64,000 nucleotides of DNA from Neopestalotiopsis rosae (lineage: Eukaryota > Ascomycota > Sordariomycetes > Amphisphaeriales > Sporocadaceae). The notes beneath the pieces were generated by a model. It saw only the letters and a program-made list of their open reading frames with translations, had not been told where the DNA came from and ran no database searches. The stretch spans positions 186,001-250,000 of the forward strand of contig JALGAS010000006.1 of NCBI GenBank assembly GCA_023078685.1, given 5' to 3'. Made by a program: the position numbers and the translations under genes. Numbering within the stretch: position 1 is the stretch's first letter; each line of letters begins with the position of its first letter. Shown piece by piece: positions 1-64,000 of the stretch.

Positions 1-144
1 TGCCGAAATTGTTAGATAGGATCAAATGACGATCAACGTGATTCTACGTTGGGTTTGACTGATATTCCAAGTCTCAAGGGGGTAAAAGAGCACAGTCTAT
101 GCAGGGCGTAGACGAGCGAGCAATGCTGAATTTCAGCGACTTAC

Positions 145-387
145 ATCCTGGGGAGTTTGGTCCTTGGGATCCAGTCGCGGCCGGCCTCTTGACCTCTTCT
201 TCTCTTCCTCATGGTCAGCTTGAGATGGCTGAGCGGAAGAGGCGGTCCTCGGTCGTTTCCTCGAAGGAGCCTCATCGCGCATGGAAGGACTTGTTTTCAT
301 CGGCACGGCAGGCGCACGACCTCCTCTGTGCGATGAGAGCCCATCTTCATATTGGGCGGCATTCAGAATCGCCAGATCCGACTGCAT
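145..387 (-). CDS. bZIP transcription factor, first exon only (gene runs off left edge)
   Basis: An ATG at 387 opens an 81-codon exon ending at a GTAAGT donor (position 144 downward). The product is hydrophilic. It ends with a basic stretch containing KKRSRGRPRLDPKDQ, the N-terminal flank of the basic region in a common ascomycete Yap/AP-1-like bZIP family, where it is usually followed by an RRTQIRLAQRAYR-like helix. That continuation is not inside the window. The intron carries a CTAAC branch-like motif close to the edge, and the last bases read ...TTTCGGCA, so the acceptor G probably lies just outside position 1. The family assignment rests on the RGRPRLD motif only. The role (stress or metabolism regulator in the nucleus) is inferred from the family. 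Confidence 0.6.
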
Positions 388-2675
388 GACACGTATTGAT
401 GCTTGGGCAGATCTGGAGGAAGGAATGTAGGTGGCCGTGGTTGGACCCGAGCATAGGGTACGCTGCTGGAAGGGGGTTCCCAGCTACCAGGTTCCCGGGT
501 CTCAGCTCACACTAAGGTGACAGCCTCACGTAGGGAACTCCGAGTATTCACTGCCACCAAAACCTGTAGTCCACGGTATAGGAAGCTGTATATTCAGCGT
601 AATCGCCGTGACGTCGGGCCCCGAGCGTAGGTTTGAGACTGTTTGAGGGGCGTGGCGGCAAAGACACCAAGCAGCAGAAACCATCAACCCTTCCACACTT
701 TTTCTCGCGTAGACGGACAATTGCCAGATATGACGAGTAGTGGTTTTAAAGGAGCGCGTCCGACGGCTAGTAGTAGTGATATCGACATGAGATTCAATTC
801 CTTGTTGTCCAAAGTCACATCAGGATACGTCAGTGGGTTGCTTGCTCAGCAACACACACTCTCACGCATACACGCACACGACGTCGAAAAAAGGGCGTGT
901 TCTGACGGCCGTCAAAAGCTTATTAATGGCTGTCAGCACTTCGCAGGAGTCTCCCGTTTTGACCGAACTTGGACCCTGTGAAATGTTGAAAAAGAGAATG
1001 GGAAAGAGGCGGACTTTAGGTCGGCTTCAAGAGCTAGCTACTTACACTAGAACTAACCTAGTGCTTGGCCCAAAAAAAAAGGAAGAACGAGAACTGCTGC
1101 TACCCTCCTCCAACTCCCAGCCTACCAGCAGCCACTCGACCACTGCCAAAAGCCCAGCTCCTTCTTTTGCCTCCCTCCTACTGCAGTTCTCCGCGGGCAC
1201 TCGGGGGGCCTGGGCCGGGTCGGGCTCCCTTTGGTTCCCATAGGCCCTGGGTAGCTCAACTTGGCGGACAAGAACTTGACCAGGATGGGGTTAGACCGCC
1301 ATTTCCCCCAGTCTGCGTAATGTTACTTGGTAACCAAATTTCCGCTGTACTGAGAGCACTTGTCATGAAGCCTGCAAAAGCAGCCAAGCAGCAAGGTAAA
1401 ATTATATGTACGAAGCGGTGCACAGGTAACAGCTCTATTATGTGTACGATTCGTATTGGTGCGAGGGAGTGAGGGGGCCTTCGGGGTCCAGAGAAGATCT
1501 ATCACTTTCTGCAGGCCATGAACAGAATAAGCAACGATTCATGGGGAAAACCTTCAAGTCGGGCATCCATCCTGCCATTTGCGAAATTATACATACACTA
1601 CTGAATTGTTCATGCAACGGCATAAACGGTCAACTCGACCAGTCCAGTGATATCTAGTTCTGAGCCCCCATAGGCCCCCGCGCATCAAGGGCCTAGTGTA
1701 GGTAAAATAGGTGGGATGATGGATCTTATGTAGGGCCTTGCATCGGGAACTTCCAACAGCCAGCCGTCGCTGTTTCTGCATCCAAAAGCAAAAAACGTTG
1801 ACATGTCTGTTGTGTGCAGATTCGCCCCCGTGATCGTCATACTGAAGGGAGTATTGCAAATCAGCGTTCCGGCTTTCACTAATATAGACAGTTTGACAGT
1901 GACTAGAATTCGGTGTGATAATCGGCAGATCATGGCAAATGGAATCCGATGATTGTGAATGGGAAATCAGAACATGGAAATTCGATAGTGCACCGGATGA
2001 TTTTCATCTAGTGTGGACACCAATTCTTTGATCAGAGAATGATCGAAACGAGCGGCTGACTGAGCTGAGTGCCGTATGTAAGGGAGTTTTATTACCAGGT
2101 CGTGCGCTGTTGGGCTGTTTCCTAGTGTCGAGATATTCTATAATAATGTCCCCATATGCTTGCCTTCAATTGTGGATAATCTAGCTTTCCATTATAAACA
2201 GCTTGTATCCTCGGACCCATATGGTTCTATACTTGCCAGAAAGGACCTGGATCTATAGTTGGTCGGCTCTTGGACTATATTCTGCTCGATGTCCGATACA
2301 GAATCGCTTCCCAAACCCACGGGACAGGTGAGAACTGCAGGCTCAGCCCCTCTAGTTGGAGGGTTGCGCCTCTCGCTTATGGGCGGTGCAGAGCGACTTA
2401 TCCACGGTGGGTTAAACATGACCAGTCGGAGGTAGGCAAGGTAATTGGCGGGGTGGTCTTATTTCGGTGCGCCGACTTGCTACTCGCTGCTTACATACCT
2501 TCCCTCCATATCTCAGGGTAAGCTCACAGAGAGAGCAATTCGTTCTCTTGATTGCGCACAAATACTAGATGGCTTTGCGACTTTGGTTTTTCTTTGCGAG
2601 CATTTGGACCATGTATGCGCCTATAGAGATCTATTGATTGGAGATCTGATCTGCCTACATCAACAGCCAGTCGCC
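388..2675. other. Divergent intergenic region, 2.3 kb
   Basis: This region lies between the outward-reading bZIP exon (minus) and the kinase gene (plus), so it must hold both promoters. I found no ORF with convincing composition or splice structure. There is a run of nine A residues near 1073-1081 and no tandem repeats. Confidence 0.5.
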
Positions 2676-4898
2676 ATGGCCGACACCGCCGACGGTTGGC
2701 AGACGGTAGTATTACCGCATGCTCACAGTAGAGTCAATCAACTCGACAGAGCGCAATTAGCTGCGTACGAGCGCCAGGCCCTCGACTTGTGGGCGCAGGC
2801 AGAGGGTGGTTGGTCCGGCTGGTATGTTGAGAACTTGCACCTTTTACTCTCTGCTACAGTCGTTTGCGCCACCGTCTAACACCTCTCCCGAACCAGTGGC
2901 AAGCACACAACAGACGTCGCCGAAGCAAAGAAACTCCACAGCAAGCTCAAGTCGACAATTGTCCAGAAGCTGGGTCGCGGTGGACAAGGCGAAGTCGAGA
3001 AGCTCAACTATACCCACAAGAACCGTTCGGTCGTACTAGCCAGGAAGCGCCTCAAGGGATTCGTCGATATTCTGCGAGCGGAAGCGGACAACCTCGAGAG
3101 ATTGTGTCACGAGCACATTGTGCGATTGATCGGTACTTACGGATACCATCACAAGGAGCTCTACTTGCTTTTGTGGCCCGCTGCTACTCGCGACCTGGCA
3201 AGTCTCCTGAACGACTTGGACGACCTTCGATTCGATGGCGGCGACCGCGCCGATATACTTGAACGTCTGGGAGAGCTGGAACTCCACGACACAAGCGCGA
3301 TCGACACTCCCTATGCAAGTCGCAATCCAGATGCCATGCGCAATGGCTGTCCCTTGGATTATCTCCGCCGCTCCATGGGCTGCCTAACCGATGCGCTAAA
3401 GTATTGCCACGACTCCGATATTCGTCATTTGGATCTCAAGCCTGAGAATATACTTGTCAGCCCTGGAAAGGTCCATCTGGCTGACTTTGGCATCTCGAGG
3501 GACGTATCAGACCAAGAACATACCATGACGTACCAAGAAATAGGAACGAAGAAATGGTTCGCGCCTGAACGGTTTTCTAGTGCCGGAGGCTGGAATATGA
3601 AAGCGGGCGGCGATATATACTCCCTTGGGCTGGTTTTTCTGAATATTGCTGCCATCATGTATGGAATGAAGCAGTCGGACTTGATGAACATTTTGAAACA
3701 AGTCGACTGGAGGGTCAAGTTGGACCAGTTCAATGTATTCCTTGAGGAGCTGGAAAAGCAAGCCCTTGCAACGCAAGAGTTCGCAGATGCCCGGGCGCCA
3801 ACATACCGGCCAAAACACATTGTCGGACTGATTAGATCAATGACCGACGTCGTTCCAGAGAAACGGCCTGACACAACCGGTGTAAGCCGGGAGCTTTGCC
3901 GCCTCGGCGGGTTGGAGCAAGTCTACTTTAACCCTTGTTGCAAAGTATCGCCCCGGATCCTTACTCAACTACTGGACGAAGATTACGCCAAGATATGCAA
4001 TCAACGAGAGACTTTGGTCATAGAAAATGAGCGCATTGCCAAGCGACTCGACACTCTCGAAGCTGCCGTGTTGACTTATGATATGAGGATTCAAAATCAG
4101 CAACAAAAGTTTGCACGGGACTTGGCACATGTGACCAAGCAGCTGGATGATGTCAAACAGCGCAACAAGGAATTGGAAAGCAAGCCTCACCAAGGTCATC
4201 ATCCTCGTCCCGGAGGAGGTCGTCCAAACCCCAAATCACCAAACCGACACCACAGTAAACCCGTTGGCCCAATTATCAATGCGGTTCAGGTCCCCAGGCC
4301 TCCGTCACCAGAAGTGATACGCCGTCCATCCGGGCCAGACATGCGTAAATCGACAGATTCTTTGACCAACTATCCGCTACGTTCCCGTCCATCCGGTTCT
4401 AGATTGCCACAGCCAGTCAATCCTTCAACGCCAATTCGATCAGGGACACCAGGCACCCCCCGTGATGCAAACTTGACAGATAGCACCATTGATAGCATGG
4501 CCTCATCACTCTTCAGCCGACGTACCACTAGCAGTGGATTATCCCCTAATCCGAGCCCAAGTGCATCAAGAATACTAGTCGGCAAGAATGATGCATCAAC
4601 CGAGGCTGCTGGAGCGGGATATGGTTTGGGCATATCCCAGGCTATACCTGCAGCACCCCAATCCTCAAACAAGACTCTGCGACCTGACGATTTACTGGAG
4701 ATAGGTTCACAACATGGTGGATCGGCTCAAGATACAATGAGTCTGACGAGTGAAGAACAAGAACGTTCTGACTTTGCAAGACCGGCCAGGAAGCCTTCAC
4801 TTCCGATAGCAAAGAGTTGGGCCAATGTTGCTGCAGATAAACAAGGGCTTGCCGGAATGATTGGGGCGGCGGCTACTGGGAAGAAAAAGAAGGCGTAA
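2676..4898 (+). CDS. Serine/threonine protein kinase with long disordered C-terminal tail
   Basis: Exons are 2676-2821 and 2897-4898 (715 aa); the intron has a GTATGT donor and CAG acceptor. Splicing brings an N-terminal segment in frame with a kinase domain at about residues 70-385. Visible elements are a glycine loop LGRGGQGEV (74-82), a probable ATP lysine in the following VVLARKRLK strand, catalytic loop HLDLKPEN (226-233, Asp228), DFG (245-247) and an APE-like WFAPERF. The canonical HRD arginine is Leu, so this may not be regulated by activation-loop phosphorylation in the RD manner. A predicted coiled coil follows (ENER...KELESK). It is followed by a Ser/Pro-rich tail and a basic end, GKKKKA. 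The substrate is unknown. The start was chosen because it is the first ATG in an open frame with a clean intron. Confidence 0.88.
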
Positions 4899-6186
4899 AA
4901 ATTGTGTGAGAAGCAAAATTAAAGTACCGTGATTTATGACTTTCAAGATACCATTGTACAGAATCAAGACGCCGGAATTATATACGGAATTGTCTGTCTT
5001 CCCTCGCCTTCAAGCAGTTGAAGTCCCAATTGTTGGCTGCCCTGTTAGTGACCGTCCACTGAGGAGGAAGACCCTTTTCTTACCACCATTTGAAAACTAG
5101 CTACGAATCCTGTGCATGTCTACAATTCTGCAACAAAACATCCAGCCCTGCTCGGCATTTGGGCTTTTCAGCTGACTAAAGACAAATGCCCATGCCCCAG
5201 CCGCATCAGCCGTTCCGCGTCGTTCACATCATTGGCCAGCTCGCGAATGCCACGAAAATCCGATCCCTTAACCCGTTGCCACCGTAAGATTTTTGTGTCT
5301 GCCGTAGGAAATGCGCCAGACTGAGGATGGGAAAGTCATGTGTCTTGTGATATACGACTTGGCATAACAACGGGAGTCCTACACCACCACACGCTATCGT
5401 TCTTGATGCATAATCTTCTCGGCATGGTCACCGAGCGCCTCGTAGATATAATGTTAATATGATTTATGAAGATGTCTCACAAACTTCATAGAAGCCGCCT
5501 GAAGGCTCAATATTTGGCAGCTGAGCAAGACTTTGGAGCCAATGATAACATATTAGTATGATTTGGCTGACTGAACGGTTCCCGACGCATCGCGGAAATG
5601 CTTCCGTAATTAGCTGTACACTCTGAACGATCCGACAAATTGAGAAAAGATGGAATGTGTACAGTCCCAAGTATGACAGTCTCGGGAACTTTCTTTGTCT
5701 CTCCAATATCTACGTTTCGAATCAAGCAGCCAATGCTTGGCAAAAGCCCGTATAAGGCCAAAAGGCCCAGCTTGACGCAAAAAGTCCGAGACTAGATATT
5801 CGTCACCGTCAGCTGTGGCGCAACTCGTAGTTTTACACTGCCCTTTTTTGACATCTGGGAGAATTGCATATTAGCCAACAGACCTTTCCCCGCTTATGGC
5901 GATTTTGTGATCACGGCAACGATTCGCCAATGAAGAAGGCAGTTGCGGAACTGCAGACAGCCATGGCATACTTTTTGTGATAAACTTGATTGCCTCTCCA
6001 ACCATGTGCAACGCCACAGGAATGTGATCTAAACCTAGGACGATCAAAGATACTTGCCCAATACTGAAGTATAAATAGTTGTGGAATAGAGGACTTTCTC
6101 AGGGCCATGAGCTTTGGTTATCAAAGTCAAATCCATCCATCTACATATACATGTTACCAGTTTTGACGTAATTGAATTAAACAACC
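4899..6186. other. Intergenic region upstream of the tyrosinase gene
   Basis: It contains the kinase 3' end and the tyrosinase promoter. No coding ORF with start, composition or introns was recognised. Confidence 0.5.
6070..6077 (+). promoter_or_regulatory. TATA box of tyrosinase gene
   Basis: TATAAATA lies 117 nt upstream of the tyrosinase ATG, a normal distance for a filamentous fungal promoter. Its presence suggests the promoter is still intact although the reading frame is broken. Confidence 0.45.
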
Positions 6187-8566
6187 ATGTCGGACGGTAC
6201 GAATGGCCCTGTTGTCATAAATGGCATCAAGCCTGATGATCCTGGTAGGTATCAGGGTTCCTTGACACGTGAGAGTAGCTGTCCGTTGACATTATGTAGC
6301 CAGGCCGCCGGCACGTCTGGAAGTTCGCGACATGATCAAGAACCAACCAGATCAATGGAATCTCTATCTCTTGGGGATGGAGAGGTTCCAGAACTCTGTA
6401 GCGGAGAATGCGCCCCTTTCCTACTTCCAGATCTCAGGTAAGCTCTCACAAACGTGTTCTACTTGGAGTGGGTGAATGTGCTCATATGAGTAGGAATCCA
6501 TGGCTTCCCATACACGAAATGGCCAGACAGAAGCTGGAACACGATGAAGTCAGTCAACGGATCTACTAGTTTTGGTGGTTTCTGTACACACAGCTCAATC
6601 TTGTTTCTTACTTGGCACCGCCCTTACCTTGCCTTGTTTGAAGTAAGGGATTCAAATTTCCCCTCCCTTGGGCCATTCGACTAACACTTCGACAAACTAG
6701 GCCGAGTTATACAAGCATGTCAACGCAGTTGCCAACAGCTTTAGTGACGCTGAACGAAAGTCTGACTATGTCAAGGCAGCGAAGACGTTCCGCATGCCTT
6801 ACTGGGACTGGGCCCGACCAGATCTTCCCATCTTTCCGGCGGAAGCTAGCATCAATGCCAATAACCAGGTCGCCCGGCCCAAGGCGTCTACAAAAGCCCC
6901 CATCAAACCGAATCCATTGGCATCATACAAGTTCAGAGAGTCTGCTAGTGATGGGAACGTCAATTGGGTAGGAAATATATAATCTGCCTTCCACCACAGA
7001 TCATGGTCACTAACCAAGTCTTAGTTCCGGGATGTCAATGCGACTATACGTTTCCCGACTAATGGATCCGGTACCCCCAACGAACAGGCATTGAAGCAGC
7101 AGCTGTCGGCCTTCTTCCAAGGGCAGCAGTCCTCGCCAAAGGGCCGAAACCTGACGGAGCGCGTGCTGTACATTCTGCAGTCCTACACCAACTTTGGTGC
7201 CGCGTCCAACAACCGGTTCGACAGCCAGGCCCTGACGCCCGGGTTCGAGGGCTGGGGCAGCATCGAGGACATCCACAACGCCGTCCACAACTAAGTCGGC
7301 GGCGGCGGCCAGATGGGCTCGCCCGCCGCGGCAGCCTTTGACCCCGTCTTCTGGCTCCACCACACCCAGGTCGACCGCCTCTTCGCCATCTGGCAGGCCC
7401 TGCACGACGACCCCCGCGGCCCCGTGACCTACGTGACCGCCCGCCCCGCCGCCGAGGGCAACTTTTATACCCGCGCCGGCAGCACCGAGTCCGCGACCAC
7501 GCCGCTGCTGCCGTTTGTCCAGCTCCTCGGTGGCAGCCCGACCAGCGGCGCTGGCGGGCAGCAGGGTCAAGGGCAGTTTTGGACGTCCGAGGGCGTCCGC
7601 TCCACCAAGACGTTTGGCTACGTCTACCCCGAGACCCGGGACTGGGTGTTCCCCAAGCGCGAGGACGTTGTTCGTGAGCTCAAGCGCCTCTATCAGAGCG
7701 CCTCGCTGGGCAACATTGTCGCGAGCACCGGGGCCGCGCTTGATGCGTCGGTCAAGAATCTCAAGATTAGGGCCGAGGCACACGTCGCTGCTGCCGCTGC
7801 TACTTCCGCAAAGACCCCGGCCACGGCAAGGCCCAGCAATGGCAACATCCCTGAGATGGCCATACAAGCTGAGAAGGAGCCAGCACAAGTGCCCATTGCC
7901 GCCGCGGCACCAGCGCCAGCAGCGAATTCCGCACCGTCATCTAAGCCCCCCAATGGAGTCGGCAATCGCGACATCAAGAAGCTCATCAGCAGCGACAACA
8001 AGTACCTAGAATGGCTAGTGAACATACGCGCCGAAAAGGCCGAGCTAGACGGCAACTACGTGGTGCACATCTTTCTAGGCGACCCGGACGATACATACCC
8101 GCTGTTGTACCCGACCAACCACGCGCACGTGGGCGTGGTGGCGACTTTCGGGCAGGGCGCCGACACGGCGTGCGAGAACTGTCAAGAGGGGAGGACGCAG
8201 GGTCTCCGCATCACAGGCCAGGTGCCCCTGACCATGGCGCTGGTGGAGCGGTACCTCGCGGGCGGCGACGGCGACGGCTTGGTCGAGAGCCTGGCGCCCG
8301 AGCATGTGGTGCCGTATCTGCAGAAGCATCTGCACTGGCGGGTCACCCAGGCGGACGGCTCGCGCCGGTCGCGCGGGGAGCTCAGCAACTTGCTCGTCAG
8401 CGTCGTTACCTGCGAGGCCACGGTGCCGACGGCTGGTTCGCCGGACTCCGACGGCGGCTGGGTTCGCTATGCCGAGATGGTGGTCCCGCGGCCCGAGGCC
8501 ACGACGAACTGGGCGGGCGGGCCGCGGGGGAGTGGTACTGGGTATGTGGGTGGCGAGGTTGCGTAG
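6187..8566 (+). pseudogene. Tyrosinase (type-3 copper monophenol oxidase) interrupted by one nonsense codon
   Basis: Exons are 6187-6244, 6300-6437, 6494-6642, 6701-6967 and 7025-8566, all with GT/AG borders and consistent phase. The frame spans 717 sense codons, but codon 294 (7292-7294) is TAA. CuA is present: H68, H98 (with C96 two residues before it, as in the Cys-His thioether of fungal tyrosinases) and H107 in TWHRPYLALFE. CuB is split by the stop: H288 and H292 in IHNAVHN lie before it, and the WLHH motif (H316/H317) lies after it. The 7313-8566 part holds the rest of CuB and a C-terminal shielding-type domain. There is no signal peptide, as is usual for intracellular fungal tyrosinases that oxidise monophenols in melanin synthesis. 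The predicted truncated product of 293 aa would lack the third CuB ligand and should be inactive. The 3' exon is clearly more GC-rich than the 5' exons. Confidence 0.88.
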
Positions 8567-8852
8567 GAGATGTCGTGACAATTTGAGATACGCATCTGGG
8601 TTTCGATTTTTGATATATCCTGTTTTAAGTCTGAGATGAAAGAAACACCTCGTCCTGGTCACTGCATCGGATGTGCTATACATTTTATTCCTATGTGATA
8701 TCACTATCAAGGAATACTTGTAAGAGAATGGCGTCTTGGATTAATTACATGAGTAGTGAGAACTACATGAGCGCACCCTTTCAATGATAACATAGGAATG
8801 ACTCTGGAATCCATGATCCGAAAACATCCAATTACCCCAAAGCCCATTTTTA

Positions 8853-9601
8853 TCAGTATTTTGAGTATCCAAAATCAGTAGGAGCCCATCGCCGCCGGAC
8901 CTTGCACCTGTCGGGCAACTTGGTGGTTGTCTGTGCTGTGGGCTGCGGTGCTGGCTGCGTAGTCGCAACGAGGGTGGACTTGGGGGTTGTGACAATGTTA
9001 GTGGAAGTCGTTGGCTGATTTACGGCGGTTTTGGCAGTGGTCTGCGCGGCTGGCTGGGTTGCCGCCGGATTTTGGGCCGCAGCTTGCGAGGAAAGTGTTA
9101 GCATAACCGTACATTGAGAGGTGGCTTGTTAAGGGCCTTGAGAAATAACTTGTGAATGAAATCAGCTGCTGTTGCAGGCAACGTACCTTGGGGCGACGAC
9201 TGGGCTGCCGACTGCGTGCTTGGCCGAGCCGACGCCGGTCGAACATGAAATGGAAAGAAGTATTGCAGGATTGACGGGTTGGATTCGAGCAAGATGCGTA
9301 TTCCATATGTATCCAGCTGGCCGAGATTGGTGGGCACAACCCAGTTGTATTGTCCTTGCTGATTATCTACACCCTGCGCAATGTTGCCCAAAATCCACAG
9401 CGTGGCTGGACTTCCGCCGCCGAGCAGCTCCAGAGTAATGGTCCCCTTGTAGCTGGTTGGGTCCCAGACAATCTGAAAGGTCTCTCCAGCGTACACGTCC
9501 TGCCAGTTGGTTGGCTTGCTCATGGGATCAAAGCCCGGTGTCTGAGCCAATGTACCACAGATTCCAAGTAGGAAGAGGGCGAAGATGGTTGAGAAGTGCA
9601 T
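8853..9601 (-). CDS. Secreted Kre9/Knh-like cell-wall protein with Thr/Pro-rich tail
   Basis: Exons are 9187-9601 and 8853-9082 (214 aa); the intron has a GTACGT donor and CAAG acceptor. The ATG at 9601 starts a clear signal peptide (MHFSTIFALFLLGICGTLAQ). The following domain (about 30-120) has the pattern W-x2-V-Y-A-G-E-T-F-x-I-x-W-D-P-T, then G-T-I-T-L-E-L-L, W-I-L-G-N-I-A, Y-N-W-V-V-P and Y-G-I-R-I-L. This matches the fungal Kre9/Knh1-type N-terminal domain of Ser-Thr-rich wall proteins. The C-terminal half is Ala/Gln/Thr/Pro-rich. Unlike many family members it shows no hydrophobic GPI-anchor tail and ends in a basic segment, so it may be freely secreted, or the last exon may be mis-modelled. 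A role in wall beta-1,6-glucan or wall structure is inferred from the family. Confidence 0.8.
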
Positions 9602-10070
9602 ATTGGTGTTTTTGATTTGCAATCTGCGTCGCTACGGTACCGCTTACGTTTCTTTAAATAAGGGCTTCTACAGCGCCTCGCTGATAAGGTCGTATACACT
9701 ACAGCAAGTTGGTGGAAGAGAGCTTGAGATGTAGGGGACCCTGGCCATATGGAACACGTGGAGATGTCGACATCTATGAATTCAAGTCACAAAGCGCTGC
9801 GGAAAGATCTATGGTGATGGCAAATTTCTTTCTTCTCTGCCACTTTCGGGACAAAGATTGGGCTTCCCGGGACAAGCCAGACTGCTATGCAAAGACAAAG
9901 ACTTCATGTATCAGCTTACAACACTCCGTGTCTGTATCGTTCATACTAATTTATTTTTTGAATCTCGAAACAAGATAGAATTAGAGTTCCGTTATTCCAT
10001 GAGCTTCGCGGTGTTGATACTGAGGACTTTGTGTATCTCGACAGGGCATTGTTACCTAGTTTCACCTCAA
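9602..10070. other. Intergenic region with Kre9-like gene promoter
   Basis: It is the upstream region of the minus-strand Kre9-like gene and the 3' side of the F-box gene. A TATTTAAA element (minus strand, 9653-9660) lies about 55 nt from the ATG. Nothing else was recognised. Confidence 0.4.
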
Positions 10071-11782
10071 TTAAGTCGTATCAAAGATTCCATTAACCTT
10101 TCCGAACGAGCGAGCCCAATGAGCTTGGATAGAGGGGCCCGATGCATACGAGATATCTTGCGCATCTGCTTGGCGTTCGATTGCAGAGTAATAGGGGCGC
10201 GGGTAGATCTGTTCACAGTACTCTCTGTGCCGATAGGATATCTCTTCGAGGTCCGAAAGCAGCCAGGTCCGACCAGCGGCAAAGTCCCTCATCAGTGCGA
10301 CAATCGCCTCTGGGTCACACAGAAATCCATCGAAAAGTTCAAGACGCTTCAATGATGAGGGCAGTATGTCCACGAGCCTTGGTACGTTGATATCCCTTGG
10401 CGCGTTATGTTGTTCGAAAGTCGGCAATTCATCGCTGCCCCCAAATATTGCCACTTCGAGCTCAGCATGCTCAAGACGGGTGAAATCCTTCATGTTGGTG
10501 ACAGCGTTCGTTATTCCAAATCGCTTGCAGCGGTCTCCGAACGTGATGGCGAGTTCGGTCAATTGGTGACCGCAATGTTTGGCGACTGTGTCAACAAAGG
10601 CCGCGGCATCCCAGCTGTATTTCCGGTATTCCCTGATTGCGGCCTCCTCATCATCCCGGTGGAATGGTCGGTCGGATGTAGCTATAGGTACATGACTATA
10701 TCTGAAAACACTCAAGCAGGGAGTATGGGCCAATAAAGCTCCGATTGATTCAACGTCCACGTTGGACTCCAATAATTCCAACCTTTGCAGTGGTGAGTCC
10801 AAGTCTGCATAAGGCCAAATGTAGGGGGGTAATGTCGAGATTTCGGCTGTTTCAGCATCACAGTATAGATCTGGATAATGGCTCGTGGTTCGGAGCTTTG
10901 CAAACAAGCTCGTGGCGTGAAATTCTGCAACATTCTTTATTGCGAATAAAGGTGACATTGTCGCAAGAAGTACAGGTAACCCGTGGGATCCAAGCGCTCT
11001 AATGATCTTGCAACGAGCCAATGGCGCGTCGGCTTGTGCTGTGTGAGTATCCCGCATGAAAGTGGTCAAGACCGTCATCAAATGAGATTTGTGTTTGTCC
11101 ATAGCAGCAGCAGCGTCAACTCCATAGCCATCTGCCGTGAATCTTTGTGCGAAGAGCCAATCCGATGGTAAAGTTAACCGGGTGAGATATTTGAGCTGGC
11201 TGATCAAGAGTATTAATGACCAATCCCACTGCCGTCCAGGGAGCCATGAGTCCCAGTGCGGGTCGTTTAGCTGGTCGTTCAGATACCCTGGTTGGCGAAC
11301 TTCCTCGGGAAGAAATGGCAAGCGGTCCAAAAGAGCCTCCACTTGCTGTAGCTTGCCTGTTGACAGCCTATGAACTCGACTTCCCCTGTTGTTATTGTTG
11401 AGCAAGGCGAGCTCAGAAGCTCGAAAGTCTGCGAATCTAGCATACTCGGCAATATATGGATATGCCAAGTTTCTGTAGACTAATGCCCATGACTCCCAAG
11501 GGTGCTGGTCGAGGATAACAAATCTGCTCCATTGTCTTCTGTTTTTGTTATGAGAGGCAAGCCTTGATGTTCCGCAAGCATATATAGCTCTACATGTGAC
11601 CACTAGAAAAAATGCAGGTCAGTAAATGCACCTCATGGATAGAGAAGTAAATGTTCAAAACCGATCCCAGGTGCGTATAAAGTGGCACGTGAAAGCTGCT
11701 TACTGAGATTCTCAAAGTCTGGGGCAGTCGAGAGCTCTAGGATACGACCAAGCAGTTCTGGGGGAAGATCGAGTAGATTCAT
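10071..11782 (-). CDS. F-box-like protein with LRR-like C-terminal region
   Basis: Exons are 11704-11782 and 10071-11602 (536 aa). The first exon encodes MNLLDLPPELLGRILELS, a typical truncated F-box start (L-x-x-L-P-x-E-L). The intron (GTAAGC donor, TTTTTTCTAG acceptor) splits an ATG codon, restoring Met at the start of the second exon. The rest is a long soluble protein with repeated short Leu-rich segments (for example SSLKRLELFDGFL, LQRLELLESNV) that resemble the irregular LRRs of fungal F-box proteins. By family it would be a substrate adaptor of SCF ubiquitin ligases. The substrate is unknown. The F-box is short and the LRR reading is by eye. Confidence 0.7.
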
Positions 11783-11888
11783 AGTCAATGTGGCAAAAGT
11801 CGAAGCTTGAAAGATATGGGACAGATGTCGTTCTTCGAAGCAGCGCGTGGTTGTATAGTCGCGAAAATCAGGGGATTGGGCATCAGCC

Positions 11889-11909
11889 CTGCTGCTGCTG
11901 CTGCTGCTG
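11889..11909. repeat. (CTG)7 microsatellite
   Basis: There are seven perfect CTG units on the plus strand (CAG on the minus strand). The run lies about 107 nt upstream of the F-box gene ATG, probably in its 5' leader or promoter. Confidence 0.85.
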
Positions 11910-12648
11910 CCTGTTTGCCTACCATGTGGAAATGGTGGAGGCTCTTTACAGAAAGCTGAATCGTTTCAGTCTGGTCGCCTTACCGCTCTGCCGTCCATTC
12001 TCATTTGCTGATTGGAGACCTGACAATGCGGGGATGGATACCGAGCTGAGTATTGCTTTCTGCGTCTCAGGTATGAGTTCTTGTCAGTAACGTTTAATAC
12101 GATGTCTTGTGTAGTAGTAAGATGACCACCAATTGGCAGTATCTTTGATGGTCCCCTGTTAGCTGCGACCGAAGCGACAAAGTGCCCTGGACTTAGGGAG
12201 GACCGAGGTATTTGCAGTGCCCATGTCAGCGCCACCAACGCAACCCGACCCGCTAATCTCTCACTCTTGCCGCTGTGGGATTCCCTCACTTCCCCACCCT
12301 CGCCTTACTCTCTGAACATACCTACTATACACATCAGCCTCATTGCAGATCTCTGCCTCTCGTGCATCTCTCTGCGTAGTTCGCTTTCGCTATCACCATG
12401 CTTACTGCGTGCACCTTACCTTGACCAGAAGCAGCAGCAGCCTGCACCAAAGTGTCTCATCGTACGATTGGAAAGTCCATGAGCCATGAGTAGGCAGGGA
12501 GATTTTGACAGCAGTGGTTCAGTGGCGATAATGGCAGAACTGCTTGCTTACTGCGAATCCTCTAAAGCATCGTGAAGCTGTCCATGAGGCGACAGTCTGT
12601 ACAGAAGACGCACAACGCATTGCGGATAGAAAACATGGGAAGAAAAGA

Positions 12649-12655
12649 TATATAA
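12649..12655 (+). promoter_or_regulatory. TATA box of four-module peptide precursor
   Basis: TATATAA lies 202 nt before the ATG at 12857. It sits too close to the in-frame ATG at 12677 for that codon to be in most transcripts, which supports 12857 as the start. Confidence 0.45.
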
Positions 12656-12856
12656 CAGATTCATCCCATTGACTAAATGCTTCAATTCACTCATCATCTT
12701 CCACCATCAGCTCTTTGCCTACTCTTCTCAGCTCTTGACTACTATTCCAACAGAACAGCACCATACTCGAATATCTATTCACAACCACTGACAGCCTTTT
12801 CTACCTTTCAATCTAGAACATATTCAATCGATCAGAACCCCCATCAATCAGAGAAA

Positions 12857-13708
12857 ATGCGTGCCTTTACTTTTTCCACTATCCTCTTCGCCGCCGCTTC
12901 CCTTGCGGCCCCTTCCCCTCTGAGCTCGGAATTCGTAAGACTATACAAGAAACTATCACAGCAAGGGACTGCGATATACTGACATGGCTACAGTGCAACC
13001 GTCCCGGTCTCTGCGACTTTGAGGATGCCACCGCCCAGGCTCAGTGCATCGCTCAGTGCGAAGCCATCCCCGGCTGGCTGAAGACCAAGAGAAACCCAGA
13101 GCCTCTCTCCTCCAGCTTTGTAAGACCTGAAGACCTCCTATGATCAGAACATGGTTAATATAGAGATTATACGGGTGCTGACACTTTCTACTCAAGTGCA
13201 ACCGCCCCGGTCTTTGCTACTTCCCCGGCGATGCTGCCGCCCAGGCGCAGTGCATTGCGCAGTGCGAGGCCATTCCCGGCTGGTTCAAGGCCAAGAGAAC
13301 CCCCGAGCCTCTTTCCGCCACTTTTGTAAGAGAAAAAAAAAAACCAGCAATATGACATTTTCCGCTTATATCTGAAGAGAGTATCAAGACTGACACTACT
13401 TACTCCTTTTAGTGCCACCGCCCCGGCATCTGTGACTTTGAGGACGCCACTGCCCAGGCTCAGTGCATCGCTCAGTGTGAGGCCATTCCCGGCTGGTTGA
13501 AGCTCAAGCGCAGCCCCGAGCCGCTCTCTTCCGAGTTTGTAAGTATAATTAAAAGAAAAAAAATTCATGCTCTCTCCCCTGTTACTTGCGTCCATTTATG
13601 TGTACAGAGTTAATGACCTGCTCTCTCTAGTGCAACCGTCCTGGTGTCTGTGACTTTGAGGACGCCGCGGCCCAGGCCGACTGCATTGCCTGGTGCGAGG
13701 CCATCTAA
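12857..13708 (+). CDS. Secreted Kex2-processed multi-copy cysteine-rich peptide precursor (four modules)
   Basis: Exons are 12857-12934, 12994-13119, 13197-13325, 13413-13538 and 13631-13708 (178 aa); all four introns are phase 0 and begin GTAAG. Residues 1-17 are a signal peptide. Four modules follow, with Cys at 27/33/44/48 and equivalent positions (C-x5-C-x10-C-x3-C; module 2 has x11) and the shared core QCIAQCEAIPGW. K-x-K-R sites at 56-59, 99-102 and 141-144 separate them. Each module begins with two X-Pro dipeptides: AP-SP, NP-EP, TP-EP and SP-EP, followed by L-S-x-x-F-C. This is the layout of an alpha-factor-type precursor: Kex2 cuts after KR, Kex1 trims the basic residues and a Ste13-like dipeptidyl peptidase could trim X-Pro. 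Four disulfide-bonded peptides of roughly 35-40 residues are predicted. I do not recognise the family; pheromone, effector or antimicrobial roles are all possible. Confidence 0.85.
12908..13708 (+). repeat. Four tandem peptide modules, one per exon boundary
   Basis: The modules start at residues 18, 60, 103 and 145 of the precursor. Modules 1, 3 and 4 are nearly identical in protein but differ at many third codon positions, and module 2 has diverged to C-Y-F-P-G-D in place of C-D-F-E-D. This points to exon duplication followed by purifying selection. The last module lacks the GW-x-K-x-KR tail because the stop codon follows CEAI. Confidence 0.85.
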
Positions 13709-15011
13709 GAACTGCCAACCAGCGTGTCTGTTCTTGATAAGAGTTCACCAGAAATTCAGTTTTTGTCGTTTTCTTTTGTTTTTGGGATCCAAGTAGTGGA
13801 AGGTGTACACGCGGAGCTTTCTTGGCTTTTAGTAAATCCTGGAGGGCAAGGTTATGGAGTTGTTATGGTAGACAGCATTGGTAGAATTTTTATGTTGATT
13901 TCCTTTACAAGGCAGTATTCCCTCGTCCAAGTCATATCGTGCGCTCTGATACCTTGAACGTTGTGAGATTGGGGAATAATGATCTGTAAATGAAGTCCAA
14001 GCCAACAGCATATGTCCCTGACATGGATCGCAGGGGGGCGGGTGCCTCCTAACTCATCTGTTTCTCATGAGTTCTCATCTTGGAAGCAAGGGGTTTACAA
14101 AGATGGATGCTCCTATGTTGCGCATCCTTGACTCTGGTAGAAAACATTGACAGTGGCGTGCGACCTCATTTAGACAGGAATCGAGGTGTTCGAATAACAG
14201 AGATTGATGCTTGGCATGACGTAGGAACAGACATGGACATATCTTTCATGTCTTTGACCGATTGACGCATGATTATTTTGGCTTGGCGCTCTTCGAGCTA
14301 TAGCAGCATGATTATATTTGAGTAATGTGAGACTTTTGATCAAATATTTGACGTATGCAATCTACGTAGTATGTCTGGAGAGAAAACCGTTTGCGCAATC
14401 TATTTTATCGGACGTAGCGGGGCCCGTCTTTGACGCGCGTATAGTCAGCCCAGCATGAAAAGCCAAAAGCCAAATCTACGTCTCATAATTTAGGTATGTC
14501 GGCGTTAAATTGCCCCTGTCGTGGCGCCGTTGGAAATGACGCCTACGGGGATTTAGAATACGTTTCTACTCATGTTTTCATCACTGGAACATGAGATGAA
14601 CTTACACGTCCATTGAAACAGGCGAAATCATTAGGAAAGAAGAACACAGGATTGACGGCCGAAAGCCCTCCGGCAATCGGGACTATCCAGGTATACTTTG
14701 GTGCAAGTTTGGCGGGACCATCTCATAATCTCATAGGGCATTCGGAATGTGGGAGGGCGGCCTTTTTTTAGTGCCGGGACAGCGACAGAAGCCCGATGCT
14801 AGCGATCAACTTTGCCCTTGTCTGGGTCTAGATTTAGCTCGATTGAGCAGCAGTGGCCGCCAGTGAGGGAGAGGGAAGAAAAAAAAACGCCCAACATGCC
14901 CTGGGTTAGGTGTGGGACGTGCAGCCTACGCACTCACTTCATATATCTGCGACATTGATCTTGCCATTGAACCATTGAGCTGGGTAATTTACCAATTACC
15001 GTTTTGATGCC

Positions 15012-15095
15012 ATGAATAGCTTCTTCTCGCAAGAACCTTGGCGTCTCCAGAACCACAACTCGAGTCTGGCCAAGTTTGTCATGGCCTCATGGGCG
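15012..15095 (+). CDS. Possible first exon of an unresolved small gene
   Basis: An ATG opens 28 codons (beginning MNSFFSQEPWRLQNHNSSLA) and ends at a good GTAAGA donor. A TATA-like ATATAT lies upstream near 14942. Several AG acceptors downstream give only short open frames (for example after TTAATAG near 15185), so I could not build a convincing gene. It may be a decayed gene, a very small ORF or chance. Confidence 0.2.
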
Positions 15096-16741
15096 GTAAG
15101 AAACAATGGCTTCGAATGAGCGAAATCAAGGTCAAAAAGTGGAATACGCATGTCTACTATTTGGCAAGTGGAGTACTTAATAGTGGAATATGAGAACCCA
15201 AGCTCCTGGGCAGAGCAGATGCTCTGTTGAAAGGGTCCTTTTTCAGCCTGTTCAGGATTTGAAAATTTGAGAACAGATGGCCGAGAAGGGCAAGGTGAAG
15301 TGGACCGGCACCTTGGTGATGATCCGGCAATCCCCAGACTGGATTATTTTAGGGATCCCACAAGATGATTGGGTCCTCTTTGAACCAAGAGAGGAAGACC
15401 AAGATGACGGAAATGGCCAATCATGAGACACGTGCCAAGGGTTCAAGAGATCCTTCATTTATCAGATTTTAGAACGATACGTAAGAGGCGTGATTCGTGA
15501 AGCAGGGACTAAGGAACAATCGGAATATATATCCACTGTGATATTACTAGGCTGACAGCACTGACCAATGCTGCAGAATTAGAAGGGTGAGCTTCTTTTG
15601 AGTCGAACCAGAACTGATCATATGTGGAAGCGACCATGGTCTGTAGCACAAACGGGGTTACAACAGCATGATTGAGTTTTCCAGGTTTCTTGTTCGGCCT
15701 TTCTTTTTCTAACCGTTGTCCAGGGTCTGCATTTTGGTGTTGAATTTTCCCAGCAACTGCGCCGAGAATTCCGTGCAAACGGAGCGTTCAGGGAGTTCCC
15801 GACGTCGCAACCGGGACTTCCTAGGTAGGTGGTATGCTCCTTTGTCCGGTGGCTTTTCTCGACCTAGTGTGGTGTAGAGTCAATGGAGTCTTGCAACAGG
15901 GGGCTCCAAGTTCAACGACTCCCCTCCCGACTTATACAAACGATACGTAGTACCATGTCACCTACTTTGGGTCTGCCCACGATGTGACGGAACATTCGAT
16001 TGGTTCGCCGTCTTGAGAAGCTCCGGCATATGATTGTTCCAGGGGTTCCCATCTACCAAATCAGCGATGCCGCGGCCAGTGCCGCATTTTCCATGGCCTG
16101 TCAGGTCTGGCCCAGTAAAGCTTGACAAAAGCTGACAGGTGATGACCTTGTCGGCTTCCCCCCTCGCAGCAGTGTCATCTTATTAAACCTGATATCGACA
16201 TGTTGTGGAACAAACATGTTGTCCTCGGCGCAAACGGGGCAAACGAAGGCACGAGTATACCGTCAAGTCCCGCCCCTCTGCCACACCTGAAAGGCACCAC
16301 TGGGCACGCTACAGTCCCCAACTGCCGATCGGCAGTGGTATGCATATACTATTGACGACTTGGGCACAATAAACGTCTCGGAGCTCGATCGGATGACTAA
16401 AGATTCCTAGTGTAAGTCGCAAACGGGGACTTAGGAATGACCAAGCTGGACCTTTGGTGATTTGTGGAGCTTTAGTTTCCAGCCAGACGGGTGCCATCTT
16501 ACAAGGGTTCAGGTTGAATCCTGGGACCCACGCGTCGACTGGCCGTAGCCACCAAGCAAGGGAGACGGATAACTACATCATGTCACCTTGTACCATGCCG
16601 TGTGCTTGTGGAGACCAGGTGAACTTTTAGATCAAGTCATGGCATATGATCGGTATCGTATGTACCAAAGGAGGTCCACCTGGGAACCAATGGCCGTGGA
16701 CAGCTTCCGTTGTTAGTCAAAAGTCAAGAAAGAGGAAAAGA

Positions 16742-16748
16742 TATATAG
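16742..16748 (+). promoter_or_regulatory. TATA box of small secreted protein gene
   Basis: TATATAG lies about 149 nt upstream of the ATG at 16891. Confidence 0.4.
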
Positions 16749-16890
16749 TCCTGCCTGGGCCGCCGCTCACTGGACTGCTCTGTACAACACCCATTTTCTA
16801 CTGCCAAGGCATAAACATAGTTGATCTACAAACATCAACTAGCACTTTCAAGAAATTTCTTCCAAAAACGTTCCTTCCAAATTATCCAAT

Positions 16891-17428
16891 ATGCTTCGCA
16901 GTGTTTTCCTCGCTGCCCTGGCCGGAGTGGCCACGGCCATCCTCGATGGTTCCTTCAACGGTACGGGACAGATCCGCGCTCTGGCTCACGGCACCACCAA
17001 CGGCACCGACCTCGGCTGCCTCACGAATGCGGGTCAATGGACTACCACTGAGGACGACTGTGGTGTCTTTACCGGCGACCGAAATGGTGCTACCGGTGTC
17101 TATATCACCTCTGAGTACGGATCCTGTGGCAGAGCCGAAGACAGTGACAGCGTGCTATATTTCAACTGCGCTGAAGATCAAGATGCTCTCGACTTTTGGG
17201 TAAGGAATTTTCTTTATCGGGGGGGCACCGAACTCGAAACAGCATACTGATACTTGTCACCAGGTCTTCGCCGCATACTCCACAAGGGATATTCTAGTGT
17301 ATAGCGAGACCTTTACCTGGTCTAGCTTTTCCACATTTGCCGACGCTGACACGAACAACCTCACGCTCCACGGCTACCGCACCAATGATCCTGAGCCATG
17401 GGTGTGGATGGGCTGGACTTCTCTATAA
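16891..17428 (+). CDS. Small secreted protein, unknown family
   Basis: Exons are 16891-17199 and 17264-17428 (157 aa), with a phase 0 intron of 64 nt (GTAAGG...CACCAG). It starts with a signal peptide (MLRSVFLAALAGVATA). The mature part has four cysteines (in LGCLTN, DDCGVF, GSCGRA and YFNCAED), probably two disulfides, and N-glycosylation sequons NGT (twice) and NLT. It is acidic and rich in Thr, Gly and aromatic residues, ending WVWMGWTSL. I do not recognise the fold. The size and signal peptide fit a secreted effector-like or wall-associated protein. It lies in a stretch with several other secreted-protein genes. Confidence 0.8.
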
Positions 17429-18145
17429 GGGCAGACTTGACATCAAGGACGTAAAACGGAAAATAAAATAGACGGCTTTTTATCTAGACTGTACCAAAAA
17501 TATTGGACGACACGAGCTTGTCCTGCAAAATGTATCAAGGTTTCTTACTTCAATGCCTGAAGATGTGCATGCGGTTCATCTGATCTTGGAATTGACATGC
17601 TTCATCATCGTCGCCCCATGGAGAGTCCCTCACGACTCAGCCTGGGAATTGCGAAGCTACAAAAGCTTCTTGGCCCAAATTCAACAAAAGCTTCCGAGAG
17701 CCTTTTACTGATGCGAGTCAGGGGTTTCTTACTATCGTCCCGATTGGTTGACAATAGACATAATGGGCTTGAACAAGACAAGCGGAACAAAGAATTTAAC
17801 AACAATGATACCTATGGTCTGCAAACCTTGGCAGGCTTGAACGGGTCAAAAAGCACAATGCCAAAGTTTGAATGGGCATTTCGGAGATCTCAGAGATGAT
17901 TCGGGATCGCCTTGGAACTTTCCAAGTGTTCTTATTTTTGGCATCTGAGCCTTAGGCCATACAAATGCATCGCTTTGTACTGAACCTTTGTATCGTGAGC
18001 AGCATTGAAATTCTATATATGAGAGGGCTAGCATCGTCTCAAGCCGTGTTCTCTTCTTCATCCGCCATCAACTGCATCGGTAAACATTCCCAGTACAAGA
18101 TTCAACCGCATAGACTCCAACACTCCTCGGCTCTTCCTCAAGAAG
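17429..18145. other. Intergenic region
   Basis: This is the spacer between two plus-strand genes. It holds the promoter and leader of the 18146 gene, and no ORF is supported. Confidence 0.45.
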
Positions 18146-19405
18146 ATGTATCCATCCCGTGTCTCCAGTAACAACAGGGCCAGCTACCAGTCGCGTCCAA
18201 GCAGTTACTATGAGCGCCAGATGCCCGCCGAGAGAGAGCAACTCGATGACTTTTATCAAAGCTTCGGGGATATGCGCCTCGACGATACCCATCGTCGCGA
18301 GATGCGGGAGCGCGAGGATCGGCGCAGGTACTCTCGCCCGCCGCCAGCATATGAGAGATTGCCCGAGACGACGAGACGATTCAGTCATGCTTACGAGGAT
18401 GAGTATGGTCGCCCAGCTGCCGGTCCCTCACCAAGTCGTCTTGTATATGGTTCAGCCCCGAGGAGAGGAGGCAACTATGCGGCGCCGCCGCCCGTGGGCG
18501 AGTACTCGGGGATGCGCGAACCTCTCCCACGGGAAGAGGTCGATGCGGAGGAACGCCAGTATGAGCGCCACCACATGCGGCCGCGGGGACAGACACTCGA
18601 CGAGCCTTGGGTCTACCGCCGACCAGTTGTCGCCGAGGTGTTGCCCTCACGCCGCCTTTCCGCCAGGGATCCTGCCCTGTACCTACCACGTGACTGGCAT
18701 GAGAGTCGAGATCCTCCCTGCGAGGAACCTGTTCCGGTCTCGACTCATGTTCGGGCCCAGCCATGCCTCAGGAATTTCTCGAGACCAATCGGAGACACCC
18801 CCGGCAGATCTTTGCACACCGGGGGCAATCGGGTCGGAGACGCACGACAAGCTTCAACGAGAACTGCATGGTGTTCCTCTGATGAGGAAGAAGAGTCGCC
18901 TCAGAGCCCTAGGATTGAGACACCAAGGCGAACATTGACAAATCCACGGTCAAAGGAGGCTACTGGTGCTGGTGGTACTAAGGCTGAGAGTCAACCGTCA
19001 GTGCCCCCAGTTGGCATTTACATCAACACTGGCCACCAAGAGAACCATCAGTCACCTCCGCCGCGAACTCGTGGAACCACATCCACATCAGCAGGCAGTA
19101 GCAGAAGTACACCCTCCACAACAACCATAGTGGTCAAGGAGGAGGAGGAAGAGGAAGAAGACGGGTCTTCCCGCGAGCGGCGACGACGCCGGAGACACCA
19201 CCATCACCATCACGCCAATGAAAGCGAGGAACCGAGAGAGCGAGACTCGACGAGACGCTCCACAAGGGAGCGTGAGCGTTCGAGCCGTCACCATCATCAT
19301 CACACATCGGATGAACCCAGCAGCCGTCACAAGTCGTCTTCGTCGCGGCGGAAGAGGACTCATGCGGCAGCAAGAGAGCGAGACTCCACATGCATTCCCC
19401 AGTAG
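18146..19405 (+). CDS. Disordered Arg/Ser/His-rich protein, unknown function
   Basis: This is a single exon of 419 aa with an ATG at 18146. It has no signal peptide, membrane segment or recognisable domain. The N-terminal half is rich in Arg, Tyr and Pro. The middle has Ser/Thr/Pro-rich linkers and an acidic run (KEEEEEEEDGSS). The C-terminal part alternates Arg blocks with His runs (six and five His) and RERERSSR-type dipeptides similar to RS domains. Such composition is seen in RNA-binding or chromatin-associated disordered proteins and can also bind metal, but no function can be assigned. The codon pattern and long open frame support that it is real. Confidence 0.65.
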   Translation: MYPSRVSSNNRASYQSRPSSYYERQMPAEREQLDDFYQSFGDMRLDDTHRREMREREDRRRYSRPPPAYERLPETTRRFSHAYEDEYGRPAAGPSPSRLVYGSAPRRGGNYAAPPPVGEYSGMREPLPREEVDAEERQYERHHMRPRGQTLDEPWVYRRPVVAEVLPSRRLSARDPALYLPRDWHESRDPPCEEPVPVSTHVRAQPCLRNFSRPIGDTPGRSLHTGGNRVGDARQASTRTAWCSSDEEEESPQSPRIETPRRTLTNPRSKEATGAGGTKAESQPSVPPVGIYINTGHQENHQSPPPRTRGTTSTSAGSSRSTPSTTTIVVKEEEEEEEDGSSRERRRRRRHHHHHHANESEEPRERDSTRRSTRERERSSRHHHHHTSDEPSSRHKSSSSRRKRTHAAARERDSTCIPQ

Positions 19406-21082
19406 ACTCGCTCTTTGTGCTTGTCTATGTGTGTGTGTGTGTGTGTGTGTGTGACAAGGAGACCTTTCCCTAGACACACACGCGCGCACACACACACACC
19501 TACCTGATGCTTGGTTCCGGATCTTGTGCGACAGTTCCCCAGGTAGAACCATCAACCTTGTAATACCATGCAAATTATTCATTACATGATGAGCGAATTG
19601 CTTGTTCTAGAAGTCCGCTTGTTAACATTATCAAGTAAAGTAGAATATGGCATTCACGAAATGTACATACTGATAAGCTGCCAACTGACGATGCTTATGC
19701 CAATGATTCCGACTCATGACTTTGAATTTATCGACTTGATTAAGATTCCATCCCAGAAGCCCGTCTTCCTGTAATCGAAAACGACGGGCAGCAAGATCTA
19801 TCGACAGGTCTAGAATTCCTGATGCATCCGATCACAAAGGGGGGGATGGAAAATAAAAATGAGATCGCCTCCCGCGACGGAGAGTGGCCGCGAGCGAGCA
19901 TCCGTGACAGACAAGTCGATTTCCTGGTTCACTGCTTGATTGATCGCTCCGAATTTGCGGGGGAAGGGCAAACACACAAAACGCCCGCTATGAACAAAAG
20001 AGCTCGGGAATGGGGTTTTGTAGCACAGCTGTATACATGAGGTGTGTAACGAGCAGGGCCCGAAGAATTGCTCAGCAAATGCAAAGAAACGGTGGATAAA
20101 TAAGTCTTCTTCTTTTTGTGCTTGAACATGTCACCGTGAAGGGGAAATACGTTATTCGCACCAATCATGTGAGGATACGGAATGCCAAATTTCTTGGACG
20201 CATCTGAAACCCGGGGTCAATTGACGATGGTTGATCGCCGCGCCGATTTCAATGCGCTGGACTCCGGCTGTATCTTGACAGTTGAGAAAAGGTTGCAAGG
20301 ATAAGAACACACGAAGCTTTCAACTGTGAGGTTTTATCTCGAGTCCTTTGGCAGATTTCTCTTCGCTTTGGGGTAATATAGGAGGCGCCTATAGGAATGA
20401 ATTGTCGAGATAAGTTCGTCCCTTGGCCCGACCAAACCTGTCTGCACCCCGGATTTCGGAAACCGGATCACTACCCTGGGCTCCCGGGGAGAGACAGACA
20501 GGTTGTGCAGAGGGCAACCTCTTCGCCTGATCGCCCGTCGCCCCATCAATGCACAAAAGGGATTATCAGATGCTGGTGGGGAGATGAAAGCAAATTACCC
20601 AACCTGTGAGAATGCCTCGCTCGTTGAGAAAAGGTGGATTCATTGCTTAGAAATGTGATTTTGTGATTGAATTGGATGGCCCCCGATCGGCAACAGCTCT
20701 CCCCGCTGTCTTTGTCTCTGTCTCCCTCACTCCAAAGGCCAGAGCACGTTGTCGACGGGCCTCCCCATGCCAGAACGGGGCTTCACCCGGTTCATGCGAT
20801 ATTGGACCCCTACCACCCCGCCATCATCCGTCACATCACACCCAGAAGCGACGTCTATAGCAGAATATATCAATGGTCTCATAGCCTGCTAAGACTCAAA
20901 CTTTTCACACAGCACGATGATTATCGAATGTTCAACCAGCCTTCGGATCTTCGTCTGCTGCCGCCGCTGCTCTTTTCCACTTCAAGGTGGATGATGCTCT
21001 AATTGCAGCACTACGTGTTGTCTACTTGATCACATACTCTCGTTTAAACAAATCTTTTCGATTCTCCTTTCCCTTCTCCGAC
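19406..21082. other. Intergenic region with TG/AC microsatellites
   Basis: It holds the 3' end of the disordered-protein gene with the TG and AC repeats, then about 1.5 kb without a supported gene, including the promoter and leader of the rhodopsin-like gene. Confidence 0.45.
19428..19499. repeat. (TG)n followed by (AC)n: inverted microsatellite pair
   Basis: About 13 TG units (19428-19453) are followed after about 20 nt by an AC-rich tract with an internal CGCGCG (19474-19499). The two tracts are complementary, so transcript or DNA could fold into a long stem. They lie just 3' of the stop at 19405. Confidence 0.85.
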
Positions 21083-22448
21083 ATGTCTGGGACTTCAACT
21101 GTGCAGGTGATTAATCCATCACTCCCACATGACGATTCTGGACCGCAGGTCAATGCCTGCATCTGGGCGCTGAGCGGCATGGCTGGAGGATGGCTGGTGC
21201 TTCGAATATATTGCAAGTTTATTCGACATAGAAGATTGTGGTGGGATGACTATATTCTTGTTGCATCATGGGTAAGTACACAGTCAAAGGCCAACAAGGC
21301 TTTGATCGTGCGATATGCTCACACCTTCTTCAGCTCATGCTCCTGGGCGGTAACATATCCATCACCCTAGCCATCCAGGACGGCTTCGGCAAGCATTCGT
21401 GGGATATACCCTTCAAGAACTATCCCTCGATGCTCTTTGTGTCGGCGTTTGCGGGCACATTCATGATCATTGGCGCCGCCTGGGGCAAGACGGCCTTTGC
21501 CGTGACCCTCTTGCGCATCTCCACGGGCTGGCAAAAGAGCTTTATATGGTTCATCATAGTGTCGGTCAACGCTGTGCTTGGCACCAGCGCCGTCATGACC
21601 TGGGCTCGGTGTTGGCCCGTCGAAAAGTTGTGGATGATGAACCTCGCCGGCGAGTGCTGGCCTTATAAGTTCAATGTGCGCTACAACATCTTCACTGCTG
21701 GTCAGTATTGCAAACCTCTTTATTACCTGTAAGGGTGAAAGCGTGATTGCTAACACAACCCCCTGCAGGATACTCGGGTCTCATGGATATCACCTTGGCC
21801 ATCATTCCATGGCACATTCTCTGGGGTCTCAGCATCGATCGCAAGGAAAAGCTCAGCGCCCTTGGCGCAATGAGTATGGGTATTTTGTATGTTCAGATGA
21901 TCAAGGCAGAGTCGAGAAAATATGAGTTCTGACCTCTCCCAGTGCCGGAATCACATCATTCGTCAAGATTTATGCTATTCAAGATAGTGGCAACGCAGAT
22001 ATTGGTAAGCCTACGAAGCGCCAGCAGAACTTTGTCCCAAATACGCAACAAGCTTTTCTAACTGATCGCAACAGCGGATACTGTACAACTTGTAGTCCTA
22101 GCCACGGCAGAGATCGCTGTGACCATCATCGCGGCCTCGATCCCAATTTTGCGGGCGCTGGCCCGAGACAAGGTCCCACGCGCCGGACCGTTCCTGGCGC
22201 TGGACGAGACCGAGCACTGGACACGACAGCAAATCACCACCAACGGAACCACGACGACGGCGGCGCAGAACAGCCCGCCTCCCCTGCCGTCCACGCCCAG
22301 GATCGAAGACATCGAGCTCCGGCCCATTTCGAGGAAAAAGTCCTTTTCGGACACCCTCAAGGTCGGGCACCTCTCGCGCATCCAGGAGTTTGACGAGAGC
22401 GCCGTTGTCCAGCGGAGCCCGCGACGGAGTGGCTGGACTCCGGTCTAA
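21083..22448 (+). CDS. Fungal rhodopsin-like integral membrane protein (seven-helix)
   Basis: Exons are 21083-21271, 21334-21700, 21769-21886, 21943-22004 and 22075-22448 (369 aa), all GT/AG and in phase. The protein has an extracellular N-terminus, then about seven hydrophobic helices, including motifs typical of the fungal rhodopsin-like family: LVLRIYCKF followed by WWDDYILV, WGKTAFAVTLLRI, a loop with cysteines around CWPVEKLW and GECWP, GYSGLMDITLAIIPW, and a KIYAIQDS loop. The soluble tail (from about residue 290) is charged, with Ser and Pro. The family (often found near secondary-metabolism and pathogenicity genes, related to PTH11-type proteins) is proposed to include receptors, but the ligand is unknown. 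No CFEM domain is present at the N-terminus. Confidence 0.85.
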
Positions 22449-22947
22449 AGACTTATGCACGCGCGCAGGTGTTAATGACAATAGCCAATGTAGTATGCCT
22501 TTTTTTCTCTGTCTTTTTCTTCTTTCTTCTGAGCCTAAAACAAAAGCACGGATGATTCCCCCCCGGCGTCATGGCGTTTCAGGGACCTCTTTCACGGGTT
22601 TGCGGTCCGCGGCAAAAAAGGCAAAAAGGGTTTCATGTTTCATGTCTTTTTCCTACATGGTGCGCATTCTTCTCCTTCTGATGCGGTATCACACCAAGCA
22701 AATACATAATAGCAGCAACCAGTGGCCAAGAGAGATGAGAGAAATCTTATTGGTTGCAAAACATGTCGAGGTCACGACATGAGATACGAATAATCAACGC
22801 GTTCTGACTTGCAAATCCTCAACGTGACCCTCCAGAAAGACGCAAAAGAAGAGAAACATAGCCAAGTTCTTAACACTCTCCACCCCAGATCGGTCACTTG
22901 CCACCTAAACGTTCCCATCCTTCCACCTCCGAGTCCTCGTCAACTCT
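22449..22947. other. Convergent 3' intergenic spacer
   Basis: It lies between the 3' ends of the plus-strand rhodopsin-like gene and the minus-strand secreted-protein gene, and contains T-rich and A-rich tracts. No gene is supported. Confidence 0.45.
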
Positions 22948-23458
22948 TTAGAACGGGCTGACCCAAGGACGACATTTATCCGCAGCGCAGTACCCATTAC
23001 AGCAGGGCCCGACAAACTGGCCATTGATATCGTAGCAGTCACCGTAGATGCCCACGCACATGCCCAGGCAGCTCACTCCCGTAATGGGCTGCGGCGGGCC
23101 CACGAGGACCTGCTGGAGCCCCTCGGACGTGATGCCGCCCACCACGGTCTTTGGGCCGTCCGTGTAAAAGGTGCACTGCGCTTGGGCGTTGTAGTCGGGG
23201 GCATCGATGATGCTCACGGAGATGTCGTTGTCTTTTTTTCACGAAGGGGGAGCGGTCATTGTCAGTATCGACGTTTTTTTGGAGGAGAAAAAGGGGGATG
23301 AGATGCAACTTACTGGTTGGATAGATTTCGCCATCAGCTGGAAAGGTCAGGGAATATTCCGCCGGTCCGCCGTGAAAGGTGAGGTGGACTGTCTGAACAT
23401 CGGCGCTGACGCTGGCGGCGAGGAAGCCGAGGGTGAGGAGAGAAAGAGTGGACTTCAT
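22948..23458 (-). CDS. Small secreted cysteine-rich protein with knottin-like Cys spacing
   Basis: Exons are 23314-23458 and 22948-23231 (142 aa), with an 82 nt intron (GTAAGT...AAAAAG). A signal peptide is clear (MKSTLSLLTLGFLAASVSA). The mature protein has eight cysteines, seven of them clustered in the last 45 residues. The order C-x6-C-x9-C-C-x3-C-x4-C resembles the spacing of inhibitor-cystine-knot folds, with an additional C-x3 before it and one upstream Cys. The N-terminal half looks like a small beta domain (VQTVHLTFHGGPAEYSLTF). Function is unknown. A secreted effector or defence-type peptide is plausible but not shown. Confidence 0.8.
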
Positions 23459-23560
23459 CTTGTTGTGTATGTATATTGAATCTTGTGAATCTGTAAGTAA
23501 TTGATATCTTGTGCTGTGGTTGTAGTATAATCCCATTCTACGACGACGCCGATCCACCCT

Positions 23561-23569
23561 CTTTATATA
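23561..23569 (-). promoter_or_regulatory. TATA box of Cys-rich secreted protein gene
   Basis: TATATAAAG on the minus strand lies about 103 nt upstream of the ATG at 23458. Confidence 0.5.
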
Positions 23570-23719
23570 GTCCATTTCCCTCTTCCACTATCCTCCAACG
23601 ACCGACCGCTATTCTTGGTGCAACGACTCACAATGTACGTAGAGCAACCAGCTCCCACGCCTCCTGCTGACCGCAAAAAGCCCCTTCTCATGATCTCACG
23701 ATCGACAGGCCGTCACATC

Positions 23720-23748
23720 CGTGTGTGAGCCGTGAGGGCTCACACACG
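23720..23748. repeat. Perfect 12-bp inverted repeat with 5-nt loop
   Basis: The arms CGTGTGTGAGCC (23720-23731) and GGCTCACACACG (23737-23748) are exact reverse complements around GTGAG. The repeat lies 262-290 nt upstream of the ATG of the minus-strand secreted-protein gene. It could be a binding site for a dimeric regulator or a structural hairpin. Confidence 0.8.
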
Positions 23749-24640
23749 TCGAAAAAAAGCCCAAATGGACAGAACACGAGAAGGCCATCAGACTTGGCAC
23801 GCTATCACAGGAAGCCGTTTCTAGCATCTCCTACAGTTTTCAGCTGAATTTTGAACTAGCTTGATTCCTTGATTCCGTAGTCCTCAGCCCAGCGGAACGA
23901 AGGATCTCCAAGACTTGTTTACCCCCAAAAGCTTATCCTGGGCTGAAGACGCCACGAGCTGTCAAGTGGTGATTCGAGAAGGTGGCGCACAACGCCGTCA
24001 TGCGGGATAGCGAGGGAGCTGAGACTCTGAGCTTAATTTAACCTCGTGTCCGCGATTGGAAAAGTGCAAGGCGCTCGTAGGATTTCGAGTGCGGATCAAA
24101 TTTGCAACGTGGGGTTGAGTTGGAAGATCTGTGAGTTATGTCTGAGACTCTGGATCCTCATCAGTGATTTATCGGCAGTTCACTGATCAATCGTGATTGA
24201 ATTTGTCGGTCGCATGATGATACGCGTTGAGTGGTGACAGGGCCACGAGAAGCAGAGAAGAACAACATTGACCTTGCATCTCCGACCAAAGTTCCATCAA
24301 AATCAATCAATTGAGATAGTGACCCGTCAGCTGATGAAATAGATATAAAAAGCCCGACAGTTTGCAGACTCATGGATTAATCCGCGGAATTCTGCAGGCT
24401 AGTCACTTTATGGCAAGAGACATGTAAGACAAAACAGGTTATGGTGTACACTTTGGAGCTAAGAGCATCAGCCTCACGCGCCTCTTTACAGACCACGGTG
24501 ACGTTGCTCCGCATGTTTTATTACTAAACTAATCATGTTACGTGCTTCATATAGGCCAATGGAGAAGAGGGTAGATGTCTTCGACCCTCGGCAACACGAC
24601 CTCACAGTGTCGAGTGACTCATTACTCTGCGAGGGTAGGC

Positions 24641-26658
24641 TTATGCCTTGATAGAAGCCTTCTCATCGGAAACGACACCACCGGCGCGACGCTCCAGATC
24701 ACTCTCGTCATCAGTGTCGCGCTTCATATCTCCAGCGCTGGTGTTGATGACGAACTCTTCCTTGTCCAGGTGGTGGAAGGTGAACCAGAAGATGACTGTC
24801 AGTACCGCTCCGGCAATAGTAGGACCAGCAAAAGCCCAGATCAGGTAAGGATCCTGGATGGCAGGCGCAGTAGCCAGACCAATGGCGGCGGAAATGGCAG
24901 TCATGAACAGGTTGATGGAAGCGACGAGACCCTTCATGTTCTTTGGGGATCGCGAGTAGGCAATACCATAAGCCGTGACGTTGATGAAGATTTCGGAAAT
25001 GGCCGTGATAATGATGGGGATGGCGTAAAGCGAGTATGAGATGGTCGACAGCGAGTTCTCACCAACGGCAACAATCTCGGCGCAGGTAGTGGCGTTCCAG
25101 CCACAGGGAGAGGTCTGGTACACGTAGTACTGGAGGACTGAGAAGCCAATGGATCCAATTGTGCAGATGGCGAATCCAAAAGTCATACGGGAGATGGCAC
25201 CCCACTTGATACCACGCTTGCGGAGGAATGGGTAGATGATGTGGTTCATCACCGGCACCACTGGGAAGATTGTCAGAAAATGGCGATTGAAAGAAATATT
25301 GAGGACGTCAACTTACTAAGAACGATACTGACGGAGTTGAGGTTGTCCAACAGATCATTGGGTACACCATTGGTATCCATACCGGCCGTCAGGGCATTGG
25401 CAGCAGCACCAAGACCACCATCGTTGATCTGGAAGATGGGCTGGAACAGGAAAATTCCACAGGCCTGGAAAGTGCGGCGAACATCGTCGACAAATTGGTC
25501 GTCGTATGGGTACTCGTGCGTGGAGCCAGCTGCGAGACGCACACTGGGCTTGCCAAGGTCCCAGAATCCAGAGCGGCCAATGCGCTGCAGACCACCGTGG
25601 GCAAAAATGTCTCCAAGAACCTTGAATACGTTGCCCAGATCAGAGCCTCCTGGAGGCTGCTTGATCAAACGGGGGTTCAGGTACCACAGTAGAGGAGGGA
25701 GCATGAGATACAGAATGGTGGGAATCAGATATGCAGCCCAGTAGCCGACGAGCTTGGCCAGGTAAGTTGTAGCAATACCAGTACAGGCACCAACGTTGAT
25801 GAGAAGATAGAACCACAACATGACACTGTTGATGGACTCCTCGGGGTCAATAATGACCTTCTCTCCGTTCTTATCGGTGACCACGTGCGGGACACGATGG
25901 GGCGATTGATCCATGATGGTGGGGGAGATATTGGGCTTGAATTGAGCGGCACCAATGGCGAGCATGTATAGAGAGAGGGCAAAGGGACCGATAGCATGGC
26001 CCGAGGTCAGGACAGGTGGGAGTGCGGAAATAATCATGATGATGTGGGCGAAACCGCAAATGGCGACACCCCAGCAGATCATCTTGAATCGACCATACTT
26101 GGTATCGGCAAGCCAACCAAAGTAGATCGGAAGAGCATAAGCCATGAACTTGAAGGCCTCAGTCATGGCAGTAGCAGTGACTGAACCCTTGCCCAGAGCT
26201 CCAGCCGTGTAGTCAGACCCAGCACCACTGGCTCCAGTCGTACTTCCCGGCGGGAGAGGAGCGCGGATGAAGTTCTTGTAGACCTGGTTGCAGCCATAGT
26301 AGGAAGCACGCTCGGCGAACTCGACAGCACACAGGTAGTAGCAAGTTATGGGGAGCTTGCCCGCCACGCGCCGCAGAGTAGTCCTCTCCTCCTCGGTAGG
26401 GAGAACGAGTCCATGGAGGGTATCATGTCCTGTCTTGTCCTCCACAGTGGTGATGTTTTGCACCTCGGCTTCGATGGCGGCTTGGGCAGTAGCATCATAA
26501 GATGCTCGGTTCTTGTCGCCAACGGCACCGACAGATGCGGGCAGGGTGGCGATGGTGGTACCAGCGTCAGCTAAAATGCAAGTGTCAGTGCGTGCTTCTA
26601 ACGTCTACTAAACGATATCCGGACTCTATTGAATTCAAGGCTTTCAGTACTTACCCAT
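24641..26658 (-). CDS. ptr2: Proton-dependent oligopeptide transporter (PTR2/POT family)
   Basis: Exons are 26655-26658, 25317-26570 and 24641-25260 (625 aa). The first coding exon is only ATGG, followed by a GTAAGT donor, and the second begins CTGACGCTGG. Family hallmarks are ERASYYG (88-94), GWLADTKYGRF (153-163) and the PTR2 signature WFYLLINVG (254-262). About twelve membrane segments are visible, with a long hydrophilic N-terminus and a charged C-terminal tail ending EKASIKA. By family it imports di- and tripeptides with protons across the plasma membrane for nitrogen nutrition. Length fits fungal Ptr2 proteins (about 600 aa). Promoter regulation cannot be read from this sequence. Confidence 0.93.
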
Positions 26659-29600
26659 CGTGAGGGATCTTGACAGACTGTTGGAGTCGAGATCGATGCA
26701 AGTTTGGGAAACAGTACAGACCTAAACGCGAAACCAAGGCTACGTGATAACAGGGTGCAACAGCATCGTTCTTATACTGATAGGCAAGCCAGCCTATCCT
26801 TCGCCAAGCACACACAAGTCGTAAACTTAGCAATAAAACATTCGAGCTTCCCAAACGAGGTAGTCATCTTTCAAGGTTCCGTAGCCACGGCGCCGGAATG
26901 CACAAAGCAACCTAATAGAATGGCGAAATTCTGTCTATCGAAAGATCCATCCTGTTGAGAGAGGCATGCAAGGAGTGCGCGATGCCGAGCCTCAAGTGTG
27001 CAGGCTCACGAGACACCTATCAATACTCGCGACCAATAGCGGACCGACATTTCGTGGGAGAACGGAAGATATCCATACAGAGTTTCGCTTATAGGTCCTC
27101 CCCAGAGGCAGGGATACCGCATTGAGTAGTATCGACCGTTAGCCTAGACCTTGGTAGCTCGACGGGAGCTCTTGGCATCACTGGCTTAAGATAAGGTGCG
27201 CTGGGTATCCCATGTTGTTTAGGTAGCTCGATCACCGCGATGGCTTGCCAAGGCTGCTGGACAAGGCTGGGCACTCCGTATGTATTTGCCAATGATGGCC
27301 AGAATTGTCTTGTGTTCGGCCGTGGCGCCAACAGACACGGCCATGAGGATTTTTTCTTTCTCGCAAGGGAACAAGGAAGACATGATGAAGGCGCCAGGGG
27401 AGGATGAGCAGCAAACCACGCACGCCTCTCACACCATCGGTGGCTTCTAGAAGCAAGACTAGAATATGCAACATGATTGACGGCAACCCATGTCGTCCAC
27501 AAACAGGATGCAGAGCGGATAGTCCAAACCGCATGAGCATCCATCAATCCAGAGTCTCCGCCATGAGCTTATCACCCCGACTGCTGCAATGGTGCAGACG
27601 AACTTACGCCAGCCAATAGCTAGCTATGATGTCCTTGACAGAAAGTTCCCATCGCACAGAATAAGGGATCAATGTTCCATTGCCGAGTACCCTTACCCTT
27701 ACGCGCTGTGCACTGCGTGTGGAGCCCAGCCGAGAAATAGGGTTGGTCATGCAACGTCGCAAGCTGAACTTGGGAGAACATTGCTTGCAGTGCCGCAAAT
27801 AAGCCTATGAGTATCATTTCTGTGAAGTGGCGTTTCTCATCGCTTGATTTCTGAACGATGTGCGACCCAAGTGCCTCTTTACAGCGTCTGTAGGGGCGGA
27901 CTAATCCTTGATGAGGGTGGGAGCCGTGAAGTTACGCATGTTTAGTAAACCGATGAGAGACCTGCGGGACAAGGGCGTATTCGGGAAGCTGTAGCCAGAC
28001 GATGTAGGTATCTACTTGACTGCCGATGTTCAATTAGGCTGATTCATGGTCAACCATCAACGTCAGTATCTCGTATGGTCCGAATTGAGCCAAGCTTCAG
28101 GTGCGTGAAACCAAGCTTTTGAGTACCTGACAAGATTAACACAAGATCTTTCGCCGAGTAAACGGTTGCTTGGGCTTTTTCTCCCGCGCATGATGTGTCG
28201 AAACAGAGCTGCGCAATGGTGGGCATGGCATGGGCTTGTGGCAAGGTGCGTATCCTCGAAGCAAATCTCTCGGTTCAGAGCGGCAGACAAGACCAAAGCC
28301 AAGTGTGTTGGCTTCATGGCGTGCCAAGCAGTGTTGAATTAGCAGTCGAACCCTGCGCGATATTCCTGGTCACTAGCCCGGAAGGGGGCCGTGTCAGTGC
28401 GTCGTCTTCCCGTTGTCGTTGCGCGCGGCCGCCAGCCATCAATCAATCAAGACATTTCCCCCACGTACACAAAGTAGATTGGCAGATAGGCATTGTGCTG
28501 CTTGCGCCGCGCACAGCAATCAAGAAGCAAGAGAGGGTGTGTCGGCAAAGTGGCAACGTGACAAGAGGGAGAGAGAGACGCAAATGGTGTATTCTGTATG
28601 GTGTCTGGCGTCAATCAGGATCAATTTCCTGGTTCTGCTTGTGAGAATGGCGACTTTGTTCCCTTCGTAGTAGAAGATCAAAGAGGAAACGCGCTGGCTG
28701 TCGAAAACGAAAGGTCCCTGACAGTGGACACCGGGACAGACGCGGCCAAGGTCGAACTAGAACAAAGGCAATCGCGCTAAAGTCCCCCACTACGGAGTAC
28801 TGAATGCAGGAAGGAGTATTCCGTCCCACCCCCGCCTTAGTAAGAATTGACGCTGCTTTCGTTCTGATCTCGTCTATCTCTTCGAAATGGAAACATTCGT
28901 ATATACTTCTAGTGCTTACGGAGACTGATATTGACTTTCGCATATCAACTACCACGATCTGACTGGTGTCATGATCATATCACCACCTCGTTTTGGCCAC
29001 TACTTTCACCACTCGAGGAGTTCAAAGAGGAGTAGAACCCCAGCATCGCAAGTTGCTGGGATTCTCCCCAGGTGGTGTGGTACAAACGAACGAACCACCT
29101 GGGTATCGCGCTTGCCAAGACGGACATTCTTGCCCCATCCCTGGCGATAACAAAGTATCCTGAGCCCAGCGGACATCGTCGCAATTGGGGTTCCTTTTCT
29201 TTTCATTTCTACCTGATCCATCCGACACTTGGCTCGTTGACTGTTGGGTCGTACAAATCAATTGCGCCGCTATCTGCGGCCACTAGGAGAGCGCCTCCCG
29301 AGGTTCTCATTGTTCACCGACGATGGTTCGGCCTTTCTTCTTGTCCCATGGTCTTGACGGCCGCCAAGTCTTGCCAAGTCCTCCAGGATCTTTCAGTCCT
29401 CTAGGTTGTTGATCCTCAAGTTGAAAAAGAGAACCAAACCACTCCACCCTGGGTCACAATTTCGTGTCGCTTGTCGGTCATATTGTATGTAGTTGCTTCG
29501 AAATGAGTGCTTACGTAGAAAGAGAGGTATGATTCCGTTCAGTTTTCCAGCGGCAACCAACAGACGGACTAGGAATAGGGAGGATCACGATGCTGATGCA

Positions 29601-30131
29601 GCACTGGAGCACAGAACAATTGGATATGAATGGCCGCCAAGCTGCAGCCAATGAAACGAAAAGAGTAGGTGGATGATCAGTGATGGCTACCACACAACCA
29701 CTCCAACACACCTCTTGGAGTTCCCCTTTCCTTTTCGTTGCTCAACAGTGTCGTGCATGCCATTGCTCTCACATTGGCCGCTTCATCGCCCGCAGCCATT
29801 ACCTTGGCATGAAGAGCTTCTAGAATGGTACGAAGTATATTCTATTTCGGTGATCAGCCGTATTCTGAATGCATCTACAGCCTTCCATAACGAGGCTCCC
29901 GTAATGGAACTCTATAACAAAGCGGAAAGCATCTGTAGGCACAGACTACTCATGAAACCCTGAGGCTCATATATTCACAATGATCTTGGAGCACATTATA
30001 AGACAGCTCAATGCTGGCACCATAAGATACTGTCTAACCATTCAGACACGATTCATATCAAAGTCACAGGATACTCAAACCGAAAGCCTGAGACATCAAC
30101 TCTGGAGAAATCACATACAAGAATACTCGAA
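26659..30131. other. Long stretch without recognised gene (3.5 kb)
   Basis: It holds the PTR2 promoter and leader at its left end. ORFs on both strands lack signal peptides, domains or good splice structures. In 29673-29963 there is an ORF in the same frame as the candidate gene at 30132, separated by one stop. A possible intron (GTACGA at 29829 to CTACAG at 29880) hints that the candidate may have 5' exons here, but I could not assemble them. Confidence 0.4.
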
Positions 30132-30623
30132 ATGTCACACTGCACACATGTTGAGCTGCGAGATGCGCTTCAGAGTTCTTCTCAGGATATTGTGAAGATC
30201 ACTGGCGAGGAAAGCAGGTGCAGCAAATGTATGAAGCACACGAGATACCCTATAGCCTTTGGTGACGGGAATCATTGGTGCTGTCAGAAGGTGAGACTAT
30301 GGCGTGCTTGATGACGAGACAAAACTAACAATTACCAGTGCTTTTCTACAATTGCTGATACGAATGCACAAGGAGCCCAGGTCCAATGTCATTCATGTCA
30401 ACAATTCATAAACTACCAGGTTTTTCTGCAAGTGCAGGCCGACTCGTCGCCATCTACGTGTAGTCGATCGCATCTGTCGGCCGGCAAGATATGCGGTCTG
30501 ACTATTACTGTGGTCATGGCCGCCTTTTACGTCTGGATGTTTCTACAAGTATCGGTGGAATCGACCGTGGTAACTTCCACCAGATACACCAGCTCGGTTC
30601 AACAATTTCTAGGATATCGATGA
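30132..30623 (+). CDS. Candidate small protein with CxxC pairs and a C-terminal membrane segment
   Basis: Exons are 30132-30290 and 30339-30623 (147 aa from the ATG used). The 48 nt intron has GTGAGA, an internal CTAACA and ACCAG, with phase 0 on both sides. The spliced protein carries three C-x2-C pairs (CSKC, CQKC, CHSC) around WCC, which suggests a zinc ribbon. One hydrophobic segment (ICGLTITVVMAAFYVWMFL) follows near the C-terminus. The frame stays open upstream to 29964, so the true start may be earlier and in another exon. Family unknown. Support comes from the intron and from Cys pairing across the splice junction. Confidence 0.4.
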
Positions 30624-31420
30624 TCTTGGTGCATACACAATTTGACGGATCCCACAGTGATGGCCATTACGCGACCGTCGGGTAGTACGCAGACATAATC
30701 TCCTGAAACATATATTGTGCAGTACGGCTCATAATCAGGCGTTGACCGTGAATATAAATAGAGTCCCCCGATTTGTCCATTGTCATATATCCAGATGAAC
30801 AGGCCAGAACTGCTTTGGGACAGTGGACGGCAGTGCAATAGGCGATTGAAGCAAGTGACGTAGACACACATGGACGGACCGCCAATGCACCGTAGAAACA
30901 ATATGCATCGGCTATAATTAAATAACAAGCGTCAGTGAGCGAGGGGCCAGTACTAGAATGTACGCTGTTAATTGACAGACCACCCGCTCGTCCAAACATA
31001 TATAATATTGGCTTCCCAAGAAGCAAGTTGAAAAGAATGTCTCGGCCAATCATAATGACCTACCATAAAGAGATTTATTACAGTCGCGTCGCATCTTCAG
31101 TCAGGAGACACCAATCAGATTCGCTGCGGCTACTGGCTGAAATGCTTTCCCACGTGCCAAATTAAACCACACCCGAGGGAGGGTACCCCAAAACCGTGAA
31201 GGGCAGCTCATCACAACTTCCCGTTCGGGCAATTGGGTACCAAGACGGGTGGTGGACCGTGGGGCAGAGCTAGGGCGATGGATATATACTGGAGAAGGAA
31301 CTTCTGGGGTAGAATCAAAATGAAACTATCTTTTTTTTCCGGGTAGTAGTTCATCTCATAAGTCTTGTTTTCTTTAACGAGAAAGGGATCTCTGGGCCGA
31401 AATTAAAATAAGAAAAAACC
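30624..31420. other. Intergenic region with a possible minus-strand small ORF
   Basis: A minus-strand frame at 30667-31053 encodes Cys-containing residues (for example ADAYCFYGALAVRPC) after an AATTATAG acceptor-like site. An overlapping frame (30599-30928) looks equally protein-like in its second half. No start with signal peptide was found, so no gene is called. The right end holds the promoter of the gene at 31421. Confidence 0.3.
31283..31288 (+). promoter_or_regulatory. TATA box of secreted-protein gene
   Basis: TATATA lies 138 nt upstream of the ATG at 31421. Confidence 0.4.
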
Positions 31421-32073
31421 ATGCTATCGCTTCAAGTCTTGTGGCTCTGCATCTCCGCCGCGCTCGCCATGCCGGCGGGCAAGACGCCGCCGATCCCCCC
31501 GGACGACCCGGCGCCCACGCCCCCGGGGACCATTCCGGTCTGCGCCTCGACGAGCCTGCCGTGCACTTTTGCCGTCGATAATATTGCCTACCAAAAGTAC
31601 ACACCCTTCCCGGGCACCATTGAGGAAGGCCTGGACTCCATGACCTTGGCTTTCGGCGTCATGAACGACGCAAACGATATCAGTACCGCCTGCAGCTTCA
31701 CCAATGGGAAATACGGGGGTCAGTGGTCGGACAATGGGACAAGGTGGTACTCGTGTGGGTCGCGGACCATAGTCGATAGTGACGGTTCGCAACATGTGCT
31801 CAAGACCAATGCGCGCTTCGACTGGAACACTTGGCATCTCTCGGTCAATCAGTCGTGGGTTTGTGGTGACGATGACGGGCAAGAGTAAGTTCAACATCCA
31901 GAAATCTTCGAAATACTTCACTCACTTTCATGTCCTGCAGATCCAACATTGGTGCAAACGTCACAGTACTGCTGGTACCAGACTGTACAGACTCATCCAC
32001 CACGGCGTACAATTTCACAGAGTGTTCAGCGCCAAACATTTTGGGTGATGGGTTTCCTTTCTTAGGCAAATAA
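31421..32073 (+). CDS. Small secreted cysteine-containing protein, unknown family
   Basis: Exons are 31421-31884 and 31941-32073 (198 aa), with a 56 nt intron (GTAAGT...CCTGCAG). A signal peptide (MLSLQVLWLCISAALA) precedes a Pro-rich linker (PPIPPDDPAPTPPGT). The compact domain that follows has seven cysteines (in PVCAST, LPCTF, TACSF, YSCGS, WVCGD, PDCTD and TECSA) and several N-glycosylation sequons (NGT, NQS, NVT, NFT). The second exon supplies the last two cysteines, which supports the splice. No known family was recognised. An extracellular effector or wall protein is a reasonable guess. Confidence 0.8.
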
Positions 32074-32903
32074 ATATCGAGGTAATCGAGAACCGCTGTA
32101 ATTCTACTTTGGGTATGCTGCAAAATGATCATCATTATTCGTAAGCTGGTGGCCTTCGAGCCAATATATGACAAAACATGTGTTGTGAGGAAGAAGCAAA
32201 TGTTCACGCTCTAAAGGTCGGCAATTGATCTCGACTAATCACCGATAGTATCAATTTCGAAGATATATATCGCTGCCTGCTTTTAGACTCGTCACTTGTG
32301 CACCAATTATGATGAGGGCTATTCGTTCTCCACCTTACGGGAAGATGCCGTTCTCACTACCAAGGTATGTAGCGAGCGACATTTCGATCTGATCAAGACG
32401 TAGCGAGGAGCACTTTCTGATCATGTCTAACATTTGAATAAACATGAACTTGTTTGTGGTCAATAAATACGTGGAAAATAGACATGAGACTCCACACCAA
32501 ACCGACTTGTCATGGGCCCTGAGACCGCGGGGTAGTACGATATAGAGCCCACTTCAATTCGTGTGCGCGGGGAGGCACCCTAAACACCCGCTGCAAGGGG
32601 CACCTAACACCAGTGCTAAGCCCCTAACAATAATCAAAAAAGCACAATCCATTCTTAGTTTCAATGCAGGAACGGGAAGCTGCAAAAGATGGGACGCGCC
32701 ACTCCAATAGGGGCTCTGGTGCCCCACGCTTTCGGCATTTTCAGCGCAACACAACAGTAACACCACTGCAGTGGATACTCCATTTTTGGTATCCAGGTGC
32801 CTCCACGTCACGCCAATTCCAGACTGTCTGCCGACCTTGGATCCATCGGCTCGGCAAACGAGACCTGCCCGAGTCAGTATTTTTATAGAACCACTGCTTA
32901 GTC
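32074..32903. other. Intergenic region upstream of RecQ helicase
   Basis: It holds the 3' end of the secreted-protein gene and the helicase promoter. No ORF is supported. Confidence 0.45.
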
Positions 32904-35521
32904 ATGGACGACGACTACGATTCGGGTGACGAACTCTTTGATGGGGTCGACGCTGATCAGCTCGCAAGTCCGCAGAAGAGGGCACGCGAAGCACCTAGTG
33001 ACGACGAGCAGGAGCAGCAGAAGCAGGCGAAACGCGTCAAAGCCACCAGCTCGGGTACAGGAAATGGCGAATACCTGGATCTTGCCCGCTCTATTCTTCA
33101 TAACAAATTCGGGCACGACAACTTTCGTCACGAACAAGAGAAAGCCATCAATGCTATCCTCAATGGTCATAATGCTTTGACAATATTTCCGACGGGCGGT
33201 GGCAAGTCGCTCTGCTATCAGGTTAGTCACGAGTGGTCCGATCAGAAGGCCCCAATCTGACCAAGGCCAAAGATCCCTGCAATAGCATTCGAGGAGATGG
33301 ACAAGCAAAGCGACGTTGAGAGAGACTTTGGATCTGGCATAACCATTGTGGTCTCACCCTTGATCGCCCTCATGAAGGATCAGACGGATGTGCTCAAGGC
33401 CAAGGGCATCGCCGCCGAGTGCTCTGACTCAACGAAAACCTTTGACGAACACCAGCAGATACAACGTGATATCCATTCAGGTCGGCTGCGTCTTCTCTAC
33501 TGCTCACCAGAGAAACTCAACAACGAGGCCTTTGTGGCCAGCATGAAGCATGTTGCTGGAGGAATTCGACTTATTGCCGTAGACGAAGCCCACTGTATCT
33601 CTGAATGGGGCGCGTCTTTCCGCCCAGAGTATTTGAAAGTAGCACGATTTGCAAAGGAAATCAAAGCCGAGAGGGTTATTTGCCTGACTGCAACTGCAAC
33701 GCCTCGAGTCGTAGACGACATCTGCGAGGCTTTTGAGATTGAGAAGCCTTTTGTCTTCCGCACCTCTCCTTACCGGCCCAATCTTCAACTGCTTGCAGAA
33801 AGCACCCTTACCAAGCAGGTCAGTATCTGTGACTCGGAAGCCTCAGCACTATATCTATCTCACCACATATAATGAGACACAAAGAGTAAGCCGCTAATCT
33901 TGGTGACTTTCACAGGACAAATACCCAAAGCTATTCCAGTTTCTCAAAGACCACCCTGGCCCTAGTTTGGTCTACGTGACACTGCAGAGACAAGCTGAAG
34001 AAATGGCTGACGACCTCGTCAAACAAGGGTTTGACGCTGAGGCGTTCCATGCTGGCAGTAAGCAATTCGCAAATATTGCTGTCAAAGTGCTACGAGAAGA
34101 CACTAACAATATGATTAATAGTGGATGCAAAGAAGAAAGCTTCTATACAGGAGCGCTTCATGAGTTCCAAGCTTCGTATTGTCGTTGCCACTATTGCATT
34201 CGGCATGGGGGTCGATAAATCTAATATCCGCAACATCGTCAATTGGGACCTCCCTTCCACGGTTGAGGAGTACAGTCAGCAGATTGGTCGCGCTGGTCGC
34301 GATGGTCTGCCCAGCACATGTCTGGTGTACATCTGCCCTGATGATTTCTACATTCGAGAGAACTTTGCACGCGGCGATCTTCCATCAAAGCCATCACTGA
34401 GAGCCGCGCTGGAGGACATTTTCACATCCGACGTCACTCATGACTATGAAGGCAAGGTCCTCAAATTGGGACACACAGAGCTGTCCAGAAAACACGACAT
34501 CAGAGCGAATACTCTTGGCGTGTTATTTGCTACGCTGGAACTTCGTTTCGGCCTGCTGAGAGCCATCACTCCGGAGTATACGTCGTGGAAATTCAAAGAC
34601 CTGGGTTCATTTGTTCCGATTTCTCGGCAAGATGGATCGCGCGCTGCCAAGGCTATCATCAACCACTCGACGAAAAAAGTCTCACTCTACCACTTTGATC
34701 CCAAAGCAGCTATAGCGGCCACAGGTATCCTCCGGGCGGACATAATGAATAAAATCAACGAATGGCAAAACAAAGGCGCCATCGAATCGATAGCTTCCGG
34801 TGTCGTGAATCAATATCGCATCTTGGACCAACTTCCGTCTGAGGATGCCGAATTCGATGCATTGACTGAGGAGCTTTACGCAGATATGCAGAACCGCGAA
34901 AAGGAAGCCCTCAATCGCATGAAGCAGGTTGCGGATCTAGTGACTGGAAGCCAGTGCTTTGCATTCGCTTTGGCGCAGCACTTCGGCATGACCCTTCCTT
35001 CGGGGAAGGATAATTGTGGCCATTGCACCTTCTGCCTGACAAAACAGCCCGTGGTACTGCCCTACAAGCCAACTCCACCTGTTGACTACGAGGGAATCAA
35101 GAAAGTACTTGCGGCTTGCGATGTACGTGATGACGCTCGCTTCTTGGCCCGAGTAGCATTCGGAATCAAGAGTCCAAGAGTTACATCGTTGAAATTGGGA
35201 AACAATCCCGCGTTTGGATCGCTTATTGAGCAGCCATTCGACGTAAGTATTGTACACAGAAGTTCTGCAAACCAAAAGCTGACATGTTGACTTCTGTAGT
35301 CCCTGCTCAAAGAGTTCGAAAACGCCTGCAAATCTGCACAGTATGGCGAGTTGCAAACGAGTTCCAGTCCGCCGGTTAAATCGGGTACCCAGAAGACGGC
35401 CAAGTCGTCCCAAAGTTCTTCCTCATATTCCTCATCTAAAGCATATCGAGGCAATAGTTACACTTCCCGCGGATCATACGGCAGCTCTCGCGGTTCCTAT
35501 AAGAGCTCATATAAACGCTAA
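32904..35521 (+). CDS. RecQ-family ATP-dependent DNA helicase
   Basis: Exons are 32904-33221, 33273-33818, 33916-34057, 34122-35242 and 35300-35521 (782 aa), all in phase. The N-terminus is acidic. Helicase motifs include FPTGGGKSLCYQ (Walker A, Lys101), TIVVSPLIALMKDQ, VDEAHCISEWG (DEAH at 210-213), CLTATATP, TIAFGMGVDKSNIR and QQIGRAGRDG. A RecQ C-terminal zinc segment with CGHCTFC is present; a winged-helix region probably lies between. The tail is Ser/Tyr/Arg/Gly-rich (repeats of SRGSY type). It would unwind DNA 3' to 5' in replication-fork or recombination repair in the nucleus. The aromatic-rich loop reads WGASFRPEY in place of the common WGHDFRP. Size fits a mid-length RecQ and it is shorter than the Sgs1/BLM type. 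Confidence 0.93.
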
Positions 35522-35709
35522 TAGGGTGAAGGGATTCATGGTGTAGTTTCATCAATGTACCATATTCGAAATGACCCATGTACACGAAAGAAATGTTTGG
35601 GATGGAAGTAGAAAATGTCAATTGCTATAGATTACGCATTCTCGCGTAGCATATTGTGCTACGTGTTCATATACAATGTTACAATTAATGATACAGGTTT
35701 TTGAAAAAT

Positions 35710-36065
35710 TTAGTTGCTCTTGTGCTTGTTACCGCCCAGTGCATTTTGTACAGAACCACCAATGCCACCCTCAGTGGTGAACTGCTTGCCGATCGCACCC
35801 TCCTTGTCGAATGGACCACCAATGCTTTGGGCCGCTCCGCCCAGCGCACCTTGCTCTATACGTTGGTCAGCAACATGAAAGTTGTAATGGAAATACCGTT
35901 CAGTCTAGTTAATAGCTTACCGGTGAACTGCTTTCCAATAGTTCCTTGAGCGTCAAAAGCCTTGGGCTTGTCCTCGCCGATGCCAGCCGTGGCAGGGGTC
36001 CTTGTTGCGGAGGCCATGCCGGTAGAGGTCTTGGAGCCAGTGTTGGAGCTGCCGTGGGAGGACAT
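35710..36065 (-). CDS. Small LEA-like stress protein with repeated GxIGKQF motifs
   Basis: Exons are 35921-36065 and 35710-35855 (96 aa), with an intron of 65 nt (GTAAGC...ACGTATAG). The protein is hydrophilic and Gly/Ala/Lys-rich, with two copies of a G-x-I-G-K-Q-F-T unit (in AQGTIGKQFT and EGAIGKQFT) and G-A-L-G-G or N-A-L-G-G segments. It lacks Cys and any signal peptide. This composition resembles small fungal LEA-like proteins expressed in conidia or under desiccation and heat. The role is inferred from composition only. It is convergent with the RecQ gene, whose stop lies about 190 nt away. Confidence 0.75.
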
Positions 36066-36705
36066 TTTGATCTGGTTTGTAATTTGATTAAGGGGAATGT
36101 GTGGGTTATAGATTTGAATGGTCTTGTGACAAGATTGAAGTTTTGTTATTGATGGTTTGACTGGTTGATGATAACTGGCGATTGCATTGTTCCATGAAGC
36201 TGTAATTATAGGCCGTCCTTTCTGCTGGCGTCTAATCTAGAAGCACGGGGGCCCCACATCGACTTGTGAGGTCATGATGCGCACATCGCGCTTGCACATG
36301 TCATTGAATAGCCGCTAATCTCTTTGTTTTCTTGCCGTCATAGTTTTCAGCCTCAAGCTTTCAAATTGCGATCTCTGAGCTTCCGTACTAGGGTAGTTAC
36401 CTACATTGTCTGCTGGATCGAACCTTTTCTTGTCGTTGTCCGTGTTTCGTATTCAAACCTCTGTCCCACAAACAAAGACGAATCATGCCAAGGATCATCA
36501 CTGCTCCATTCACCTCGATGTGGAGAATCTATCATATATGGGATATCAACTTGTCTAAAGATGGCGCAAAATCATGCAATCATTTACTTTACCCAGTACC
36601 CACATACTTACCAATTGAGGTCTCTGAGGCATCAATGACTTGCCTTGTCTACCTCTTGCACATATGGCAGCTTACCTTGATTCTTATGCTCTCAAGTCGT
36701 ACCCT
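36066..36705. other. Intergenic region upstream of the LEA-like gene
   Basis: It contains the promoter of the LEA-like gene and the 3' end of the amidoligase gene. Nothing else is supported. Confidence 0.45.
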
Positions 36706-38139
36706 CTAACCGATTGGCCAATCGGGTCTGGGCCGCATGGTCTGCCCGAGTCGTCTGTCAGAGTTACGTCGCAAGTATTCTCGCCATTCCGCTTGCTGTC
36801 CTGTCACTTTGGGGGTGGCACGGTGATCCGGGGTGAGAGTTTGCTGAAGATAGTCTGCCACGGCCGGTAAGTTGAAACGATCCCGAATCAAGGTGATCGG
36901 GTTGTATACCCTATTGTCGGGGAAGGCCTCCTTCATTTCAACAGAAGTAAAGAAAGCAGCCTTGTCGTCGTCAGTGGCTCGGCGTGCCCAGTCCACGATT
37001 CCGGCGCAGAGATTCGACCAGTGGATGGCCCACTCCGCGTTGAGACTGCCTGCGCCCTGACGGAACTCAATGGTCTTCTTGTGTTTCTCTACGACATTTG
37101 CAAAGTTGTACACGCCCGTACCGGAGGGGAACATAAGCGTCTTGACGACTGCATTGTCGTACGCCGCCATGAGCTCCATCATGGCCCTCATTACATCGAT
37201 CGCCGTACCATTTGCTATCGCATTATCGGGCGGGGGCCCCCCTCTCGAATCCGGGCGTTGTAAAGTACCATACACCATCTCTTTCGCCTGTTTTGCGCTG
37301 TAGCCCTTTGCAACGACTGCCTTCTCACGTGTGATCCTGTGATACATGTTATCCAACCGCCGATGGATTGGGTGTAATCCTTTGAAGTAGATATCAATGG
37401 CAAATAACGCACTCGCTACCCTCTTCAGGTCATCCTCGGGCCATACGTGGGGGCCATTGCCTACATGGACGTGAAGTCCTGTGGACTCGGGGGTGAGACA
37501 CAAGAACTGGTCCAACAGAATCGCAAGCGCCCGTCTGATCTCATTGTCGCTCTCGTCGTTGTTGGCCAGCAATACTGGAGTAGTGAGTTCAACGTCGGTG
37601 AGTTCAAACTCTGTTTGTGGCGGATCCCAAAGCTGCTCCCATTCCTCTTCCTTCATGTCAGTTGTGATACTGGAGTCGCACACTATACTCCAACGGAGAA
37701 ATCCTGGATGATCTGAGATGGCGGCACGGGGATGGTTAGCATCATCCCCATCGTCATCCTCGTCATCATACACGGTCCCATTGGGCTTGTTGACCTGGAG
37801 TCCGTGGGCCGTGAGGACGTCGTAGACGGCTCTCCGGACCACCGCGTCTGCTCCGGTCCAGGGTCCAACATCCCTGGGTATATGCCCGCGCGCAATCAAC
37901 ACGTAGCCGTCCTGGAGCGTGTACAGCAGCTTATCATCCTCCAGCTTCCTGCCTTCTGTGCCGTCCTCGCTGACATCAAAGCGCCACGGCACGGCAAACT
38001 CAAACTCGACGCCCTTTGTGAGGGGGTGAAATTCTCCCTTTTTTAATCCTGTTTTCGAATCTTTATCTTTGGAAGGCTTTGGGGGAGATTTGCTGCCGAC
38101 CCTGCCGGTGGCTTTGCTTACACTGGCCTTGGTAGCCAT
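36706..38139 (-). CDS. Putative amidoligase (ATP-dependent carboxylate-amine ligase fold)
   Basis: This is a single exon of 477 aa. After a Lys/Ser-rich N-terminus, the motif GVEFEF (43-48) opens the domain. STGLHVHVG (219-227) and TIEFRQGAGSLN (356-367) follow, the conserved Glu/His/Arg signatures of the putative amidoligase family related to glutamine synthetase and gamma-glutamylcysteine ligase folds. These residues would bind ATP and metal. The family joins a carboxylate to an amine. In bacteria many members act in peptide tagging or peptide-modification clusters. The fungal substrate is unknown. No signal peptide is present, so it should be cytosolic. It lies about 2.4 kb from a secreted repeat-peptide precursor, but no link between them is shown. 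Confidence 0.8.
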   Translation of the reverse strand: MATKASVSKATGRVGSKSPPKPSKDKDSKTGLKKGEFHPLTKGVEFEFAVPWRFDVSEDGTEGRKLEDDKLLYTLQDGYVLIARGHIPRDVGPWTGADAVVRRAVYDVLTAHGLQVNKPNGTVYDDEDDDGDDANHPRAAISDHPGFLRWSIVCDSSITTDMKEEEWEQLWDPPQTEFELTDVELTTPVLLANNDESDNEIRRALAILLDQFLCLTPESTGLHVHVGNGPHVWPEDDLKRVASALFAIDIYFKGLHPIHRRLDNMYHRITREKAVVAKGYSAKQAKEMVYGTLQRPDSRGGPPPDNAIANGTAIDVMRAMMELMAAYDNAVVKTLMFPSGTGVYNFANVVEKHKKTIEFRQGAGSLNAEWAIHWSNLCAGIVDWARRATDDDKAAFFTSVEMKEAFPDNRVYNPITLIRDRFNLPAVADYLQQTLTPDHRATPKVTGQQAEWREYLRRNSDRRLGQTMRPRPDWPIG

Positions 38140-38271
38140 GTCCGTTGCTTGTGCCCGCCGGGAAGCGCTGGCATGGAATTGGTTTGTCGTGGTAGCAATT
38201 GAACAAGTTAATAAGTCGTCTTACCTGTATTGTGTGAGTGGTTCTTCATCGATACATCCGTTTAGTTGAAG

Positions 38272-38280
38272 ATTTATATA
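38272..38280 (-). promoter_or_regulatory. TATA box of amidoligase gene
   Basis: TATATAAAT on the minus strand lies about 133 nt upstream of the ATG at 38139. Confidence 0.45.
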
Positions 38281-39389
38281 TGGGTTCATATTTGAACTTT
38301 CATTGTCCCCGACTCGAGAACAGCGAGTTTGTTATCAAGGAACAAGTCCATTGTTCTACAAAGGCGCTGTTATACATTGTCGACCATGTTCATGTGACCT
38401 GAAACTGGTGGCTTTTACACAATTTGTAAGAGCTAGGTTCATGATGCGATGCTTCCCTGATGGACTAATCAGACAACATTTTGATCCGGGTCTCAGAGGT
38501 GTATGCTCATGAATGTGTTGATCGATGCTATTCACTATATTCATCAGCCTCCCATGTTCTATTATATGAAGATACACAATATGAGCTTATATGATTTCTC
38601 AAAACATTTACATAACATGCTAGGACTTTGGTATCCTCGCATTGGAGTCGAAATGCGATTTGATACGCTCGGTATGACACTTCGTAATCTTTTCCTAGTT
38701 TGGAGGAGGTTCTCAAGGTAAGTGATAGTAGATCAATACGCGGTAGATTGATTTCACGACTTTCCCTTCCTTTGAAGTAAAAGCACAAAGAGAACACAAC
38801 CGTCAAGATCAAGCGCCTTTGTGTGTTTGCAGATTTCTTTGCTGCCCCTAAGCGCCGCGCCTTTGTTTAACCAATTTTCCATAGCGCGGAGAAAAGATGA
38901 TGTACAGAATCCAGATTATGGCCGGGCAGTACATTGTGGGGCTAGGATCGCTAGAAGTGCGAGCCAGCAGTGCGAGCCATCACAGCATTAAGCGCAATGG
39001 ATTGGTTGAGGAACACAATGCAATCACAGAGTAATCAAATCATACGCATGCTTGAACGAAATTGGAGAATAGTACGATTACAGTGTGAGTCATTGCTGAG
39101 CATCTAGATTCGATGCAATTATTCCAATTAAATTGAATATGAAGACGAGCATAAGCCACTGAATGTAAGCCCAACTGTATACTCTGCATCGAACCCTTGT
39201 AGAATGAACCTGGGCCCTGCATGATCAGTGGCTTTTACACAGTAGCAGAGTCATCGTAGTGGAGCAATCTTGCATCTGTGAGTCAGTTTGCCAACGCGAC
39301 CAGCCCATCTGGGCTTAACGCGCGATCCTTCAAGCAGCTATCGTGAGATCCAAAAGTACCCTCAATATTCGGCATCATATGATCAGGAC

Positions 39390-39396
39390 TATATAG
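39390..39396 (+). promoter_or_regulatory. TATA box of acetyltransferase gene
   Basis: TATATAG lies 184 nt upstream of the ATG at 39574. Confidence 0.35.
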
Positions 39397-39573
39397 TTTC
39401 TATGGAGTTGTTCGTCGCTCTACATTGCTGAGCTATACACAGAACAATAACAACTCAGTCAATCAACGGCAGTCTCAACTTGACCAATTGGAATAATATT
39501 CTCACCCACTGCACAACTCTGCGGCACATTATTAAATCATTTTCTTATTCACTGTACCATCTCAATACACATC

Positions 39574-40227
39574 ATGGCTTTCACCTTTCCACCCGAAACT
39601 TGGGAAATCAAGAGCCAGCGACTAGTCATTCGCGACCCCATCCCAGAAGATGCGCAAGCCGTAGTCGACCTGATGGGCAAAGTAGAGAACCTACCCATGG
39701 GCGAGACGAAGGCCATGGAAGGCCTCACCGTCGACACCATGATTGAGCGTTTCGAGCGGTGGAAGAAAATGTCCCTCAAGGGACAAAACGCCTTCCTGAC
39801 CGTGGCGCTGCGCGAGACCAACGAGGTCGTGGGCTGGATGGGCTTCAACTGCTTCCGCACGCGCGAGGAGTTTGAAGGGACGGTCGCCGAGCGCGACGAG
39901 CCCACGCCGGGCATCGAGGGCCGCTACCTCACCGACGTGGGCGTCAACGTCGACTACCGCCACCGCCGCCAGGGGTACGCGCTCGAGACGGTCTGCGCGG
40001 CGGTCGAGTACGCCTTTGCGACGGTTGGCTGTCGGGTGGTGCGGCTCGAGACGGCGCTCGTCAATGAGCGGTGGCGCGGGCTCATGGCCGCCTGCGGGCT
40101 GGCGCCGCTCGAGGAGCGGGCGCCTTCGAGCTTCAATGGCGAGGTTTGTTGTATCTACAAGGTTCACAAGGATGGCTGGCAGCAGGTCAAGGCCGATCTC
40201 AAGGATAAAGGGAAATGGTACGTGTAG
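39574..40227 (+). CDS. GNAT-family N-acetyltransferase
   Basis: This is a single exon of 217 aa. It has the RimJ/RimL-like layout: SQRLVIRDP near the start (strand 1), VVGWMGFNC as the central beta strand, and VDYRHRRQGYALETV (127-140), whose R-R-x-G-Y-A is the acetyl-CoA pyrophosphate-binding loop. The ETALVNERWRGLMAACGL segment fits the N-x(n)-G-L-x motif of the last helix. It would transfer acetyl groups from acetyl-CoA to an amine of a small molecule or protein N-terminus. The substrate is unknown. Cytosolic, with no signal peptide. The gene is strongly GC-rich from about 39840 onward compared with its flanks. Confidence 0.85.
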   Translation: MAFTFPPETWEIKSQRLVIRDPIPEDAQAVVDLMGKVENLPMGETKAMEGLTVDTMIERFERWKKMSLKGQNAFLTVALRETNEVVGWMGFNCFRTREEFEGTVAERDEPTPGIEGRYLTDVGVNVDYRHRRQGYALETVCAAVEYAFATVGCRVVRLETALVNERWRGLMAACGLAPLEERAPSSFNGEVCCIYKVHKDGWQQVKADLKDKGKWYV

Positions 40228-40552
40228 TTGCTACGTAAAAGCGCGTGACATTGAAGACGGCAATCGCCAGATATACGAATTTGTTTTGCAGAATAAAATT
40301 AAGCATCAAGAAAAATTGGATTTTGTTTATTGTGTGACAAGATTGTAGACGTGAAGGACCAAGGGCGAAGAAACAGTAGCGCATGAGTTTTCAAGTACAA
40401 TCTATTGATGACAAAAGTACAACATTTAGCCAAAAGTACAGTCGCAGCTTGCGCCGCCCATTCTCGTCTCTCTCCAGTATCTAGTTCAGTTGCCTGATTT
40501 GGGTCTATAATATGTTTACATGGTGACGGTTGTTGAAGAGAAAGCAGTTTGC
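40228..40552. other. Convergent 3' intergenic spacer
   Basis: It lies between the 3' ends of the acetyltransferase and the minus-strand peptide-precursor gene. It is AT-rich and no gene is supported. Confidence 0.45.
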
Positions 40553-41002
40553 TCAGCACCCGGGGCAAGCATCCGTGTCAAGAGTGTCTTTCTTCTCAAT
40601 CACTTCAGTGACTTCGTCTGTAATGTATATGCATTAGACATGGAATCTCGTCATGAATCATGGAATTTCTTACCGCAGCCCGGGCAGGTCTCCGGATCAA
40701 AGCCGCTCCTCTTGAGCTTTGTGTCAATGATCTCGCAGTTGTAACCACTGCGACCATCAGGGCAGACTCCATCAGAGCCGGTCCGCTTGACCTTTGTATC
40801 TATGATCTCGCAGTTGTAGCCACTTCTGCCGGCGGGGCAGACTTGGCCTGTTGGAAAGTTAGCAATGGCTTTTATAAAGAACACTACAAGTCTTACCGCG
40901 CGCGTTGAGAGCCACGGCCGAGTCAGCAACATTGGAGCGAGGAAGGGCAGCGGAAAGAGTCAGAGCAGAGCCGACGAGGACGAGAAAGAATGAAGACTTC
41001 AT
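40553..41002 (-). CDS. Secreted Kex2-processed repeat peptide precursor (two repeat types)
   Basis: Exons are 40897-41002, 40674-40847 and 40553-40617 (114 aa), all GT/AG and in phase. Residues 1 to about 19 form a signal peptide (MKSSFFLVLVGSALTLSAA). A short pro-region is followed by two near-identical 20-residue units, V-C-P-x-G-R-S-G-Y-N-C-E-I-I-D-T-K-x-K-R, at 38-57 and 63-82, each ending at a K-x-K-R site (54-57, 79-82). The third block has DPETCPGC (86-93) and DTDACPGC (107-114), separated by a KK at 102-103. Kex2-type cleavage would release two peptides with one internal disulfide (Cys39-Cys48 and Cys64-Cys73) and one or two CPGC-containing peptides. I do not recognise the family. The cleavage-site form is the same as in the four-module precursor at 12857. 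Confidence 0.85.
40674..40847 (-). repeat. Tandem CPxGRSGYNC peptide repeats in the middle exon
   Basis: Two units (residues 38-57 and 63-82) are identical except for A/D and V/L substitutions, while codons differ at several third positions (for example AGA versus CGC for the same Arg). Protein-level constraint after duplication is therefore likely. Both units lie in one exon, unlike the one-exon-per-module layout of the precursor at 12.9 kb. Confidence 0.85.
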
Positions 41003-41141
41003 GTTGATAGAGTTGGTTGTTGTTTCTCGGACGAGAGAGCTTGTAAGTGAATAGATATGAGTTGTGATTTAGCTTGGAAGTGCGGTTTGAATTGGAATTG
41101 TATTGGAACAAAGCAGTCTATTGTATGGGAAATTGAGGCCA

Positions 41142-41148
41142 TCTTATA
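41142..41148 (-). promoter_or_regulatory. TATA-like box of repeat peptide precursor
   Basis: TATAAGA on the minus strand lies 140 nt upstream of the ATG at 41002. Confidence 0.35.
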
Positions 41149-41544
41149 CCGTTTCCGAGTTCAATCAATTACACCCATATGGACTCTAGGCAATCAACAA
41201 ATCCAACTTCAATACGCGCATGTATCGTACGTCTAGACTGTGCCTCATTGAGGCGCTTCGGCTAGCGACTATAGCAACTCGTGTCCGAGGTTACATGTTA
41301 CAGGGGTCCACGATGTGCCCCCGTTTCCAGAATCCTGTACCACGCCCGCGGGTTCAATGCATGCATGCGACTGGGTAAGCAGGAAAGCCACGAGAAAACT
41401 TGGTGTTTCCAACCCAGTAAATTGTTGGTCAATGTGGGTAAGTGTGCCTGTCGGGGGCGGAAGGCGGAGCATCCAGGCGAGCAGGCTTGGGTGATAGGGC
41501 TGAGAACGTATGCAGGGCCAATTTTGGACATAACGTGGCCGTAA

Positions 41545-41560
41545 GCTGACTTAAGTCAGC
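41545..41560. promoter_or_regulatory. 16-bp perfect palindrome GCTGACTTAAGTCAGC
   Basis: This is an exact palindrome containing TGACT and AGTCA half-sites of the AP-1/Gcn4 (bZIP) type separated by two bases. It lies about 540 nt upstream of the minus-strand peptide-precursor ATG. Binding by a bZIP dimer is an inference. Confidence 0.4.
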
Positions 41561-42932
41561 CATTTCAGCCATTCCAAATAAGTCTTGACTCTTCTCGGTC
41601 AGAAAGCAGCAGTCGCCAAAAGGATTTTTCTACTCAGCTTATTCCTGAAACAGACATAAATCTAGAGGGAAATACACATTGCTAGTCCGTCCTCGGCATG
41701 CCGATGGGTCCAGCGTAACAGCGTACTTCGGCTGTGACCGAGCCGGGATCCCATCCCAGATACGCGTCTTACATGAACCAATCAGCGAGCGTTCCTGGGT
41801 GGTATTATTCGATCCTGGAGGATTACAATCAAATTCACTGCACAGGTTGACGATTCTCTTCTCGCTTAGGATTTTGTCTGCGCCGTAAGCTCTATTCTAG
41901 GATAATACTGTGAACCCGTGATCACACGATTATTTGTGGCTGGCCTCAAGAGTCACATAATCCAAGCAATCAAAGATTCCAATTCTCGAAGCATTCCACG
42001 TTCCATCAAGTATAGTAATATTGGGACAAAATCGGGTTCGCAATCGCGCCGGATTCTTAGGCGCGCATGTGCTTGATTCAAGGCAATTGACGCCGCTCTA
42101 GACTGACTTTCGTGTACTCGGTCTTGGGGTTCATCCCGACTCGTTCGGCATCGAGATCGGACCGATTCCTGTCGAGATGCTTGCCTTGAAGACGAAGTAT
42201 TTTCGATATCACCTATAGCCCTGTGACAATATTTCGGCTCTATACCCGGTGTCCACGGCGGTGATTCGTTTCTGCCTGGTCAACAGGATTCTTATCCACC
42301 AGGGTCCTATCCCTGCTCCATCCGCAGTCACTTTCAGGCATTCACCGAAGCAATGAACAATAATCATCTCATCGCACACGTTACATGAAACTGTGATTCA
42401 TGATGTACGCATGTTTTGAAACGCAGACATCTTTCAAGTCAATAAAGCAGATCTGAAGTTTGCTAAACCTTGAACATAGATGGCTGCTATATCACACCAA
42501 ACTCAATAGCAGTTAACCCAAACGTATTTTTGTTTGTATGCACGATGCCTGGATCCTGAATGCTACTGTGGACAAAGCAAGCAAAAAATATGTCAAGAGT
42601 AAACACACAAAGATCCTTCCAAGCAACTGATTTGTCATTTTTCAAAGATGCATGTGAGTATCCATGTTTGGGAACGAAGACAGACTTGAGTCATTTAGGC
42701 AATCCGGGTTGTTATCTTCCAGGGTCGCGGGTATAAGTACGATACATGAATTAGGATTTCTCTATTCAGTTTTCCTCATTGGACGGACATTGCTTCGCCA
42801 AATGAGGTTTAGCATCACTTTCAAGAACAATATACTCCTCACCTAAACACGACCAATATCAGATCATAGTAACAGGGTATCCACATTCCCACTCTCAAGT
42901 TCATCCTTCAAAAGGCCAAATATCCACCAATA

Positions 42933-43403
42933 ATGACTCAAATCACATCCAGAAGAAACAATTCGACGCCGTCAGGCGGCACCGCTCCTCCCCCGTCGTC
43001 GCCACAGTCAGTCTCCACACAGTAGCATAGCCGCTCCAGCTCTACCAACACCTCCAGCACCGCCGAAGCCTCGACCGACGACGGACGACTGCAGCACCAT
43101 CACATGTGTAGCCGACCCTATTATACTGCCAACGGTCCAGCCAACCCCTTGCTCCCTAGCTTTTCAGGCTCGAGGTTTCGTCCCGTAAAGTGGCAGGAAT
43201 CGTGGTCGCCAGCAGACGAACGCTCGGCCCCTGCAACAGCGTCCACCTCAACAGAAAGCGACAGCATCGCCGCCATGTCGGGTGACGAGGCTCTCCGGCG
43301 ACCGGGGATCCGTCCCGAGGACTGTGGTGGGCAGCACCGCAATGGCAAGGATAATGCAGAAACAAGGGATTCAGCCCCCGCGCCGCCGAGAGAGAAGGAG
43401 TGA
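42933..43403 (+). pseudogene. Small Ser/Pro-rich ORF broken by a TAG codon
   Basis: From the ATG at 42933 one frame runs to a TGA at 43403 (156 sense codons), interrupted only by TAG at 43023-43025 (codon 31). Composition is continuous on both sides: Ser/Thr/Pro-rich before the stop (STPSGGTAPPPSSPQS) and after it (HSRSSSTNTSSTAEASTDDG). A segment SGSRFRPVKWQESWSP then looks structured. Re-initiation at an ATG at 43104 would give a 99-residue product. I do not recognise the family. Either a nonsense mutation or a sequencing error, or the real protein starts at 43104. Confidence 0.45.
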
Positions 43404-43872
43404 AATTACGATGGCCCAGGGTTATACCTTGATCAACTGCTTCAATATTGAGTATGCCTGGTGACATGTGTGTCAAGGAAGTAAGGGCAGATGGAGAAAT
43501 GTTGGACTGCGGCACAGATTGTATTTGTTCTATTGCTGCGGACTGCCTTCCTTATCACGACGATGTCAATTCGTTTTGATAATCTTTAGCCTCGGGACAA
43601 GGCAGCTTCAAAAATCGGGCGGAATGATTCATATGAGTTGGTTTACGCTGCATAGAGATTCACGCAACGGGCCAGAATGGGATAGAAACATGGAAACAGC
43701 GTCAATGGTGTTTGTACAGGGCCAGTCAATGATGAAGACACGTATCTCTCCACTTGCTTCAATTTTTCTAACTTACACTATTGGATCTATCTAAATCGCT
43801 ACTAATGAGAATGCTGGTGTATCTGATGCGTGAATCAAAAACAGAATCTAACAAAACGAATGTACTCTAATT
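43404..43872. other. Convergent 3' intergenic spacer
   Basis: It lies between the broken ORF and the 3' end of the minus-strand Cys-module gene. No gene is supported. Confidence 0.45.
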
Positions 43873-46764
43873 TTACTCCACTTCTTTCCACTGCTGCTCC
43901 AACGTCTTGAACAACCTCATGCCGCCGATAAATGCTTCCGTTTGCCCTCCGGGTTGCTGGCTCAGGGCAGGATTTTGCTGTCGCAAGATTCTCTTCATCT
44001 GCGGGACTGTCTGGTCGTGCACTTCTCGTCGGTGTCGACTAGTGTGAAGAAGCTCGCCGACGTCGGGTGGGAACCGGCGCGAGCACACCACGAATTGTTG
44101 CCGCATGCGCGGTGACCACATTTCGCACATGGCTGCTGGACCCTTCCAGGTGTTGTTCAGTGGCATGTGCTCAGCAAGCTCGTGGTGCTTGGCAAATTCA
44201 AGATAACACTCGGGGCAAATGTGACAGTCGTCCCAACCATACCAACTGCCCCCTACTACTTCCTCATCCCTGGCACAGGGGGCGATGCTCGCGTATATTT
44301 CGGCGTAGTTGATGAGAGCGGCTGGATTATTGGTGAAATAGAGCTCCAGGAGTCGGGGCATGTAGTTTCGCAATCTGGGATGTGCCACATTGAAGCAGCA
44401 GGGCGGCGGGTTAGTCGTCCTGGCGGGCGCCTCCAATTTTCTTGCAAATATGTGTGCCACTTCCAGGGATTCACAAATCACTGAGTAGCATGCGCCGCAC
44501 ACTTGGAAGCCGTCTGGGTTACCGGGCAGGGTCCACCACTCGGCATCATCTGACACACCCGCCTCCTCGCAAGGGGGATGCCATTCAAGTTTCCTGACCG
44601 CGTCCCAGAAGCAAGCGAAATCCTTCTTTTCCCGTGCCCGCGCCATTGCAATCTTGATATTGAAACGCCCACCCAGAGAGCAGCGAATGTGTGTGTCTCG
44701 CGCCTCTGTGAGTCCGGGAACGATGGTCCATTTTGGCTCCTCGCCAGTGTGTATGACCTCGTCGCAATAGCATGCTGCGCAGAAAACGAGGTCCTTGGGG
44801 CCCGATGCGGGCTGAAACCACTTCCTGCCAAAGGTTCGGACACTCTGTGCCTGCCCGCAGCGAGGAATACCAATGCGGGCTTTGGCCTCGGTAACAAAAT
44901 TGTCCCAGCCGCGCTGCGGGTTGGCATTCTTACTGTCGGCTTCGTACTGTCTCTGTATAAAAGACAAGGCAAAGTCGCACGCCCAAGTATCTGTGAGGGC
45001 CTGTCCTTGTGGGTGTGGTTGGAGAAAGGTGGAAAGAGACGAGGAGCATCCAACGTAATCTTCAAAACAGGCCTCACATACGAGGAATCCGGGAATAGTG
45101 TCGTCTTTTGTGTTATACCACTTGATATTGGTAGCGTAAGCAGTCGAACCCAAGATGCCATCTGCGCCATGACAGTCTGGGATATTGGATCGACGACGCA
45201 TATAGTCAATCAAAGGCTGCAGATATGAAGTGGCGACAGCGGTAGGAAACATGTGATCTTTGAAGCGGGGCCTACTGAAGCGGCAAACTCGAGGCTTCCC
45301 GTCGTTTGGCATGGAGCTTTGAAAGACGTTGGCAAACTTTGTCGCCGAGATGTGATCCGCGTAGCAGCGCGAGCATATGAGAAAGCCTGGTGTCCCCGGA
45401 TGAGAATACCAAGTAGTTGAGAATGTCGCTGGGGTATCAATGCAAGATGTGACCACAGCTTTTGCTTTGAAACTGTGGGATCGCAGCCTTGGCCGTGATA
45501 CGGCTGCGGCTGTGCCAACTTGAGCTGCTTCGAATGACACAGAGGGCTGGTGGCCACCACGTGGTGCTCCATTCACCTGCTGTACAGGCGTCGGACTATC
45601 GTCCAGTGGCTTCTTCGGTGGTCGCAAAGGAGGCGTGACTGCTGAGTCACCAAGACTGGGCGAGACTGCTAGACTAGCCGTTGAAGAAGGCGGTGGTGTC
45701 TGGACTTGATCAAGCCGACTGTCACGCGTTGACTCTTTCGATGCCGCCTTCAAATCAAGGCTTACGGATTGCATCAACTCTTCAATAGGATCCTTCACTG
45801 GCATGGGTGAGACCAAAGGAGGAGTTGGGAAGAAGGACATGGCATCCGGTGATTGCGGGTTAGATACGTTGCTGGACTGCAAAGATGTCCCCGAGGAAGT
45901 TCTCTGGGCCGTGCTAGCTGGAGATACCACGACCTGTGGTGATATTGCCGGCAGTCTTGTCGCTGGAGCAAAGGATGCCGAGGGGAAGGTCATGTAAGTC
46001 GACGGATCTGGAGTTGTCGCTCCAGATCCTCCCGGTGTCATGGGTGCCTCGGAGGAACTGTATGTGGCATGCGGGAGGGATTCTGATGATGGAGATTGCA
46101 TCTGACTTCCGGTTTCAGCCACCATAGAATAGGCCGGGGGTGGCGAGCTTGGAATTTCAGGGTCCAGAGGATGATCCGGAGGCAGCGGAAACTTGGAGCG
46201 GATGCCGCCATTATCCTGTTGGATATGGCTGCCTACGGAAGTGACCTTCTTTGCTGGTGTTCCAGGAGGCGGTAGAGAAAAGCTTGTAAACTGGTTTGGA
46301 GTGCTCGAGCGATCATTTGAAGCTGTCCCAACCTGCACCTGCGCATGATAAGCTCCAGACACTGGCTGCGTAGACGTGTTTGGAACCTGCAGTGGAGACC
46401 GTGGGGGCAACGGAGGTGGTTTCTGCTGCTGATGAGAGGCCTGTGGTCGATTAGGAGAGATAGGGGGCGGTGGAAAGCTAGCAAATCCAGGAGTTCCAGG
46501 ACCATGTCCCGAGGGGTTGAGATAAGACGCGGAGGCAGACCGTGGGCCACCAAAGGCCGAGGTGGCCGTTCCAGGAGGCGCACCTACGGGCCGCCGAGGT
46601 AGCGGTGGGGGAATCTCATAGGACGGCGATGGTATACCGCAGTCTGAGGCCAAGGACGGAGTTGGAAAAGGCGAAAATGCCGGATCCGGCGTGGCCGCCG
46701 TTCCCAGATGTGGGCTCCGGGGTGGCAACGGAGGTCTATAGTTCGAGTCGTGAAAATATGACAT
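43873..46764 (-). CDS. Large protein with Pro-rich N-terminus and about five repeated Cys modules
   Basis: This is a single exon of 963 aa. Residues 1 to about 420 are disordered and Pro/Ser-rich, with many PPLPPR-type SH3-ligand motifs. From about residue 441 to 900 there is a repeated unit: a Cys, a W-Y or W-W step, then G-F-x-[IV]-C-x2-C-[YF]. Copies read GFLICSRCYADH, GFLVCEACFEDY, DLVFCAACYCDE, GFQVCGACYSVI and CHICPECYLEF. Paired CxxC with an upstream Cys per unit suggests zinc binding. A basic C-terminal region with a coiled-coil-like end follows. No signal peptide or membrane segment is visible. I do not recognise a named domain. A cytosolic scaffold is inferred from the PxxP motifs. 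Confidence 0.8.
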   Translation of the reverse strand: MSYFHDSNYRPPLPPRSPHLGTAATPDPAFSPFPTPSLASDCGIPSPSYEIPPPLPRRPVGAPPGTATSAFGGPRSASASYLNPSGHGPGTPGFASFPPPPISPNRPQASHQQQKPPPLPPRSPLQVPNTSTQPVSGAYHAQVQVGTASNDRSSTPNQFTSFSLPPPGTPAKKVTSVGSHIQQDNGGIRSKFPLPPDHPLDPEIPSSPPPAYSMVAETGSQMQSPSSESLPHATYSSSEAPMTPGGSGATTPDPSTYMTFPSASFAPATRLPAISPQVVVSPASTAQRTSSGTSLQSSNVSNPQSPDAMSFFPTPPLVSPMPVKDPIEELMQSVSLDLKAASKESTRDSRLDQVQTPPPSSTASLAVSPSLGDSAVTPPLRPPKKPLDDSPTPVQQVNGAPRGGHQPSVSFEAAQVGTAAAVSRPRLRSHSFKAKAVVTSCIDTPATFSTTWYSHPGTPGFLICSRCYADHISATKFANVFQSSMPNDGKPRVCRFSRPRFKDHMFPTAVATSYLQPLIDYMRRRSNIPDCHGADGILGSTAYATNIKWYNTKDDTIPGFLVCEACFEDYVGCSSSLSTFLQPHPQGQALTDTWACDFALSFIQRQYEADSKNANPQRGWDNFVTEAKARIGIPRCGQAQSVRTFGRKWFQPASGPKDLVFCAACYCDEVIHTGEEPKWTIVPGLTEARDTHIRCSLGGRFNIKIAMARAREKKDFACFWDAVRKLEWHPPCEEAGVSDDAEWWTLPGNPDGFQVCGACYSVICESLEVAHIFARKLEAPARTTNPPPCCFNVAHPRLRNYMPRLLELYFTNNPAALINYAEIYASIAPCARDEEVVGGSWYGWDDCHICPECYLEFAKHHELAEHMPLNNTWKGPAAMCEMWSPRMRQQFVVCSRRFPPDVGELLHTSRHRREVHDQTVPQMKRILRQQNPALSQQPGGQTEAFIGGMRLFKTLEQQWKEVE

Positions 46765-49700
46765 CTCGTGTATAGAAAAGGGTCAAATCCCGAGTCGAGG
46801 TCTTCTGTGTACCCCTGAGCACAACTCTTGCCCAGAATCGAAGGCTAGATTGTACGGTCAGCAATGGTGAAGAGGAGCAGGATTCAGCTGATTGGGTATT
46901 CACATGCAAGTAAAAGCCGACGGGCGAGTCTCCCTCGTGGCCAGTGTCGTCGCCTTCTACTGACAGCCGATTTTTCTGTAGGATTCACGCAAGTTTAATG
47001 GCTTCAAAGGAACTTTCAAGTTCAATGGCTGATTTACGTGCCCCAAGGGACTCTAGCGGTGTCTTCTTTAAGGCTTCGGCGCCGGCAAGAACGATGCCCA
47101 ACAGCCACGAATGAGATCCACTTAGTCAGGCTCTGCTGGTGTCACTTCATTCGTAAGATCATCACAGCTGGGCAAAGGGGCTGATCTCTATCAAAATAAA
47201 TGAATGAATGCCAAACATTTCTGTAATTCATGAAACTGATGGATGATGATATCACGATCAGAGCCTAACTGCGTATGAAAGGCACAAAGTGCTCATTGAC
47301 AATGTACGTGTCCTCGAGTTGCAAATGTGAATCTTTTGGGCAGCTGTACGGGTACTCTTTAATGGAGCGTCCGTCCAACGGGAACTTGCAGTATCCTTGT
47401 ACAATAAATTTACAGAAAAGGGAGAGAGAGAAAGGGAGAGGGAGAGAGGGCTGAGGAAAAACTTTTTGTTTCGGCAAATATTGCACATGATGCACAGTGA
47501 GCACATCCAGGCATGACGATCTATTTGCTTTCAACGTGCCGGCATCTGCACTGGATAGAAAAACAAATTGCGAGTGCATACAGCACAGAACGTGGAGTAT
47601 GTACACATACGTAGACCAACCCACCATTTGCGCCATGCCCGGCATGTCTGAGAATGGCCTATTCTTGTCATCGGGTGCTCCCGTCGTCCACATTCAACAT
47701 GATGACAATATCACCGGAATGCAATACTGGGAAATCAAGAAGTATCTAAGACGAACGAAAGGGGTCTAGAGCCTCCATGCGAAGTAAAACTTCAAGCTTG
47801 GGAAGACTCGTTTTGCCACAATGGGAGTCTTGAGGCGTTCAGTAAACCATAACAGGAGTGCTGGCGAGTGCTCTGGGGAGCGAAAAAAGAATTATTCTTG
47901 ACTCGCGCGTGGGCGGTCAAGTGTGAAACGAGGAAAGCCTTCCATGTCGCCAGCGGCGGTCAGCGGGGGAAGCCGATGAAGAAGTCAAAGAAGGGAGCCG
48001 GGTCATGCTAAAAATTTGGCCAGGCTGGTTTCGTAGGGTAGCTTGTGCGCTCTTTGTTACTTAGGTATTTCCTTTTCCGCTGCCGCACCCGCGCCAAAAG
48101 TGCCTGCAAAGCAAATATCGTCGTGCTATTTTGATTACTCGGAACAGCTTGTAGGATTGCTTGGCTTGCCCTTCCCTCGCGTGCGAGTGGCCTATCCGAT
48201 CTTGCGCGGCGCAAACACCTCGAGCCGCACTCGCAGCAGAGATGCAGATCAGCTGTGTGTCGGCTGCTGTGGGATTGCCGCTTGATTGGCAGGATGATTG
48301 ACTAGCCGCGGCTTTGAGCTGATCATGGCCATACAAACATACCTAGGCAAGGCAGGTTTTTGGCGTATAATCCCAAAGAAAAAGAAGAAGAAGATCCTCT
48401 TTTGTTTGATCTCCTTGATCATCACTAGGATCACTGATTGAATCTTGACAGCTGACAGCGAGTGAGGATCACATCTCCTAGCCAAGTCTAGGTCTATATG
48501 CAAGCAAGCACTTCGGAAGCCAATGCCCAAAGCGAGTAGAGTCGGCTCTCGATTTGTCGAGGTTCACTGGTTCACACCAATCTTGCAAAGCTCTTCCCTC
48601 CTAGCGACAGAGAGAAGCGCAACTTAGGGGTATGCTTCAGGTAGGTTGATAGACACTTGCATCTTGTGATACGTACTTGCGATAAAGAAAAGCTGTGAAT
48701 GATAGCATCTGTACCACAGAGCGCCCTGTACGAAGTACGTCGGAACACATCGATTATGGTGCTATCTCGTGCTCAACACTTTGAATAAGCTGACTGATCC
48801 TTAACACCCAGGACTATTCAGCCGCAATGGCACGGGTCTTACTCAAGATGATCTCCGGCTTGGTGATATTCAAATCATTTTTGCCCTAGACCACGCTCAT
48901 ATCTGACCATCGATATTGACTTGGTCCTCGCGGCGTCGTGGTGAGGAGTTTGAGCGTGGACTGCATAACAAATGTTCAAGCAAAGCAGAGCCTGGCTTGT
49001 TAACGCCGCCAACTCCGACCAAGCACTTAGCTAGCACTCATCCCCAAAATAATCCTTGCAAAAGGGATCCAACTGTGATGAACAGACAGACAAAAAAAAA
49101 AAAAAAACGCGACCCCGCATAAGTGGCTGGCACTGAGTGGACTAGACTCCCGAGTTTAGCGCGACCACTTCCACACTCGAGTTCCACAACTCAATCTTGT
49201 CAGGTGGTACGTATCGTGGAGTCGAGTCTCTCTAAATTCATACGCATTTAAGCCATATGATACCTATCCCTCGTGGCCTTCCAGGCTTGAATGTCATCAG
49301 GCGTATGTCACTATTGCCCACTTGCGTGCTGTGTACTGCTTCTGTTGAGTTTTCTTGGGTGCTCTCTGACAAACTGCGACTAACTGTATGATTGTCTGTC
49401 TGATCATGATGCCTTGCTTTTGATCCCTGGCGCAACTCTCCCAGGAGCCATAGTGGAGGTATGGCGCCATGCTATTATAGTATCTGCTACCACCCCTTCG
49501 ACAGCGGGGTTCGGCTCCGGGCAGAACAGAAACGGACGAGGGCCCGAGTCGGTTATTAAAGAGGAATATCAGTATTCTTCGGCAAGTGTGTGACAAGGCC
49601 AGATCAAGATCGGATCCTAGTTCTACGGTGAGGCTAGCTGCAAGGACAAATTGCACACAGAGGCACATATTTCGTAGGTGTTGCAAGTCAAGACCCCGAG

Positions 49701-52261
49701 GTATTGGCCGTTGCATAAGCATTCACATACATAATCACTAGTCTGCTGTCATGAATATCTAGCAACAATGAGGAAGGCAAGGCTATTGCCTGCCTGGGAT
49801 TGACTCTAGTGGATATACACCTTAGGGATCCGATCGCAGGATGTGGCTATGTCGAGGTCTTCTGTGCCGTCGATACGTTGAGTTCAATTGAGCTTGTTCC
49901 TTCGAGGTCACATGATCAGATAGAAGCAGCGCGTCAGTAATGCACACGTCAGATTCAAACCCAAGAAAGCGAAACAGTTTCGCCTAGCCTTTGAAAATGT
50001 AGAAGTGAGGGCTGACCGAAGCCAACCAAACCTTCAACTACAACCAGTCCAATGGTCATTCGGGGTCGTGTCATATTCTGACGTCCAAGTCTGCCCACCT
50101 TCCGCATATATTTTTGGTCCGCCAGCCGCCGCTGCCCTGTCGGCAGAAGGGCAAGCAGAGCCTTACTTACCTACAGCACCTAACTTCACCATTCCTCCAC
50201 GTCCAATGATCAAGGGGCCGTTGGAGCACTTCGCTCTTCACTTCTCCGTTGGGCAAGATACGGCGTCCTCTACCCTCGCTTCCGCCCTCGCTTTTCCGCT
50301 GTGGTCTGGAACCGAGTCCTTGATGCACGCTCCGTCTTTGCAGCTTACCCCCGAGTGAGAAATGTGCTCCTGTGCATAGATGACGACGGGGACTGTTTGT
50401 CGCTGAATCGAACCGTTGGACAATGAGATTCTGCTCTCGGAGCAGCAACGAGTCCGCCTACACAAAAGCCCACGTCTTTGGTCCCCGAGCTCCGGCTTTT
50501 AGATATGTATTACCCATCCATGGAGGTGCTCCGTACCTACCTTAGTCCTTGATACAAAGTGAGCTCCGCCGTGCTCTATTGCGGCACGGGTTCGGCCCCT
50601 AGATTTCCATGACTACGACGTCGGTGCAGCGCCCCGAATATGGGATTGATGTCAAAGTTAGTGGCATAATCAGTCTGCCCTCAAATGAGTTGCGATATAG
50701 GTAAACTGGGGAAAGGGAGAAGAAATAACTGCTATTTGTGATATATGATACGTTTTGAAGCTCCAGTGTTTGAACCCCAACAATCCCTGCCACCGGTTGA
50801 TCGTGATAAGAAAGCAACGCAAGAGAAGAGAGCGTCAAAACCTTTGCTTTTCTGCTTTGCTTTGCGTTCACTTACAGTGCATGCATATATAGTACCTCTA
50901 GGTCAGACTTACCACCAAGCTCCATTTACGGACTGACTGGCTGTTGATGGCTGCGAGACGCGTTACACGGCCTGCAGATGGGCATGGGCAGCCATCATCC
51001 AGGTGCTGTAACAGTGGATTAGCTGGTGGATGGCCGTTCCTTGACCTTGCCGTCCCGAAAACTCCATAAATTCCAAGCTTAGACTGGTGCTAAGGAGCCT
51101 AGGAGCCCGCCAAAACAGACTGCCAAGGGGGTCATCCCCGTGCCTACCCATAATAAAAAGATAATAATAAGACGAACATGTCGCTTCCCTGGTTTCCAGG
51201 CTGACTGACTGCCTGCGTTGCCTGCCTGCCTGCTTGCCTACCTGTAGTCTGTCCAAATTGTTTACATTGATCATTTCTTCACCAAGCGACAACGGATGCG
51301 GCCTCGGGCAACCAGATTATTCTCTTCGCCTGCACACCTAGAGCACCTTGGGCACTCACGCACTAAACAAAAGACTGTGATTCACTCCTTGAAAAAATTC
51401 CTCAGCTTCAAACGCCAAAATCGTTCTCGAACGCGTCGTTAAAAAGGGTCGGTCGGTGCCACCGGACAGGCAAGACGAGAGAGCAAACGAAGAGAGTTGT
51501 CTAACCAACCTAGGCAGCATCTTCCACCACTTTGTCGCCCAACCGACAGCCCGAGGGCAAAAAAAACTGCCGCCACCTCCAATTTATTGGACCTGCCAGT
51601 TGCCAGCACAGAGACAGAGTCTTTCTGTCGCGGCATTTGGAGCGGACGATACAGCCAGGGCCCGAAGCCGATCATCTCGCCCTAAGAGAATAGGGCGTGC
51701 AGGCTCTCATCACATCACCCTCCACCCTCGCCTGCTGCGTCTCTTGTCCGTTCTGTGTTCATTCTCCCTCTTATCGACTGTCGACATTTCCAGCGGACGT
51801 GCAGGCGTAGCGTCACACGAGACTTGCCTAAATACCATCTCACTGCGGCGACACTAGCACATACCATCCCGTCGCCGGCTGGGCTGCTGACCACAAACCA
51901 CATTTCGCCGTGGGGCTGATGTACGCTTTCGCCGCTTCTCTCCCTTGAACATAACGAACGAACCCTCAAAGTTGGCCCGACAGTCCAACCCAACGCTTTC
52001 AAATCGAAGCCAATCCGACACAATATCAGAACTCCAAGCGTTCTGCCCTTGTTCGAGCCACGACATTCCATTACCTTTATCCCTCTGTCGTCTCGCCCTA
52101 CTACCTGGCTGCACCTGTACACACACGCCCGCATTATTTACGACATTTCTCGACGCATACCACTCTCCGTACCTTTTTCTGTTGTACATACTGCTGCTGC
52201 CAGGAGGAGCACATGAGGGCTTCTATTCACTAATCAGTGCAGCCCTCTATAGCAGAGGAAG
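46765..52261. other. Long stretch without recognised gene (5.5 kb)
   Basis: It lies between divergent genes and so holds the promoter of the Cys-module gene and a long promoter or leader for the F-box/WD40 gene. It contains a run of 16 A at 49092-49107, CTGC-type repeats near 51205-51240 and pyrimidine-rich tracts close to 52200. None of the ORFs has a signal peptide, domain or splice support. A long non-coding transcript is possible but not visible. Confidence 0.4.
52213..52233 (+). promoter_or_regulatory. Upstream ORF of six codons before the F-box/WD40 start
   Basis: ATG AGG GCT TCT ATT CAC TAA ends 28 nt before the main ATG at 52262. If it is in the mRNA leader it could reduce translation of the main frame. 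Transcript start is unknown. Confidence 0.35.
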
Positions 52262-55200
52262 ATGGATCAGTCGACGACGCCGCAAGCGTTGCCGCGTTCG
52301 CGGCCTCGCTCCAGTCAAACGACTGTTTCTGTCAATTGGGAGGACGCCGATTCCGTTTCACCGCATCCTCGCATTAAGTATGAGGTTGCTGAATGCATCG
52401 AGACAAAGACCATCACCACTACTACGCTTACGAAGCGCTCTTTCCCGCCCATGTTTGTTCGAGAGCCTAGATCGCTCGCGTCTCTGGACTCAAAAGAGTA
52501 CCCGCTCGCCCGCAAGCCAACGCCACCCGAGTTGGCCAACTTCACATTCGAGGCGGATGAGCATGGAGCACTCTCATGGGCTGCGGACAGCGAACCTAGT
52601 CATGATGTTTGTCCACCCTTTTCCATATGTCACTTTGATTCCGCCGTGTTCGTGATTGCTAACCCGCGGTATCTCTAGTCTTTCCACTCCTTTGATGACT
52701 CGATGATAGACGATGCTGATGCAAAGACGGAAATGACACATCAAGTATCTCGGCAATCTCAGAAGAACCCTTCTCGTCTCGAAAATACTACCCGCGATGA
52801 TGAGGATTCGAGCCCCCGTCCCGGCTCGCCCAGTGCCTGCGAATCATGGCAGCGCATTGGGGGCAAGGCTCATCGCCATAACCGATCGCATGCAACTGCT
52901 GTTTCAAACAAGCTCCGTAGAGCCATAGCCCTTGGAAAACAAAAGGAGATTGCACCTGAAAACGACTCCCGGCATGGTGGTCTCCCAATAACTCCTGACA
53001 CATCCGAACTCAGCGCGTCCTCTAGTCGACCTCCCCTGAGGGTTCGTCGTTCAAATCTGGATTCATTTGAGACGCCCGATGATTCCGAACCCAGCCAGGC
53101 TCAGGCGGAAGAATACTTCAACATTGATAGTCCGTCTGGCAGTGACTCCCATACAGTCTTCAGCGGTAGTAATGTGGCTACTCCCCCGGTTACTGCCGCT
53201 GACGCCGAATTGTTTGTTGATGCCGACGAGTCTCTCCAGCAGTCCATTCGTGCTTTGCAACATCCCCGCTCGATAAACACTTTAGTAGCGCAGGATGCAA
53301 GCCTCCCTAGTCCGCGTCTGTCGCCGACGTTGCAGGCTGCCAACTTGCATTCCAATGGACGTGAGGAAGACGACAACGTCTCGGTCATCTCAAATGATGA
53401 CACCGCCGACGAGGAGGAGGATTCAACCGCCCTTCGCGAATCCACATCTAGAGCACTGCAACGCTTTGGAAACACCGAAATGGCACGTTCTAGCCTGATG
53501 AACAGTCAACAAATGCTAGACACATACGAGTCGATGCCTCCCGAGATGCAGTCTTTCATGATGTTTCAGCTGCTGCGTCGCTGCTCCAGAAAGGTGCTTC
53601 ACGTTGTTGCCGATATCGTGAACCCTGCTCTGAAGTGTGATGTTCTCAAAGATCTTCCGCTAGAGCTGACGCTGCACATCATTTCCTACCTCGAAGTCCG
53701 TGATCGCTGCCGCGCAGCTCAAGTATCAAAGACGTGGCGAAATACCATCGACAGCGATGAAACCGGCTGGAAGGAGCTTTTCGACAGGGATGGATTCACT
53801 CTTCCTCCTGGCGAGCTCGAACGAGCGATTCGGGAAGGTTGGGGCTGGCAAGACCCCGTTGGCGCAGAGGGCTGCGAACGTGACTTGAGCTTGCAGAACC
53901 GCCTTACAGCCAGCGAGGCAGAGCTTCGTGCATCGAAACCCGAACCCCTGGTGCAGAAACTGCGGAGTTCTAAGCGTAAGAGAACTTTGACTCACCTTGG
54001 ACACGACCGTTACAAGCGTCGGGCAAGTGCTCAGGATCATGTCGTCCGCGCCAAGGAGCAGATTGAAGAAGGGGTCTCCGAGGTCAAGATGCACAAATCT
54101 GAGGGTCCCAACTCGGCTGCAAATGCTGCGGCCCTCGCTGTGCCCGAACCGCTCATTGGCCTCTCGAGCCTGCGTAAGCTGCACCTTTTCAAGTCTCTAT
54201 ACCGACGCCACTACATGATCCAGAAGAGTTGGACCAGTGGTAAAGTAAAGCCTAGTCACGTTGCTTTCGCTGCTCATCCCCGACATGTCATCACCTGTCT
54301 TCAGTTTGATGAAGACAAGATCATCACCGGTAGCGATGACCAACTTATTCATATCTACGACACCAAGACCGGTAAACTGCGCAAGAGGCTAGAAGGACAC
54401 GAGGGCGGTGTCTGGGCTTTGCAGTACGAAGGCAACATTCTCGTGTCCGGATCTACGGACCGCTCGGTTCGTGTCTGGGATATCGAGAAGGGCCTATGTA
54501 GCCAGGTCTTTTACGGTCATACTAGTACTGTCCGTTGTCTCCAGATTCTCATGCCCAAGAATACAGGACAGATCTCTGAGGATGGCTCGCCAGTCATGAT
54601 GCCGCCAAAGCCACTGATCATCACCGGTTCTCGCGACAGTCAGCTGCGTGTCTGGCGTCTCCCAGAACCCAACTCCAGGCGATATATTCAGACTGGCCCG
54701 CCTGCAAACGATGCGGATTGTCCATACTTCATCCGCACATTGCACGGCCACACCCATTCTGTTCGTGCTATTGCGGCCGATGCTGACACTCTTGTCAGCG
54801 GCAGTTACGATAACACTGTACGTGTCTGGAAGATCAGCACCGGAGAAACTGTCCATACACTCACTGGTCACACTCAGAAGGTGTACAGTGTTGTGCTGGA
54901 TACAGCTCGGAACCGATGTATTTCGGGCAGTATGGACAGCTTTGTCAAGATCTGGGATCTGGAGACAGGAGCTTGCACCCATACCCTCGAGGGCCATACC
55001 CTCCTGGTTGGCCTCCTGGACCTTCGGGACGAGCGTCTAGTCTCTGCCGCAGCCGACTCGACCCTACGTATTTGGGACCCCGAGAGTGGTCGTTGTCAGT
55101 CTACTCTTACGGCTCATACTGGTGCTATTACCTGCTTTCAGCATGACGGACGTAAGGTCATTAGCGGCAGCGATAGAACTCTCAAGATGTGGGATATCAG

Positions 55201-55483
55201 AACAGGAGAGTGTATTCAAGACCTGCTCACAGACCTGAGTGGTGTCTGGCAGGTACGCTTCGATGAGCGACGATGCGTTGCTGCTGTGCAGCGTGGATCA
55301 CTCACCTATGTCGAGGTAAGCCAATTACATTATTATGCATTTGTATTTTACTAACGAATCACTTAGATCCTCGATTTTGGGGCTGTCCGTGATGGCAAGA
55401 GCCCCGAAGAACTCGGAAAACGCATCCTCCTGAACCCGTCCGAAGTTCAGAGACTGACGGCAACCGATAACGATGATAACTAG
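52262..55483 (+). CDS. F-box/WD40 protein, Cdc4/FBXW7 type (SCF ubiquitin ligase subunit)
   Basis: Exons are 52262-52606, 52679-55315 and 55367-55483 (1032 aa). The N-terminal 430 residues are Ser-rich and disordered. The F-box is at about 433-480 (KDLPLELTLHIISYLEVRDR, then SKTWRNTI). A linker leads to about seven WD40 repeats from residue 652, with GSDDQLIHIYD, GSTDRSVRVWD, GSRDSQLRVW, GSYDNTVRVW, GSMDSFVKIWD, AADSTLRIWD and GSDRTLKMWD. The order and the GHTSTVRCLQ-type sequence fit the Cdc4/FBXW7 group better than Met30 or beta-TrCP. It would bind Skp1 and recruit phosphorylated targets for ubiquitination in cell-cycle or developmental control. The last exon gives a short acidic end. The insertion in WD repeat 3 is larger than usual. 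Confidence 0.9.
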
Positions 55484-56298
55484 AGTTAATCCTGTATCCA
55501 GGTGCTCTATAGCAGTCTTTTGTCTTTCTTCAGCTACGCATTCGGCATATTATAGACGGACGGCGCACTTGATCGTTGGCGTTTGCGAGTCAACAACCAA
55601 TTTTCATGATACCTCTTCACTGCGACCCCCAATGGGTCAACATATACCACATGACACGAATGGTTCTTCACATTGGCAATTCTCTTTTCCCAGGGCGTTA
55701 GACATGGCACAATGGAGCGGCAGCATTCATCTACGGCATTCCCATAATCCTTCCAAGCAAGGCGGTGCTACGAGTACAGTAACCGCGACGACGGGCGAAA
55801 AGCAAATTTCGGACATGAACACGATGAGTTGGAAGTAGCAGTACCTTCCAGCACACCCCGGAAAGCATATGCAGGTTCTCAGGATGAATAAGAGAGGTGT
55901 TTGGCCTGCAAGAGTATTTTAAGGGGCATCTGTCGGCAAAGCAGGGCGTTTGTGGCAGGTCGAGCATATTAATTCTTTTCTTTGCTTTTGCTTTAATTGT
56001 ACACAAAAAAAGGACCCCTGCAACCATAGCGAGACATCTGAGGGAATACTTGTGCTTGTAGTGTTAGGCACTGATGAATCAAAATATGGATTTATTCTGA
56101 GAAGCGGCTGTTTCGGTTCAACCATCAATAGACATCAAACATGCAAATAGTGCAAGCCAAGGAAGAAACATTGCTGAATCGGCTTCTACCAAACTCTGCT
56201 TCGTGGTTCATCTTGAGAAGACAAGTCAGTGAGAAGACAAGCACTTGAATCCTATACTGGGAACAAATGAGTGACATGATGGTGGGGAGGTACTCTTT

Positions 56299-56336
<38 letters not shown>

Positions 56337-56694
56337 CATTCGTAGCACAAGACTACCACCAACTACTACCTAAGGAAACAGCTTGGAAATAGCTTGGAAA
56401 TAGCTCAATCACTTGAAGAAAAGATAAGGTGTATCAGAAACGAGGCGTACTCATATCATTGTAATTATTGGAGTACATATCCTCACTATAATACGGTATG
56501 GTACTGCAGTCAAATGTTGTCATCATGAAATGGTTCTACAAAAGCAGTAAAGTTTGGTAATCACGAGATTGACGAGCTATGAAGCGCTGTTGTGGTATTA
56601 CCATAGTTATGTTACTATGAATCACTAAGTAGGTAGGTACTTTTTGCACACTTGATTTCACATCACCCCATCTTCAAGGCCGTTTACGCCCGCC
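55484..56694. other. Convergent 3' intergenic region with T36 tract
   Basis: It lies between the 3' ends of the F-box/WD40 gene and the minus-strand rhodopsin-like gene. It contains 36 consecutive T and a 12-nt tandem duplication (AGCTTGGAAAT-type) near 56381-56404. No gene is supported. Confidence 0.45.
56301..56336. repeat. T36 homopolymer
   Basis: An uninterrupted run of 36 T, preceded by CTCTTTTC. Read as A36 on the minus strand it could be the tail of an old retroposed copy, but no element body is recognisable next to it. Homopolymer length is also error-prone in assemblies. Confidence 0.85.
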
Positions 56695-58364
56695 CTAATT
56701 GAAGTGACGCGTGCTGCTCGTAACCTGATACTCCTCCGTGACCTTGATGGTCTTTGCATTTCGGCGATCCCTCTCCTGTCGATCCGTAGATGCATTGTTA
56801 TGGTGGTGGTGGTGGTGCTGCTGCTCACGCTGGAGACCGAGGATCTCCTGCTCGCTGTCGTCCTCGTCGTCGCTGCGTCGACGGCCGGCGCTGACGGCAA
56901 AGGTCTTGGTGCCCGTGTAGTTCCCGCCACAACCACCATCCACGCCACCGGGGCCGGGGAGAGCCTCGCTGGGGTGACGATGCTCGGGCTGGTGGGGAAA
57001 TACGCTTTGGTGTTCCATCACCATGGCACCTTCTCTACCACCCTCGAGCTCCACGGCGTTGTCGTATCGATTGTATCGGTGGTGGTCGTCGTCTGGGTGT
57101 TGTCCTTGGTACTCGGAGCTGCCGAGGGTGCGCAGGCCGTACGACTTGTGGCTGTGGCGCCCCGGGAGCCAGCCTCCGAGGGTCTTGATGCCGCTGCCGT
57201 GACCGCCGTTGTTGCTCGAATGGCCGCCGTTGCGCGAGAGCTGCGATGTGAGCTTTTCCAGAAAGGTCCGGTATAAGGGCCGGCAGATGGGAATGCCGAT
57301 GCAGATCATGGTCACGGAGATTTCGGCGGCTGACCAGACGATCAGGCCTACTGTGGCTTCTGCAGGTTGAACTTGTCAGTATCGTTTCTTGCACCATAGA
57401 ATTCTTCAGACGATGAACGATGATGGAAAGTGGTGCTTACTCAAATAGTCGGGATTTGATAGCTCGGGTACTTCTAGTGTACGTTTGATGCCGCATGCGC
57501 CAGCACTGATGTCTTCTTGTTAATGATGTGAACGGCCGTAAGGCGATCTTTCAAAGATTTACATTACTCCCAGACTCATACTGCAGAGGATTACAAGCTT
57601 TTCCCTCTTATTCATTTGCAACCTACAGATGAAGAGCCACGGGAAAAGGGCGAAGAAGAAATCGACCATAACACAGAGTACTGGATGAGACAACTTTAGC
57701 ATGAATCTTCCACAGAAGCTTCAAAGAGAAGTTGATAACTTACTACACAGCAGCATGCTAACAGGCGTGCTGTCAATCTTGCACACACCCACGATCCGCT
57801 TGTCCCACAGGAAGGCCGGCGGGGAGCACTGCAGCCAGAAGACGAAGCAGACGCTGATGGAGGCCGACATGAGCACGCACATGGCGGTCCAGATGGCGGC
57901 CTTGTGCCAGGCCTCGGTGACGAGGCGCAGGAGGAAGAGGCCCAGGGACCACTTTGCCACGGCCATGCCGACAACGGCAAACGTCTGCCCGATGGCCTCG
58001 AACAGCACGGCGCGCACGGCGTCTTCCGGCAGAGGGATGTCGGCCATGGACTCGCCGAAGCCGTAGTGGCCTGAGATGGTGATGAAGATTACGTAGCAGA
58101 GGAGGAGGATCTGTTTGTTGTTCATAGTTTATTCATTAGCCACCGTGAGTCATTTGTTTTCTTCTTTCTCTCAAAGTCTTATACTCATCATAGGCTTGGG
58201 TGGGTCACACTCACAAAAGCCAAATTGTATACATGATCGTCAATACCATATGCCTTGACAACATGGGCGCGCGTGTAGGTGCGGAGGGTGACAAAGACAA
58301 GTGTCAGTACCGTCAATACCCACATGGCCGTAACGGCCGATAGTGCATCGCTGCCGTACGCCAT
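56695..58364 (-). CDS. Fungal rhodopsin-like integral membrane protein (seven-helix)
   Basis: Exons are 58215-58364, 57744-58110, 57563-57680, 57441-57505 and 56695-57359 (454 aa). The third donor was taken as GTAAAT at 57562 because only that phase joins MSLGVI to AGACGIKRT, the conserved loop of this family. Other motifs are FVTLRTYTRAHVVKAYGIDDHVY, VAKWSLGLFLLRLV, FWLQCSPPAFLWD, CKIDSTP, VDFFFALFPWLFI, a final ATVGLIVWSAAEISVTM helix and IPICRP. The long soluble tail is Gly/His-rich, with a run of six His and NYTGTKTF. By family it may be a receptor or sensor, but the ligand is unknown. It is the second member of this family in the window, with a much longer tail than the one at 21083. Confidence 0.85.
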
Positions 58365-60995
58365 GTTGACGGGTGCGAGAATTTGGGTTTGATGCAATGG
58401 CAGACCCCTTCCAAGATGTAGGCTTGTCGGCGTCTTGAGCTGATCCTGATAGACGAGAGAATTGATGCACACGAGCTTGAAAAATAGCTGTAGCTGAGAT
58501 TTCAAATCATACACAGATGCTTTATATTCGCATTTCAATTCTCAATGCTGACAGCAAAATAACATCTTTAAAGTTATCGAGATATGCAATGCGACATCAT
58601 GGAGTAGTATGCGGTAGTTGTTGTTGGTCCGTGATCCAGCCTCGTCCTCGGGTGTCGTTACTTTTCTGCAGCGCGATAAACGGCTGCGGGTGTTGACGCG
58701 ATTCCCCGGTAGATGATTTGATTGAATATGGGTCAAAGCACTTTCTCGTTCGTCAAGGCCCAGTCTCCAGAAAGTGATATGCTCTTTCTGACAACTCGAA
58801 TGGTAGAAGACGCTGATGGCTCATTGCACGCACTGAAACTACTGCCAGGACGACTGGATAAAGAGACTTTTTGCCTCACGAGATGGAAACGTCGCGAGAT
58901 CTTCTTGGCTCGGGGAACCATTGGTCCGACCCCAGGCCAGGTGGAAATGAAGACGACGGGCAGAATCCAGGGCCTGCATCCACAACCTTGAACACCTACC
59001 CAAACAGCCTTGTGCTTGTGCAAATCGCCTCCTCTTTCTCATAATCGTCGACTACTGTCTCGGGCCGGCAAGGCTAAACCTGCAGAATTTGGGCAGCGAT
59101 CATCATGAACCTTATGCATGACCGTTGCGAAGGATTCTATTAAAATGCCATATCACTGCAGTGTCACCCAAGGGCAGTTGGCCTGTCGTGATACCCATGG
59201 GCCACGAGGAACACACTGAATGTGTTGCATGAGACCCCCAAGGTTGATCATGAAGTCGTACTTTTGAATAAGGAGATGATGAACTCATCGATTGATCGAT
59301 GTCTGTTTGGTCACGTAAGGTCCGGCGCCTACTCCGGATAACACAGAAAATGGCCCCTACGATCTTCAGTCGAATCACTCATTGGGACCTCGGCATCTAC
59401 ATCATGTTTACTCATCATTTCTTCGACCATAACACGTAGAATCAATTTGAAACACTCTGAACTCTCCCGAAATATGCCAATTCATCACCAGGCATCAATG
59501 TGACTACCATAAAGACCTCACTGGACTGAAGTACCTCGCAGATTACAATTCTAAGAGGGCAAAACGAACTTCTTTACATCAAGGACAATGTCAAGATACT
59601 TAAATGAACACCATCTGTCGTCTCAGCTCATTTCCAACGTGATGTGAACCAAGGCGAGTACCCTACTCCCACGGAGATAACCGTGAATGAGTGACAGAAA
59701 CCACCGGACGGTATACTACCTAATACATGCCGTGCCCGTTGAAAAGCCGCATCTAAACGCGTACTAGCCCGGTATCATCCAGCCCATCAGAGGATGAGGA
59801 ATTTTTGATACCTGCAGATAGCCATGTTCCCCACCGCCTCACGAAGTGTGATTTGTTGTCGCCGTTACACGAGCAAGCATATGGGGGGCGGGGTCTATAG
59901 TTGGCGGTCGGCCAACGATATGCGGAAGAGCCAGGGGTATCAAACCCACGTTTCTCGATCAGGATTTGACATCGTCAAGGTTGCAATATTGCCTAGAATG
60001 TAAAGATTCCTTGCAGTGTGATTGCAGTGTGATCAAATCCCCCGCAACTGCTTCCAGACTTGTATGTTCTTTGGGAAGGATTTTCTCACCGGCTCGGGAC
60101 GCGTTGCATTCTGCAGTTTCAGTTGTTAATGTCAGGCTATACCAACGGCCCATCTGCGTCTCGGCCCGCGTCCAGAACGTACGGTTGGCTGCTTGAAGAT
60201 CCCTGTCACCGAATACATGTCCATTTCGGCTCCTTGCATACTGTAAGCATAGTTATTACTTATCCTCAGTGGTCTGAGTTCCGTTGGGCGTTTTGGGGGC
60301 TATGCGGGCGAAGATTTGTCGCCCTTTCCGCGTGTCCACCGGTTCATGTTGTTATCCGGCTGGGGATATTTGTATTATCAGCCTTCATATCTAACATTCC
60401 AAACCGGCTTCGTTCTTAGCACACAAGATGCCAGGCATTCGTAGACCTCATTCCTGGACCTATCAGCAAGAAATTTGTACGCCACAATTGATCCATGGCG
60501 CATCTCGACCGGCTTTACAAAATACAATTACACCTGACAGTATAAGCTTACGTAGACTTCATTCCGGAAGAAGAGAGAACCTGTCACCTGATAAGTCAAT
60601 CAAAACCACCAGGTCAATGTGACTAACGCCTTTTCTAATCCTTTGCAAGGGCAGACCTTTTCCGGGAATGAAGAAACCATGGCCAACTGCAGCCTTGCTC
60701 CCTTTGCAGGGCTCAAGTTACAACGCAGAATAGAGGTGGGCCCCCCAATCCTATTGCCCCCATGCAGGGCTGGCATCTTTCAATGTCACCATCAATACAA
60801 AAGTTCTGTGCATGCAACAGCCTCCAACCAAGGCCGTGGTACGCATTCGACAAGTGATCAAGCTTAAATGTGCGTGGTATTCCGAGGTCCCGGCGACATA
60901 TCTTGTGCCCAAGAACACGCATCATCTGCATTTCTGTGTTTCCAGGAATATCCAGAGAAGAGAAGAAGAAGAAGCAAAACACACAACACACAAAA
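58365..60995. other. Divergent intergenic region, 2.6 kb
   Basis: It lies between the rhodopsin-like gene (minus) and the P450 gene (plus). ORFs here have no domains or splice support. The purine-rich GAAGAAGAAG leader lies immediately before the P450 start. Confidence 0.4.
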
Positions 60996-62944
60996 ATGTC
61001 GGCCGCGCATACTGTCATTTATTCTGCATACACGGAGAGGATCGTGCAGGTCCTCAAGCAGCCTCCCGACTTGAAATCTACCGCCGTTGTAACCCTGGCT
61101 ATAGCCGTTGCCACCTGGCTTGGTGTATCTTTAATCTCTGAATGGCTGTCGCCGTTGCGAAGCTACCCTGGGCCTCCCCTTGCCAGTGAGTTTGTGACAT
61201 TATGCCCCTTTTTACATCATGTATTTTTGACTGCATACTGAAGCGAAAATGCACTAGGATGGAGTAACATCTGGCGTTTCTTTCTCGTCAGGACGGGTGA
61301 CTACCACCTCAAGATCCAGGATCTCCATGAGAAATATGGCCCGTTGATTCGGATTGGCCCGAACCTGTTGGACCTGGACTATCCCGAACTGATCAAGATC
61401 ATGTACGGGACGGACGGCAAGTGGCGCAAGGTAGGTAGCCGTCGTACCTACATGCAAACAGGAATAGAAAGGATGACTAACACGGGTCGGTTGTTGTCCG
61501 AAGACGGAATTTTACCACAACAACAGCGCCGTCGTCAATGGCAAGATCACCTATCATCTATTCAGCCAGACAGACCATGCTGAGCATGCCCGCATCAAGC
61601 GCCCAATTGTCAAGTACTACTCCCAGGGGAGTGTAATGGCGCTTGAGCCGCTCATGGACAAGACCATTAAAGACTTTTGTATGCAACTGGATACTCGATT
61701 CGCCAAGGGACCCCACAGTGGAAAAGCATGCGACCTGGGAGAATGGATTGCTTTTTGTAGGTTAATGCACATGTGTACCTGATCATAAGCCTTCCTGTAC
61801 TAATCATGTCAACTCCAAGATGCTTGGGACTTGATTGGCGTCGCAACCATGAGCCAGCGGTTTGGCTACATGGACACGGGCCACGATTATGATAGCAGCA
61901 TTGAGTTTGCAGACAAGACACTTGACTAGTAGGTCCACGACCATGAAGCTTTTCTGACTCGACCCCATAGTAGCTGATGACGATGTACCTTCAGTTTTGC
62001 CGCCGTCGGACAAATGCCGTTTCTGGATTTTGTCCTCGACAAGAACCCAGTGATGCGCATCGGCCCACCCAACCTGAACAGAGTGACACAACGCGCACTG
62101 GAACACTTGATAGCACGAAGCCAAGGTAACGACAAGAATTTTGACCCCGACGTGCCTGATTTCCTACAGCACTTTCTCAACGCCAAAAAGGCCCACCCCG
62201 ATACGGTTGACGATGGCGTCATTCTTGGCTACATGCTCGTGAACCTCATTGCCGGCGCGGACACGACAGCCATTACGGTTCGGGCCATCTTCTATTACGT
62301 TCTCCGCAATCCGGACGTGTATCACAGACTGAAGGACGAGATCACCGCTGCCAACCTCGGAGAAGTCGCATCATTCAGCGCTTCCAGAGCTCTGCCGTGT
62401 AAGCCATATCGCCGTCCCCCCTCACGTTCTTTTGCGCAAACACTTATATAGCTTTGTACCCTCAGACCTAGAAGCCGTTGTCCGCGAAGCCACGCGTATC
62501 CACCCGGGCGTCTGCATGCTCCTCGAGCGCTACGTGCCCGAGTCCGGCCTGTCCCTCCCCGACGGCCACTTCGTCCCCGCCGGCACGGCCGTGGGCATCA
62601 ACCCGTACGTCGTGGCGAGGAACCGCGGCGTCTGGGGCGACGACGCCGACGCCTTCCGCCCCGAGCGCTGGCTGCGGGGACACCTGCCGGGCCCCGCCGA
62701 CGAGGACGACGAGGCGTACGACAGGCGGCTCAAGCTGTTCAACGCCGCGGATCTCACCTTTGGCGGCGGCTCGCACATTTGCATCGGTCGCAACCTCGCG
62801 CTGATGGAGGTGTACAAGATTACTGCCACCTTGTTGTCTCGTTATGACATTGAGCTCGTGGACCCGGACAGGGAGTGGGAGGTCACGGGAAGCTGGTTCT
62901 GCAGACAAAAGGGTCTCATTTGTCACGTCAACTGCCGAGACTGA
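60996..62944 (+). CDS. Cytochrome P450 monooxygenase (pisatin-demethylase-like)
   Basis: Exons are 60996-61185, 61258-61430, 61504-61756, 61820-61928, 61995-62398 and 62466-62944 (535 aa), all GT/AG and in phase. A membrane anchor is visible at about residues 28-50, followed by the Pro-rich hinge YPGPPLA. The I-helix has AGADTT (328-333), the K-helix EATR, the PERF-like region FRPERW and the heme loop FGGGSHICIGR with ligand Cys482. The fungal pisatin demethylase-type family is suggested by RWSNIWR, HEKYGPLIRIGPN and the conserved FYHNNS segment. It would oxidise a small organic substrate at the ER, using NADPH-P450 reductase. The neighbouring FAD oxidase suggests a biosynthetic context. The last exon is distinctly GC-rich. 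Confidence 0.92.
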
Positions 62945-63754
62945 TTTTGACTTTTGTGATATCGATCCTTTCACAATTTCTCTCGCACGTACACGTAGAA
63001 AACTCTAATGATGTTTCATATATCGTAAGCCCGTTGACAAATAGATATATTCAATAACAACGTGGGTAGCACGAAGAATATTGAAAACAGTCACCCTGCA
63101 TGAAGACTAGTTACAGGACAAATGCTGACCAGCTGAAAACGCTGCACTACGTGTCGCCCGTTGAAGTGTGCGCATGGACGCACGAACATCAGCCCTTGAT
63201 GGAGAATGCTGACTTGTCCCGTCCTGTTCTCGATTGACTGTGGCGACTCACTAGCCTCCATCTAGTGACCATCACGGTTGACAGCTGAGTGCGAACTAGA
63301 ACAAGTGCTACGCCAATATAGGTGATTTAGGGAAAACGCCCTGCATAAGACCGACCCAGCTGGGTGGGAAAGAGGCGTCTGCACTAGAAGAAAACGGTCT
63401 TACATCTTGCACGACTCTGAATCAAGAACAGTTGGCTGCCGCCATGGCGGTGTCAGCGCTGCTGATGAACGTGCAACGAGTCGCTGGTCACTGCGCACAG
63501 CCAATAGGGTCAGATGCGAGTCCATCTGGCTGCTATAATGGACTGCGTTGGCTTCTGTATTAATAATGGCTGTCGGGCGAGCTGCCAAGATATATTACCT
63601 GGACTATGGAATTGCACTTTTGATGCCTCCCCTCATTTTTGTTGTACCACGATAGCGTCGCCATTTCTGTATTACTATCTTCCTTTCTTCATTTTAAAGC
63701 AGCCAAACTTGTCTCGAGGAAACATAAGTGATAAAAAAGAATAAACGATCCCAA
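62945..63754. other. Intergenic region upstream of FAD oxidase
   Basis: It is the spacer between two plus-strand genes, with the 3' end of the P450 and the promoter of the oxidase. No gene is supported. Confidence 0.45.
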
Positions 63755-64000
63755 ATGGCTCCCATTGTCGCCGAACTTCGTCGTCTCATCACGGAAGGCG
63801 ATGTCTTAGTGCCAGGAGATGATGGGTACCTGGACAGCCTCCAACGTTGGAGCGCCACTTGTGTTCGCCCTGCGGTATGATACCCCTATGCATAATGACT
63901 CCCATGTCATTTCAGTATCTATTTCATCTGGAGCTGACATGAACATTATAGGCAATTGTTGTTCGACCATCAGACTCCAAGGAAACCAGTATAGCCGTGA
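63755..64000 (+). CDS. FAD-linked oxidase (berberine-bridge-like), N-terminal part, cut by window end
   Basis: Exon 1 is 63755-63874 (40 codons, starting MAPIVAELRR) and exon 2 begins at 63952 and runs past the edge. The intron has GTATGA and TATAG. The joined sequence reads ...RWSATCVRPA|AIVVRPSDSKETSIAV, the start of a PCMH-type FAD-binding domain in which a Trp-Ser or similar segment is followed by P-x-x-I-V-x-P-x-S and a cofactor-binding stretch. There is no signal peptide visible in the first 40 residues, so it may be cytosolic. Many such oxidases work in fungal secondary metabolism. Assignment rests on about 56 residues. Confidence 0.65.

Follow-up and report, generated by a model that had tools for sequence, protein, structure and literature searches.

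A five-exon gene of Neopestalotiopsis rosae that very probably encodes a Kex2-processed precursor of four cysteine-rich peptides

Fungi release families of small peptides from larger secreted precursors, and the locus considered here raises the question of whether a gene made of four similar cysteine-rich units is such a precursor and, if so, what its products might do. It lies on the plus strand at 12857-13708 of the window, by which we mean the whole 64,000-nucleotide stretch of Neopestalotiopsis rosae DNA that was analysed. Stop codons interrupt this interval if it is read unspliced, and after splicing it reads as one gene whose five exons join in a single frame to give a 178-aa precursor. 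The limits given by the first-pass annotation proved exact to the base, with the start ATG at 12857 and the stop codon ending at 13708 (Table 1). GTAAG donors begin all four introns, the acceptors are CAG, AAG, TAG and TAG in order, and a branch-point-like CTGAC motif is found in introns 1-3, where its A stands 11, 15 and 19 nt before the intron end. GC content is 74% at third codon positions versus 37% in introns. The gene model has two weak points, namely the AAG acceptor of intron 2, which is unusual, and intron 4, which lacks CTGAC and has TTAAT alone. A second in-frame ATG is present at 12677, 180 nt upstream of the start at 12857, and the Met at 12857 begins a classical hydrophobic signal by hydropathy. 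Two imperfect 20-nt tandem copies also lie upstream of the start codon (12707-12747, plus strand).

Table 1. Exons, introns and candidate processing sites of the precursor gene, in window coordinates.
Feature	Position	Strand	Description
Exon 1	12857..12934	+	signal peptide (first ~17 aa, predicted) and APSP-LSSEF leader of module 1
Intron 1	12935..12993	+	59 nt, phase 0, GTAAG...CTGAC...CAG
Exon 2	12994..13119	+	module 1 (CNRPGLCDFEDATAQAQCIAQCEAIPGWLKTKR) and NPEPLSSSF leader of module 2
Kex2-type site 1	13087..13092	+	KTKR, then NPEP
Intron 2	13120..13196	+	77 nt, phase 0, AAG acceptor
Exon 3	13197..13325	+	module 2, one residue longer (C-x5-C-x11-C-x3-C), and TPEPLSATF leader of module 3
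Kex2-type site 2	13293..13298	+	KAKR, then TPEP
Intron 3	13326..13412	+	87 nt, phase 0
Exon 4	13413..13538	+	module 3 and SPEPLSSEF leader of module 4
Kex2-type site 3	13506..13511	+	KLKR, then SPEP
Intron 4	13539..13630	+	92 nt, phase 0, TTAAT only
Exon 5	13631..13708	+	module 4, ends CEAI-stop, without PGW tail or Kex2 site

The precursor opens with the hydrophobic N-terminus that had been read as a signal peptide, and hydropathy, by which we judged the secretion signal, peaks at 2.04 over residues 8-18. Small residues stand at the presumed signal cut, which we placed by inspection and infer to fall after ...AASLA. Four modules follow, as first described, but to call them near-identical was a little strong, as module-module identity is 76-88% across the six pairs (32-37 of 42 residues in the three full-length pairs). 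Modules 1, 3 and 4 follow exactly the spacing C-x5-C-x10-C-x3-C that had been attributed to all four, and module 2 departs from it with x11. A P-G pair sits inside the Cys loop of each module (4/4), and Tyr occurs in module 2 only (1/4). The K-x-K-R separators were found at all three inter-module boundaries, as claimed, and ahead of every module stands X-P-X-P-L-S-x-x-F, beginning with APSP after the presumed signal cut and with an X-P-E-P form after each KR. To judge from the sequence, the X-P-X-P-L-S stretch reads as a Ste13-type signature.

This anatomy matches that of the Kex2-processed repeat proteins (KEPs) surveyed by Le Marquer 2019 (PMC6339444) and Umemura 2020 (PMC7329392), which share a secretory signal, at least three similar repeats, KR between them and X-P dipeptides after KR. 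The first survey sets at least three repeats as its criterion and describes an XA/XP signature after KR; here we find a secretion signal by hydropathy, four repeats and a Kex2 site at 3/3 boundaries, and the predicted peptides fall within that survey's 25-50 aa class (PMC6339444). What sets this gene apart from the surveyed KEPs is that each module has four cysteines and an exon of its own, and our searches linked its sequence to no named family; neither PMC6339444 nor PMC7329392 uses "intron", "exon" or "disulfide" in its main text. We hold it very probable that 12857-13708 is an intact KEP gene whose precursor is cut into four peptides, each about 30-37 aa long and with two probable disulfides. 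The Kex2-type layout is well supported by the hydrophobic N-terminus, the four modules, the three K-x-K-R sites and the KR kept in two outside relatives (below), and also by the processing machinery of the genome, where we find one P_proprotein match of kexin type and three DPPIV_N matches, that is, dipeptidyl-peptidase domains.

Under trimming rules that come from general knowledge and from survey text (PMC6339444), the signal peptide would be removed first and Kex2 would then cut behind each KR, after which a Kex1-type carboxypeptidase would strip the basic tail and a Ste13-type dipeptidyl aminopeptidase would take off two X-P dipeptides. With two disulfides forming per peptide, the outcome would be four peptides of the form LSxxF-C[NH]RPGxC...CIA[QW]CEAI... 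The predicted trimmed products are 36, 37, 36 and 30 aa long with pI values of 4.18, 6.04, 4.75 and 4.05, a range (4.05-6.04) unlike that of a cationic antimicrobial peptide. Their calculated average masses, leaving aside the loss on disulfide formation, are about 3917, 3922, 3909 and 3236 Da. The mature C-terminus of peptide 4 is uncertain because module 4 has no PGW tail. An AF2 model of one module, built from a six-row alignment, is of moderate quality (pLDDT 70.4, pTM 0.39) and carries no information on disulfide partners; it shows two helices, one spanning 12-23, which includes cysteines 3 and 4, and another spanning 28-33.

Exons and peptides do not coincide, because each of exons 2-5 starts with a module's first cysteine, and exons 2-4 each combine the main part of one peptide with the leader belonging to its successor. 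A separate exon for each module, with all introns in phase 0, suggests that the gene may have grown by exon duplication, and exon skipping could then alter the number of peptides while keeping the frame. At the DNA level the repetition appears as a direct repeat of three 133-nt copies, in which the reference copy shares 71% and 83% identity with the other two; the exons repeat and the introns show no clear similarity to one another. The ratio dN/dS is 0.06-0.16 in all six module pairs, values that are rough because there are few synonymous sites (15-28) and synonymous divergence is high. We recognised no Kex2 precursor with one repeat per exon in a non-exhaustive literature search. For SP7 repeats, an intron upstream of the first repeat is described as conserved (PMC11333574), and no mention of one intron per repeat for SP7 was among the matches listed from that source. 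Six letter strings taken from the modules were not found in the literature searched.

A sequence search with the module, one of the checks that the first-pass annotation had proposed, returned two relatives with the same apparent exon borders. They came from a module profile search of 5.77 billion sequences, in which 2 proteins among 8 candidates, P0001 and P0002, carry the module (E values 4.7e-25 and 3.1e-23); both are open reading frames from assemblies (database tag lgn). P0001 agrees with module 2 at 39/43 residues, the extra residue included, and with modules 1 and 3 at 35/42, and P0002 agrees with module 1 at 39/40, with module 3 at 37/40 and with P0001 at 35/40. Module, KR and SPEP are all kept in the pair; P0002 is two residues shorter before KR, yet has KR and SPEP. 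Their exon borders look conserved, since both have Gln before the first Cys, as a CAG acceptor would read, and V-S or V-R after the final Phe, as a GT donor would read. Because P0001 is nearest to module 2, with its extra residue, and P0002 to module 1, the module array and the identities of its modules seem older than the split of these fungi, a case that leans mainly on module 2. Within the 53.8-Mb genome, a module search at E <= 10 gave four matches, all of them the gene's own modules, and no further copy or paralogue. Taken with the DNA direct repeat and the two outside relatives, this argues that the module repeat is not a product of chance.

The view that the precursor belongs to no known family held up, with nothing above cut-off in Pfam, PDB or full-length protein searches. 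The whole protein drew five Pfam matches, all sub-threshold, the best being Antimicrobial21 (PF14861, a plant antimicrobial peptide) at E 0.0081. That likeness is weak and spans 14 residues, one C-x3-C among them, and we reject membership at 16.4 bits against the curated gathering score of 27. Six single modules scanned alone matched no Pfam family. Against PDB, the whole sequence met one chain at chance level (9cu4_A, E 1.1), the module profile met none, and Foldseek with the AF2 module model found no fold at E <= 10. A full-length protein search, whose candidates were proteins of about 98-311 aa, retained 0/875 at E <= 1. The protein database includes entries from both Neopestalotiopsis sp. 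37M and Pestalotiopsis fici: the CDC4 open reading frame of the window (52703), which served for taxonomy because a search of the assembly found no 5.8S rRNA, has a counterpart in the former with 100% identity over 99% and one in the latter with 95%. The missing match therefore means that in close relatives the gene is unannotated, outside 98-311 aa, or absent. The collection viral_contigs gave 20 pattern matches and no relative, megablast against a plasmid collection found none, and scanning the window with Rfam and for tRNA genes gave no match.

Having read the gene as a KEP, the next question is what its peptides are for. The functions of KEP-derived peptides are described as largely unknown (PMC9769878). 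We tentatively propose that the products act as a secreted peptide signal on fungal cells, which we regard as the most likely function even if the chances fall somewhat short of even. This is slightly favoured over an effector role because of the XA/XP-after-KR signature and because dN/dS among the four copies is low. An effector facing the host or a competitor, in which small cysteine-rich secreted peptides are made in four copies for dose and act on plant or microbial neighbours, is a serious contender at roughly one chance in three. The product is cysteine-rich and secreted-looking, few relatives were found, and time courses of infection by two plant pathogens showed differential expression of 6/9 and 4/5 KEP genes (PMC6339444). 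Yet the low dN/dS between modules is without the diversity expected in an arms race, and the genome search at E <= 10 brought up no paralogue. If the peptides did prove to be effectors, they would represent a multi-copy peptide delivered via the pheromone maturation route. A four-cysteine KEP with one module per exon, low dN/dS between modules and no match among the database proteins of close relatives is a well-defined subject for peptidomics and gene deletion.

A more specific version of signalling is that the gene is a remodelled alpha-type pheromone acting via Ste2, in which FC[NH]RPG[LIV]C corresponds to the [WF]C-x-x-P-G-Q-x-C core less one residue, with a helix and a second Cys pair added. 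As in precursors of the ppg1 / CCG-4 type, there are Kex2 and Ste13-type signatures around each repeat and a Cys loop with P-G and C-x-R-P-G, and KR is followed by two X-P dipeptides at 3/3 sites, with APSP after the presumed signal cut. One survey ties XA/XP after KR generally to alpha-pheromones in Ascomycota (PMC6339444), but describes the dipeptide signature also in KEPs of Basidiomycota and Rhizophagus. Among Sclerotiniaceae a WCGRPGQPC repeat is reported in 31/36 (PMC10569646), Xylona carries RFCHLPGQGCSK (PMC6339444), and a central glycine with a beta turn is usual in alpha-pheromones (PMC13037118). The genome has one STE2 match. Against these stand a predicted length of 30-37 aa, about three times that of a pheromone (9-12 aa in PMC13037118, 9-24 aa in PMC6339444), C-x5-C in place of C-x6-C, the lack of GQ and Trp, and two extra cysteines, the second Cys pair lying in a predicted helix; and three common residues (RPG) could be shared by chance. 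Membership of the alpha-pheromones thus fails on length, on C-x5-C and on the missing GQ core, and in this the earlier statement that the repeats do not match those pheromones was right. As a contrast it was too sharp, because two features recall pheromones, the C-x-R-P-G-x-C loop and the dipeptides that follow each KR. We consider the remodelled pheromone unlikely. Bolder, and a shade more doubtful still, is the idea that this lineage rebuilt its alpha-pheromone as a short C-x-R-P-G-x-C loop with a disulfide-clamped helix, that splicing of one module per exon can set the dose and that the canonical pheromone has been replaced. Were it a pheromone, the gene would show how far a Ste2 ligand can drift.

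Whether a canonical pheromone persists elsewhere in the genome bears on this idea. Five patterns were searched there, and all matched more often than their reversed controls. WC-x3-G-x2-CW gave 6 matches versus 4 in the control, one per locus and three with a stop inside the motif, and WC-x3-GQ-x-C gave 8 versus 1, each solitary when translated. With a looser first codon there were 60 versus 20, and inspection of their positions by eye found no two within 5 kb on one strand. A further exact pattern gave 95 versus 41 with two close pairs, both of which we rejected: the pair on contig C12, separated by 309 bases, is an out-of-frame reading of a Gly/Ala-rich protein, and the pair on C15 has a TAG in frame. 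The loosest pattern gave 380 versus 127, the first 100 of the 380 being listed. No repeated canonical motif was seen in these exact-pattern searches, which suggests that a canonical alpha-pheromone is absent from the genome and would favour a remodelled one, but exact patterns would miss a pheromone that had diverged or was present in a single copy.

It is also conceivable that the protein is never processed, the KR pairs being incidental and the four modules forming one multidomain protein. The regular module spacing would suit such a protein, and the released peptides are only predicted here; however, KR with X-P-E-P behind it is retained in all three linkers and in both relatives despite varying linker length, and we judge this distinctly improbable.

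Least probable is an ustiloxin-type (dikaritin) cyclic peptide precursor modified by a nearby tyrosinase, which we reject because, for all its Kex2-cut repeats and a tyrosinase about 4.3 kb upstream (7313-8566), the gene, unlike dikaritin precursors, has no conserved Tyr core (Tyr in 1/4 modules) and no UstYa nearby, a part of the ustiloxin-type pathway (PMC6339444), with 0/78 of the genome's UstYa matches in the window and the nearest on the contig about 806 kb past its end, and because a Kre9/KNH protein and an unrelated 510-aa open reading frame lie between tyrosinase and peptide gene.

Several neighbours can be described in their own right. The feature at 7313-8566 (plus strand) is a tyrosinase end, matching PF18132 together with the final 29 positions of PF00264, and the open reading frames just upstream of it (6642-6968 and 7025-7291) have no Pfam match. 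The Kre9/KNH-like secreted protein (PF10342) is at 9098-9631 on the minus strand. Adjoining the peptide gene, the 510-aa open reading frame at 10071-11603 (minus strand) looks F-box/LRR-like by eye only and has no Pfam match at E 0.001. Genome-wide, the 78 UstYa (PF11807) matches, counted at exon level, include a dense group at C12:2344974-2368023, and the fungus seems rich in UstYa genes. On the other side of the peptide gene, 16891-17250 (plus strand) holds a small secreted-looking open reading frame that, scanned as a single open reading frame, matches PF25488, the RNase T2-like C-terminal domain, at 29.2 bits where the cut-off is 27, and a 477-aa open reading frame at 36706-38139 (minus strand) has a putative amidoligase domain (PF12224).
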